Shown in pieces: positions 1-41,679 of a DNA stretch of 41,679 nucleotides. Position numbers and translations under genes: made by a program. The DNA is from a virus: positions 1-41,679 of IMG/VR virus record IMGVR_UViG_3300025325_000056; one strand, given 5' to 3'. The notes beneath the pieces are model-generated. The model searched no databases, was not told where the DNA came from, and was given only the letters and a program-made list of their open reading frames with translations. Numbering within the stretch: the stretch's first letter is position 1; each line of letters begins with the position of its first letter.

Positions 1-112
1 ACAATTTCGTTTTCAGGAGCGATAACCCTGTCTACTTCGATGGGTTCAACGTCATTTTCTCTTCGGCCATCGAGATCGTCTTTCGGAATACCGCCGGGGC
101 CGCCTATATTAA
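1..112. repeat. Terminal direct repeat, left copy
   Basis: The first 112 bases are identical to 41568-41679. The reading frame of the gene that begins at 41384 continues without a break from base 41567 into base 1, so the copies are one locus seen twice. This is what an assembler leaves at the ends of a circular or circularly permuted molecule. It is too short and too badly placed, inside a fibre gene, to be a convincing physical terminal repeat. Confidence 0.9.
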
Positions 113-1427
113 CAAGATCGCGGCGGGTACGCTGGCGATACCGTTGGGGAGCGTCGTCGTAGCCAGATTAGATCGGGTCAACGCCTCGCCGGTCACTCTT
201 GCTCTGCAAGGAACTTACGCCAACCTTGCGGCTGGTCAGTATGCCATCGTCGCTGAGTCCTCGCTTACCTTGAACAATGATGATGATGAAGTCATCCTGT
301 TCCGGCACTCGCAGGTCACGGCGGGGAACGACGTTTTCGGCGTCGGTTATGAGCGGCTCGAAATGCCGATCACCAAGCAGATCGCGTTCGATCAAGAGAC
401 CTTCTATCTCGGCGAGATGTCAAGTATTCCGTCCGCAGTCCCGCCTCTGAGGGAGGGTTGTTACAATCTTTCCTTCTCCTATTCGGCCAACACCTTCAAG
501 ATCGTGGGCGCAAACGGGAACGCATTGTCGAACTACAACGTCGGCTGGGTCGTCATGCGTAGTGGCGTTGGAACGTCGCAAAAACTCGTCAGGCTCCGCT
601 TCGCGTCAGACACTCACTCATTTATAGATGGGTCTGCGGCGTCGTCTAACATCGACGGCAATACTTTCGGCTCGGATGCCGGAGTTGCTTGGAGTCAGGA
701 TCGTCCATTCTTCAAATATTGTATCAATAAAGACGACACGTCTGCCAACGCCAAGTTTGCGATCGCCGTCAATCCGTCATTTAGGATCGCGCAACCGGGA
801 CAACTCGCCCAGCTTGGAGATACAAACGCCGATTCTCAGTCTTGGATGATCCTGTTGGCGACTGGACTCACGCTGGCCACATATGACGGAAAAACCGCAG
901 AATGTATCGGAAGTTTCAGGATGAGAAAAAATTCGTCTGACGAATGGACCGTCCAAGCCCTGATCAACGACGGAGACGGGATCGGACGGTTTCAAGAGCA
1001 TAGAAATTTCTCGATGGTCCTAGGACAATTCGGAGCCAGTGCGGGAACCTTCATGACGCCAAACGGAGGTACTGCTCCTGTTTTCACGACGAATACGTAT
1101 TTGTATCAAATAGGTAGGGATGGGAAGTGCAGGGTACACTTGCATCTAGAAGGCGATGCTGGAGCGGATGGTGCTGGGGCCGTGGTCAGTCGAGTAGTTC
1201 TTCCTTATGTTAATAACCCATCGAGTAGTGCCAATACGATGAACGGTTCCGCCTATCTCTTAACTCCGGGATATACGAATTTAGGAACGGTTCAATTATT
1301 AGACGGGATCGGTTATTTGACTTTATACAGAAACACCTCCGCGACGGCGGTTGCTCAGGTGCTTCATTCGGAGTTCTCGAACGGTTCTCGTAATGTCACA
1401 AGTAGTTTTGAGTTCAAGGCATTTTAG
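1..1427 (+). CDS. Tail fibre / receptor-binding protein, C-terminal part
   Basis: This is the 3' part of the gene that starts at 41384; joined across the circular junction it encodes about 536 residues, of which 475 lie here. The reading frame starts at base 3. The N-terminus (see 41384) is of the kind found on phage tail fibres. The part here is Ser/Thr/Asn/Gly-rich with many short beta-prone stretches and no catalytic motif that I recognise, as expected for a trimeric fibre shaft and tip. It follows the baseplate genes and precedes small exported proteins, the usual place for host-recognition genes. The role is inferred from position, the N-terminus and composition. Confidence 0.6.
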   Translation, partial: NFVFRSDNPVYFDGFNVIFSSAIEIVFRNTAGAAYINKIAAGTLAIPLGSVVVARLDRVNASPVTLALQGTYANLAAGQYAIVAESSLTLNNDDDEVILFRHSQVTAGNDVFGVGYERLEMPITKQIAFDQETFYLGEMSSIPSAVPPLREGCYNLSFSYSANTFKIVGANGNALSNYNVGWVVMRSGVGTSQKLVRLRFASDTHSFIDGSAASSNIDGNTFGSDAGVAWSQDRPFFKYCINKDDTSANAKFAIAVNPSFRIAQPGQLAQLGDTNADSQSWMILLATGLTLATYDGKTAECIGSFRMRKNSSDEWTVQALINDGDGIGRFQEHRNFSMVLGQFGASAGTFMTPNGGTAPVFTTNTYLYQIGRDGKCRVHLHLEGDAGADGAGAVVSRVVLPYVNNPSSSANTMNGSAYLLTPGYTNLGTVQLLDGIGYLTLYRNTSATAVAQVLHSEFSNGSRNVTSSFEFKAF

Positions 1428-1435
1428 GAGGAACT

Positions 1436-1795
1436 ATGATACTTTCTGATTTAAAAACGATTCTTATCAACTCCGCCAAGACGCACTATTCGGATAGGAT
1501 TATTTTTCCAGAATATCCCGTCTTCAAACAGGCAAATATTATCCGAGCCGGTGGGCAGGATTTGACAGACATGGCCGCCTTCATCGACGGCAAGCGGGCC
1601 GATATCGACGTGATTGAGACGGACATCAATGCCCTAGCAGACGTATCCATTTGGGAGGACTTCACCACTGGATCGGATGCGAACATGGCTTCCTTCGTCT
1701 CTGGAAAGTGCCCGAACCTGACGGCCGATGAGCAGAAGTTGGCGGTGGCCGTGGCGATTCAGAACGCACAAACACGGGAAGTACCGGAGGCATGA
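1436..1795 (+). CDS. Unknown 119-aa protein in tail-fibre cassette
   Basis: I do not recognise this protein. It starts with ATG after a perfect AGGAGG Shine-Dalgarno and follows the fibre gene by 8 bases, so it is co-expressed late. It is soluble and acidic, with no signal peptide or membrane segment. The C-terminal half is probably helical. Its stop codon overlaps the next start (ATGA), implying translational coupling to 1792. A fibre chaperone or minor tail protein is possible from position only. Confidence 0.7.
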   Translation: MILSDLKTILINSAKTHYSDRIIFPEYPVFKQANIIRAGGQDLTDMAAFIDGKRADIDVIETDINALADVSIWEDFTTGSDANMASFVSGKCPNLTADEQKLAVAVAIQNAQTREVPEA

Positions 1796-2148
1796 ACATG
1801 AAACGGATCATCTTCTCATTGATCTTGATCGGGATCGGCTTTCAGGCCGAGGCGCAACTTCGTCGTCCTCTTGTCTCCGGCGAGGTCAACATCGCGGCAG
1901 TCACAGGGACGTCACGTTATGCCTTGCCCGACCAGAAGGTGAGCGAGTGCCTCTTGCAGAACAAGCCGGGCAACGCCGGAGCGATCTATGTTGGAGACTC
2001 TACGGTCACGAACGCCGCCGGGGTCAATCCCGGCATGAAGTTGTTGACCGGGACGCTCTTGAATTTCCCGATCCGGGCGAACAACTCGAACTGGATTTAT
2101 GCCGCCGGGGATAACGTCTCCGACAAGGCTCAGTTTTTGTGCTGGTAA
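1792..2148 (+). CDS. Signal-peptide protein, 118 aa, fibre cassette
   Basis: The N-terminus (MNMKRIIFSLILIGIGFQAE) reads as a Sec signal peptide: basic start, hydrophobic core, then a likely AEA/Q cleavage site near residue 21. The mature part of about 97 residues is beta-rich and ends in a FLCW motif, with motifs such as IYVGDSTVT that resemble small beta-structured phage virion proteins. Its start overlaps the stop of 1436 by ATGA. The protein is predicted to be exported to the periplasm, which is odd for a virion component. Either the leader really exports it or the hydrophobic N-terminus has a structural role. Confidence 0.7.
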   Translation: MNMKRIIFSLILIGIGFQAEAQLRRPLVSGEVNIAAVTGTSRYALPDQKVSECLLQNKPGNAGAIYVGDSTVTNAAGVNPGMKLLTGTLLNFPIRANNSNWIYAAGDNVSDKAQFLCW

Positions 2149-2170
2149 ACAAATCAGGAGGAGGATTTCC

Positions 2171-2848
2171 ATGAAGAAAAAACTATCGGTTTTGGGGCTG
2201 GCTCTGGCCTCATTGATGGTCTGCTCGCTTGCCCTAGCGCAACTCGTCGGCACCCAGCGATTCAAAGATCATCACTGGTATGCAGGGGACAGGGCGGTCA
2301 AGTTCGGGAACACTCCCAACGCCGAGATCAAGTACGACGGCACAAACTTGAAGATCGACGTGACCTCCGGCGGAGGCAAGGTCTCTATGCCGGACGGGAT
2401 CATCGGGAACATCGACACGGCATCGGCCCTCGCCGCCAACCCGACCGACTGTTCTGCGAACCAATTCGCCACGATCATCGCGGCCAATGGCAACCTGACG
2501 TGCGCGGCCCTCACTGACGCGGCTGTTCCGAACACCATCACCATCGACCTCGCTTCGGCGGCGACTTCTCTCGCTTCCGATCCCTCGGATTGCGGCCCGA
2601 CCCAGTTCGCCACTTCGATCAATGCTCAAGCGGATTTGAGTTGCGCGGCCCTCGCGGATGCTGATGTGCCCGATACTTTAACCCTCGATCTTGCCGTCAT
2701 TACGCAAGCCGATTTGACGGCTGGCTCCTGCACTCTCAATCAGGTTCGGATCGACACGGGCGGGGCGACCACTGAACTCTGCTTCTGTGGGGCGACGAAC
2801 GCTTGGTACTGCGCCTCGTTCACGACCCTCACCGGACCGACCGACTAG
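2171..2848 (+). CDS. Signal-peptide protein with two cysteine-containing repeats
   Basis: The ATG at 2171 follows AGGAGGAGG; a longer upstream reading lacks a ribosome site. The N-terminus is a typical Sec signal (KKK start, hydrophobic core, cleavage near LALA/Q at residue 23). The 225-residue product holds two tandem repeats of about 46 residues (nt 2414-2551 and 2552-2692). Each contains the pattern DC..(N/T)QFAT.I, then L(T/S)CAAL, then VP(N/D)T(I/L)T(I/L)DL. Paired cysteines could form disulfides after export. The C-terminus has three more cysteines. Role unknown. Together with 1792 it forms an exported pair next to the fibre gene. Confidence 0.7.
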   Translation: MKKKLSVLGLALASLMVCSLALAQLVGTQRFKDHHWYAGDRAVKFGNTPNAEIKYDGTNLKIDVTSGGGKVSMPDGIIGNIDTASALAANPTDCSANQFATIIAANGNLTCAALTDAAVPNTITIDLASAATSLASDPSDCGPTQFATSINAQADLSCAALADADVPDTLTLDLAVITQADLTAGSCTLNQVRIDTGGATTELCFCGATNAWYCASFTTLTGPTD

Positions 2849-2857
2849 GGGGTCTGA

Positions 2858-3190
2858 ATGGAAGAGATCGCATCCGGTGTCTTGAAATCTTACGGGATCG
2901 CCGGATTGATCGTGGTCTCGGTCCTCGGCTTCTCCGGCTGGATCGTCCACAAGATCGTCACGCACTTCATGGAGACGGCGGGGCGCAAGGACTTGCAGAT
3001 CACCGACATCAGCGCACGGTTTGCCGGATCGCTTGACGCCAATACGAAGGCCCTGCACGAGGTTTCATTGGCGCAGATCAAATTTGGCGATGCGATAGAC
3101 ACTTTGACGGCTGGATTTGATCGCACCGCATCGCAAAACCGGGACGAGCATGGGCAAATACTCGACTTTATCAGAGCTAGAAGGAATTGA
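2858..3190 (+). CDS. Single-span membrane protein, holin-like candidate
   Basis: A 110-residue protein with one clear membrane segment at about residues 12-33 (SYGIAGLIVVSVLGFSGWIV), then a hydrophilic, probably helical tail. It has an AGGGGG ribosome site and ends 5 bases before the endolysin start. Small single-span proteins directly upstream of an endolysin are often holins or holin partners, but there is no family signature I can name. The other candidate in the cassette is at 4285. Confidence 0.6.
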   Translation: MEEIASGVLKSYGIAGLIVVSVLGFSGWIVHKIVTHFMETAGRKDLQITDISARFAGSLDANTKALHEVSLAQIKFGDAIDTLTAGFDRTASQNRDEHGQILDFIRARRN

Positions 3191-3194
3191 CCTC

Positions 3195-3647
3195 ATGGGT
3201 CACGCCATCACATTGACCATCCCCCCGTGGCTCCTCATCGCGGAGAAGGAATTCGGCGTCGAAGAGATACCCGGACCGAACCACGAAAAACGAATCGTAG
3301 AATACCACAAGACGACCGACCTCAAAGCGAACGACGACGAGACCCCTTGGTGCTCTTCTTTCGTGAACTTCTGCGTCGAGCAGTCAGGCTTGGTCGGGAC
3401 CAAGAAAGCATGGGCGCGATCTTGGCTCATGTGGGGAAACAAGATGACCGTCCCGGCCTTCGGTTGCGTGACCGTACTCTCCCGAAACAACAACCCGAAC
3501 CAAGGTCATGTCGGCTTCTTCCTCGGCTTCGGGCGGAGGGAGACCGACTCGTCCAGCACATTCCTCCTCCTCGGAGGCAACCAAGGCAACAAGGTTTCCA
3601 TCGCCACATTCGACAAATCCCGCATCGTCGGCTTCCGCTGGCCCTGA
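3195..3647 (+). CDS. Endolysin, TIGR02594 family (NlpC/P60- or CHAP-like)
   Basis: The 150-residue product matches the TIGR02594 lysin family along its length: opening PPWL, then EIPGP, EYH, the catalytic cysteine in DDETPWCSSFVN, the catalytic histidine in QGHVGFF, then LGGNQGN.VSIA and a terminal GFRWP. It should cleave peptidoglycan (peptidase or amidase type) and release progeny. I chose the ATG at 3195 because AGAAGG lies upstream at good spacing. An in-frame ATG at 3150 would add 15 residues and overlap the previous gene. It has no signal peptide, so it needs a holin to cross the membrane. Confidence 0.88.
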   Translation: MGHAITLTIPPWLLIAEKEFGVEEIPGPNHEKRIVEYHKTTDLKANDDETPWCSSFVNFCVEQSGLVGTKKAWARSWLMWGNKMTVPAFGCVTVLSRNNNPNQGHVGFFLGFGRRETDSSSTFLLLGGNQGNKVSIATFDKSRIVGFRWP

Positions 3648-3664
3648 CAAGATTATCGACAGTT

Positions 3665-4048
3665 CTATTCGAAAGGAGTAGGATGGTTGAATGATCGTCT
3701 TTGTTTGTTCAAGCGAGACATACATTCACGGCAAATCGGGTTTTTCCCGTGCCAATATCTATGGTTATTTTGATACGATTCACGGCTCTTGAAGGATCGA
3801 CATGATGAACAAAAAATTCTATCGAGTGAATTCTTTCGGTGACTTTGAACATGGTCTTTGCGGGTCATTATCTCAAGATTGGCGAGCCGATTATCCAAGC
3901 CGTTTTTATTTTTATGGTGAACAATTTCTGAGGCAAGGAGCGGTCGTCCGAGATGGAGTGACATCACGAGCCTATGCTCCATCATCCAAGAACCGAGATG
4001 TTTCACCCGCCAATATCCATGATGTTGGTGACGCCCTTGAAGTTGCAT
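3665..4048 (-). CDS. Free-standing HNH endonuclease, antisense in lysis cassette
   Basis: A 127-residue HNH_3-type endonuclease. Visible signatures are GYW near the N-terminus, MMEHRLVMSLHLGRPL, the catalytic stretch EIVHHKNKNGLDNRLANLE, then KDHVQSH. A zinc finger CSSC...CREC follows. It is the only gene of this cassette on the minus strand and is AT-richer than its neighbours, both signs of a selfish mobile endonuclease. It separates the endolysin from the holin-like and spanin genes. Expression must come from its own minus-strand signals, and I see no strong ribosome site for the first ATG. Confidence 0.85.
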   Translation of the reverse strand: MQLQGRHQHHGYWRVKHLGSWMMEHRLVMSLHLGRPLLASEIVHHKNKNGLDNRLANLEIMTRKDHVQSHRKNSLDRIFCSSCRSFKSRESYQNNHRYWHGKNPICRECMSRLNKQRRSFNHPTPFE

Positions 4049-4106
4049 TTTTCAAACTTACAAATCATGGACTAAAAAAACAAGAGAATTTGACTGGGGG
4101 TGGGTT

Positions 4107-4295
4107 ATTCTGATCGAATTTGAACGACGGATTATCCAGTTGGCGGAAACTCTCAAGGACCGCGAGGCGGGCGGATTGAGTGACGACGCCATGACCCATC
4201 GCATCCGGGGACAGTTGGAGGAATGCGAGAAACTTTATGCTTTCTATCAAGCACAGTTAAAATCGAGGGAAGTAGGAGGAACCGATGCTACTTAA
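4107..4295 (+). CDS. Small ORF lacking a normal start, beside HNH insertion
   Basis: This frame encodes about 62 residues of charged, helical sequence with codon use like neighbouring phage genes (FERRIIQLAETL, later QLEECEKLYAFYQAQLK). It ends by overlapping the next gene's start (ATG at 4285, stop TAA at 4293-4295). There is no ATG or GTG at its head. The possible starts are ATT 4107 or CTG 4110 after GGGGGTGG, or TTG 4140. The gene begins where the antisense HNH gene's upstream region ends, so its original start may have been displaced by the insertion. Confidence 0.35.
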   Translation: MLIEFERRIIQLAETLKDREAGGLSDDAMTHRIRGQLEECEKLYAFYQAQLKSREVGGTDAT

Positions 4296-4512
4296 AATCA
4301 TCCCGTGGGTGTTTGACCTCGCGGCCAAGGCGTTCGACGCGATCCCGGTGCTCAACAAGCTCAAAGGATTCCGGTCCGCAATTGGGCTGGTGCTTCTCGG
4401 AGTGGTCGAAGGGCTGGCCTACAAAGGGATCCTCGACCCGGAAACGACGAGCGTCATTCGCATTTCGCTCGAAGCGTGGGTAGCTCTTTCACTAAACGCT
4501 AAGGGGCGGTGA
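4285..4512 (+). CDS. Small hydrophobic protein, holin-like candidate
   Basis: A 75-residue protein starting with ATG after AGGAGG. It has an amphipathic N-terminus and one hydrophobic stretch around residues 32-50 (AIGLVLLGVVEGLAY). It sits between the endolysin and the spanins, the usual place for a holin or antiholin, and ends 6 bases before the inner spanin start. I recognise no family. It and 2858 are the two candidates for membrane permeabilisation. Confidence 0.6.
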   Translation: MLLKIIPWVFDLAAKAFDAIPVLNKLKGFRSAIGLVLLGVVEGLAYKGILDPETTSVIRISLEAWVALSLNAKGR

Positions 4513-4518
4513 TGACCA

Positions 4519-4836
4519 ATGACCATGACCATCCTCGGCCTTGTCGTCAGTGCCGGATTGACCATCTTCGGTCTCTGGTTTCGTTGGAAATTGAACCAAA
4601 GCAAGCAGGATCGGTTGAGGCGAGAGATCGCCGAGCGTGAGGCCCTAGACCTTAGAACGGGCATGAAAGCCCAGCAGGAGCTAAATGCGGCCCATCAGAA
4701 GAAGGTTTTGGAGATTGTCCGTGGTCCTGATGATGCTCGCAGTAGCGAGTTGCTCAACATTCCGCCCAAGACCCCCAAGCTATCCCGTATCCCTACCCCC
4801 GGCATTGGAAACCGTCGTCGTCCGAAAGTGCCTTGA
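4519..4836 (+). CDS. Inner-membrane spanin (Rz-like)
   Basis: A 105-residue protein with an N-terminal membrane anchor (about residues 4-20) followed by a highly charged helical region (QDRLRREIAEREALD), the layout of an i-spanin. The outer-membrane partner is encoded in another frame from 4685, overlapping its last half, which is the classical Rz/Rz1 arrangement. With the partner it would bridge the periplasm and fuse the inner and outer membranes at the last step of lysis. Start uncertain between ATG 4519 and ATG 4525. Confidence 0.78.
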   Translation: MTMTILGLVVSAGLTIFGLWFRWKLNQSKQDRLRREIAEREALDLRTGMKAQQELNAAHQKKVLEIVRGPDDARSSELLNIPPKTPKLSRIPTPGIGNRRRPKVP

Positions 4837-4987
4837 AATCGAGGGGGCCGAGCGGTGCCTTCCCAAAGGCTCGCCTTGGCGGTTCATTACGATACAGCCA
4901 GTCCTTCTTAACGACGAAAACCTCAAGCACTACATCGAAGTCCTTCTGACAGCACCCTGCCTTGAACTCCCGCCGTCCGTAGAGTAG
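4685..4987 (+). CDS. Outer-membrane spanin lipoprotein (Rz1-like)
   Basis: A 100-residue protein with a lipoprotein signal: MRPIRRRFWRLSVVLMMLAV followed by ASC, with the lipobox cysteine at residue 23. The mature part begins STFRPRPPSYPVSLPP, proline-rich like Rz1. It overlaps the i-spanin gene out of frame. It should be lipidated and anchored in the inner leaflet of the outer membrane. This is the clearest evidence that the host is Gram-negative. The extra length beyond the Pro-rich part and two further cysteines are not typical of the shortest Rz1 proteins. Confidence 0.82.
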   Translation: MRPIRRRFWRLSVVLMMLAVASCSTFRPRPPSYPVSLPPALETVVVRKCLEIEGAERCLPKGSPWRFITIQPVLLNDENLKHYIEVLLTAPCLELPPSVE

Positions 4988-5059
4988 AACTAATGTTCCA
5001 CGTTCCATAATCCTGCTAAAGTATTGATCTTGATAGCTATTCCAGCCTCGTTATTTTAC

Positions 5060-5088
5060 TAGACAATTAAAACCGTCTTTAATATACT
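5060..5088 (+). promoter_or_regulatory. Sigma70-like promoter of early operon
   Basis: TAGACA (5060-5065), a 17-base spacer and TATACT (5083-5088), each one mismatch from consensus, in an AT-rich gap of 121 bases between the spanin gene and 5109. The start of transcription would be near 5095, followed by the AAAGGAGG ribosome site of the next gene. It probably drives the early genes 5109-7641. Confidence 0.7.
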
Positions 5089-5108
5089 CTTAATTAAAGG
5101 AGGCGGAC

Positions 5109-5516
5109 ATGGATCAATACCAGAAGGGTAAGCATCTATTTGAAAACTCAGAAGTGATCTACAGCTACACCCGCGCCCAAGCCATCGAGGACGGGGTCCT
5201 TGTCGATGCCGGGCCGATGGCGAAGGAGTCCGGGATTACCTATCCAGTGGCCCTGACCCGCTCCGTCTGGATGAAATACGTCGAGGTCCCGAAGGGTCTC
5301 GAAGGCTTGCAGGACGAGTCCGGTCGCCTTTGGGACATCCTGTTCATGCTCCGGCACAAGATCATGGCAACCAATTTCCGGGGGACGGTCCTGACCTTTC
5401 CCCTAAACGTCAAGAATACCCACGGCCCGGCGCGGCTCGTGGAACTCAAAGCAGTATGTGGACCCGGAGATGACCTCAAACCAGTCATTACGGTCATGCT
5501 CCCCGACGAAGATTAG
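5109..5516 (+). CDS. DUF6573 family protein
   Basis: The 135-residue protein opens with a stretch typical of the DUF6573 family: SEVIYSYTRAQAIEDGVLVD, with PVALTRSVW following. The family is common in phages and plasmids and has no established function. It is the first gene after the promoter at 5060-5088 and has an excellent ribosome site (AAAGGAGG), so it should be strongly and early expressed. Confidence 0.75.
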   Translation: MDQYQKGKHLFENSEVIYSYTRAQAIEDGVLVDAGPMAKESGITYPVALTRSVWMKYVEVPKGLEGLQDESGRLWDILFMLRHKIMATNFRGTVLTFPLNVKNTHGPARLVELKAVCGPGDDLKPVITVMLPDED

Positions 5517-5529
5517 GAAGGAGTGAATC

Positions 5530-5805
5530 ATGCGATGCCCTAATTTCATGGTTGAAGAAGATGATCACGAGAAGATCGTCATCCGCGACATCGGACCGTG
5601 GGACGAATTTCCCACAGTCACGAACAACGCTGAGGCCGTGATCGAAAAACTGGTTCGGGAGAGGCGGTTGCTTCCCGACTTTCCCGGCAAGCGCGTTTTC
5701 TATTTCGACAGCGATAATCAACTAGACGAACTCCGAATTCGAGACGGCAAGTTTGCCGGATTCGAGCCGGGTCCGAAAGGAGGGAAACTGTATGGATCAT
5801 GTTGA
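5530..5805 (+). CDS. Unknown 91-aa early protein
   Basis: I do not recognise this protein. It is soluble and acidic with no motif that I can name. The AAGGAG site before the ATG and codon use like its neighbours support translation. Its 3' end overlaps the start of 5792 by 14 bases in another frame, typical of this compact early operon. Confidence 0.65.
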   Translation: MRCPNFMVEEDDHEKIVIRDIGPWDEFPTVTNNAEAVIEKLVRERRLLPDFPGKRVFYFDSDNQLDELRIRDGKFAGFEPGPKGGKLYGSC

Positions 5806-6094
5806 TCGTGAATTCGCAGTCCGAAAGCTGGCGGTCCTCTTCCTTGAACTCAAGTCTGAGATGGAAGGGGAGTGGGTCGAGCAGGCGCAAGACGCCATCG
5901 AGGGGTTGGAGTCGGTCGCTGATGGACGGACATTCTCGTGGGAGGGGAAAATGCTCGTCTTCGTCCGCGCCCACAAACTGCTCAAAAGGATTTTACCGGA
6001 GACGGCTCCGGCGAACCACCAGAATATCAACCGCGCGAACGCGCTTTACGCGCTGTCGTGCCTGATCGAAGAAACCGGAAAGGGGGACCTATGA
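5792..6094 (+). CDS. Unknown 100-aa helical early protein
   Basis: A mostly helical, soluble protein with no recognised domain. I chose ATG 5792 because AAAGGAGGG precedes it; the upstream extension lacks a ribosome site. The stop overlaps the lipoprotein start at 6091 (ATGA), so the two are probably translationally coupled. Confidence 0.65.
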   Translation: MDHVDREFAVRKLAVLFLELKSEMEGEWVEQAQDAIEGLESVADGRTFSWEGKMLVFVRAHKLLKRILPETAPANHQNINRANALYALSCLIEETGKGDL

Positions 6095-6693
6095 AGACAC
6101 TAATCATGCTGGCGGTCGGAGTTTTGCTCCTGCCTGCCTGTGGAGGATTCAAGATCGGCCTCGACGACGAGACCATCAACCTCGCCGAGTGCTTGCGACA
6201 TGAAGAAAGTTGCCCCGAAGATGACGGGGCCGAGGCCGTGACCGAGGAGGACGGCACCGATAGCGGAGAAGTCGATGGAACGAACGGCGATGACGAGGAG
6301 ACCGGCGGCGGGGTCGTCATCGAGGACTACGAGCGAGTTGATGGGGCCTATTTCCTCGGCACCTATCAGGCGGTGGACTTCAACGCCGACTATTGGATGG
6401 TCGCGGACAAGTGCGAGTACAACTTCCCGAAGATCATTCGGGCCTACTCGCACGGCGACGAGATCGACTTCGAGACCTCCGGCGGTGGTCTGGCCTTCAC
6501 CGCGGCGATCTACCCGGACGAGACCTTCGACTTTGATGTCTTGTTCCAAAATTCGGTCGGCCAGCCGACGGTCCAAGTGACCTGCACCTGCGAGATTTGG
6601 GAGACCGACAACAAGTACAACTCCGACCAAATCCAGTGCGGTTGCGAGAACGGCGAGCGCGATCTTTGCCTCGCCTATTGGGAGGTCAAGTGA
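6091..6693 (+). CDS. Phage-encoded early lipoprotein
   Basis: A 200-residue protein with a lipoprotein signal peptide (MKTLIMLAVGVLLLPAC, lipobox cysteine at residue 17). An acidic Asp/Glu/Gly-rich linker follows at about residues 45-78, then a globular domain with several cysteines (CTCEIW, CGCENG). The residue after the lipid cysteine is Gly, not Asp, which in enterobacteria favours the outer membrane. It is expressed from the early operon, well away from the spanins, so it is not a lysis protein. Early phage lipoproteins with this design are often superinfection-exclusion or receptor-blocking factors; that role here is inference. Confidence 0.7.
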   Translation: MKTLIMLAVGVLLLPACGGFKIGLDDETINLAECLRHEESCPEDDGAEAVTEEDGTDSGEVDGTNGDDEETGGGVVIEDYERVDGAYFLGTYQAVDFNADYWMVADKCEYNFPKIIRAYSHGDEIDFETSGGGLAFTAAIYPDETFDFDVLFQNSVGQPTVQVTCTCEIWETDNKYNSDQIQCGCENGERDLCLAYWEVK

Positions 6694-6896
6694 ATCGCCG
6701 ATGCCTCATGTGCGGGCATCCTCATCAAGGGAAGGCCAGCCGGATCGGGCGGCTGTTGCTCATGGTGATGACGATCTTGGTCGTCAGTTATTTGGGGGCG
6801 CACCTGCTGGCCGCACAGTTCCGCAAGACAGACCGACAAACGATCTGCCAACCAACAACCGAAAGGAGCATCTATGGAAACCCAACTGCCGAATAG
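6690..6896 (+). CDS. Small membrane protein with N-terminal CxxC finger
   Basis: The start is GTG overlapping the lipoprotein stop (GTGA). The 68 residues contain CLMCGHPH at the N-terminus, a metal-knuckle-like motif, then one membrane segment (about residues 21-42) and a short polar tail with one cysteine. The gene overlaps DUF932 by 23 bases. Co-translation with the lipoprotein suggests a shared role at the host envelope. Confidence 0.55.
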   Translation: MNRRCLMCGHPHQGKASRIGRLLLMVMTILVVSYLGAHLLAAQFRKTDRQTICQPTTERSIYGNPTAE

Positions 6897-7641
6897 CATC
6901 ACAGCTTTACAGCCGTACAGGGGGGTGAGCGAGAAATATCGCTTCATCTCGACGAAGGAAGTCCTGCACGCCCTTGAGAAAGATCGCTGGGCCGTCTCAA
7001 CCGCCCAGCAGGCTCGGGTCCGCAAGACCGAGTTTGACGGGTTTCAGAAGCACCTCATTCGCTTGCGGCACCCGAGCATCCCGGAAGTCGGACAGGGGAT
7101 CGTCCCCGAACTGATCGTCATCAATTCGCACAATCGGGCCTCGGCCTTCGTGATGATGGCAGGACTGTTTCGGAAGGTCTGCTTGAATGGAATCATCGTC
7201 GCTGAATCGACCTTTGCGGCGATCCGATTGACTCACTTCGGGGCGCGGGGAGAGGGAGTTTTGATTGCCGCCCGAGCGGTTGCCGAGTCTGTTCCTTTGC
7301 TCGGACAACGGGTGTCCCAATGGCAGGGCTTGTCGTTGACGGGCTCGCAGATGGAGTCCTATGCGATGGCCGCCTTGGCGATCAAGTGGGATAATGGGGA
7401 AGCCCCTGTCGGGCCCCGCGATCTCCTAAGAGTCCGCCGCAAGGATGATGACAAGGCCGATCTTTGGACGACCTTCAACCGCGTGCAGGAGAACTTGACC
7501 AAGGGTGGATTGGCCTATCGGTTGGTCACGGGCAAGCAGAAGCACGGGCATACCCGAGCGGTCGGGTCGATCAATGAGCAAGTCAGAGTCAACCGGAAAT
7601 TGTGGGCCCTGACCGAGCATACGGCGGGCGGATTGCATTAA
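6874..7641 (+). CDS. DUF932 family protein
   Basis: The 255-residue protein resembles DUF932 proteins: an N-terminal region with YRFISTKEVLHAL, a core with IPELIVINSHNRASAF-like sequence and CLNGIIVA, and a C-terminal helical part. The family is frequent on plasmids and phages near recombination or early genes and has no defined biochemical role. The ATG follows AAAGGAG. It is the last gene before the small HTH regulator and the recombination module. Confidence 0.75.
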   Translation: METQLPNSITALQPYRGVSEKYRFISTKEVLHALEKDRWAVSTAQQARVRKTEFDGFQKHLIRLRHPSIPEVGQGIVPELIVINSHNRASAFVMMAGLFRKVCLNGIIVAESTFAAIRLTHFGARGEGVLIAARAVAESVPLLGQRVSQWQGLSLTGSQMESYAMAALAIKWDNGEAPVGPRDLLRVRRKDDDKADLWTTFNRVQENLTKGGLAYRLVTGKQKHGHTRAVGSINEQVRVNRKLWALTEHTAGGLH

Positions 7642-7684
7642 ATAAGTCTTGACCTTATGGCACGGAAAGGGTAAATGACGATGT

Positions 7685-7903
7685 ATGAAATCCATGAGAT
7701 TCAACGGCTTTCGATTCAAGCGCGAGTATCTTTCGCAGGGCTACACCCTTGCCGAGTTCACGCGCAAGATCGGGGAATCGGTTCCCACGGCGAGCAAACA
7801 ACTGGTCTGCAATTGGGCCAACGGACACTTGCCGTCGGGCCGGTATCTCATGTTGATCTGTCAGGTTTTGAGGAAACAACCCGAGTTTTTTTTCAGTGAA
7901 TAA
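7685..7903 (+). CDS. Small HTH (XRE-like) DNA-binding protein
   Basis: A 72-residue protein. Residues 19-60 (GYTLAEFTRKIGESVPTASK, then VCNWANGHLPSGRYLMLIC) match the five-helix XRE/Cro fold, with the recognition helix near SKQLVCNWANG. Its size is that of a Cro-type regulator with no second domain. It sits between the early operon and the recombination module and probably regulates one of them. A nearby dyad at 7955-7971 is a candidate operator. Confidence 0.65.
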   Translation: MKSMRFNGFRFKREYLSQGYTLAEFTRKIGESVPTASKQLVCNWANGHLPSGRYLMLICQVLRKQPEFFFSE

Positions 7904-8006
7904 AGAACCCCCGCCGGGGAAACGACGGGGATTCTTACTGAAAGGAGGGTCCTAACCGCCATGGTGGCGGTCGGTTCCAATCTACAACAACTGAAGGGAG
8001 GAGACA
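7904..8006. other. Leader region with two hairpins and a possible 17-aa leader ORF
   Basis: The first hairpin (7904-7935, AGAA/TTCT ends, G/C-rich middle with mismatches) directly follows the HTH stop codon but has no T-run, so it is not a clear terminator. A 7-bp perfect dyad with a 3-base centre lies at 7955-7971 (ACCGCCA TGG TGGCGGT). AAAGGAGGG precedes an ATG at 7961 that opens a 17-codon frame ending at 8014, overlapping the HNH start at 8007. This could be a leader peptide, or the original start site of the exonuclease gene left behind by the HNH insertion. Confidence 0.35.
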
Positions 8007-8399
8007 ATGCCTAACACGCGGGGAGGTCGCAAAGGACGTTACAATGGACTGACAAGAGAACGTCTTCTTGAACTGGTTACGGTAAATAAAAGTAACTGCT
8101 GGAACTGGAACAACAAGGGACGTGCTGGTTTGGGGTATGCTCAGATTTTATACCAAGGCATTCGAACAACCGCCCATCGAGTTATTTTTCAATTATTGAG
8201 AGGCGTCATCCCCGACGGGATTATTGTTTGTCATCGTTGTGACAATCGTATTTGTGTCAATCCAGACCACCTATTTTTAGGAACCTACGCCGACAATTCA
8301 CGAGACATGATTGAAAAAGGGCGATCTCTCAAAGGTTCCAGAAATCCCAACTATAAAAATGAAGGGAGAAAAAATGCCGATCACAGACAATCAGCGTGA
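8007..8399 (+). CDS. Free-standing HNH endonuclease
   Basis: A 130-residue HNH protein: CWNW near residue 30, then [31 protein letters not shown] and [10 protein letters not shown], the standard layout of phage HNH homing endonucleases. It is AT-richer than its neighbours. It has a strong ribosome site (GGGAGGAG) and overlaps the start of the YqaJ gene by 26 bases, so the mobile gene entered without breaking translation of the module. It probably cuts relatives lacking it near the exonuclease gene start. Confidence 0.85.
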
Positions 8400-9255
8400 G
8401 AAGCGAAGGAAGTACCTCGGCAGTTCGGATGCCCCCGCTCTTGTAGGGGTCAATCCGTGGAAGACGGCGGCAGACGTGTACTATGACAAGATCAATCCCC
8501 CGAGCGAGAAGGACAGCGACCCGCAGAATGACGCGATCATCGTCGGGAACATGTGCGAGCAAGCGGTCCTCGACTGGTTCGCAAAATCAGAAGGAAAAAA
8601 ACTCCTGAAAAACCAGAGCAGGGTTCATGCCAACGGGATCATGGCGGCGTCGTTTGATGCCCTCATTCCCGGCCTTCCCGAAGCGGTTGAGGCAAAGACC
8701 ACGGGGATCATCGGTCGCTTGAACAAGGATGAGTGGGGCGAGATCGGGACGGACGAGGTGCCGGACCGGGTCATCATTCAGTGCCAACATCAGATGGCGG
8801 TGCTCCCGGAGATTCAAATCGTATGGGTGCCCGTGCTGATGGGTGGCGTCGGCTTCCGATACTATCGGATCGACCGGAACGACGACATCATCCGGCACTT
8901 GGAGGACAGGGAAGTGACCTTCTGGCGGCAATACGTCGAGACCAAAACACCCCCGCCGGACAGCTTCCCGACCCTCGACACCATCAAGAAGATCAGGCGA
9001 GAACCGAAAACGATCCCCATCGAGGGAGCCGTCGTGCAGACATGGCTCGAAGCAAGGGAGGCATCGACCAAGGCGGACAAGGCGAAGGAGGAGTTGCAAC
9101 GCCAAGTCCTCGCCATGCTGGGGGACGCAGAACGCGGAACCTGTTCTTTTGGAGAACTAACTTATCTTGAACAGGTCCGAAAGGAACGCATCATTCCAGA
9201 AGCGACGTTTCGGACGGTTCGTTTCAAAAAAATAGGAACAAAAAATGAGGGGTGA
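8374..9255 (+). CDS. YqaJ-family viral recombinase (exonuclease)
   Basis: The 293-residue protein carries YqaJ-family marks: an opening [31 protein letters not shown], then [11 protein letters not shown]. The catalytic carboxylates are likely in ASFDALI and the AVEAKTTG stretch, followed by QCQHQMAVL. It should act as a 5'-3' exonuclease that exposes single strands for the partner annealing protein encoded at 9715. I chose ATG 8374 after GAAGGGAG. An HNH gene overlaps each end, separating it from its partner by 459 bases. Confidence 0.85.
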
Positions 9256-9718
9256 TAATTTCAGGAGCAACAAGACTCCGATGGAAAGGATTTTTTCCAG
9301 AAGAATTATTGTCGGCTCTTGTTGGGAATATAGGGGAAATTTTCGCTCAAATGGTTATCCGACGATCTGGACGACAAAGAAACAAGAGAAGGTTCATCGG
9401 GTTATTTATGAAGCTATTGTTAAAAAAATCCCGATGGGAATGGTGTTGAATCATTTGTGCAGAAACATAAAGTGCTTCAATCCAGATCATCTTGAGCCGG
9501 TGACAAATAAAGAAAATATCTTGAGAGGTTTTGGGTCGCCAGCAAGAAATTCGAGAAAACAATTCTGTTCCAATGGGCATCTATTCACCGCCAAAAATAC
9601 TTACTTAAAAAGAACTTCCAACCACAGGCAGTGCCGAAAATGCCACAATGAGAGAAATGCGATCTACAAGAAAAAATTAAAGGAGAAATTAAACCAAAAC
9701 GAAAGGAGCATGACATGA
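9245..9718 (+). CDS. Free-standing HNH endonuclease with C-terminal zinc finger
   Basis: A 157-residue protein with an HNH core: SCWEYRGNFRSNGYPTIW, then VHRVIYEAIVKKIPMGMVL, NHLCRNIKCFNPDHLEPVT and NKENILRG. A distal C..G...C..C finger (FCSNGHLF, QCRKCHNERN) follows, as in many phage HNH endonucleases. It is strongly AT-rich. It starts inside the end of the YqaJ gene and ends by overlapping the start of 9715 (ATGA), a seamless insertion between two partner genes. Confidence 0.85.
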   Translation: MRGDNFRSNKTPMERIFSRRIIVGSCWEYRGNFRSNGYPTIWTTKKQEKVHRVIYEAIVKKIPMGMVLNHLCRNIKCFNPDHLEPVTNKENILRGFGSPARNSRKQFCSNGHLFTAKNTYLKRTSNHRQCRKCHNERNAIYKKKLKEKLNQNERSMT

Positions 9719-10590
9719 ACGAACAAACCAAAAAAGAAGAGAAGCCGGTCGTCGTCGAGATGACGGACATTCTCGTCCCGCTCGGGGAGATTGAGCGGGC
9801 AGAATTGGACGTGCAGATCACGACGGCCAAGAGGTATCCGAGATCGCTCGACACGTTCGTCAAGCGGGCGGGGGACATGGTGTCCATCGACCACCAGACG
9901 GCGGAAGGGTGCATCTACCGGAGGCCAGTCGGGAAGGACCCGGAAACGGGGAAACAGAAGATCGCCGAGGGGATGTCGATCCGCTTGGCCGAGATCGTCG
10001 GGGCTTGTTACGGCAATCTCCGGGTCGGTGCCCGGATCATCGAGCAGACCCCCCGCCATGTGAAGGTCGAGGCGGTCGCTCACGACCTCGAAAACAACTA
10101 CGCCGCAAAGTCCGAAATCATCGAATCAACAGTGGACAAACGCGGCGTGCCGTTTTCGGAGCGGATGCGAATCGTCGTGGCGAAGGCGGCACTGGCAAAG
10201 GCCCACCGGGATGCGACGTTCAAGGTCGTCCCCCGCGCCCTCTGCAAGCCGGTGCTCAACAAGGCCCTCGCGGTCATCGCCGGAGGCAAGACCCTCGACC
10301 AGCGGCGCAAGGCGGCGCATGACTGGATCAAGTCGCTAAAGATCGACGAGAAGCGGGTGTGGAACGTCCTCGAAGTCAACGGGATCGGCGATCTTGGAGA
10401 GGAACATCTCGTAACCCTCTTGGGTCTCAAGACGGCCCTCGACGAGAATGACACGACCCTCGACGAAGCATTTCCCGCGCCCATGACGGTCGTCCCGGAC
10501 GCGAAGAACAAGACGGACGCGCTTGCTGGTAAGATCGGGGTGAAACCAGCACCGGCACCGGAGGTGATGGAGTCGGGATCGAATGGTTGA
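9715..10590 (+). CDS. Putative single-strand annealing recombination protein
   Basis: A 291-residue protein placed right after a YqaJ exonuclease, where phages usually encode an annealing partner. Recognisable family-like stretches are TAKRYPRSLDTFVKRA, GMSIRLAEIVGACYGNLRVG and FKVVPRALCKPVLNKALAVI. The C-terminus (about residues 205-235) resembles a helix-hairpin-helix: WNVLEVNGIGDLGEEHLVTL. I cannot assign it to RecT, Bet or Erf by eye. The function is inferred mainly from pairing with YqaJ. The stop codon lies inside the promoter of the RNA at 10597. Confidence 0.55.
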   Translation: MNEQTKKEEKPVVVEMTDILVPLGEIERAELDVQITTAKRYPRSLDTFVKRAGDMVSIDHQTAEGCIYRRPVGKDPETGKQKIAEGMSIRLAEIVGACYGNLRVGARIIEQTPRHVKVEAVAHDLENNYAAKSEIIESTVDKRGVPFSERMRIVVAKAALAKAHRDATFKVVPRALCKPVLNKALAVIAGGKTLDQRRKAAHDWIKSLKIDEKRVWNVLEVNGIGDLGEEHLVTLLGLKTALDENDTTLDEAFPAPMTVVPDAKNKTDALAGKIGVKPAPAPEVMESGSNG

Positions 10591-10596
10591 TATAAT
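10588..10596 (+). promoter_or_regulatory. Extended -10 promoter of a structured RNA
   Basis: TGATATAAT is a perfect extended -10 element (TGnTATAAT). It overlaps the TGA stop of the annealing-protein gene. The upstream -35 position is poor, as is common with extended -10 promoters. Transcription would start around 10602-10604, inside the first strand of the RNA's closing stem. Confidence 0.65.
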
Positions 10597-10737
10597 GACT
10601 GGCGGCGGGAGGCTAGCGTACCCCGTTATGTGACACGTGAGGGAGCCGTGAAAGGTTGCAACCGGAAGCGGAAATCCGAACGATAGAGCCGACTACCTCA
10701 CGTCGCGTAGGTAAGATTCAATGTCGGCCCGCCAGTC
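10597..10737 (+). ncRNA. Structured non-coding RNA with pseudoknot
   Basis: Complementary blocks define a compact fold. The closing stem is GACTGGCGG (10597-10605) with CCGCCAGTC (10729-10737). An inner stem is ACGTGAGG (10635-10642) with CCTCACGT (10696-10703). A crossing pair, GCCGAC (10688-10693) with GTCGGC (10723-10728), makes a pseudoknot. The order of strands, and the sequence AAGATTCAATGTCGG (10713-10727), resemble the P3-P7-P8 core and S element of group I introns. At 141 nt, and without exons on either side, it is not a standard intron. It has its own promoter and terminator. Function unknown. Confidence 0.65.
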
Positions 10738-10755
10738 AGTTTTGAAGAAAGAGGA

Positions 10756-10778
10756 GGGGGCAATCCCCCCTTTTTTTT
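10756..10778 (+). terminator. Rho-independent terminator of the structured RNA
   Basis: GGGGG (10756-10760), loop CAAT, CCCCC (10765-10769) and then eight T residues (10771-10778). The purine-rich sequence before it can extend the stem through A-U and G-U pairs. It lies 18 bases after the RNA's closing stem and would release a transcript of about 175 nt. Confidence 0.85.
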
Positions 10779-10905
10779 CTTTTGCTCGCCAACTCAAGCC
10801 CAACAAGGGCTGGAAAAGGCGACTTTTTTCCTTGAACTTTTCGACGATAGGCGTTAAAGACGGATTGTATAAATTAACGAAGCTAAATGAGGGTTCCGGT
10901 GCTCA

Positions 10906-11009
10906 CTCCAAAAAATGCAGGGCCTCACGGGACGGATGTATTCTCTCACCGGAGCCTCCGTCCGGCGGAATTGACCGCCTTGTCCCGTGAGGCCCTGCAT
11001 TTTTTGGAG
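10906..11009. repeat. 28-bp perfect inverted repeat with branched loop
   Basis: The left arm 10906-10933 (CTCCAAAAAATGCAGGGCCT...) is the exact reverse complement of the right arm 10982-11009. The 48-base centre contains further hairpins (CGGAG C CTCCG; GGCGG AATTGA CCGCC). The arms carry A6 on the left and T6 on the right, as in a bidirectional terminator, but the stem is far longer than usual and no promoter fits between it and the gene at 11050. The rest of the gap, 10779-10905 and 11010-11049, holds a small hairpin (AGCCC/GGGCT) and a possible -10 (TTGTATAAAT, 10866-10875), with no gene I can support. Confidence 0.9.
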
Positions 11010-11049
11010 ACTACAAAAGGGGGAATGTACGTCCGATAAGTTGCCCGCC

Positions 11050-11826
11050 ATGCCGTTTTTTATTGGGGACTGGAAAAAGGACCCAGCGATCGGCCTTTTG
11101 AACTTGGCCGAACGGGGCCTTTGGCTGGAGATTTTGTTCCTCATGTGGGAATCGGAAGAGAGGGGTCGTTTAATGGTCAATGGCCTACCTTTGGGACCCG
11201 AAGAACTTGCCAAAATACTCGGTCAAAATTTGCCAGAGGTTTGCCAAGCGTTTGCTAGACTTGAATCGCTAAAAGTGTTTGGTCGTGATGAGGCTGGCGT
11301 TGTGGTTTCTCGGCGACTTTTGAGGCAAAAACAGATAAGTTCAATAAGAATGAAGGCGGGAAAGAAAGGTGCAAAGGCGCGATATTCAAAGAAAAACTTT
11401 CAAGATGATGGAGATGATATTTTGCCATTGCAAAATAATAGCAAACCTTTAGCAAACACTATGGCAAAAACGTGGCAAAACAATGTAAATGAAACTGCAA
11501 CTGCAAATGAAAATGAAACTGAAATTGTAGATGAAAGTGCAGTTAAAGAAAAGGGGGATGATGGGGGAAATGGAAAACTGACTGATGAGCAATTTATTGA
11601 AGCTTTCAAAACGAACCCAGCCTATCGACATTTCGATGTGGGGGTCGAACTCGGCAAGATGGACTCGTGGCTTCTCGCCCATCCGGGCCGACAGAAAACC
11701 CGCAGGTTCGTGGTGAACTGGCTCAACAAGATCGACAAACCGATGGAGGTGAAAGGTGGAAAAAACGACTTTGAGCGTCGTACCGCAGGCGTCAGAGAAT
11801 GGCTTGCTCGCGAAACGAAGACTTGA
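11050..11826 (+). CDS. Replication-initiator-like protein (DUF1376-like N-terminus)
   Basis: A 258-residue protein. The N-terminus (MPFFIGDWKKDPAIGLLNLA, then ERGLWLEILFLMWE and LPLGPEELAKILG) looks like the winged-helix region of DUF1376-type and phage replication-initiation proteins. A basic low-complexity stretch (KAGKKGAKARYSKK) and an Asn/Glu/Thr linker follow, then a conserved C-terminal region. It heads an operon with helicase-loader-like proteins, so a role in loading the host replisome is likely. The start is uncertain: ATG 11050 or TTG 11041, with no clear ribosome site for either. Confidence 0.6.
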   Translation: MPFFIGDWKKDPAIGLLNLAERGLWLEILFLMWESEERGRLMVNGLPLGPEELAKILGQNLPEVCQAFARLESLKVFGRDEAGVVVSRRLLRQKQISSIRMKAGKKGAKARYSKKNFQDDGDDILPLQNNSKPLANTMAKTWQNNVNETATANENETEIVDESAVKEKGDDGGNGKLTDEQFIEAFKTNPAYRHFDVGVELGKMDSWLLAHPGRQKTRRFVVNWLNKIDKPMEVKGGKNDFERRTAGVREWLARETKT

Positions 11827-12112
11827 TCAAGTCGACTTCGCCAGAGGTACGGCGATCCTCATCGCGGCTTTTTCAGGCATTGAGATTCCAACTGAAAGAG
11901 CGGCAGTCTGGTATGACCTGCTCTGCGACATGACCAGAGAGGATTTTTTCAGGGGCTTGGCAGAGTTCTGCAAAACCAAGAAGGAAATCTATCCCGGCAC
12001 AAATATAGTCGCCTGCATCCGGGAAGCGTTTGAGGAAAGCCTGACGCTGACGGAACGTTACGAACGTCGCGCCAAAAAGAAAGAGCTTGAACGAAAGGGA
12101 GGTGAATCGTGA
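11756..12112 (+). CDS. Helicase-loader-like protein (G39P-type fold suspected)
   Basis: A 118-residue protein starting with GTG after GGAGG and overlapping the previous gene by 71 bases. Residues 30-95 (IAAFSGIEIPTERAAVWYDL, MTREDFFRGLAEFCKTKKEI, NIVACIREAFE) match the pattern of the N-terminal domain of phage helicase loaders/inhibitors such as SPP1 G39P: a periodic helical bundle with a W-x-x-L centre. It is adjacent to the initiator-like gene, which supports the assignment. Similarity was judged by eye only. Confidence 0.45.
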   Translation: MEKTTLSVVPQASENGLLAKRRLDQVDFARGTAILIAAFSGIEIPTERAAVWYDLLCDMTREDFFRGLAEFCKTKKEIYPGTNIVACIREAFEESLTLTERYERRAKKKELERKGGES

Positions 12113-12837
12113 TCTCAAGAATAGATTTTGGAATCGAGATGGAAAGACTCCATCGGAGTTTTGGGTCGGCGGAGGGAAGAAAGATCGAGGAGAAGATCGA
12201 CGAATGGCACACGCTTTGGGAAAAACAGTTTTCGCAGGTCTCACTCGATATTTTGACGAAGATGGTGGATCGGGCGGTTTCCAGATGCGAGCGTCTTCCT
12301 TCCTTCGCACAGTTCATCACCATCAAGGCCGAGGTCATGGCGAACGACATTTCGGTCATGAACTATCCGAGGACCCCGTGCTCCGTCTGCGAAGCGACCG
12401 GGATCATCGAGGCCGAGCGGCAAGGTTATCGCTATTCGTTCTGTTGCCACTGTTGCGAGAATTGGAAAGGTCGATATGACGGCATCCCGATGTGGGAGAC
12501 CGAGAAACATGGCGGCGAGTTTTTTCCGATCAAGACGCGGGATGGGTTCGACCTCAAGAACATGGCGCAGGTCAAGGGCCTCGCCATGATGCGGGAAGTG
12601 ACGCCGAGACCCTACGAGCGTGTCACGGAGGGGAAGCCGGACCTCCGGGCGGCAGTTGATGCCCCCTTCGCCTCCGGGTGGACCCCTTCCGGTTTCAAAA
12701 CCATGCCGGAGCCCTACGGCAAGAAACCGATGTCCGAGAGCGAGAAGGAACGACGAAGGGCTGAGAGCTTGGCGCGGGAGGCGGAAAGGGAACCGGGGGA
12801 TGATACCGAGGATATTCGTGCGGAGCTTGGATATTGA
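12109..12837 (+). CDS. Zinc-finger protein with loader-like N-terminus
   Basis: A 242-residue protein whose GTG start overlaps the previous stop (GTGA). Residues 25-75 (KIDEWHTLWEKQFSQVSLDI, then RLPSFAQFITIKAEVM) repeat the helical pattern of the preceding protein, suggesting a related helicase-loader domain. A zinc-binding cluster follows (CSVC ... FCCHCCE, about residues 89-115), then a charged C-terminal tail. Probably part of replisome assembly; specific role unknown. Confidence 0.5.
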   Translation: MISRIDFGIEMERLHRSFGSAEGRKIEEKIDEWHTLWEKQFSQVSLDILTKMVDRAVSRCERLPSFAQFITIKAEVMANDISVMNYPRTPCSVCEATGIIEAERQGYRYSFCCHCCENWKGRYDGIPMWETEKHGGEFFPIKTRDGFDLKNMAQVKGLAMMREVTPRPYERVTEGKPDLRAAVDAPFASGWTPSGFKTMPEPYGKKPMSESEKERRRAESLAREAEREPGDDTEDIRAELGY

Positions 12838-12849
12838 AAGGAGGAACCG

Positions 12850-13062
12850 ATGGAACTGGATCAAGCAATGCTCTTTGAGCAAATCAAGATGACGACCGAT
12901 CTCTACAATCAGGGGATCAAGGAGGGCATCAAGATCGGGCGGGCGCAGGCAAGCCAAGAGTTCGCCGTCGAACTCGGCAAGATTCTTCAATCGTTCCCGG
13001 AGGCCGTCGTCGAGAAGGACGTGGAGCGGACCGACGAACCGAAGGAAATCAAACCGACATGA
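12850..13062 (+). CDS. Unknown 70-aa helical protein
   Basis: A small, charged, probably helical protein (MELDQAMLFEQIKMTTDLYN, then GIKEGIKIGRAQASQEF). It has a strong AAAGGAGG site, and its stop overlaps the next ATG (ATGA). No family recognised. Part of a chain of very small genes after the replication proteins. Confidence 0.6.
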   Translation: MELDQAMLFEQIKMTTDLYNQGIKEGIKIGRAQASQEFAVELGKILQSFPEAVVEKDVERTDEPKEIKPT

Positions 13063-13280
13063 AGTTCGTTTTTCAATGTGAGGCGTGCAAGCGAGTCTTG
13101 ATGGAGAGTGACATCCCAATACTGCAAGACCTTGGGAAATCTCTTGTTGGTCTAAAAACGGTGTCAAGCTGTCCCGCGTGTTGGGACACAGAAAAAATAT
13201 CGCGCCGCGAGGAGGAGTTTGTGCGCGAAACAAAATCGTTTTGCGCGATTCTTCGAGAGGCGGCAAAGGAGGCCCTATGA
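13059..13280 (+). CDS. Small zinc-ribbon protein, 73 aa
   Basis: Two CxxC pairs, CEAC near residue 8 and CPAC near residue 38, suggest one zinc ribbon, followed by a helical tail. It overlaps the genes on both sides by ATGA. No family recognised. Confidence 0.6.
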   Translation: MKFVFQCEACKRVLMESDIPILQDLGKSLVGLKTVSSCPACWDTEKISRREEEFVRETKSFCAILREAAKEAL

Positions 13281-13483
13281 ACTGGACGCAACCGATCTGT
13301 GAGAAGTGCTACGACAGCCGCTATCCGGGCCGCGCTCCGGTCTGCACGGCTTTGCCTTACCGAGATGATAATCCAAAATTTTGCTGTGACTGTGGAGAGA
13401 AAATACAGGACGGGATTTACTTCCGGGTCGATCCCCGCACAGTCAAATTTCCGGTCGGCGAAACGGAGAGGGATGTGATATGA
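13277..13483 (+). CDS. Small double zinc-knuckle protein, 68 aa
   Basis: CEKC near residue 8 and CCDC near residue 36 form a probable zinc-binding site. It uses AAAGGAGG before the ATG and overlaps the next gene start by ATGA. No family recognised. Confidence 0.6.
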   Translation: MNWTQPICEKCYDSRYPGRAPVCTALPYRDDNPKFCCDCGEKIQDGIYFRVDPRTVKFPVGETERDVI

Positions 13484-13677
13484 TCGACCCAAAGACTCTC
13501 ACCGACAGCGATATCGGAAGATGGATAGAATATCGTGGTTCAGGAGGAGAGCGCGAACTCGGTAAACTGAAAAGCTGGAATGACAAAGTCATTTTCGTGG
13601 TTTTCAAGTGCGACGAACAGTGGGATCGGTTTGAGGATTTCACGGGGGAGGCGGTTTATCCAGCCGATCTTTTTTGA
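13480..13677 (+). CDS. Unknown 65-aa protein, beta-rich
   Basis: An acidic 65-residue protein with a small beta-barrel-like pattern (RWIEYRG, GKLKSWNDKVIFVVFKC). Start overlaps the previous stop (ATGA). No family recognised. Confidence 0.55.
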   Translation: MIDPKTLTDSDIGRWIEYRGSGGERELGKLKSWNDKVIFVVFKCDEQWDRFEDFTGEAVYPADLF

Positions 13678-13736
13678 CGAGTCATACAGACATGATGGAT
13701 AATTTCATTCAAAAAAATAACCGAGAGGAGAAAACC

Positions 13737-13796
13737 ATGAGCACAGAACGCGATGTCTGCGAGGCGGTCCGGCTCTATCTGGCGACGGGAAGCTGA
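13737..13796 (+). CDS. Tiny ORF, 19 aa, coupled to 13796
   Basis: ATG follows GAGAGGAG, a good ribosome site. The 19-residue reading ends TGATG, so the stop shares a base with the next start. It may be a leader peptide or the front part of a gene split by an early stop; the two pieces together would make about 52 residues. Confidence 0.35.
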   Translation: MSTERDVCEAVRLYLATGS

Positions 13797-13897
13797 TGAA
13801 GTTTGGTGACCTGTGCCACGGCTACCAAGTGCGTGCGGATTATCTGAGGGAGTCGGCCCCGCACGACCCGAACCAGAAATCGCTTTTCGAGGATTAA
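13796..13897 (+). CDS. Tiny ORF, 33 aa
   Basis: Starts inside the stop of 13737 (TGATG), the usual signature of reinitiation. The 33 residues (MKFGDLCHGYQVRADYLRES...) have phage-like codon use and end SLFED. No ribosome site of its own, so expression would depend on coupling. No family recognised. Confidence 0.35.
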   Translation: MKFGDLCHGYQVRADYLRESAPHDPNQKSLFED

Positions 13898-13935
13898 AAA
13901 ACTTTTGACTCTTTAAACTCAGGTAGGCGGCATCG

Positions 13936-14046
13936 ATTGGAATATCCAGAAGAGAATTAAAAGATCAATTCAAAATCAGCCAAGGATATTTGAGCCAAAT
14001 TCTTGCCGATAAACGGAGACCTCATGCGACGACATCTGGAAGATGA
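13936..14046 (+). pseudogene. HTH (XRE-like) fragment without a normal start
   Basis: This frame reads ISRRELKDQFKISQGYLSQI followed by LADKRRP, which closely fits helices 2-4 of an XRE DNA-binding domain, then ends out of frame inside the VRR-NUC gene. There is an in-frame stop (TAG) just upstream and no ATG, GTG or TTG; the first possible start is ATT 13936. It is probably the remnant of a regulator truncated at both ends. The alternative is a tiny peptide from a non-canonical start. It fills the otherwise empty stretch 13898-14023. Confidence 0.4.
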
Positions 14047-14377
14047 TTTACAAAAAACTTGTTTGCAGTGGTTCAAGCTTCAATACCCAAGAAAAATTAT
14101 CTTCCATGTGCCTAATGGGGGAACCCGTAATATCCGTGAAGCGGCTAGATTAAAAAAACAGGGAGTCTTGGCCGGAGTATTCGACCTATTCTTGGCCGAG
14201 CCGAAAAATTCCTATCATGGCTTCTGGATCGAGATGAAGTTCGGGAAGAACAAGCTGACGGATGCCCAGCAAAGTTTTCAGGACGCCATGCGGACGAGAA
14301 GCTACCGCACGGCGGAGTGCCGGAGCGTCGAGGAATTTCAAAGTTTGATCGTGGGCTACTTGGGGGCGACAAAATGA
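14024..14377 (+). CDS. VRR-NUC domain nuclease
   Basis: A 117-residue minimal VRR-NUC protein: an N-terminal acidic residue stretch (RRHLEDDLQKTCLQWF), then FHVPNGGTRN, the catalytic core GVFDLFLAEP and FWIEMKFGKNKLTDAQQ, ending with the usual YRTAECRSVEEF. Stand-alone VRR-NUC domains in phages are predicted Holliday-junction or structure-specific nucleases. The ATG follows CGGAGA. It overlaps the next gene by ATGA. Confidence 0.85.
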   Translation: MRRHLEDDLQKTCLQWFKLQYPRKIIFHVPNGGTRNIREAARLKKQGVLAGVFDLFLAEPKNSYHGFWIEMKFGKNKLTDAQQSFQDAMRTRSYRTAECRSVEEFQSLIVGYLGATK

Positions 14378-14595
14378 GCCAGAGCCAACCGAAGATGGGC
14401 GTGATGATTAACAAAAAAATCCCGGCGACGTGGTCGGGGCGCGAGGAGAAGTGCCGGGGATGTGGCAAGACAATCGGATGGGCATTGACCGAGAATCGGA
14501 AGTGGCTTCCCTTTGACTTGGACGACAACTGCACGGCGCACTGGGCGACTTGCAAGAACGCCGACGACTTCCGGCGGAAAGCGAGGAACCATTGA
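14374..14595 (+). CDS. Small zinc-knuckle protein, 73 aa
   Basis: Contains CRGCGK near residue 27 and a downstream H.ATC, a likely zinc site, around a GWALTENRKWLPFD stretch that recurs in small phage proteins of unknown function. ATGA overlap with VRR-NUC and TTGA overlap with the next gene show tight coupling. Confidence 0.55.
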   Translation: MSQSQPKMGVMINKKIPATWSGREEKCRGCGKTIGWALTENRKWLPFDLDDNCTAHWATCKNADDFRRKARNH

Positions 14596-14957
14596 CCGAT
14601 CCGAAAGACATTCAGTGGAAATCTTTGCCCTACCGGAAGTGGATCAGGGACAACCTCTCCTGCTACTTCTGCAAGAACTCGCTCCGCACCGAGAAGGAAA
14701 GTTATCAGGGACATCATCATCGACATAGTGGAGGCAAGCGGCCCCGTGATCACCTCATCACCCCGCTTTGTCTCGCCTGTCATTCTGAACTGCACGCGAA
14801 TGAGAGCCGATTCAACAAAAAAAACAACATGACCCGCGAGCGGTGGGATGATCTGTGCGGCGCAACCTTGGGGACCTATCTTGAAATCGCGCTCAATGTC
14901 GATCCACGATGGATCATTATCAATGCCGAGCGCGAGGCAATCAAGGAGGCCGAATGA
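14592..14957 (+). CDS. HNH-type nuclease (DUF968-like)
   Basis: A 121-residue protein starting with TTG in a TTGA overlap. A zinc site CYFC (near residue 22) and CLAC (near residue 59) brackets GHHHRHSGGKRPRDHLITPL, giving the HH...H...CxxCH pattern of HNH/DUF968-type nucleases. Together with VRR-NUC it suggests a set of DNA-processing nucleases for recombination intermediates or packaging. Unlike the mobile HNH genes, it has the base composition of its neighbours and sits in the coupled operon. Confidence 0.6.
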   Translation: MTDPKDIQWKSLPYRKWIRDNLSCYFCKNSLRTEKESYQGHHHRHSGGKRPRDHLITPLCLACHSELHANESRFNKKNNMTRERWDDLCGATLGTYLEIALNVDPRWIIINAEREAIKEAE

Positions 14958-15466
14958 AACTTACCATCTCACCAACACTGCACAAACTTCCGCTCATCGA
15001 CTATCGCAAGGTGAAGGAGCTTCAAGGAAATCTCAAAGACCTGACCAAGGAAAACTATGCGCGGCTCCTCAAGTCCCTGACCGAGTTCGGCGTCATCATT
15101 CCCCTGTTCATCTGGCGGCACGAAGGCGAGGCATGGGTCATAGATGGGCACCAGCGCATCCGGGTCTTCCAAAAGGAGAAGCTCGAACCCTATGAGTTGC
15201 CCTATGTAGAGGTGGAGGCGGCGAATCTTATCGAGGCTAAAAAAAAATTGCTCGTTATAGCTTCCCAGTATGGGCGGACGAGTCAGGATGGTTTCGACGA
15301 ACTGACTCTCGACATCGACGACGGGTGGATCGAGCAGACGGTCGCGTTTGACGCGCTGCGCTTCGCGCCGTTCCCAGGCGAGACGCCGGACGGAAACGCG
15401 CCCATCGACGAGGAGAAGCTTGTGAAGACGTGGAACGAGTGCCCGAAGTGCGGGTTCAAATGGTGA
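14954..15466 (+). CDS. ParB-like N-terminal domain protein
   Basis: A 170-residue protein with a ParB/sulfiredoxin-fold domain: LPLIDYRKVKELQGNLKDL, then FGVIIPLFIW and the signature WVIDGHQRIRVFQ. It ends in a short zinc-like tail, ECPKCGFKW. In phages such proteins are often next to or fused with DNA methyltransferases, and here a methyltransferase pair follows at once. DNA binding or NTP-dependent clamp activity is possible; there is no centromere-like site or ParA, so partition is unlikely. Confidence 0.75.
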   Translation: MKLTISPTLHKLPLIDYRKVKELQGNLKDLTKENYARLLKSLTEFGVIIPLFIWRHEGEAWVIDGHQRIRVFQKEKLEPYELPYVEVEAANLIEAKKKLLVIASQYGRTSQDGFDELTLDIDDGWIEQTVAFDALRFAPFPGETPDGNAPIDEEKLVKTWNECPKCGFKW

Positions 15467-15469
15467 GGC

Positions 15470-15850
15470 ATGGACACGGTGGGCAGAAAGAAAAGATCGG
15501 AGATAATGGCGTCCATACGGTCGAAGTGGACCGGCCCGGAGAGGCGGGCGCACATGGCGCTCGTCTCCGGCGGGATACGCCACGACATGCATCCGGCCTT
15601 GCCCGGATCGCCGGACATCCTGGTCGGGCGGACCGCGGTTTTCGTGCACGGCTGCTTTTGGCACGGATGCCCCAGGCACTACAAGGCGCCGAAGACAAGG
15701 AGGGCTTTCTGGTCGAAAAAAATAGTGGCGAACGCGGCGAGGCACCGCAGGGCGTTGAGGGCGCTCCGGGCGTCCGGCCTGCGGACGGTCACGCTTTGGG
15801 AGTGCCGACTGTCGTCAGCCTCTTTGCTGGCTGCGGCGGGTCGTCGCTAG
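15470..15850 (+). CDS. vsr: Vsr-type very short patch repair endonuclease
   Basis: A 126-residue protein with the Vsr hallmarks: RSEIMASIRSKWTGPERRAH, the catalytic aspartate in LPGSPDILV (residue 49), VFVHGCFWHGCPRH, FWSKKI.AN and TVTLWEC. Vsr nicks at T:G mismatches left by deamination of 5-methylcytosine in the site of its partner methylase. It overlaps the methyltransferase gene by 49 bases, the classical gene pairing. Higher GC and more AGG and ATA codons than neighbouring genes point to transfer of the pair. Confidence 0.88.
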   Translation: MDTVGRKKRSEIMASIRSKWTGPERRAHMALVSGGIRHDMHPALPGSPDILVGRTAVFVHGCFWHGCPRHYKAPKTRRAFWSKKIVANAARHRRALRALRASGLRTVTLWECRLSSASLLAAAGRR

Positions 15851-16818
15851 GCTATAAAATGGCCGGGTTCAGCGAGAGGCTCGCGGTCGAATGGGACGCG
15901 CACGCGGCGGAGACCTTCCGCCTCAATTTCCCCGGCGTGCCCGTCTTCGAGGGCGACATCGCGACGCTGTCCGGTGACGAAGCCATGCGGTCGTCCAGAC
16001 TCGCGCCGGGCGCGCTCGACGTGCTCGACGGGTCGCCGCCGTGCCAGGGATTCAGCCTCGCCGGAAGGAGGGTTCTGGACGACCCGCGCAACGGCCTTTT
16101 CAAGGAGTACGTCAGACTCCTGTCGGCGCTCCGGCCAAGGACCATGGTGATGGAAAACGTCACCGGACTCGTCAAAGGGTACATGAAGTCGGTCTATCTG
16201 GACATCGTGTCGGAGCTGCGCGGCCGCGGATACGACGCCAGGGGCGAGATTATGAACGCCAAATGGTACGGCGTACCGCAGGCCAGGAAGCGCGTGATAA
16301 TAATCGGCGTGCGCTCCGACCTACGAACGGCGCCGGGCTTCCCGAAACCGTCTGCGAAACCGACCACGTGCAGGGAGGCGCTTGAAGGGCTCATCCCGGA
16401 CGCGCGGGAACGCGAAATACTGCTGGCAATCGGATTGAAAGGCGCCGCCTTCCGACATTGGGACAGGCTCAGACCGGGCGACAACTTGTCGCGGCTGACC
16501 GGCGGAGCAGGCTTCTCATGCGTAAAATATCATCCGAACAGGCCTGCGCCGACTATGCTCAAAAATGACGGAAACATCAGGATGCACGGCGGGATGCACT
16601 GGGCGGAGAGGCGGAGGTTCACACTCGGAGAGTACAAGCGGTTCTCCTCGTTCCCGGACGACTTCAAGTTTCCTGAGACAGGCGACATCATGAAGGACTG
16701 GTCGGGCGCGGTGGCGAGGATGGGGAACAGCGTCCCCCCGCTCTTGATGAGGGCGATCGCCGGGCACATCAGAGCGGAGATATTGGAGAGGATTGATCGG
16801 AAGGCGGAAACGGGGTAA
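15802..16818 (+). CDS. C5-cytosine DNA methyltransferase
   Basis: A 338-residue m5C methyltransferase. Motif I SLFAGCGGSSLGY (residues 6-18), motif IV GSPPCQGFS with catalytic Cys81, motif VI MENV, motif VIII QARKRVIIIGVR and motif X GNSVPP are all present. The recognition domain should lie between VIII and X. I placed the start at GTG 15802, just ahead of motif I; the frame is open further upstream but only as overlap with vsr. No restriction endonuclease is nearby, so it probably protects phage DNA from host restriction or replaces a host methylase. Confidence 0.9.
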   Translation: MPTVVSLFAGCGGSSLGYKMAGFSERLAVEWDAHAAETFRLNFPGVPVFEGDIATLSGDEAMRSSRLAPGALDVLDGSPPCQGFSLAGRRVLDDPRNGLFKEYVRLLSALRPRTMVMENVTGLVKGYMKSVYLDIVSELRGRGYDARGEIMNAKWYGVPQARKRVIIIGVRSDLRTAPGFPKPSAKPTTCREALEGLIPDAREREILLAIGLKGAAFRHWDRLRPGDNLSRLTGGAGFSCVKYHPNRPAPTMLKNDGNIRMHGGMHWAERRRFTLGEYKRFSSFPDDFKFPETGDIMKDWSGAVARMGNSVPPLLMRAIAGHIRAEILERIDRKAETG

Positions 16819-16827
16819 GATAAAATC

Positions 16828-17283
16828 GTGGAAACAAAGAAACCCACTGTCATCACAGGGAAGCGCACTGGAAAAGGCGGTGGAAGAAAAGGGCGGATCG
16901 AGAATCTCAGGCCGTGGAAACCCGGACAGAGCGGGAATCCCAAGGGAGGACCCAAGCGGTCCGAGCAAATGGCCGCAATCCTTCTGGATTTTCTCGAAAC
17001 CATCCCGCCGGAGGACATGAAAAAGCGGCCCTGGAAGCAACTGGTGGCCGAGGCCCTCGTCAAGGCAAGTGTCAAAGGGAACGTGGCGGCGATCAAGGAG
17101 ATATTCGACCGCACCGACGGCAAAGTGCCGCTTCCGCTTCACCACGGGGGATCGAAGGGTGGGTCCCTGCTCGGCGACAACTTGGGCTGGGAGCGGATCA
17201 AGAAGATCGGGGAGGCCGCCCTCGACATAGCAAAGGACCTCAAAAATGGAGACGATGGAGACGATTCAGGAGACAACTCTTGA
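16828..17283 (+). CDS. terS: Small terminase-like protein (DUF5681)
   Basis: A 151-residue protein with a glycine/lysine-rich N-terminus and the DUF5681 signature PWKPGQSGNPKGGPK (about residues 29-43), then a helical domain. DUF5681 proteins stand immediately before large terminases in many phages and act as the DNA-recognition subunit. The GTG start has only a weak ribosome site. The 3' end overlaps the large terminase by 38 bases in another frame. Confidence 0.75.
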   Translation: METKKPTVITGKRTGKGGGRKGRIENLRPWKPGQSGNPKGGPKRSEQMAAILLDFLETIPPEDMKKRPWKQLVAEALVKASVKGNVAAIKEIFDRTDGKVPLPLHHGGSKGGSLLGDNLGWERIKKIGEAALDIAKDLKNGDDGDDSGDNS

Positions 17284-19459
17284 AAAACAGAGGTCGAATC
17301 TCGATCCCGAATATGAGAAACTCGCCAGCGAGTTCCTAGAGTTCTATTGTACCATCGTCAATCCGCGATTCGAGCGGCCCCCACACATCCGAAAACTCTG
17401 CAGGGCATTGCAAAGAATCGAGAGTGGCAATCTCAAGCGACTGATCGTCTGCATGCCCCCGCGCCACGGAAAGTCCACCACGATCTCCGATCACTTTCCC
17501 GCATGGTATCTTGGGCGCAAGCCCGACCATCAAATTATCTTCTCGACCTACGGACAGAACCTCGCTTCGGTCTTCGGACGTAAGGTGAGGAACCAGCTTT
17601 TTGACTCGGTCCACAGCCGTATCTTCCCGGACTGCCACATCGCCTATGACTCGAAGGCCAAAAACCAGTTCACGACCATTGAAGGGGGGATTTACAACGC
17701 CGTCGGGCGCGGCAGTTCGATCACCGGCAAGGGGGCGAACCTAGGCATCCTCGACGACATGCTCAAGGACGATCGTGAGGCCGAGAGCCGGTCGATCCGG
17801 GACGGATTCAAGGACTGGTACCGTTCCACTTTTGTCACGCGGCTTGAGCCGGACGGGGCGATCATTATCGTGGCCTGCATGACAGGAGACACGCCGGTTC
17901 TGATGGCGACCGGACATGAAAAGCCGTTGCGCGATATTCGCCAAGGAGATCAAGTTGCTACCTACGAAGATGGCAAGATCGCGGCCTCCATAGTGCGTAA
18001 TTGGGCCAATCAAGGTCCTGATTATATCTTTACAATCAGGATGAAATCGGGGATAACCGTTCGAGCAAACGCAAGGCACCCGTTCCTTGTGCATGAAGGC
18101 GGTGAAACGAGATGGCGGCGAACGGATTCGCTAAAAAAGGGCAGTGTTATCCTGCGGGCTATTGGGGCAAGTGGAGGGGGATCAGTTGCGTCACAAAGGG
18201 ATGCGGAAAGCCCGCCAAGTGCAAAGGCATGTGCCCCTCGCACTACAATAAACACCGCTGGAAAACTGGAATCCGCCCTCCATCAGTCAATCCTCGTTCC
18301 CGTCGTGAAGCGCGTTTGCGCCATCGTTACGGAATTGATCTCGCGCATTATGAACGCCTTGTGGCCGAACAGGGCGGCGTTTGCGCCATCTGCAAACAAC
18401 CTCCCACGCGGCGGAACACCCGCGCTCATTGGAATGGGAAACTCTGCGTCGATCACTTCCACGATAGAGAGAAAGTTCGGGGCCTTCTCTGCAACGACTG
18501 CAACCTTGCGGTCGGTTACGGAAAAACTGAAGCAGTTCTCCGCGCCGCCGCTGAATACGTTCGGAGTCGCTCATGATATTGTGGATGAGATCTTCAAGAG
18601 CGGCATTGAAGATGTTTTCGACATTCAGGTTGAACGCACCGAAAACTTTATCGCCAACGGCTTAGTGAGCCACAATACTCGCTGGCACGACGACGATCCC
18701 GTGGGTTTCGTCTTGAAGGAGTTTGCTTCGGAAGGATGGGAGCAGATTGTTCTTCCAGCTTTAAGCGAAGACGAAACAATCGCTCTGTGGCCGGAACGGT
18801 ATCCCGTCGAGCGGCTTCTGAAAATCAAAACAGGTCTGACCCCCTACTTCTGGAACGCACTTTACCAGCAACGCCCGTCCGCCCGCGAAGGAAACATTCT
18901 CAAGCGTGAGTGGTGGAAATTTTACGGGGAGAAGCAGACCGAGAAGCTCCCCGCCCGATTCGACAAAGTGATCCAGTCGTGGGACTTGAGTTTCAAGGAG
19001 GGGGCCGACAATTCCTTCGTGGTGGGCCAAGTGTGGGGAAAAGTGGGACCGAAGAATTATTTGCTCCACCAGTACCGTAGACAAATCGGCTTCATCGACA
19101 CGCTAAAAGCCTTCGCGCAAGTCACGACGATGTACCCACAAGCCTACCGGAAGTTGATCGAGGACAAGGCCAACGGCCCGGCGATGATCGACGTGCTGAA
19201 AAAAAAAGTGTCGGGCATCATCGCGGTTCCGGTCGATGGATCGAAGCCGGAGCGAGCCAGTGCGGTCTCTCCGATCATCGAGAGCGGATGTGTCTTCCTT
19301 CCCGATCCCGACGAACAGCCTTATGTCTTGGATTTCATCGACAGAAGTGCTAACTTCCCAAAAGGTGAGTTCGACGATGAAACGGACGCGATGACCCAAG
19401 CCCTTTCAGATTTGAATGACTCATCGGCGATGCGACTGGAAAAACTTTTGGCAGATTGA
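17246..19459 (+). CDS. terL: Large terminase containing an intein
   Basis: A 737-residue reading. After removal of the intein (residues 211-477) the exteins give a 470-residue terminase. The ATPase half has Walker A MPPRHGKST (residues 70-78) and a Walker B-like LGILDDML. The nuclease half has IQSWDLSFKE, IEDKANGP and DDETDAM acidic clusters of the RNase H-like fold. The intein lies exactly before TRWHDDDP, a conserved terminase motif (IIVATRWH in intein-free relatives). It cuts and drives DNA into proheads at the portal. Splicing must occur for activity. Confidence 0.9.
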   Translation: METMETIQETTLEKQRSNLDPEYEKLASEFLEFYCTIVNPRFERPPHIRKLCRALQRIESGNLKRLIVCMPPRHGKSTTISDHFPAWYLGRKPDHQIIFSTYGQNLASVFGRKVRNQLFDSVHSRIFPDCHIAYDSKAKNQFTTIEGGIYNAVGRGSSITGKGANLGILDDMLKDDREAESRSIRDGFKDWYRSTFVTRLEPDGAIIIVACMTGDTPVLMATGHEKPLRDIRQGDQVATYEDGKIAASIVRNWANQGPDYIFTIRMKSGITVRANARHPFLVHEGGETRWRRTDSLKKGSVILRAIGASGGGSVASQRDAESPPSAKACAPRTTINTAGKLESALHQSILVPVVKRVCAIVTELISRIMNALWPNRAAFAPSANNLPRGGTPALIGMGNSASITSTIERKFGAFSATTATLRSVTEKLKQFSAPPLNTFGVAHDIVDEIFKSGIEDVFDIQVERTENFIANGLVSHNTRWHDDDPVGFVLKEFASEGWEQIVLPALSEDETIALWPERYPVERLLKIKTGLTPYFWNALYQQRPSAREGNILKREWWKFYGEKQTEKLPARFDKVIQSWDLSFKEGADNSFVVGQVWGKVGPKNYLLHQYRRQIGFIDTLKAFAQVTTMYPQAYRKLIEDKANGPAMIDVLKKKVSGIIAVPVDGSKPERASAVSPIIESGCVFLPDPDEQPYVLDFIDRSANFPKGEFDDETDAMTQALSDLNDSSAMRLEKLLAD
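17876..18676 (+). mobile_element. Intein in large terminase
   Basis: 267 residues in the terminase frame. Block A is CMTGDTPVLMATGHEKPLRD with nucleophile Cys1; block B is VRANARHPFLVHEG with its histidine. The C-terminal blocks are DVFDIQVERTENFIANGLVS followed by His-Asn, and the first C-extein residue is Thr. All residues needed for splicing are present. The region between the splicing halves shows no endonuclease in this frame; it is a low-complexity linker read across the nuclease gene at 18112-18576, which uses another frame. Confidence 0.9.
18112..18576 (+). CDS. Endonuclease VII-like HNH gene nested in intein (other frame)
   Basis: A 154-residue protein in the +2 frame relative to the terminase. 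It has an N-terminal zinc finger (CGKPAKCKGMCPSHY) and then a recombination endonuclease VII-type core: RYGIDLAHYERLVAEQGGVC, AICKQPP, LCVDHFHD, KVRGLLCNDCNLAVG. Conserved CxxC pairs and the DH.H motif are intact. The start lies within the intein's N-terminal splicing half (after block B), with GGCGGTGA upstream. The stop lies at the border of the C-terminal splicing half. It is likely the homing nuclease that spreads this intein. Confidence 0.85.
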   Translation: MAANGFAKKGQCYPAGYWGKWRGISCVTKGCGKPAKCKGMCPSHYNKHRWKTGIRPPSVNPRSRREARLRHRYGIDLAHYERLVAEQGGVCAICKQPPTRRNTRAHWNGKLCVDHFHDREKVRGLLCNDCNLAVGYGKTEAVLRAAAEYVRSRS

Positions 19460-19469
19460 GAGGTATCTC

Positions 19470-20840
19470 ATGGCGGATGAAACAAAAAAAGTCTCGGTCA
19501 CTGACGGTCTTTCCAACGTCATCACAAATCTTGGTATCTTAAACAAAGACAAACGGACTGGGGCGCGGTTCGACGAGCTGTTTCTTTTCCGCGAAGATGT
19601 CGATCCGATCTATCAGTCAAGCGACGTTGCCGCCCGGATCATCGACCGACCCCCGGAGGAGATGACCCGCGAGGGATTCAAAGTCATCGTGGACGGCAAG
19701 GAGATGACCGAGGAGATTCAGGTCATCTTCGAGGACTTGGGACTCGATAAGAAGATCGAACAAGCCCTTAAGTGGGCGCGGCTCTATGGAGGCGCTGGCC
19801 TCATCATGGGCGCGAAGGACGGCCAGCAACCGGACCAGCCGGTCAACTGGAAAGGAATCTCTACGCTCGACTACGTGACGGGTCTTGACCGATACCGACT
19901 CCGACCCTCCGGCACTGAGCAGATCGACGGCGACGTGACTTCCAAGAACTTCGGCAAGCCCGTCTTCTACACGCTCCAAAATCTTCAATACACCAGCACG
20001 TCGCCAGCCGTGGCCCTCCCAAAGATTCACTACACGCGGGTCATCCGGTTCGAGGGCATACCCGTCTCATGGCAACAGGAAGCGAGAGTTGATTGGTGGG
20101 GGGACTCGATCCTTTCCCGATTGCTCAACCCGATCATGAACTACGGACTCGCCCACGATTCGGCGGCTTTGATCGTGCAGGACTACACTCAACTCTTGGT
20201 AAAGCTGAAAAATCTCTCCGACATGATCGCCAGCGGGGAGGAAGCCCTCGTCCAGAAGCGGTTGCAGATGGTAGCCTTCTCCGCATCGATCATCAACGCA
20301 CTGGTCGTCGAGGAAGGGGAGGAAATCGAACGCAAGACGACGAACGTCTCCGGCCTTCCCGAATTGCTCAAGATGATAAACTCGCGGTTAGTGGCGGCGA
20401 CCGATCTTCCCCACACGATCCTCCTCGGAGAATCGCCCGACGGGTCCAACGCCACCGGGAACGCCACGACACTCCAATGGTACGACCACGTCAAGAACAA
20501 GCAGGAGAGCGTTCTCCGCCCGATCCTCAAGCAGGTGTTGACGTTCATCTTCGCGGCGAAAGACGGGCCGACTAAGGGAGTGATCCCGAAAGACTTCACC
20601 ATCGAGTTCAATCCCCTCTGGCAGATGAGCGAGAAGGAGCAAGCGGACATCCATTTCGTACAGGCGCAGGCCGATGCGATCTATCTCGACCGGGCGGTCC
20701 TCGACCCCGACGAGGTGGCCGACAGCCGGTTCGGGTCCGGGCAATTCTCCATCGAGACAACACTCGACGGCGAGACCCGCGAGGCCGTCGAGAAACCGCC
20801 GACGCCCGGAGATCAGACCCCGAACCAAGCGGGAGGATAA
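19470..20840 (+). CDS. Portal protein (DUF1073 type)
   Basis: A 456-residue portal of the DUF1073/Phage_portal_3 kind: an N-terminal region with IYQSSDVAARIIDRPPEEMT, then WARLYGGAGLIMG, a middle region with HTILLGESPDGSNATGN and a C-terminal helical part. It forms the dodecameric vertex through which DNA is packaged and on which the neck assembles. ATG 19470 follows GAGAGG; an in-frame ATG further up overlaps the terminase gene and lacks a ribosome site. It directly precedes the Mu-F-like gene (GTG one base after its stop). Confidence 0.88.
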   Translation: MADETKKVSVTDGLSNVITNLGILNKDKRTGARFDELFLFREDVDPIYQSSDVAARIIDRPPEEMTREGFKVIVDGKEMTEEIQVIFEDLGLDKKIEQALKWARLYGGAGLIMGAKDGQQPDQPVNWKGISTLDYVTGLDRYRLRPSGTEQIDGDVTSKNFGKPVFYTLQNLQYTSTSPAVALPKIHYTRVIRFEGIPVSWQQEARVDWWGDSILSRLLNPIMNYGLAHDSAALIVQDYTQLLVKLKNLSDMIASGEEALVQKRLQMVAFSASIINALVVEEGEEIERKTTNVSGLPELLKMINSRLVAATDLPHTILLGESPDGSNATGNATTLQWYDHVKNKQESVLRPILKQVLTFIFAAKDGPTKGVIPKDFTIEFNPLWQMSEKEQADIHFVQAQADAIYLDRAVLDPDEVADSRFGSGQFSIETTLDGETREAVEKPPTPGDQTPNQAGG

Positions 20841-22595
20841 GTGGAACTTCAACGCTTCGATCAGGCCATCGTCCCGGCCATCATCGAACAACAGCGCAAC
20901 CGCGCCAAGTCGAAGGGAAGGGCCTTGCGCCTCAAGAGAGTGCCCCGCTTCCGATCCATCAAGGGCCTGCAACGCTCTTATCTTCGGGACCTCAAGCCAC
21001 TCCTTTCCCTGATGCGCGAGGTCGTGGCGCAAAACGTAGTGCCCCTCCTTGCCCCGATTATCCAGCAGTTGCAGAACTTGAGGCCGAGGGCCGACTCCGT
21101 GCGGCTCGACGACTTTGCCGATGACATTGACCGGGCCATGAAGGAGGCACGCATCCAGTTCGCCCGGAAGTACACGCCTGAGGAGATCGCCATCCTCATC
21201 AAGAAACACGCCAACCGGATCGAGCAGTTCAGCGCAGAGGAGATCGACCGGGTATTCGGGGCCGTGCTCGGCATCGACATCGCCCGCGTCGAGCCGTGGA
21301 TGGCGACCGAGATCAAGTCCTTCGTGAACGAGAACGTCTCTCTCATCAAGTCGATCCCGGAGCAGTTCTTCGACCGGGTGGAGCAGACGGTCATCCGGGA
21401 GGTCAAGGCCGGGTCCCTTACCGGAGAGATCGCCGACGAGATTCAGCACATCTACGGGGTCAGCGAGAGCCGGGCCGCGCTCATCGCCCGCGACCAGACA
21501 TCGAAGTTCAATGGGAGTTTGAATCATCTTAGGCAGGCGAATGTCGGGATCAAGAAATATATTTGGAGGACATCGCGTGATGAGCGCGTTCGAGAATCTC
21601 ATGCCGAGAAAGAGGGTGAGACGTTTTCGTGGGACGATCCACCTGCCGATACAGGACATCCGGGGGATGATATCAATTGTTTTCTTGGTGATTCACTACT
21701 ATCGATTTCTGGAAGGATTGAAAGAGGGTTTAAGAGATTCTATACTGGCCCGATCGTGAAAATCGCAGATGAAACCGGCATAAGTGTTTCGGTAACTCCG
21801 AATCATCCAATACTGACCATGCGCGGGTGGGTTTTTGCAAAGGAGATTGAGGCGACGGACAAGCTCTTCAAGAGATTCTCTCCTGATGTGGGACGCATCT
21901 TTGACGCAAAGATAGATAATCGTCATGCCTCGGCCAGTGACATCTTCGATTTTCTTAAAGTCAAATTTTCTTCTAAGAGGATCGCAGGACTGGACATTCA
22001 ATTCCACGGCGACGGTTCCGACCATGAAGTCGAAATTGTAACCGTCGAGGGCGACTTGCCTCCTCACGTCTTTGAAACCGGAATCGCCAAGAAACTTGAA
22101 AACCGTATCCTCTCCTACGCCGACTTTACTCATCGATCTCTGTTTAGCGAGCGCGAGTTTTCGGAGATGCTCCATCGTCAATGGTTTTCCACGAACAGTA
22201 TCATGAGCTTTGCGAATTTGATTGATTCGCTTGGCCGTGTTCATGCGCGACCACTTGAGTTTTTCCGCCTCGCTTCTATTCCTGATATGGATTCCATTCT
22301 CGCTCAAGCGGGATCGAATGACATTGCGGGCAGTCGAAAAAATTTCTGCGATACGGTTCTCACTCACGCCAGAAAGATACAATCGCTTGATCTCTGTAAC
22401 ATCGAGATTTATGCGATTCCAGCTTCTTCTTTTCTTTGTTTTCCTGTCAGTATTAAGTCGATTAGTCATCAAGATGCCTCCTGTTTTGTATTCAATTTCA
22501 ATACAACGGATGGCATCTTATTGTCAAACAACATTATTACGTCAAACTGCCGTTGCACGGCTATCCCTGTGTTTGAGGAAGAAGCGTCTGAATGA
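20841..22595 (+). CDS. Mu-F-like minor head protein containing an intein
   Basis: A 584-residue reading that splices to about 294 residues. The N-terminal extein is helical, with ARKYTPEEIAILIKKHANRI, then SESRAALIARDQTSKFNGSL, WRTSRDERVRESH and HPGDDIN. The C-terminal extein is only CRCTAIPVFEEEASE. Joined, HPGDDIN-CRCTAIP is the conserved end of the Mu F/SPP1 gp7 family of head-morphogenesis proteins. GTG start after GGAGG. The last 35 bases overlap the end of a convergent gene on the minus strand. Confidence 0.88.
   Translation: MELQRFDQAIVPAIIEQQRNRAKSKGRALRLKRVPRFRSIKGLQRSYLRDLKPLLSLMREVVAQNVVPLLAPIIQQLQNLRPRADSVRLDDFADDIDRAMKEARIQFARKYTPEEIAILIKKHANRIEQFSAEEIDRVFGAVLGIDIARVEPWMATEIKSFVNENVSLIKSIPEQFFDRVEQTVIREVKAGSLTGEIADEIQHIYGVSESRAALIARDQTSKFNGSLNHLRQANVGIKKYIWRTSRDERVRESHAEKEGETFSWDDPPADTGHPGDDINCFLGDSLLSISGRIERGFKRFYTGPIVKIADETGISVSVTPNHPILTMRGWVFAKEIEATDKLFKRFSPDVGRIFDAKIDNRHASASDIFDFLKVKFSSKRIAGLDIQFHGDGSDHEVEIVTVEGDLPPHVFETGIAKKLENRILSYADFTHRSLFSEREFSEMLHRQWFSTNSIMSFANLIDSLGRVHARPLEFFRLASIPDMDSILAQAGSNDIAGSRKNFCDTVLTHARKIQSLDLCNIEIYAIPASSFLCFPVSIKSISHQDASCFVFNFNTTDGILLSNNIITSNCRCTAIPVFEEEASE
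21678..22547 (+). mobile_element. Intein in Mu-F-like head protein
   Basis: 290 residues (280-569 of the reading). Block A starts CFLGDSLLSISGRIERGFKR; block B is VSVTPNHPILT with its histidine; the C-terminal blocks are CFVFNFNTTDGILLSNNIIT followed by Ser-Asn, and the +1 residue is Cys. The penultimate residue is Ser where His is usual. The roughly 140-residue linker between the halves has no endonuclease motif in this frame; it is the reverse strand of the gene at 21699-22469. AT content is higher than in the exteins, consistent with recent entry. Confidence 0.88.
21699..22469 (-). CDS. Vsr-like PD-(D/E)XK homing endonuclease antisense to intein
   Basis: A 256-residue protein read from the opposite strand, covering almost the whole intein. 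It has an N-terminal HTH (EIKRLYLSGVSENRIAEIFS), then a nuclease core resembling Vsr-like/EDxHD homing endonucleases: GEDTVFKFLGDSGFKDVRRQ, ALDGYNFDFMV, TVAVELNVQS and TIIYLCV, with likely catalytic Asp in FDF and Glu in VELN. AGGAGG sits 7 bases before the ATG at 22469, a perfect ribosome site placed inside the coding sequence for the intein's C-terminal half. The stop is 7 codons from the intein's first residue. Confidence 0.8.
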   Translation of the reverse strand: MTNRLNTDRKTKKRRSWNRINLDVTEIKRLYLSGVSENRIAEIFSTARNVIRSRLSENGIHIRNRSEAEKLKWSRMNTAKRINQIRKAHDTVRGKPLTMEHLRKLALAKQRSMSKVGVGEDTVFKFLGDSGFKDVRRQVALDGYNFDFMVGTVAVELNVQSCDPLRRKFDFKKIEDVTGRGMTIIYLCVKDASHIRRESLEELVRRLNLLCKNPPAHGQYWMIRSYRNTYAGFICDFHDRASIESLKPSFNPSRNR

Positions 22596-23130
22596 ACGGA
22601 ATTTCCCGCCAGAAGATCGACCACCACGAAAGATGCTGGACGCCCTTTCCCTGAATCGTGACGAGGGAGTTGGGCGGAAGGACGACGAGGCCGTGGAGCT
22701 TGACGTGCCGGACTTCCGGGGTCTCGTTCATCGCCGAGCTTCCAGCGAAATGATCCAAGGCCATGATTGCGGTCGTCTCGGTCGGGAGGGTCGCCTGCCC
22801 GATGGCCGTTGCCTTGCTCGACGGGAAGCGATTGAGTATCGCGCTGTAAATCGGGAGGAAGACGATGTTCTCGGCTTTGTCGGAAGGGGACAGGACGGAG
22901 GTCATCAGGAAGTCGGTCTGCTCGCCTGACCCGATAGAGGCCATGTAGCCGTTGATCTGCATGAGCGAGAGCAGGACCCCGCTGTCCGGTGGGTTATAGA
23001 GGCCGATGGAGGTCAGGTCCTTCGTGAAGGCGTTGACCATCTTTCCGGGCTTGTCCATCGCCGAGAAGAAGATCGGCTCGCTCGGTTCAGTCATCCCCAT
23101 CGGCGGTCTGAATTGGTCGTGCTCGCTCAC
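22561..23130 (-). CDS. Virion-like protein, 189 aa
   Basis: Start GTG 23130 after GGAGG. The C-terminal half (VKLHGLVVLPPNSLVTIQGK, then SWWSIFWREIP) resembles small beta-structured phage surface proteins that end in a W-REIP-like motif. No family named. It is the last gene of an eight-gene minus-strand block and overlaps the end of the Mu-F-like gene tail-to-tail by 35 bases, leaving no room for a terminator between the convergent operons. Confidence 0.6.
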   Translation of the reverse strand: MSEHDQFRPPMGMTEPSEPIFFSAMDKPGKMVNAFTKDLTSIGLYNPPDSGVLLSLMQINGYMASIGSGEQTDFLMTSVLSPSDKAENIVFLPIYSAILNRFPSSKATAIGQATLPTETTAIMALDHFAGSSAMNETPEVRHVKLHGLVVLPPNSLVTIQGKGVQHLSWWSIFWREIPFIQTLLPQTQG

Positions 23131-23450
23131 AGGCACCTCCAAAGTATCGGCAGATAGGCGAACCCGCTCCCTGCCAGACGGAAAACGAGGTCGATCCTTC
23201 CGTCGGCGCCGCTCTCGGTATTAGAGAAGAAATCGCGCCAGTGCTCGTCCTCGACGAACTCCTTGAACAACGAAAACGCTACGCACAAGAGCCCCGCATA
23301 AACTCCGAAGCGCGGAATCGAGACGAGGAGGGTCGTCACGAAGAAGGCGGGGAGAAAGTGGTCAGCAACTTGGTTCTGTCCCGATGGGTTAGGGAGAATC
23401 TTGAAGTTGATCCATGAGAGAATCTTTGCGAAGATGTCGTCGGTCTTCAT
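23127..23450 (-). CDS. Small membrane protein, 107 aa
   Basis: Start ATG 23450 after AAGGTGGTG. There are two adjacent hydrophobic segments at about residues 28-62 (FLPAFFVTTLLVSI and YAGLLCVAFSLF), probably a helical hairpin, flanked by polar ends. The start overlaps the stop of 23447 (ATGA) and the stop overlaps the next start (GTGA). Unknown role; its place among virion-like proteins suggests an injected or virion-associated membrane protein rather than a holin. Confidence 0.55.
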   Translation of the reverse strand: MKTDDIFAKILSWINFKILPNPSGQNQVADHFLPAFFVTTLLVSIPRFGVYAGLLCVAFSLFKEFVEDEHWRDFFSNTESGADGRIDLVFRLAGSGFAYLPILWRCL

Positions 23451-23608
23451 CGGCTCACCACCTTCACGAAGACGGCGTAGGTTTTTGTTCCGAGCGGGAA
23501 GATCGCCAGCAGTTTCCATCCGTTCGCGAGCTGGTTGTCGAAGCCGCTCTCCATCTGCGCGATGGTCGCGGTCGCCGGAATCTCAATCACCTTTGATCTT
23601 GCCTTCAT
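23447..23608 (-). CDS. Unknown 53-aa protein
   Basis: Starts at ATG 23608 with GGAG upstream and overlaps both neighbours by ATGA. The sequence (MKARSKVIEIPATATIAQME, then NGWKLLAIFPLGTKTYAVFV) looks like a compact alpha/beta unit. No family named. Confidence 0.5.
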   Translation of the reverse strand: MKARSKVIEIPATATIAQMESGFDNQLANGWKLLAIFPLGTKTYAVFVKVVSR

Positions 23609-23892
23609 AATGGGTTCTCCGTCGCCAGATTCAGGACGTAGGTTCCGTTGCCGAGATACTTCACATCGGCCCAAGTGATGAGGACGCCGTCGATCAACGC
23701 CTTGAACTGCGTGTAAGTCTTGACGATCTCGAAGGTCGTCTCGGCGATGGTGATTTGATCGACCGGAACGGCGGTCGCCTTGAAGTTCGTCTCGAAGTCC
23801 GACTTGTCGGCGCCGTTCTGCGTGACTTCGGCGGCTGTGAGGCCGATCACTTTGCTCGTGTCCTTGAAGATCATTGTTTTGTAGAGGTACAT
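23605..23892 (-). CDS. Unknown 95-aa protein
   Basis: A small soluble protein with a central helical region (ALIDGVLITWADVKYLGNGT near the end). Translation is likely coupled to the gene upstream, whose stop is three bases away. No family named; probably a virion accessory by context. Confidence 0.5.
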   Translation of the reverse strand: MYLYKTMIFKDTSKVIGLTAAEVTQNGADKSDFETNFKATAVPVDQITIAETTFEIVKTYTQFKALIDGVLITWADVKYLGNGTYVLNLATENPL

Positions 23893-23894
23893 GA

Positions 23895-24521
23895 TTAAAC
23901 GTCCTGTTCTCCCCAGTCCAGATTGAAGGTTGTATCCACGCCCGCCGCCGACGACTTCTGGATCGTGAGCAGGACCACTCCCGTCTGCGGAATCTGTCGC
24001 TCGAAGTCAAGAAACAGGCTGATGGAAAAGTTATTGTTGAAGGCGAAGGCTTGCCGGAACGTCCCGAAGGCGGTGGCGACCGGATTGATGAAGACTTGAG
24101 AAGTCGAAACACTTCCGGCGGCTGGGTTCGCCCTGCCGATAGTCAATGCCGTACCGTCGCTCGTGAGGGTCGGGGTGTCGTAGGTGCGAACCACGATGGA
24201 GAAGGCAGAAGTGGTCGCCAAGGCTCCCAAGAGATTCTTGAGGCGAACCGTCCTTCCCGATCCCGCCGGATTGCGGAACAGGAAGAAACCGTTCTCGTTG
24301 ATGTTGCCGGGAAGCGAGAAGACGTTGGACGAGACGTAGTAGAGCCGCCCGTCGTCCGACAACTTCTGGCCGAGGGTCCGCACGTCGATGGCCGCGATGC
24401 CGCTCTCGGTGATCGGCAGGACCTTGAGAATCTTCTCGCCGAAGACATCCTGCACCGCGAGCGGGTTCCCGTCGGGATCATAAAGAGTCACGTCCTGCGT
24501 TGAAACAGGAAGATCGGACAT
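23895..24521 (-). CDS. Virion-like beta protein, 208 aa
   Basis: Start ATG after GGAGAG. N-terminal residues (VTLYDPDGNPLAVQD) resemble the base-binding segment of phage surface proteins; the rest is beta-rich (GFFLFRNPAGSGRTVRLKNL) and ends in a strongly amphipathic strand. I infer a virion surface or accessory fibre protein. No enzyme motifs. Confidence 0.55.
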   Translation of the reverse strand: MSDLPVSTQDVTLYDPDGNPLAVQDVFGEKILKVLPITESGIAAIDVRTLGQKLSDDGRLYYVSSNVFSLPGNINENGFFLFRNPAGSGRTVRLKNLLGALATTSAFSIVVRTYDTPTLTSDGTALTIGRANPAAGSVSTSQVFINPVATAFGTFRQAFAFNNNFSISLFLDFERQIPQTGVVLLTIQKSSAAGVDTTFNLDWGEQDV

Positions 24522-24533
24522 TATCTCTCCGTT

Positions 24534-25079
24534 CTATCCAACTTCATTTCCATTCACGTAGGCGTAGAGGTCTTGGTTCGCCGTGTCCTTGTTGGTCACG
24601 GTCACGAGAATCTTATCGCCCGCCGCGACTTCGATGGGTGACGGAAGCTCGTTGTCGTAGTTCGGTGAAGCGGTCGAGGTGAAGGCCGTCTGCTTGGTGA
24701 CCTCCGCCGCCGCAGGTCCCACGCGAAGCTCGACCTTTAATTTGCCGGAACCAGCCGCCCCGAACTTTCGGATGACGAAGGTCTTGCCAGCCGTCACCGT
24801 GTAGTTCACGACGTCGGACGGGGTGTTGGGGACACCCGCGACGGTCGTCCCGTAAACCTGCTTCTCGGTCGCCTGAATCCCGCCTTGGATGATGACGTTG
24901 ATCGAACCGTCGGCGTTCACGGCCAGATTGTCCGTCCCGTCCGTCACCTTGGATTTGGTGAGCAGTTCCTTGTCCGCGTTGACTGCCGCCTGATTCGCGG
25001 CGTCGTCGCCGGTGATCTTGACTACCGCGTCCCCATCCGCTTCGGTCCTGATGGGTAAGGACGAGTTAAAGTCTGCCAT
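24534..25079 (-). CDS. Virion-like protein, 181 aa
   Basis: Excellent ribosome site (AGGAGG) before ATG 25079. The N-terminus (LPIRTEADGDAVVKITGDDA, then ANQAAVNADKELLTKSKVTD) is of a kind seen in phage structural proteins, and the C-terminal domain is a beta-sandwich-like unit (GKTFVIRKFGAAGSG). Probably a surface decoration or fibre-like protein. Not one of the canonical head genes. Confidence 0.55.
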   Translation of the reverse strand: MADFNSSLPIRTEADGDAVVKITGDDAANQAAVNADKELLTKSKVTDGTDNLAVNADGSINVIIQGGIQATEKQVYGTTVAGVPNTPSDVVNYTVTAGKTFVIRKFGAAGSGKLKVELRVGPAAAEVTKQTAFTSTASPNYDNELPSPIEVAAGDKILVTVTNKDTANQDLYAYVNGNEVG

Positions 25080-25102
25080 TTTAATTCCTCCTGTTTGTTA
25101 GC

Positions 25103-25276
25103 TTACAACGCCCTGCGATTTTTTTCTATCTCAATGTCGAGCGACGAGATCGTCTTCTTCAACTGCTCGATCCGGTCCTCCAACTTCGCTATCTCCACTT
25201 GAGCGACCAGACGGGCGTGCTCCTGCGCCATGATCTTCGCCTCGGCTTCCAGTTTTTTAATCCGTTCAGAGCTCAA
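25103..25276 (-). CDS. 57-aa coiled-coil protein
   Basis: TTG start at 25276 with GGAGGG about 9 bases upstream, overlapping the stop of the preceding gene. The product is almost entirely a charged heptad helix (LSSERIKKLEAEAKIMAQEH ... KLEDRIEQLKKTISSLDIEI). It fills an otherwise empty gap in the minus-strand block. Likely a small trimeric or dimeric linker. Confidence 0.55.
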   Translation of the reverse strand: MSSERIKKLEAEAKIMAQEHARLVAQVEIAKLEDRIEQLKKTISSLDIEIEKNRRAL

Positions 25277-25859
25277 TTCCGAAAAACCCTCCGCTGAAAT
25301 CCATCGCCACGGGCATAAGGTTCAATACCTTGACCTCTATCGCCTGACTCGCGGTCGCCTCGGCGAACATCGCGCCCTCGACGTTGCGATCCGTCCAAGC
25401 GTTCCGCTTCTGCCACACCTTCGTCCCGTCGATGTAGAGACGGAAAACCCCGTTGTCCACGCCCTCTCCGAAGATGCCCCTGACTTGAACCTTCTTCCCG
25501 GCGGGAACCGTGTAGGAGGCCAAGGTCGTTTCGGTATTGCCTGAAACGGACGTCTCGCCAAACTTCTCGACCGGATTGCCGCCGCCTTGCGCCGCCAAGA
25601 TTTGTTCCAGAACATCGAGAAGCGACGGGGCCTGAACGAACATGGAATTTTTCGTCGTCGCTTCGGGATCGGCCTCGACATCGACGCGGGTGTCCGAGTC
25701 GCCGTCCTTGATCTCGACAGCCCCGATTGCGATGTCACCGATCTCGAATCCCTCGACCGTGACGGGTATGGGAGTTTGGTCTTCGGGCAGGACGACGGCG
25801 ATACTATGATCTTTGTCGCGCTGACCGAGAAGAGATGGTTGACCGCCGATGAGTGGCAT
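25266..25859 (-). CDS. Virion-like protein, 197 aa, first gene of minus block
   Basis: The C-terminal two thirds is a beta-sandwich-like domain (SYTVPAGKKVQVRGIFGEGV, FRLYIDGTKVWQK, IEVKVLNL) similar in pattern to the C-terminal part of 24534, suggesting related surface proteins. The N-terminus is extended and acidic. There is no good Shine-Dalgarno before ATG 25859; TAATAAT lies immediately upstream, so the message may be nearly leaderless. Confidence 0.55.
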   Translation of the reverse strand: MPLIGGQPSLLGQRDKDHSIAVVLPEDQTPIPVTVEGFEIGDIAIGAVEIKDGDSDTRVDVEADPEATTKNSMFVQAPSLLDVLEQILAAQGGGNPVEKFGETSVSGNTETTLASYTVPAGKKVQVRGIFGEGVDNGVFRLYIDGTKVWQKRNAWTDRNVEGAMFAEATASQAIEVKVLNLMPVAMDFSGGFFGIEL

Positions 25860-25920
25860 GAGATATTATTAGCACCAAACCTTTATTGCGTCACCGTTTG
25901 ATTTGATGTATTGATTGACC
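25860..25920. promoter_or_regulatory. Divergent intergenic region, probable promoters
   Basis: The only gap between the minus-strand block and the plus-strand head operon. It is AT-rich, with TAATAAT close to the minus-strand start and TATTGA close to the plus-strand start. Both elements are weak matches to -10 boxes with no clear -35. The divergent arrangement requires at least the minus-strand promoter to lie here. Confidence 0.35.
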
Positions 25921-27354
25921 ATGACCGTCCATCGCTACGACCAAAGCCGACTCGATGGTTCCCACGTCACCCCGCAAGGATTCTTGAAAGCGGACGCCGT
26001 TCCGACTCGCGCCGGAGTTTTTGTCTATCGCTTGGGGGACGGCTCGGTCCGCAGGGAATTTCGTTCACCGGAGGAAGTCTTCAATCAGGACTCGCTCAAG
26101 ACCTTGACCGAGGCCCCAGTTACCAACGACCACCCCCCTTTCCCCGTCGATTCGGCCAACGCCAAGGAGTTCACGGTCGGGTTCACCGGATCAGAAATTG
26201 CCCGGAAGGACAACCTCGCCATGACCCGCGTGACCATCTTCGACCAAGGGACCATCAACGAGATCATGCGCGGGGAGAAGCAGGAATTGTCGGGCGGATA
26301 TCTTTGCGACGTGGAGCACACGCCGGGGGAGTTCAACGGGGAGGCTTATGACGCCGTCCAGAAAAACATTCGCTACAATCACCTCGCTGTCGTCCGTGCA
26401 GGCAGGGCGGGACCGGAGGCCAGGATCAAGCTCGACTCGCAGGACGCAGTCATGGTCGACAAGGACGCGCAAAGAATCGACTTCACCGCCGACGCCCTTG
26501 AGGAAACGGAAAACGAAGTCCGTGCTAGGGTGAAGAGTCCGGGCCTGTTTCAGGAGGGGTCGTTCCGAACAAAGGAGATAACCGGTGGCATCAATATTGT
26601 TCTTGGCAGGCTCAAGGACGAGATCACGATGACGCCGCAGTCCTACCGCTTCAAAAAAGAAGAAGGCTGGACGATGGAGAAGGCCCGGAAGTGGCTCTCG
26701 GAGCATGACATCTCGTTGACGGATGGTGGGGACAAAAAAAATACTGGTGACAAAACCGATTTTAGTATATCGTCAGACAAGAAACTCAAAGGAGAGGAGC
26801 AAGTTATGGCAAAACTCAAAATTGATTCCGTTGAATATGAACTCACGGAGGCCGTGGCACCCATCGTCGCCGCGAAACTCGATGCCTTGACCGCCGCTCA
26901 GAAAGAGCTTGAGACGTTAAAAGGCAAGGCTGACGGCCTTGATGTCGAGATCAAAAAGCGGGACGAGGAGATCAAGACCCTCAAATCCGCAACCCTCTCT
27001 GAAAAACAAATCCTAGAAAAAGCCGATGCACTCATCAAAGTCCGCGAGTTCGCCAAGAAGATTTTGGGCGAGGAAGTGAAACTTGACGGCGTTGAAGTCG
27101 CGGCAATCCGAAAACAGGTAGTTCAGAAAGTCCTTCCCGACATCAAGGTAGATGAGAAGTCCGACCTCTACATTGACGGCGTCTTCGATACCCTGTATCA
27201 GAAGGACAAGGACGGTGCCGGGGATGGTCTCAGGACCGCCTTGGGCACAACGATCGTGACCGACGGATCAGCTATCAGCGCGAACGATGCCCGGAAGAAA
27301 TCAATGGAACGCTCGATGAACCTTTGGAAGGGCGATAAAGCTAAAGCCGCGTAA
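25921..27354 (+). CDS. DUF2213 capsid protease / scaffold fusion
   Basis: A 477-residue protein. The N-terminal 190 residues follow the DUF2213 pattern (GFLKADAVPTRAGVFVYR, EEVF, LTEAPVTNDHPPFPV, VGFTGSEI, LSGGYLCDVEH, YNHLAVVRAGRAGPEARI), a family of prohead maturation protease-like proteins. A variable linker follows, then an acidic coiled-coil scaffold-like C-terminus (KELETLKGKADGLDVEIKKR ...). It precedes the decoration and capsid genes, as in protease-scaffold fusions. An internal start at 26806 would make the scaffold alone. Confidence 0.8.
   Translation: MTVHRYDQSRLDGSHVTPQGFLKADAVPTRAGVFVYRLGDGSVRREFRSPEEVFNQDSLKTLTEAPVTNDHPPFPVDSANAKEFTVGFTGSEIARKDNLAMTRVTIFDQGTINEIMRGEKQELSGGYLCDVEHTPGEFNGEAYDAVQKNIRYNHLAVVRAGRAGPEARIKLDSQDAVMVDKDAQRIDFTADALEETENEVRARVKSPGLFQEGSFRTKEITGGINIVLGRLKDEITMTPQSYRFKKEEGWTMEKARKWLSEHDISLTDGGDKKNTGDKTDFSISSDKKLKGEEQVMAKLKIDSVEYELTEAVAPIVAAKLDALTAAQKELETLKGKADGLDVEIKKRDEEIKTLKSATLSEKQILEKADALIKVREFAKKILGEEVKLDGVEVAAIRKQVVQKVLPDIKVDEKSDLYIDGVFDTLYQKDKDGAGDGLRTALGTTIVTDGSAISANDARKKSMERSMNLWKGDKAKAA
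26806..27354 (+). CDS. Nested in-frame start: scaffold protein
   Basis: Inside the DUF2213 frame, AAGGAGAGGAG stands 5 bases before ATG 26806, a far better site than that of the full-length gene. The 182-residue product (MAKLKIDSVEYELTEAVAPI ...) is the coiled-coil part only. Overlapping protease and scaffold from one frame is known from lambda C/Nu3. I infer the same arrangement here. Confidence 0.6.
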   Translation: MAKLKIDSVEYELTEAVAPIVAAKLDALTAAQKELETLKGKADGLDVEIKKRDEEIKTLKSATLSEKQILEKADALIKVREFAKKILGEEVKLDGVEVAAIRKQVVQKVLPDIKVDEKSDLYIDGVFDTLYQKDKDGAGDGLRTALGTTIVTDGSAISANDARKKSMERSMNLWKGDKAKAA

Positions 27355-27375
27355 CTGATTGAACAGGAGGATACC

Positions 27376-27867
27376 ATGTCCCAAACAGCATACGATCTTG
27401 AGCAACCCGTAGCGGTTAACGGTCTTCTGGCCGACGCTTCCGGGATGCCGAAAACAGTGAATACCTACAACAACCCGGTGGACGAGATTCCCTTCGGCCG
27501 CGCGGTGGCGAAAGTCACTGGCGACGACAATGGGGTCGAGCTTCCAGATTCCGGTGCTGCCGTCCTTCTCGGAGTGGCGGTCAGGGACATCTCGGTCGAG
27601 GAAGGTGACGCGACGGCTGAAAATGCCTTCGCCGCAGACTCGGCGGTTGGGGTCCTCCGACGTGGACAGATTTGGGTTCAGGTCGAGGAGGCAGTGACCC
27701 CTGACGACGCTGTTTTCGTCCGTCACACGGCGAACGGTCCGCTGACGAAGCTGGGCATCTTCCGCACGGACGCGGACGGTGGCAACGCGATAGCGTTGAC
27801 GACCGCCAAGTTTTTGACGAGCGCGGCGACCGACGGGCTGGCAGTTCTCGACGTGAATCTGCCATAA
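27376..27867 (+). CDS. Head decoration / structural cement protein
   Basis: A 163-residue protein with AGGAGG before ATG, lying directly before the major capsid gene. The sequence has the beta-rich pattern of phage cement proteins (GRAVAKVTGDDNGVELPDSG, LLGVAVRDISV, VGVLRRGQIWVQVEEAVTPD, VFVRHTANG). It would stabilise the capsid lattice after expansion. Confidence 0.7.
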   Translation: MSQTAYDLEQPVAVNGLLADASGMPKTVNTYNNPVDEIPFGRAVAKVTGDDNGVELPDSGAAVLLGVAVRDISVEEGDATAENAFAADSAVGVLRRGQIWVQVEEAVTPDDAVFVRHTANGPLTKLGIFRTDADGGNAIALTTAKFLTSAATDGLAVLDVNLP

Positions 27868-27894
27868 CAGAGGATTTTAGATAAAGGAGCGACC

Positions 27895-28818
27895 ATGCCA
27901 AACACATTGCACCTCGACGCTAACGAGTTGATCTTCTTCGCAAGACAACTTGAGTTCATCAAGGCGAGAACCTACGACGTTGTTTATCCCGAACTCAAGG
28001 CCCGGCCATTGATCCCCGTCTCTTTCGAGGCCGGGAACGGAGCGACATCCATCACTTATCGTCAATACGATCAGGTCGGCATGGCGAAGATCATCGCCAA
28101 CTATGCCCGCGACTTGCCGAGGGCGAGCGTGAAGGGCAAGGAGTTCACCTCGATTGTGAAGTCGCTTGGTTCCTCTTATGGATATTCAGTGCAGGATATC
28201 CGGTCCGCCGCGAAAGCGGGAGTAAACCTAGCACAGCGCGAGGCCAATGCCGCGAAGCGCGCGATCATGCAGAAGGAGACGGATATTGCCTTCTTCGGCG
28301 ACGCGGAGTACAACCTGCCTGGATTTTTCTCGAACGCGAACATTCCCTCGGCGGCTGTTCCTGCCGACGGAGTTGGCGCATCGACGCTATGGTCTGCCAA
28401 GACCCCGGATCAGATCATCCGCGACGTGAACGAACTCATCAACGACATCATCACCGTGACCAAGGGGGCCGAGGCACCGAACACCGTCCTTCTCCCCATC
28501 TCGCGGTACACCCTCATCAACACGACTCCCCGGAGCGAGCACACGGATACGACCATCTTGCAGTTCTTGAAGATGGCGCATCCGGCGATCACGATGTGGG
28601 ATTGGCTCAACGAGCTTGAGACGGCAGGTCCCGGTAGCGAGGCCATGATGACTGCGTACAACCGTTCCCCTGATAAGCTGACCCTTGAGATTCCTTCCGA
28701 CTTCGAGCAGTTCCCGGAGCAGGCAGTCGGGTTGGAGTTCGAGGTTCCTGTCCACGAGCGAATCGGCGGGACCATCGTCTACTACCCATTGTCGGCGAAC
28801 TTCGCCTTCGGGATTTAA
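27895..28818 (+). CDS. Major capsid protein (DUF2184)
   Basis: A 307-residue protein of the DUF2184 capsid family: YDVVYPELKARPLIPVSFEA, SITYRQYDQVGMAKIIANYA, the SLGSSYGYSVQDIRSA stretch, AKRAIMQKETDIAFFGD, and the C-terminal VHERIGGTIVYYP. It has an HK97-type fold by family knowledge. AAAGGAG before ATG and its place after scaffold and cement genes fit a highly expressed shell protein. Confidence 0.88.
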   Translation: MPNTLHLDANELIFFARQLEFIKARTYDVVYPELKARPLIPVSFEAGNGATSITYRQYDQVGMAKIIANYARDLPRASVKGKEFTSIVKSLGSSYGYSVQDIRSAAKAGVNLAQREANAAKRAIMQKETDIAFFGDAEYNLPGFFSNANIPSAAVPADGVGASTLWSAKTPDQIIRDVNELINDIITVTKGAEAPNTVLLPISRYTLINTTPRSEHTDTTILQFLKMAHPAITMWDWLNELETAGPGSEAMMTAYNRSPDKLTLEIPSDFEQFPEQAVGLEFEVPVHERIGGTIVYYPLSANFAFGI

Positions 28819-28821
28819 TCT

Positions 28822-29250
28822 ATGGCGGGACTGATCGTCCGATATACGAGACCCAACCTGTTCCGCATCGGGCCGAAGCGGTTCTTCCCCGGCATCAACG
28901 AGTTGAGCGCGGAGGAGTGGGATGCCATCAAAGGCCATCCCCTACTCTCCAACCAGTTCAAGAACGGAAGTCTCGAATGGATGCACGGGCACGGCCCTGA
29001 CGACCAGAAGACTTCCGGCAACGGAAATGGCAAGACGGTCGAAAGCAAGCCAAGTGACGAGCCGAAAGGCGACGAAGAAGCTCACACGTTGCGCGGACTG
29101 ACAGTCAGGGAAGCGCGTGAAATGCTTGAGGATACCCTAGACCTCAATTTGTTGGAAAAATGGAAAGCTGTCGAAACAAGAAAGGTGCTCGTCTCGGTCA
29201 TCGAGAAGCAGATCAAGAAGCTGACCGAGCCGGAACCCAAGAAGAGTTGA
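28822..29250 (+). CDS. Head-associated protein, 142 aa
   Basis: The N-terminal half (IVRYTRPNLFRIGPKRFFPG, NELSAEEWDAIKGHPL, FKNGSLEWM) resembles small proteins found between capsid and connector genes in phages with DUF2184 capsids. A charged low-complexity linker separates a C-terminal helical segment (GLTVREAREMLEDTLDLNLL) of the kind found in rho-N-like or FI-like tails. Function not established. Confidence 0.6.
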   Translation: MAGLIVRYTRPNLFRIGPKRFFPGINELSAEEWDAIKGHPLLSNQFKNGSLEWMHGHGPDDQKTSGNGNGKTVESKPSDEPKGDEEAHTLRGLTVREAREMLEDTLDLNLLEKWKAVETRKVLVSVIEKQIKKLTEPEPKKS

Positions 29251-29269
29251 GGCAGAGAAAGATGGGATC

Positions 29270-29605
29270 ATGGCAATCGACTCGACCGACGTCATCAATG
29301 TTGCCCCGGAACTCTCCTCCGTCGCAGTATCCCGCATAGACGACTTCATCGCCTTCGCAGAACCGTACATCAATTTTGACCTGTGGGCCGAGAAAGCAGA
29401 CTTCGCCCACGCCCTCTATACCGCCCACCTTCTGACACTCTCCAACAAAGGGGGAGCGACCAACGTGACCAGCGAGAAGGTCGGGGACCTCTCCCGCACC
29501 TATGCCGATCCTACGGCGGAGCAGGGGCTTGAATCGACCGCATACGGGACGATGTTCGTGGCGGCTAGGCGGAGCTTGTTGATTTCTCCGATCGTGATAA
29601 GATGA
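29270..29605 (+). CDS. Head-tail adaptor (DUF4054)
   Basis: A 111-residue protein fitting DUF4054: short helices with FDLWAEKADFAHALYTAHLL, then GDLSRTYADP and YGTMFVAARRS. It belongs to the gp6/gp15-like adaptor class that docks under the portal. Followed by neck genes in the expected order. Confidence 0.78.
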   Translation: MAIDSTDVINVAPELSSVAVSRIDDFIAFAEPYINFDLWAEKADFAHALYTAHLLTLSNKGGATNVTSEKVGDLSRTYADPTAEQGLESTAYGTMFVAARRSLLISPIVIR

Positions 29606-29608
29606 GCT

Positions 29609-30070
29609 ATGGGAAACGTCCAAGACATCGACCACGGATGGAAGCGGATCGTCCGGGAAGTCGGCAAGATGCAAGGCTCGCACGTCAAGGTTGGGGTGCT
29701 TTCCGACGCCGGGACCTATCCGACTGACGAGGGAGGGGCGAATTACGCTGACGTGGCGACCTTCAACGAGTTCGGGACTTCCACCATACCTGCCCGCCCT
29801 TTCATGGCGCAGTCGTTCGACAAGAATATCCGAGAAATCAACGAGTTCATCATCGACCGCCAAAACGCGATCTACGACTTGAAGGAATTCACCGAGAAGG
29901 CCCTCGACAAGCTGGGCGTCTTCTTCGTCGCCAAGGTCAAGGATGTCTTCACTTCAGGCGACTTCGCCCGGAACGCCCCCGCGACTATCTCGGCCAAGAG
30001 ATCGTCTAGGCCCTTGATCGACACGGGAAGATTGAGAGCATCAATTAACCATAAGGTAGTGATGGGATGA
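29609..30070 (+). CDS. Neck / tail-completion protein (HK97 gp10-like)
   Basis: A 153-residue protein with the gp10/gpG-like features KVGVLSDAG, FNEFGTSTIPARPFMAQSF, a central helix, and LIDTGRLRASINH at the end. Such proteins join tail to head. The stop overlaps the next start (ATGA). Confidence 0.75.
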   Translation: MGNVQDIDHGWKRIVREVGKMQGSHVKVGVLSDAGTYPTDEGGANYADVATFNEFGTSTIPARPFMAQSFDKNIREINEFIIDRQNAIYDLKEFTEKALDKLGVFFVAKVKDVFTSGDFARNAPATISAKRSSRPLIDTGRLRASINHKVVMG

Positions 30071-30432
30071 GCGCATCTTCTCTCATCGCAGTCTACGGCA
30101 AGACCGTCTCGGTGACCCGCGTCTGGTCAGGCGGCTACGTCAACGGGAGCTACGTCGCGGGCGCACCCACGGTGTTGACTCCGGTGATGAGTATTCAACC
30201 GATGGGAGGCAAGGAACTCCTGAATCTCCCGGAGGCCCAGCGGACGCGCAGGTTTGTCCGTGGCTATACGGCGATTGAACTCTTCACGGCGGAGCAGGCC
30301 CCCTCCAAGAAGGCCGACCTCGTCGTTTCTGATGGAGTGACCTACGAGGTCCAGAAGGTCGAGCACTGGCAGAGCGAAGGCAATACCATCGAGCCGTTCT
30401 GGAAGGTCATCATGGCCGAGGTGAACCCATGA
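30067..30432 (+). CDS. Head-tail closure / stopper-like protein
   Basis: A 121-residue beta-rich protein (YGKTVSVTRVWSGGYVNGSY ... ADLVVSDGVTYEVQKVEHW) at the position of the head completion stopper. ATGA overlaps on both sides. The assignment rests mostly on order and beta pattern. Confidence 0.6.
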   Translation: MSASSLIAVYGKTVSVTRVWSGGYVNGSYVAGAPTVLTPVMSIQPMGGKELLNLPEAQRTRRFVRGYTAIELFTAEQAPSKKADLVVSDGVTYEVQKVEHWQSEGNTIEPFWKVIMAEVNP

Positions 30433-31259
30433 ACGAGACCACCCTCAAATCCGCTTTGTTCACTTGGCTTACACGATCCTTGGGGTTACAGCACGTTTTC
30501 ACTATAACCTTTGACATCGACTTCGTGACCGGGAACGTCATCAACGGCTCCTTCGACGCCGAGGCCATCGCGCCTGTCAGTTTCACGACTAACCACACCA
30601 CGACTCTTCAAAAACTGGCCGAGGAGATTCAGAAGAGGGCCGAGATTTTCAAGGCGACCGTGACAGGGGCGAGGCAGATCACCTGCATCGGGGCCGAGAA
30701 CGGGGACACGATCACCGTCGTTGGCCCGACCGTCACAGGAGGAGCGACGCAACCCGTGGCGACCGTGTCTACCGTCACTTCACCAATCCTCGTAACCGTC
30801 ATTTTCGCGGACCAAAACTCACCACGTCCCCCTTATCCCTACGCGGTCGTCCGGCTCGACACGATGGTCAAGATCGGGTGGGACGAGGTAAGAGAGATCG
30901 ACCCGGACACGAATATAGCCACCATCGGGGGCCAGCGACGCATGACTGTGTCGGTCAGCTATTTCGGCCCCAAGCCGCTCGAAGAGATCGCCAAGGCGTA
31001 CAACGCGCTCGAAAAACAGACCGTTCATGACCAACTCGCCGCCTCCGGCATAGCGATCCTTGAGAAAAACGATGTGCAAAACCTCACAGGTATGCTAGAA
31101 ACTATATTTGAGGAGCGGGCATCCTTTGACTTCTTCATCGGGTTCGCAGATAATGTGGAGGATGACCTCGGCATAATCGAGAGTGTTGAGTTGACGGGCC
31201 AGCTTTCTGGCGGCATCACCGGAGACATAATCGTGGGACCGACGGTCATCGGCGGTTAA
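30429..31259 (+). CDS. Tail terminator-like protein with inserted domain (LIC_12616-like)
   Basis: A 276-residue protein. The N-terminal 20 residues and residues after about 122 (SPRPPYPYAVVRLDTMVKIG, RRMTVSVSYFGPKPLEEIAK) match the tail-terminator family of myoviruses. Residues 22-121 (nt 30492-30790) are an inserted beta-domain with FTITFDIDFVTGNVINGSF and VTGGATQPVATV, closely related to a domain in the sheath protein that follows. Caps the tail tube at its head-proximal end. Confidence 0.7.
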   Translation: MNETTLKSALFTWLTRSLGLQHVFTITFDIDFVTGNVINGSFDAEAIAPVSFTTNHTTTLQKLAEEIQKRAEIFKATVTGARQITCIGAENGDTITVVGPTVTGGATQPVATVSTVTSPILVTVIFADQNSPRPPYPYAVVRLDTMVKIGWDEVREIDPDTNIATIGGQRRMTVSVSYFGPKPLEEIAKAYNALEKQTVHDQLAASGIAILEKNDVQNLTGMLETIFEERASFDFFIGFADNVEDDLGIIESVELTGQLSGGITGDIIVGPTVIGG

Positions 31260-31272
31260 CGAGGAGGACACC

Positions 31273-32631
31273 ATGAGTCAAGTACCCATTTCTACCATCG
31301 TCAACGTGCAGATCAGTCGCCAAACCCAAGGCGTGACGCAGGCTGGGTTCGCGGTACCGTTGATCCTGACGGACGAAACCCCGCTAGTTTCTTGGGGATC
31401 TGAGTTGATCAGAACCTATCTCAGCACTGACGAGGTCCTCGACGACTGGACTTCTTCGGACGACGCCTACAAAGCGGCGGCGGCGATCTTCTCGCAGACT
31501 CCGAAGGTCGAGGAAGTGAAGATCGGACTCGAAGGCGCGCGCGTCGCTCAGATCACGACCATCGTTTTCGACTCCCCCTTCGTGACCGGCAACACCATCG
31601 GCTCCTTCACCGTGAGTTTCGGCGGGAAGCTCGAAACGATCACGGCAACACCTTTCAACGTAGACAACGCGACTACCCTTTCCGATTTGGCGACTAAACT
31701 CGCGGCAACTTCCGCGCTTGCGATCGCCGTTTCCAACGGCACCGACACGATCACTTGCACCTCGGCGAAGGCCGGGGTCTCCTTCTCGATCAGCGATATT
31801 ACCGTCACTGGCGGGGCCTCGCAACCCGTCGAGACGATCACGAACACGACCGTGAACGACGGACCCGCCGAGTCCTTGTCTGACATCTCCGAGCAGGACG
31901 ACGACTGGTACGGACTGATTTGGGTCGAGAGGGACGAGGACCTCGTTCACGAGGCGGCGTCCTACATCGAGACCAAGAGGAAGATTTACGGGACCGCCTC
32001 TCAGGACGCCGACATCCTCGACGCGACAGACACCGACGACATAGGATCGACATTGAGCGGGGCGAACTTCAAGCGGACGTTCGTCATCTACAACGCGGAC
32101 GCCGCAGACTTCGCGGACGCCGCGTGGATGGGCAAGCTATTTCCGTTCGATCCGGGCAACGAGACTTGGAAGTTCAAGACGCTGGCCGGGATCACCGCCG
32201 ACAATTTGACCTCTTCACAGAGATCGGCGGCGCAGAACAAGAACGTCAACATCTACGTCACGGTTGGCGGGGTGGACATGACCGAGGAAGGCGTCATGGC
32301 TTTCGGCGAGTTCATCGACGTGATCCGTGGAGTGGACTGGCTCCAAGCCCGGATAGAAGAGAGAATTTTCTCGCGACTGGTGAACCTGCCTAAGATTCCG
32401 TTCACGGATTCGGGTATCGCCATCATAGAGACAGAGATTAGAGGAGTGTTGGAGAACGCCATCCGGGAAACCGTGCTGGCCGACGACCCGCCCTATACGG
32501 TCTTCGTGCCGAAGGCGGTCGACGTTCCGGTGAACGACAGGGCCGAAAGGTTCTTGCCGGACATCACGTTCGAGGCACGGCTGGCTGGCGCGATCCACAA
32601 AACCACGATCCAAGGCGTCGTGACGGTTTAA
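31273..32631 (+). CDS. Tail sheath protein (DUF3383)
   Basis: A 452-residue DUF3383 sheath: an N-terminal strand (VPISTIVNVQISRQTQGVTQ), SWGSELIRTYLSTDEVLDDW, AAAAIFSQ.PKVEEVKIG, and a C-terminal domain ending IHKTTIQGVVTV. Residues 96-196 (nt 31558-31860) hold the same inserted beta-domain as the terminator. AGGAGG precedes the ATG. Its presence fixes the morphology as contractile. Confidence 0.88.
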   Translation: MSQVPISTIVNVQISRQTQGVTQAGFAVPLILTDETPLVSWGSELIRTYLSTDEVLDDWTSSDDAYKAAAAIFSQTPKVEEVKIGLEGARVAQITTIVFDSPFVTGNTIGSFTVSFGGKLETITATPFNVDNATTLSDLATKLAATSALAIAVSNGTDTITCTSAKAGVSFSISDITVTGGASQPVETITNTTVNDGPAESLSDISEQDDDWYGLIWVERDEDLVHEAASYIETKRKIYGTASQDADILDATDTDDIGSTLSGANFKRTFVIYNADAADFADAAWMGKLFPFDPGNETWKFKTLAGITADNLTSSQRSAAQNKNVNIYVTVGGVDMTEEGVMAFGEFIDVIRGVDWLQARIEERIFSRLVNLPKIPFTDSGIAIIETEIRGVLENAIRETVLADDPPYTVFVPKAVDVPVNDRAERFLPDITFEARLAGAIHKTTIQGVVTV

Positions 32632-32644
32632 TAAAGGAGGACTT

Positions 32645-33067
32645 ATGGCGGTAAGAACCTATGACCCCAAGCAGGTCTTGATAATCATCGGCGGGAACGC
32701 CATCACGGGCTTCGCCGACGGCTCCTTCGTCACGGTTGCCAGAAATGAAGATATGTGGACGTTGCAGGTCGGCACCGACGGTGAGGGAACCCGGAGCAAG
32801 TCGAACAACAAATCTGGCACCATCACCTTCCAACTCATGCAGTCGTCCGACTCGAACCAAGTGCTTTCCGCTTTGGCCGCCGTGGACGAATTGTCCGGTG
32901 CGGGGGCAGTCCCCGTCATGGTGAAGGACAACTCAGGCGACTCGATCTACGTCGCGGAAACCGGGTGGATCAGGAAGTATGCCGACTCCGAGTTCGCGCG
33001 TGAAGCCGGACCGAGGGAGTGGGTCGTCGAGACCGACGTGCTCGTTCTGAACGTCGCGGGCAATTAA
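32645..33067 (+). CDS. Tail tube protein (DUF3277 / Phage_tube_2)
   Basis: A 140-residue protein with typical tube features: RTYDPKQVLIIIGGNAITGF, ADGSFVTVARNED, a central SGTITFQLMQSSDSNQVLSA and a final beta meander. Directly follows the sheath and has AAAGGAGG. Forms the rigid inner conduit for DNA. Confidence 0.85.
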   Translation: MAVRTYDPKQVLIIIGGNAITGFADGSFVTVARNEDMWTLQVGTDGEGTRSKSNNKSGTITFQLMQSSDSNQVLSALAAVDELSGAGAVPVMVKDNSGDSIYVAETGWIRKYADSEFAREAGPREWVVETDVLVLNVAGN

Positions 33068-33081
33068 ATCAGGAGAACAAC

Positions 33082-33276
33082 ATGACGCCAGAAAGAGAAA
33101 ACGAGTTGATCGCCCTTGCGGGGCAGGTCTTCGAGACGGTGAAGCCTCACCTTCCGATGAGCGACGACGACAGGATTTTTTTCGACGCCAAGATGTGCGA
33201 GTTGATGAAGACCGTCGGCGAGGACACGAAGGAAACGTGCGAACCTTCGCCGGAAGGCACTGAACCGGTTGCGTAG
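33082..33276 (+). CDS. Unknown 64-aa protein between tube and chaperone
   Basis: A small, acidic, helical protein (MTPERENELIALAGQVFETV ...), with AGGAGA before ATG 33082. Probably expressed with the tail genes; no family named. Confidence 0.6.
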   Translation: MTPERENELIALAGQVFETVKPHLPMSDDDRIFFDAKMCELMKTVGEDTKETCEPSPEGTEPVA

Positions 33277-33293
33277 AACCGAAAGGGGGAAAG

Positions 33294-33734
33294 ATGGCAA
33301 AACAGGCCGAAGAATTTGATATCGACGGGACCCGCTACATGGCGACCCATTGGTCGCCGAGCAAGGTCCTCCGCCTCCTGCCGAGACTCGCCAAGATCGC
33401 CGGAAAACCCATCGGCATCTTCACGGGTGCAGGGATGGAAGCCGAGATCAAGCCCGACATGATCGGCGCGGCCTTGGAGTCCTTCGGGACCACCGAGCCG
33501 GAAGAGTTCGAGCGGGTCGTCAAGGATGTGTTGGACGGACTCCTCATCTTCACGGACGACGGCAAGAACCGCTTGGTCGTGTTCGACGCCGACTTCTCGG
33601 GACGAATCGGCCACCTCTTCAAGGTCATCGGGAAGGTCATCTCCTTCCAATTCGATTTTTTAGGAGGCCCCGCCGGAGTTATCCCCGCGCTCACGGCGAA
33701 GGCGAGGGCGGCGGGACGCATCAAGGCATTGTAG
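33294..33734 (+). CDS. Tail assembly chaperone, zero-frame product
   Basis: A 146-residue protein (FDIDGTRYMATHWSPSKVLR, LPRLAKIAGKPIG, EEFERVVKDVLDGL) between tube and tape-measure genes, the fixed place of the G-type tail chaperone. It would bind the tape measure during tail assembly. A slippery heptamer at 33656-33662 lets a fraction of ribosomes shift -1 into the frame that ends at 33904. Confidence 0.75.
   Translation: MAKQAEEFDIDGTRYMATHWSPSKVLRLLPRLAKIAGKPIGIFTGAGMEAEIKPDMIGAALESFGTTEPEEFERVVKDVLDGLLIFTDDGKNRLVVFDADFSGRIGHLFKVIGKVISFQFDFLGGPAGVIPALTAKARAAGRIKAL
33656..33662 (+). promoter_or_regulatory. Programmed -1 frameshift site
   Basis: T TTT TTA, read GAT TTT TTA in the zero frame, a perfect X XXY YYZ heptamer. 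It lies 24 codons before the zero-frame stop, in the gene where G/GT-type frameshifting is conserved across tailed phages. GC-rich sequence follows and could fold as a stimulator. Confidence 0.75.
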
Positions 33735-33904
33735 CTCCCGATGTGCCTTGGTATATCTGGCGGGTGGTGTTGGAGCGCATCGCGTCGCTGGAAGAGATCG
33801 AGACCCACTGGTCGATCATTGACCTGGCCGAGGCCAACGAAGTCCTAGACTACCGCGACGCCCTACGCTCCGCCGAGTACGAGCGGATGAAACGGAGGAA
33901 GTAG
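33662..33904 (+). CDS. Tail chaperone -1 frame extension (T part)
   Basis: Read in the -1 frame from the heptamer. The distal part (APDVPWYIWRVVLERIASLE, then DLAEANEVLDYRD and YERMKRRK) looks like the small DUF6889-type proteins that follow tail chaperones. The fusion would be about 203 residues. There is no good independent start with a ribosome site, supporting expression by frameshift. Confidence 0.65.
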   Translation, partial: RRPRRSYPRAHGEGEGGGTHQGIVAPDVPWYIWRVVLERIASLEEIETHWSIIDLAEANEVLDYRDALRSAEYERMKRRK

Positions 33905-33956
33905 GGCATGAGCAGAATCAAAATAACAAAACAATTCGTGATGGGAGGATAATCTC

Positions 33957-35834
33957 TTGCTGGTACGCGAGCTCATCACGAAATTATCATTCGTCTCCGA
34001 CGATGCGGCCCTGCGCAAGTTCGACGCAAAACTCGCTTACTTCAAGAAGCGCGGCGAACAACTCGGCAACGCCTTCAAGTCGGTCGGAAAGACGCTTTCC
34101 CTCGCGGTCACCGCCCCGATCCTCGCTGGCGCGGGTCTCGCTGTGCGGGCGTGGGACCAGCAGGCCAAGGCAGTCGCGCAAGTCCAGCAGGCCCTCCTCA
34201 CGACCGGCGGTCAGGTCGGACTCACCATAGATCAACTTGTCAGTGAATCAGAACGATTGCAGGGGATCACCCTCTTTGCGGACGAGAAAGTCCTGAACGA
34301 GGTCACGGCCCGGCTCCTCTCTTTCGGAAACATCACGGGCGACATCTTCAAGCGGACGCAAGAGACGGTCCTCGATGTTTCCGCCCGGCTCGGCATGGAC
34401 CTCGGAAGCGTCTCGAAACTCCTCGGCAGGACTTTGAACGATCCAGTCCAGTCGTTGAGCGCGTTGAGCCGCGCCGGGGTCCAGTTCACCGAGAAAGAGA
34501 AGAAGACCATCGAGAGTCTCGCCAAGACGAACAAACTGGCCGACGCGCAGTCGATGATCTTGGACATCCTTGCCAAGAAGTACGGAGGAGCGGCAAAGGC
34601 GCAGGCAGAAGTCGGGCTTGGGCCGTGGCAAAGTCTTCTCATCGCCGTGGACGATCTGTTGGAGGAGTTCGGGAAGATAATCCTAGACCTCTTCAAAGAT
34701 ATGCTCCCGACGCTCAAGGGATGGATCGCCGCGTTCAAGGCGTTGAGTCCAGAGACCAAGAAAAACATCGTCCTTCTCCTAGGCATCGCGGCGGCCCTCG
34801 GTCCCGTACTCCTCATCATCGGGCAGATCATCACCACGGCGGTCGCGCTCAAGGTCTTCCTCGCTATATTCGGCGTGCTCGCTGTGAAGATCGCCTTGAT
34901 CGTCGCGGCCATCGTCGCGGTCGCGGCGGCGGTATTCCTCGTCTACGATGACATCAAGGCGTTTATCGAGGGGCGGCCCTCGCTGTTCGGGCCGATCTAC
35001 GAGAAGATGCTCCCGATCATCGACGCCATCAAGGACGCTTGGGACGGCTTCGTCCAGTTCCTCTCCGACTCTTGGCTGATTATTCAGCACGATATTATCC
35101 CGGTCTTGGAAATGATCCATGCCAAGGCAGTCGCCGGTTTCAATTTTGCCTCTGGTGCCGTCAAAGGTTTCGTCGCATTGCTCGAAAACGCTCACGGCAA
35201 GGTAGAGGCCGTCAAGCAACGAATCGTCGAGTGGTTCATGAGTTTCGGTCCTATCCGCACGGCAGTCGAGGGTCTTCGGGCGATCTTTGGGAGCGTGTTC
35301 GACTGGATCATCGGGGAGGCCAAGCGGGTCGCCGAAGTCATGCTTTCGATGATTCCGGGAGTGGGGATTTTCCGTGGCATCAAATCCTTAGTCGGCGGCG
35401 TGACGGAACGTGCCGGACAGATCAGGGGCGAACAGACGCAAGAAGAATTGCGGGCGGCGGAGCGTAGGGGCGAGACCTTGATGACCCCAGCCGGACAACC
35501 GATGATGAGCCCGGTGGGTGCGGCCCCGATGATCGGCGATGAGGTCGCCATGTCTTTGCGGGAAATCCTGCCGGACGCGGCTACCTTTCAGCAGGCGATG
35601 ATGCAGGCGCAGGCGATCAACCGCCCCCCGACCGCTATTCCGGGGCAAGTCATGGAGGGCGACCGCGTTCAGAACAATGAGTTCAAGACCTCGAACACGA
35701 TCAACGTGAAGGTCGAATCGACGGCGGACCCGGCCAAGATCGGCGATGTGGTGACAAAGATGGTCGGGGCCGAAACGGAAAAACAGAACAGGCAGGCGGC
35801 GCGGAATCTTCAAACGAATTTCGCCCCGGCGTGA
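33957..35834 (+). CDS. Tail tape measure protein
   Basis: A 625-residue protein. TTG start after GGGAGG; an N-terminal helical region (LRKFDAKLAYFKKRGEQLGN), the conserved block of tape measures (LLSFGNITGDIFKRTQETVL, LSRAGVQFTEKEKKTIESLA), and a long hydrophobic stretch at about residues 275-330 that may enter the host membrane. It sets tail length and leads DNA entry. Confidence 0.85.
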   Translation: MLVRELITKLSFVSDDAALRKFDAKLAYFKKRGEQLGNAFKSVGKTLSLAVTAPILAGAGLAVRAWDQQAKAVAQVQQALLTTGGQVGLTIDQLVSESERLQGITLFADEKVLNEVTARLLSFGNITGDIFKRTQETVLDVSARLGMDLGSVSKLLGRTLNDPVQSLSALSRAGVQFTEKEKKTIESLAKTNKLADAQSMILDILAKKYGGAAKAQAEVGLGPWQSLLIAVDDLLEEFGKIILDLFKDMLPTLKGWIAAFKALSPETKKNIVLLLGIAAALGPVLLIIGQIITTAVALKVFLAIFGVLAVKIALIVAAIVAVAAAVFLVYDDIKAFIEGRPSLFGPIYEKMLPIIDAIKDAWDGFVQFLSDSWLIIQHDIIPVLEMIHAKAVAGFNFASGAVKGFVALLENAHGKVEAVKQRIVEWFMSFGPIRTAVEGLRAIFGSVFDWIIGEAKRVAEVMLSMIPGVGIFRGIKSLVGGVTERAGQIRGEQTQEELRAAERRGETLMTPAGQPMMSPVGAAPMIGDEVAMSLREILPDAATFQQAMMQAQAINRPPTAIPGQVMEGDRVQNNEFKTSNTINVKVESTADPAKIGDVVTKMVGAETEKQNRQAARNLQTNFAPA

Positions 35835-35838
35835 TTTT

Positions 35839-36555
35839 ATGGGATTACTTGGGATCATATTCGGGCAGAAGCGAGTCGTCATCAACTCGAAAGATTCGGG
35901 CGTCGGCGGCATCCTTGGGAATTTGGCCGGGTCACTCCCCCTCTCGCTCAACACTTTGACCGGGATCGTCGTGGACGCGACCGTCTCCGAGGAGCACGTT
36001 TCGACCGCCGACCTGACGGAAAATCCGGTCGAGGACGGGGCCAAGGTGACCGACCACGTCCAGTTGAAACCGTCGCAGTTGACCATCGAAGGAGTCATCT
36101 CGGACACGCCGCTCGGCTACGCGGTCATCGGGAATATCCAGAACCTCGTGCGTTCAGTGGCGACGCTGTTCGGGCGGTCTTCTCGCTCGACCGACGCCTT
36201 CAACAACTTGAGGAAATTGCAGGAAAGTCGAAAGCCGTTCACGGTTATTACGGGACTCAAGCGGTATACGAACATGATTATGACCGACCTATCGGTTCCG
36301 CGGACGGCGACGACCGGCGGCGCGATCCACTTCCGGGCGGTGATGAAAGAAATCAGGATCGTGAAGTCTAAGAGTGCTGGCGGCGGCTCGCTTTCGTCAT
36401 CGGTCTCTGATTTGGGGTCGCCTACGAAGGACTTAGGATCGAAGGTCACGGACGCGGTGCCGGTTTCCAGCCCATTGAGCGCGACATCAAATTCAGTTTC
36501 TGCCGAGTCTCAAGGAAGTAATTTATTCAAACTTGCGAAGTGGGCCGGAGGATAA
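35839..36555 (+). CDS. Dit-like baseplate / tail protein
   Basis: A 238-residue protein with DATVSEEHVSTADLTENPVE, GAKVTDHVQLKPSQLTIEGV and ESRKPFTVITGLKRYTNMIM, a pattern found in the Dit-like phage tail family of myoviruses. Directly after the tape measure. Likely a ring at the tip of the tube. The C-terminal 45 residues are Ser-rich and disordered. Confidence 0.72.
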   Translation: MGLLGIIFGQKRVVINSKDSGVGGILGNLAGSLPLSLNTLTGIVVDATVSEEHVSTADLTENPVEDGAKVTDHVQLKPSQLTIEGVISDTPLGYAVIGNIQNLVRSVATLFGRSSRSTDAFNNLRKLQESRKPFTVITGLKRYTNMIMTDLSVPRTATTGGAIHFRAVMKEIRIVKSKSAGGGSLSSSVSDLGSPTKDLGSKVTDAVPVSSPLSATSNSVSAESQGSNLFKLAKWAGG

Positions 36556-36876
36556 ATGGAATTTTTGGAGATACCAATCACCGCCGAAGACGCATCCTTC
36601 AAGATCAGGACTGTTCTTGAGGACGTACCGCTCGTCATGCGCTTCGACTGGAACGGGCGGGATAGCCGGTGGCAGATGTCGGTCTATGACGCGGACGAGA
36701 ATCCATTGTTGGTCGGAGTGCCGCTGAACATCAACACCGAGATTTTCGAGCGATTCGAGATCGAGGGGCTTCCTCCGGGCGAGATTCTTCTCTACGACAC
36801 GACCGACACGAGCGAGGAGGCAGGGCGCGACGACTTGGGTGACCGATGCCGGTTATTTTATCGGACCTCGGTCTAG
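36556..36876 (+). CDS. Baseplate plug-like protein (Pam3 gp18-like)
   Basis: A 106-residue protein (FKIRTVLEDVPLVMRFDWNG, then RWQMSVYDADENPLLVGVPL, RFEIEGLPPGEILLYD, DDLGDRCRLFY) matching the small plug-domain proteins between Dit-like and hub genes. Confidence 0.7.
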   Translation: MEFLEIPITAEDASFKIRTVLEDVPLVMRFDWNGRDSRWQMSVYDADENPLLVGVPLNINTEIFERFEIEGLPPGEILLYDTTDTSEEAGRDDLGDRCRLFYRTSV

Positions 36877-36884
36877 GAGGATGA

Positions 36885-37727
36885 GTGGCCGAACTTTATT
36901 TGAGGAAGGTTATCTTGGAGATCATCCCGCAATCGGGATCGGGGAAGAAGATCGAGGACCTTCGGATCAGGTTCAAGTGCGAGAAGACGAACGAGTCGTC
37001 TCCGAACAACGCCGAGATCGAGGTCTTCAACCTCGCCGAGTCCACGCGCTCCACCCTTGAGGCCAAGAACACGAAGGTGAGGCTGTCCATTGGCTACCTC
37101 GGACTCAACGCCGCAGGCTTCGCGGGGACCGGGATCGGCGGCTCAAGCTCGGTGGAGGTCGTCTTCGTCGGGGATGTTGTGAAGACGACGCAGAAGATCG
37201 AGACGCCAGACATCATCACGACCTTGGAGGTCGCGGACGGGAGCAACCGCTTCCGCAATTCGCGGCTTGAGAAAGGCTATCCTCCCAACACGAAATTGAA
37301 TCCCGTCTTCGACGATCTTGAGACTTCGCTCGGACTCGGCAAGGGGACGAGACAGGGGGTGCCGGACAAGACCTACGCGAACGGGCTGTCTCTTTCGGGA
37401 CCTTCCCGCGAGCACTTGGACGTCCTGACCCGCTCGAACGGCCTTGAGTGGTCGATCCAAGACGAGACCTTGCAGATCATCCCGGCGGGGCAAGGGACGA
37501 CCGAGTCGGTCATCTTGCTCGCATCGGACAGCGGCTTGATCGGGTCGCCCAACAAGACGGCGAAGGGAGTCGAGTTCACGTCATTGATCCAGCCACGCTT
37601 GAGGCCTGGCCGGAGGGTCCAGATCGACAGCCGGGCGTTGAAGGGCATCTTCAAGATCAGGAAGGTCGAGCACGCAGGCGATTCGCACGAGGGGGATTTT
37701 CTGTCGAAATGTGAGGCGACAAGCTGA
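36885..37727 (+). CDS. Baseplate hub protein
   Basis: A 280-residue protein, GTG start. The order and features (FKCEKTNESSPNNAEIEVFN, a VEVVFVGDV strand, LTRSNGLEWSIQDETLQIIP, GVEFTSLIQPRLRPGRRVQI, KVEHAGDSHEGDF) fit the hub class (gp44/gp27-like) that closes the tube. Shares one base with the next gene. Confidence 0.78.
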   Translation: MAELYLRKVILEIIPQSGSGKKIEDLRIRFKCEKTNESSPNNAEIEVFNLAESTRSTLEAKNTKVRLSIGYLGLNAAGFAGTGIGGSSSVEVVFVGDVVKTTQKIETPDIITTLEVADGSNRFRNSRLEKGYPPNTKLNPVFDDLETSLGLGKGTRQGVPDKTYANGLSLSGPSREHLDVLTRSNGLEWSIQDETLQIIPAGQGTTESVILLASDSGLIGSPNKTAKGVEFTSLIQPRLRPGRRVQIDSRALKGIFKIRKVEHAGDSHEGDFLSKCEATS

Positions 37728-38356
37728 TGGCTGAATTTTTTGAAGAGCAACCGAAACCGCAACGCGAGGCGACGCCGAGTCTGTCCGAGGTCTTCAAGCA
37801 GGCGATGCAGTCGTCGCTCGAAGGCGTGAAGGTCGCCATGCCAGCCGAGGTCGTCCGCTACGACCACAAGAAGCAGTTGGTGGACGCGAAACCGTACTTC
37901 AAGCGGAAATATCAGGACGGGGAAGTCTTGGACGCGCCGGTCATCTACAACGTGCCAGTGGCATTTCCACGCGCTGGCGACGCTTTCATCGCCCTCCCGA
38001 TCAAGGCGGGCCACAGCGTTCTGCTCATCTTCTCGGACAGGAGTCTTGAGAAGTGGCTGACGAGCGGAGCGGCAGGGGACCCGGAGGACTCGCGGGCGCA
38101 CCACATGAGCGACGCCTTCGCCATCCCCGGCGGCTATCCATTCTCGAACGCGGCGGACGTGAACAATGCCGACGACGTGATCGTGAAGAACAAGGATTTG
38201 GAGATGCGGATCAAGAAGAACGGGAAATTGCAGGTCCTCAACTCTTCCAACGAACTCCTAAAAATCATGGAGGAGTGGATCACGCACGACATCACTGGTT
38301 CCCATCCGGGCTTGTTGAGGACGCGGGCAAAGTTGCGGACATTTTTGGAGAAGTGA
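37727..38356 (+). CDS. Baseplate spike / puncturing protein (Gp138 N-domain)
   Basis: A 209-residue protein with a Gp138-like OB-fold N-terminal domain (VAMPAEVVRYDHKKQLVDAK, APVIYNVPVAFPRAGDAFIA, HSVLLIFSDRSLEKWL, HHMSDAFAIPGGYPF) and a short beta-helical tail. It forms the membrane-piercing spike attached to the hub. Confidence 0.8.
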   Translation: MAEFFEEQPKPQREATPSLSEVFKQAMQSSLEGVKVAMPAEVVRYDHKKQLVDAKPYFKRKYQDGEVLDAPVIYNVPVAFPRAGDAFIALPIKAGHSVLLIFSDRSLEKWLTSGAAGDPEDSRAHHMSDAFAIPGGYPFSNAADVNNADDVIVKNKDLEMRIKKNGKLQVLNSSNELLKIMEEWITHDITGSHPGLLRTRAKLRTFLEK

Positions 38357-38370
38357 TGTAGGATAATTTT

Positions 38371-38586
38371 ATGATGAACTCAGCACAGTTGACTACGGCG
38401 ATAGTTACGCGGCTATTTCCGCTATGGCGGGCAGAGCCGCCGGAGGCGAGTGCGAACGACAACGACTACTTCCTGACGCAGTTCGCCCGGATCATCTCGG
38501 AGGAAGTCGTCCGGCACATCCAGCAGAACGCGAAGGCGGTGGGGCAGGACACGCGCGGGGATGGGCACGACTTGGACGTGATATGA
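38371..38586 (+). CDS. Unknown 71-aa baseplate-region protein
   Basis: A small helical protein (TAIVTRLFPLWRAEPPEASA, then FARIISEEVVRHIQQNAKAV). It overlaps the wedge gene by ATGA. No family named; probably a minor baseplate or assembly factor. Confidence 0.55.
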   Translation: MMNSAQLTTAIVTRLFPLWRAEPPEASANDNDYFLTQFARIISEEVVRHIQQNAKAVGQDTRGDGHDLDVI

Positions 38587-38945
38587 GCAGTTTTCAACTC
38601 GACAGCGACGGAGAATTGGTGGTGACTGGCAACACGCTCACCTTGACCGAGGGGGTCGAGGCGATCCGCCAGCACTTGCAAACGCGCTTCCGGCTATTCT
38701 TGGGGGAGTGGTTCCTCGACACCGACGTGGGCGTGCCGTGGTTCCGGGACATCCTCATCAAGAAGCCGTCCTTTGTGGTCGTGCAGGAGGTCTTGAAGGA
38801 CACGATCCTCGACACGCCCGGAGTTTTGGAGATCACGAAGTTTCAGTTTGACTTCAACTCGACGACACGTGAGGCCGAGCTTGAGTTTTCGTGCCAGACA
38901 GACGAAGGCACGATCGACTTCAGTCAACTCGTCGAGGTAGGATAA
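38583..38945 (+). CDS. Baseplate wedge protein (gp25 / DUF2634-like)
   Basis: A 120-residue protein: TLTEGVEAIRQHLQTRFRLF, LGEWFLDTDVGVPWFRDIL, then VLEITKFQFDF. This is the lysozyme-like wedge fold family that connects sheath and baseplate in contractile systems. Confidence 0.85.
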   Translation: MSSFQLDSDGELVVTGNTLTLTEGVEAIRQHLQTRFRLFLGEWFLDTDVGVPWFRDILIKKPSFVVVQEVLKDTILDTPGVLEITKFQFDFNSTTREAELEFSCQTDEGTIDFSQLVEVG

Positions 38946-38954
38946 GGAGATTTT

Positions 38955-40430
38955 ATGGCCGAATTTGGATTGCTTCCCAGTGGTTTTTCGATCAAGCGAT
39001 TGACCGACATCAAGACGGAGATCGAGTCCTCCTTGAGAACCATCTTCGGAGTCGGCATCAATTTGTTGCCGACAGAACTCTTGGGACAGATCGTCGGGAT
39101 CATCTCGGAGCGCGAAGCCCTCGTGTGGGAACTCGCACAGGCAGTCTACAATTCGCAGTATCCTGATACGGCTAGTGGAGTAGCCCTCGACAACGTCGTG
39201 GCGATTACCGGGATCAAGAGGCTCGAAGCGACGAAGGGCAATGGGAGCGGTATCGCCACCGGAACTTTGGGGACGGTCATCCCCGCCGGATCGGTCGTCT
39301 CGGTCAACGGAAATCCCGTCGCCCGCTTCATCACGACGATAGCGAACACCATCGCGGCGGGAACGGACGAAGTTCAGCTTATTCAGTTTTCCTCGGTGCC
39401 GGATGCCGGAACATGGACATTGATCTTCGACGGTGATGAAACGGGAAGTCTCACCAACCTCTCGACGGCAGTTGATATTCAGACGGCTCTCAATGCTTTG
39501 ACGAATCTTTCGGGGGTGACGGTCTCTGGAAATTTTGCCGCTGGCTTCGCCGCGACATTCGCCGGAGACGACGGGCAACAAAATCAACCGCTTCTCCAAG
39601 TCGGGACCAACACGCTTACCCTCTTGGGCCTTCAAGTCTCGCTCAACTTCTCGGCCACGACCGAAGGAGTCTTGCCGAATGTCACTTGCGATCTTGAGGC
39701 CGAGAGCACGGGAGTCGTCACAGCCCCCGCCGAGAGCTTGACGGTCATCGAATCTCCGGTGTCGGGATGGGACTCGTTCCGAAATCCTTTGGATATTAAC
39801 CCCGGAACCGAGATCGAAACCGACGCCGAGCTTCGGTTGCGTCGGAACGAGACCCTCGCCACGGCAGGAGCAGGGACGGTCGAGGCAATACGGTCCCGAA
39901 TGCTTGAGATAGATGAAGTGACGGACGCGCGGGTCTTCCACAACACCTCGAACGTCTTTGACTTCGCCGGACGGCCCCCCCATTCGATTCAGGTCGTTCT
40001 TGTCGGCGGGGACGAGGATGAGATCGCTCAACAGATTTGGCTCGTAGCCCCAGCAGGGATTCAGCTTGTCGGGGACATCGTGAAGATCATCACCGACACG
40101 CAAGGCTTCTCGCAGACGATCAAGTTCGACCGCCCGGACGAGATCGAGATTTGGGTCGAAGTGACTTTGACGACCAACGCCGATTTCCCGACGGACGGGT
40201 CGGATCAGGTCGAGGCGGCAATCGTCGCCTACGCAGACGAGAACTTCGGGATCGGGGACGACGTGATAACGACGCAGTTGTTTTGCGCGATCCATGAGAT
40301 CGCCGGGATCACGGACATCGAGATCGAGATCGGCACCGCTCCGGCCCCGACTTCCGACGACAACATCGAGATCGAGGAGTTCGAGGTCAGCGTCTTTGAT
40401 TCAAGCAGGATCACGATTACGGTGATTTGA
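38955..40430 (+). CDS. Baseplate J-like protein
   Basis: A 491-residue J-like wedge. The N-terminal part has RLTDIKTEIESSLRTIFGVG, LGQIVGIISEREALVWELAQ and ASGVALDNVVAITGIKR. A beta insertion at about 150-250 resembles Ig-like phage surface domains (TWTLIFDGDETGSL). The core continues with DAELRLRRNETLATAGAGTV, VTDARVFHNTS and HSIQVVLVGGDEDEIAQQIW. Strong ribosome site (AAGGAG). Confidence 0.87.
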   Translation: MAEFGLLPSGFSIKRLTDIKTEIESSLRTIFGVGINLLPTELLGQIVGIISEREALVWELAQAVYNSQYPDTASGVALDNVVAITGIKRLEATKGNGSGIATGTLGTVIPAGSVVSVNGNPVARFITTIANTIAAGTDEVQLIQFSSVPDAGTWTLIFDGDETGSLTNLSTAVDIQTALNALTNLSGVTVSGNFAAGFAATFAGDDGQQNQPLLQVGTNTLTLLGLQVSLNFSATTEGVLPNVTCDLEAESTGVVTAPAESLTVIESPVSGWDSFRNPLDINPGTEIETDAELRLRRNETLATAGAGTVEAIRSRMLEIDEVTDARVFHNTSNVFDFAGRPPHSIQVVLVGGDEDEIAQQIWLVAPAGIQLVGDIVKIITDTQGFSQTIKFDRPDEIEIWVEVTLTTNADFPTDGSDQVEAAIVAYADENFGIGDDVITTQLFCAIHEIAGITDIEIEIGTAPAPTSDDNIEIEEFEVSVFDSSRITITVI

Positions 40431-40432
40431 TT

Positions 40433-41371
40433 ATGAGCAACGTGACCGAAATCTTAGATCACGAAAACCAAGCCGTCGCTCGGCTGGCGCACCAGTTCAA
40501 GGAAAAACCATTGATCGATGGGATGGTCAGGGCCTTCGCCACCCCGAAGCAAGACATCGAGAAGATGCTGTTCGACCTTCTCCAAGACCGGAACATCCTG
40601 ACAGCGGTCGGTGAGCAGTTGGATGGCCTCGGAAGCATCGTCGGGGAAGATCGGAAGGGCAGGTTCGACCCGGAATACAGGACGGGCATCCTCGCCCGCA
40701 TAGCGATCAACACGTCGCAGGGCACGCCGGAGAATCTCATCTCCGTCTTCAAGCTCATCACCGGAGCATCGCGGGTCCACTATTTCCCGCACAACACGGC
40801 CAATTTCGTCCCCGCTGGCGAGTTGGCCTTCGCCTTCGCCGGTGGGATGGACGGCTTGGGCTTCGGCGATCTATTGGACGACTCGGTCGGCGGCATTTTC
40901 GTCACGATCTACTTCCAAGACATCAACTTGCAGATGGACGTATCCTGCTCGATCTTCGCCGACGTGAACTTCGAGTACGACGTGGTGAATGACGGCGTGG
41001 ACGCCTTCGCCTTCGAGGGGGGCATCGACGGGCTAGGCTTCGGGGACGTTTTCTTCCCTTCGGTCGGCGGAATCTTCGCCGCCTTGGTCCTCGCCGACGT
41101 GAACGATTTTTATCTCATCTTGCAGAAAGTTCTTCCCGGAGGCGTCCGACTCGTGTTCATTGGCTGGTTCGACGACGCGGTGGCCTTCACATTCGAGGGC
41201 GACACGCAAGGACTCGGTTTCGGTGACAAGTTAGACGTGACAGTCGGCGGGAAGTTTGCTAAGGTGGTTCCGCACACTATCGCGTTTTCGCTGTTGAACG
41301 AAAGCGAGCGCACCTTGGGCTTGGGCGACACGCGAGATCGGTTTGTTGGCGGGCTGTTCCAGTCCTTATAA
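40433..41371 (+). CDS. Baseplate protein with 24-aa repeats (DUF2612-like)
   Basis: A 312-residue protein. The first 130 residues (ALARLAHQF-type start, AVGEQLDGLGSIVGEDRKG, DPEYRTGILARIAINTSQGT) fit DUF2612-like baseplate proteins. The C-terminal part has four divergent copies of a unit read as F.F.G...GLGFGD..D..VGG.F (near nt 40825, 41000, 41185, 41300), which probably form a beta-repeat platform for the fibre. ATG 40433 is preferred to TTG 40427. Confidence 0.72.
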   Translation: MSNVTEILDHENQAVARLAHQFKEKPLIDGMVRAFATPKQDIEKMLFDLLQDRNILTAVGEQLDGLGSIVGEDRKGRFDPEYRTGILARIAINTSQGTPENLISVFKLITGASRVHYFPHNTANFVPAGELAFAFAGGMDGLGFGDLLDDSVGGIFVTIYFQDINLQMDVSCSIFADVNFEYDVVNDGVDAFAFEGGIDGLGFGDVFFPSVGGIFAALVLADVNDFYLILQKVLPGGVRLVFIGWFDDAVAFTFEGDTQGLGFGDKLDVTVGGKFAKVVPHTIAFSLLNESERTLGLGDTRDRFVGGLFQSL

Positions 41372-41383
41372 TAGGAGACGTAC

Positions 41384-41679
41384 ATGGCAAAACCTACGAA
41401 ACCGCGTTGGGCTGACGGCGATCCGAGTTTTTCGGTCGAGCCGAGTGAAGGCAAGAAGGACACCGGATGGCTCTCCGGCGAGAAACCGCCGTTCCAGTTC
41501 ATGAACTTCCTGTTTCTCAAGGTGAAGGAGTGGATCGACTGGTTCGAGAATAGGGCGGAGATCGTCGACAATTTCGTTTTCAGGAGCGATAACCCTGTCT
41601 ACTTCGATGGGTTCAACGTCATTTTCTCTTCGGCCATCGAGATCGTCTTTCGGAATACCGCCGGGGCCGCCTATATTAA
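41384..41679 (+). CDS. Tail fibre / receptor-binding protein, N-terminal part
   Basis: ATG 41384 after TAGGAGA. The N-terminus (KPTKPRWADGDPSFSVEPSE, then GKKDTGWLSGEKPPFQFMNF) is a widespread phage fibre attachment motif. The gene is cut by the end of the window and continues at base 3; the last 112 bases repeat the window's start. Full length is about 536 residues. It lies directly after the baseplate gene to which it probably attaches. Confidence 0.75.
   Translation, partial: MAKPTKPRWADGDPSFSVEPSEGKKDTGWLSGEKPPFQFMNFLFLKVKEWIDWFENRAEIVDNFVFRSDNPVYFDGFNVIFSSAIEIVFRNTAGAAYI
41568..41679. repeat. Terminal direct repeat, right copy
   Basis: Identical to bases 1-112. See the left copy; it marks circularity of the assembled molecule, not a second locus. 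Confidence 0.9.

Follow-up and report, generated by a model that had tools for sequence, protein, structure and literature searches.

An intein in a phage head gene with a predicted homing endonuclease encoded on its opposite strand

The intein and the gene on its opposite strand

The window analyzed here is the whole stretch of 41,679 nt of IMG/VR virus record IMGVR_UViG_3300025325_000056, and the features of the locus are collected in Table 1. It contains a head gene of the MuF/SPP1-gp7 type (Pfam Phage_Mu_F, 5e-22; TIGR01641, 4e-20; phrog_15127, 2e-88), preceded by a portal gene (19416-20840) and followed by a head protease gene (25915-27354) and major capsid genes. The PHROG 15127 'head protein' profile (602 columns) itself contains the intein, and some GenBank Salmonella phage records name the head gene NAD+-asparagine ADP-ribosyltransferase. 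Translation of the head frame bore out the initial annotation, which had placed a complete intein with block B and a +1 Cys in this gene: residues 280-569 of the precursor form an in-frame insertion that splits the conserved HPGDDIN-CRC motif, the +1 residue being the Cys of NCRC. GC content is 44.7% in the intein compared to 59.0% in the N-extein, which would fit a foreign origin.

Table 1 Features of the intein locus, with positions in the window
Feature	Positions	Strand	Basis or remark
MuF/SPP1-gp7-type minor head (head morphogenesis) gene, intein host	20841-22595	+	584-aa precursor
Class-1 intein, Cys1 to Asn290, +1 Cys	21678-22547	+	Translation, profile, Hint fold
Intein block B, TPNHPILT	21795-21818	+	Opposite nuclease GQYWMIRS (residues 218-225)
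Sense motif FHGD	22002-22013	+	Directly faces nuclease VAVE (catalytic)
Intein blocks F and G (C-terminal splicing half)	22461-22547	+	Alignment; sense-like four-fold sites
Antisense endonuclease gene, 256 aa	21699-22469	-	ATG at 22469, stop at 21699-21701, inside the intein
Shine-Dalgarno sequence AGGAGG	22477-22482	-	7 nt upstream of the ATG at 22469
Predicted HTH DNA-binding region, about residues 20-57	22299-22412	-	HTH families in members; model helices
Predicted Vsr/PD-(D/E)XK-like catalytic domain, about residues 117-226	21792-22121	-	Conservation, 3r3p, Foldseek
Predicted disordered C-terminal tail, residues 227-256	21702-21791	-	Low pLDDT; opposite the block A side
Run of leftward ORFs downstream of the head gene	22561-25079	-	ORF list

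Block A (CFLGDS), block B, block F and the terminal Asn are recognizable in the window, and Cys1, Asn290 and residues T40, N42 and H43 of the block B TxxH motif (TPNH, residues 40-43) are invariant across the intein alignment. The penultimate residue, usually a His and a His in many relatives, is Ser289 in the window (ITS-N/C), so that the predicted splicing may be slow. Pfam Intein_splicing is matched by 37 of 39 family members, and the intein profile matches solved inteins (KlbA, 5.6e-10). In the AlphaFold2 model the two Hint halves (residues 1-66 and 250-290) have pLDDT values above 90, residues 80-122 are modeled confidently and residues 126-236 are predicted unfolded; its Foldseek neighbours are inteins and hedgehog Hint domains. 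A second, sense-strand nuclease hidden in the middle of the intein was set aside because this part is predicted unfolded.

The product of the opposite strand had been read as an HTH plus a Vsr-like nuclease, and profile and fold agree with that reading; the AGGAGG, too, was confirmed at its place 7 nt before the ATG. Family searches with the single antisense sequence gave weak HTH matches only, and a profile of 21 homologues was needed to obtain matches to the catalytic domain of I-Bth0305I (PDB 3r3p, 1.1e-7) and to 3hrl; individual members match HTH families, with MTES_1575 in 11 and DUF559 in 5 of the 21. The AlphaFold2 model from 49 sequences (pLDDT 85.5) is folded over residues 20-226, with values mostly below 50 over residues 229-256, and the structure search returned I-Bth0305I first (3r3p; Foldseek probability 1.00, TMt 0.70), with 3hrl at a probability of 0.92. 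D147 and E156 in the predicted catalytic domain are invariant in the 49-row alignment, and E120, Y144 and N145 (Y144-N145-x-D147) nearly so. Since the alignments contain no conserved H and second D of the E-D-x-H-D catalytic set, we file the nuclease as a relative of the EDxHD family and not as a proven member.

The two frames lie codon on codon, with sense position 2 facing antisense position 2 and sense position 1 facing the antisense wobble position. The claim that both strands code across the splicing-block DNA stands for block A, which nuclease codons overlap from about residue 8, and for block B, whose pairing with the nuclease is the same across 75 inteins. It does not stand for blocks F and G, of which the nuclease codons overlap the first few codons only and where block F instead holds the antisense ribosome-binding and start region. 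An annotated ORF of Sam_Sp43 was rejected as the antisense nuclease; it shares the strand of the nuclease but is read in a different frame.

Occurrence, mobility and loss

In tblastn searches, the sense intein was found in 128 phage records and the antisense protein in 103. Their hosts and lineages include Salmonella Jerseyviruses, Gordonia, Klebsiella Jedunavirus, Edwardsiella MSW-3 and Aggregatibacter Aaphi23/S1249, with further homologues in Vibrio, Idiomarinaceae, Acinetobacter and a Helicobacter prophage; a plasmid search added two records. In nearer phages the antisense product scored better than the sense one (Aaphi23, 9e-27 vs 2e-13; Vibrio PvVp04, 2e-27 vs 4e-10), while Vibrio H2 and Pseudomonas BR313c have a more diverged antisense ORF without a tblastn antisense match. 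Among the first 26 loci, the nuclease was embedded antisense in 25 and free-standing in one. Nuclease-based scans added another 64 loci, every one of which has the antisense ORF in this phase; over the length of the match the codon-on-codon frame is fully open, and the two remaining opposite frames are mostly closed. A scan of IMG/VR by the sense strand alone, with the intein itself as query, gave no matches. The fairest test, a scan for the N-terminal sense Hint domain alone, seeded with TPNHPILT, gave 456 matches, and in the best 80, ranked by likeness to the Hint domain of the window, the nuclease HMM matched antisense and in the same phase in 80/80 and on the same strand in none. Within these best 80 of 456 there are two loci cut by contig ends and one mini-intein with a nuclease remnant (L097), which is the sole loss: no intein of intact length has an antisense frame broken by stops. 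The antisense gene is annotated in none of the examined feature tables of embedded loci.

The exteins are mostly of MuF type, with dCMP deaminase (L088), VG15 (L081) and P22-like portal protein (L117) as exceptions by Pfam. An intein of the same kind is located in the zinc site of the dCMP deaminase-like protein (L088 2797-4140, on a 177 kb contig), and another in the P22-like portal protein (L117 2042-5185). One MuF-type gene (L060) has a pair of inteins, both with an antisense nuclease of their own, and the first is followed by a +1 Ser; in L085 the intein is shifted by two residues, to a position after NCR and before the second Cys.

Comparison of related genomes supports mobility of the intein. 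The overlap DNA of Snoke and jersey is about 95% identical at the nucleotide level, whereas their exteins are about 65% identical, and a similar excess of likeness of the intein over its flanks is seen between L082 and L083. In Jedunavirus the site is empty in IME346 and occupied in KpTDp1, with flanks that are almost identical and a precise junction. Near-identical inteins in divergent host genes and precise empty sites both point to transfer. The 172-aa mini-intein of L097 (on a contig shared with L176) has lost most of the nuclease region and kept the splicing blocks; FHGD is also retained in this nuclease-less form, which argues for a sense role of its own for this motif.

In Acinetobacter Obolenskvirus (L020 413-1348 and 1342-2118; L175), a free-standing nuclease gene lies tail-to-tail with an intein-less MuF gene. 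Because an uncut MuF gene adjoins this homologue within the one genome, we treat the target of the nuclease as putative. The free-standing clade is nested among embedded copies in the tree (moderate support), which suggests that the Acinetobacter gene escaped from an intein; the converse, that it represents the ancestor, was set aside on account of this nesting.

Selection on the two frames and the antisense start region

We compared homologues at each codon position, using the extein of the same gene as the control. As pooled pairs and not a full phylogenetic model, differences per codon at positions 1, 2 and 3 are 0.31, 0.24 and 0.54 in the extein and 0.40, 0.18 and 0.29 in the middle of the overlap, and at four-fold sites the sense and antisense divergence is 0.530 and 0.106 in the extein vs 0.158 and 0.334 in the overlap middle, an antisense-dominated pattern. 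Position 1 exceeds position 3 in 20 of 21 independent pairs in the overlap middle, and position 3 exceeds position 1 in 20 of 20 in the extein. The four-fold sites (again pooled, sense then antisense) further indicate that both frames are held opposite block A (0.25, 0.15) and block B (0.212, 0.103) and partly held around FHGD/VAVE (0.17, 0.25), and blocks F-G are sense-like (0.370, 0.075). The Leu and Ser codons TTA, CTA and TCA, which make up 535 of 2131 in the extein, are absent from the overlap in both the antisense (0/1950) and the sense frame (0/2672), although the open state of each frame is partly implied by the definition of the loci. By comparison, no gene lies opposite the free-standing nuclease of Acinetobacter phage IME285, and that nuclease gene uses these codons in 12 of 27 cases, with 12 stops in the opposite frame.

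Both frames of this antisense pair are thus, as judged from codon positions, four-fold sites and stop-codon avoidance, under purifying selection; together with the two predicted folds, this is the support that the initial annotation had named for its reading. Its estimate of about 770 bp of dual coding holds in part: genuinely dual coding is found at blocks A and B and at the catalytic VAVE/FHGD pair, and the intein middle is antisense-dominated, with a sense product that is mostly predicted unfolded.

The start region of the nuclease falls within the splicing half of the intein. In most members, the antisense ATG lies opposite the block F His codon and the Shine-Dalgarno sequence opposite the next Asn-Leu, the antisense signal GGAGGTTATAAACATG pairing with sense CAT GTT TAT AAC CTC C; the signal of the window is placed slightly differently, with AGGAGG opposite A-S-C. 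Of 75 family members, 61 have a Shine-Dalgarno-like site ahead of an in-frame antisense start, compared to 5 of 71 control windows. The block F His codon is CAT rather than CAC by 53:3 against an extein background of 124:140 (Fisher 2e-12), and the Leu is CTC in 43/56 against 257/1484 (4e-21), with p-values that are indicative only because related sequences are not independent. The bias recurs in the sense-selected set (best 80 of 456; CAT 30:4, CTC 23/36). Judging by these counts, the synonymous codons of block F are biased so as to form a start codon and a Shine-Dalgarno sequence on the opposite strand. A search for a sigma-70-like promoter on the minus strand near the nuclease start found none. 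The run of leftward ORFs ends about 90 nt before this start, a layout absent in some relatives, and read-through from it into the nuclease gene could be a possible route of expression.

A probable two-stranded mobile element and its relation to known systems

We consider it highly probable that the locus is a mobile intein with two functions on opposite strands, protein splicing from the sense strand and a homing endonuclease from the antisense strand. On the sense strand, the head precursor would be made with its Hint-type intein, whose self-excision would restore the conserved NCRC motif. A separate mRNA of the antisense strand, with a ribosome-binding site in or near the block F codons, would give a stand-alone HTH plus Vsr/I-Bth0305I-type nuclease. 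When phages co-infect a cell, this nuclease may cut, at the NCRC site, a MuF gene that lacks the intein; repair templated by the occupied copy would then spread the intein. What such an intein would probably gain over one with an in-frame endonuclease is expression apart from the head gene, for example earlier than this late gene.

That the antisense ORF is a mere shadow, kept open by codon bias or by conservation of the only true coding frame, that of the intein, is what one might suspect from the conserved sense frame over the same DNA and from the tendency of codon-on-codon antisense frames to be open in GC-rich genes; the window has other long antisense ORFs. Yet the codon-position test refutes the idea, since within one gene the overlap differs mostly at sense position 1 and the extein mostly at position 3; the freer antisense four-fold sites in the overlap middle, a free-standing nuclease homologue that has no sense partner and the fold match to I-Bth0305I also speak against it, and we give it almost no credence. 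It is very unlikely, too, that the nuclease is real while the 'intein' no longer splices and is an open frame read through within the head protein. The largely unfolded middle and the missing penultimate His of the window would fit such a reading, but residues in blocks A, B, F and G are conserved, with sense constraint at their four-fold sites, the nuclease-less mini-intein keeps the splicing blocks, and the insert interrupts the conserved NCRC of the head protein and is precisely absent in relatives.

Somewhat less improbable, and still unlikely, is a real nuclease whose main role is something other than homing, such as exclusion of co-infecting phages or regulation of the head gene by antisense RNA. 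A separate gene opposite an essential one would suit this role, and free-standing copies beside intein-less head genes cannot home an intein. Homing, however, predicts what is observed, namely inteins at conserved sites, near-identical inteins in divergent exteins and precise empty sites, and the nested free-standing clade looks derived. The two-stranded mobile intein is the preferred reading. A wider version of it, which we favor with moderate confidence, holds that these mobile inteins form one clade spread across phages and obligatorily divide splicing and homing between the two strands, that their catalytic motifs lie codon against codon (TPNHPILT/GQYWVIRG and FHGD/VAVE), and that the nuclease start and ribosome-binding site occupy synonymous positions of block F; the overlap would be ancient and would persist because the nuclease can then be expressed independently of the late head operon.

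Mobile inteins such as PI-SceI and PI-PfuI carry their homing endonuclease in frame. The element described here shares with them a Hint domain at a conserved site of an essential gene and an endonuclease gene that would drive homing; it differs in that the endonuclease is encoded on the opposite strand as a separate protein, overlaps the DNA of splicing blocks and belongs to the Vsr/I-Bth0305I type, not to LAGLIDADG or HNH. I-Bth0305I, a Vsr-like homing endonuclease of the EDxHD family from a group I intron in a phage recA gene, is the nearest solved structure by profile and fold and likewise combines an N-terminal DNA-binding region with a Vsr-like nuclease. Here, by contrast, the nuclease lies antisense in an intein, the H and second D of EDxHD are not conserved and sequence identity is low. 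Antisense homing endonuclease genes are known from nuclear rDNA group I introns, as in the His-Cys box enzyme I-DsqI (PMC9548176). That system shares an endonuclease gene opposite the host gene of a self-splicing element, but the element is a splicing RNA in an rRNA gene, and two proteins are not doubly encoded (PMC9548176). The sense intein has already been annotated in the capsid morphogenesis protein of Jerseyvirus/Kagunavirus UPWr phages (PMC8425127); these inteins, like that of Snoke, are members of the family found in the window. A search of the open-access literature found no description of an antisense homing endonuclease in an intein.

In familiar phages, the Salmonella Jerseyviruses among them, one gene is thus missing from intein catalogues and genome annotations (PHROGs, GenBank), and the antisense family provides new candidate site-specific nucleases. 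To our knowledge, evidence of selection has been given for few long antisense overlaps in which one protein gene is nested wholly within another; this intein family offers many independent lineages, a built-in extein control, a nuclease-less mini-intein and a free-standing nuclease, and coding on both strands is therefore quantitatively testable. The locus adds a new way of carrying a homing endonuclease in an intein: a single selfish element seems to be written on both strands of one stretch of DNA, an arrangement shared by well over 100 related loci.
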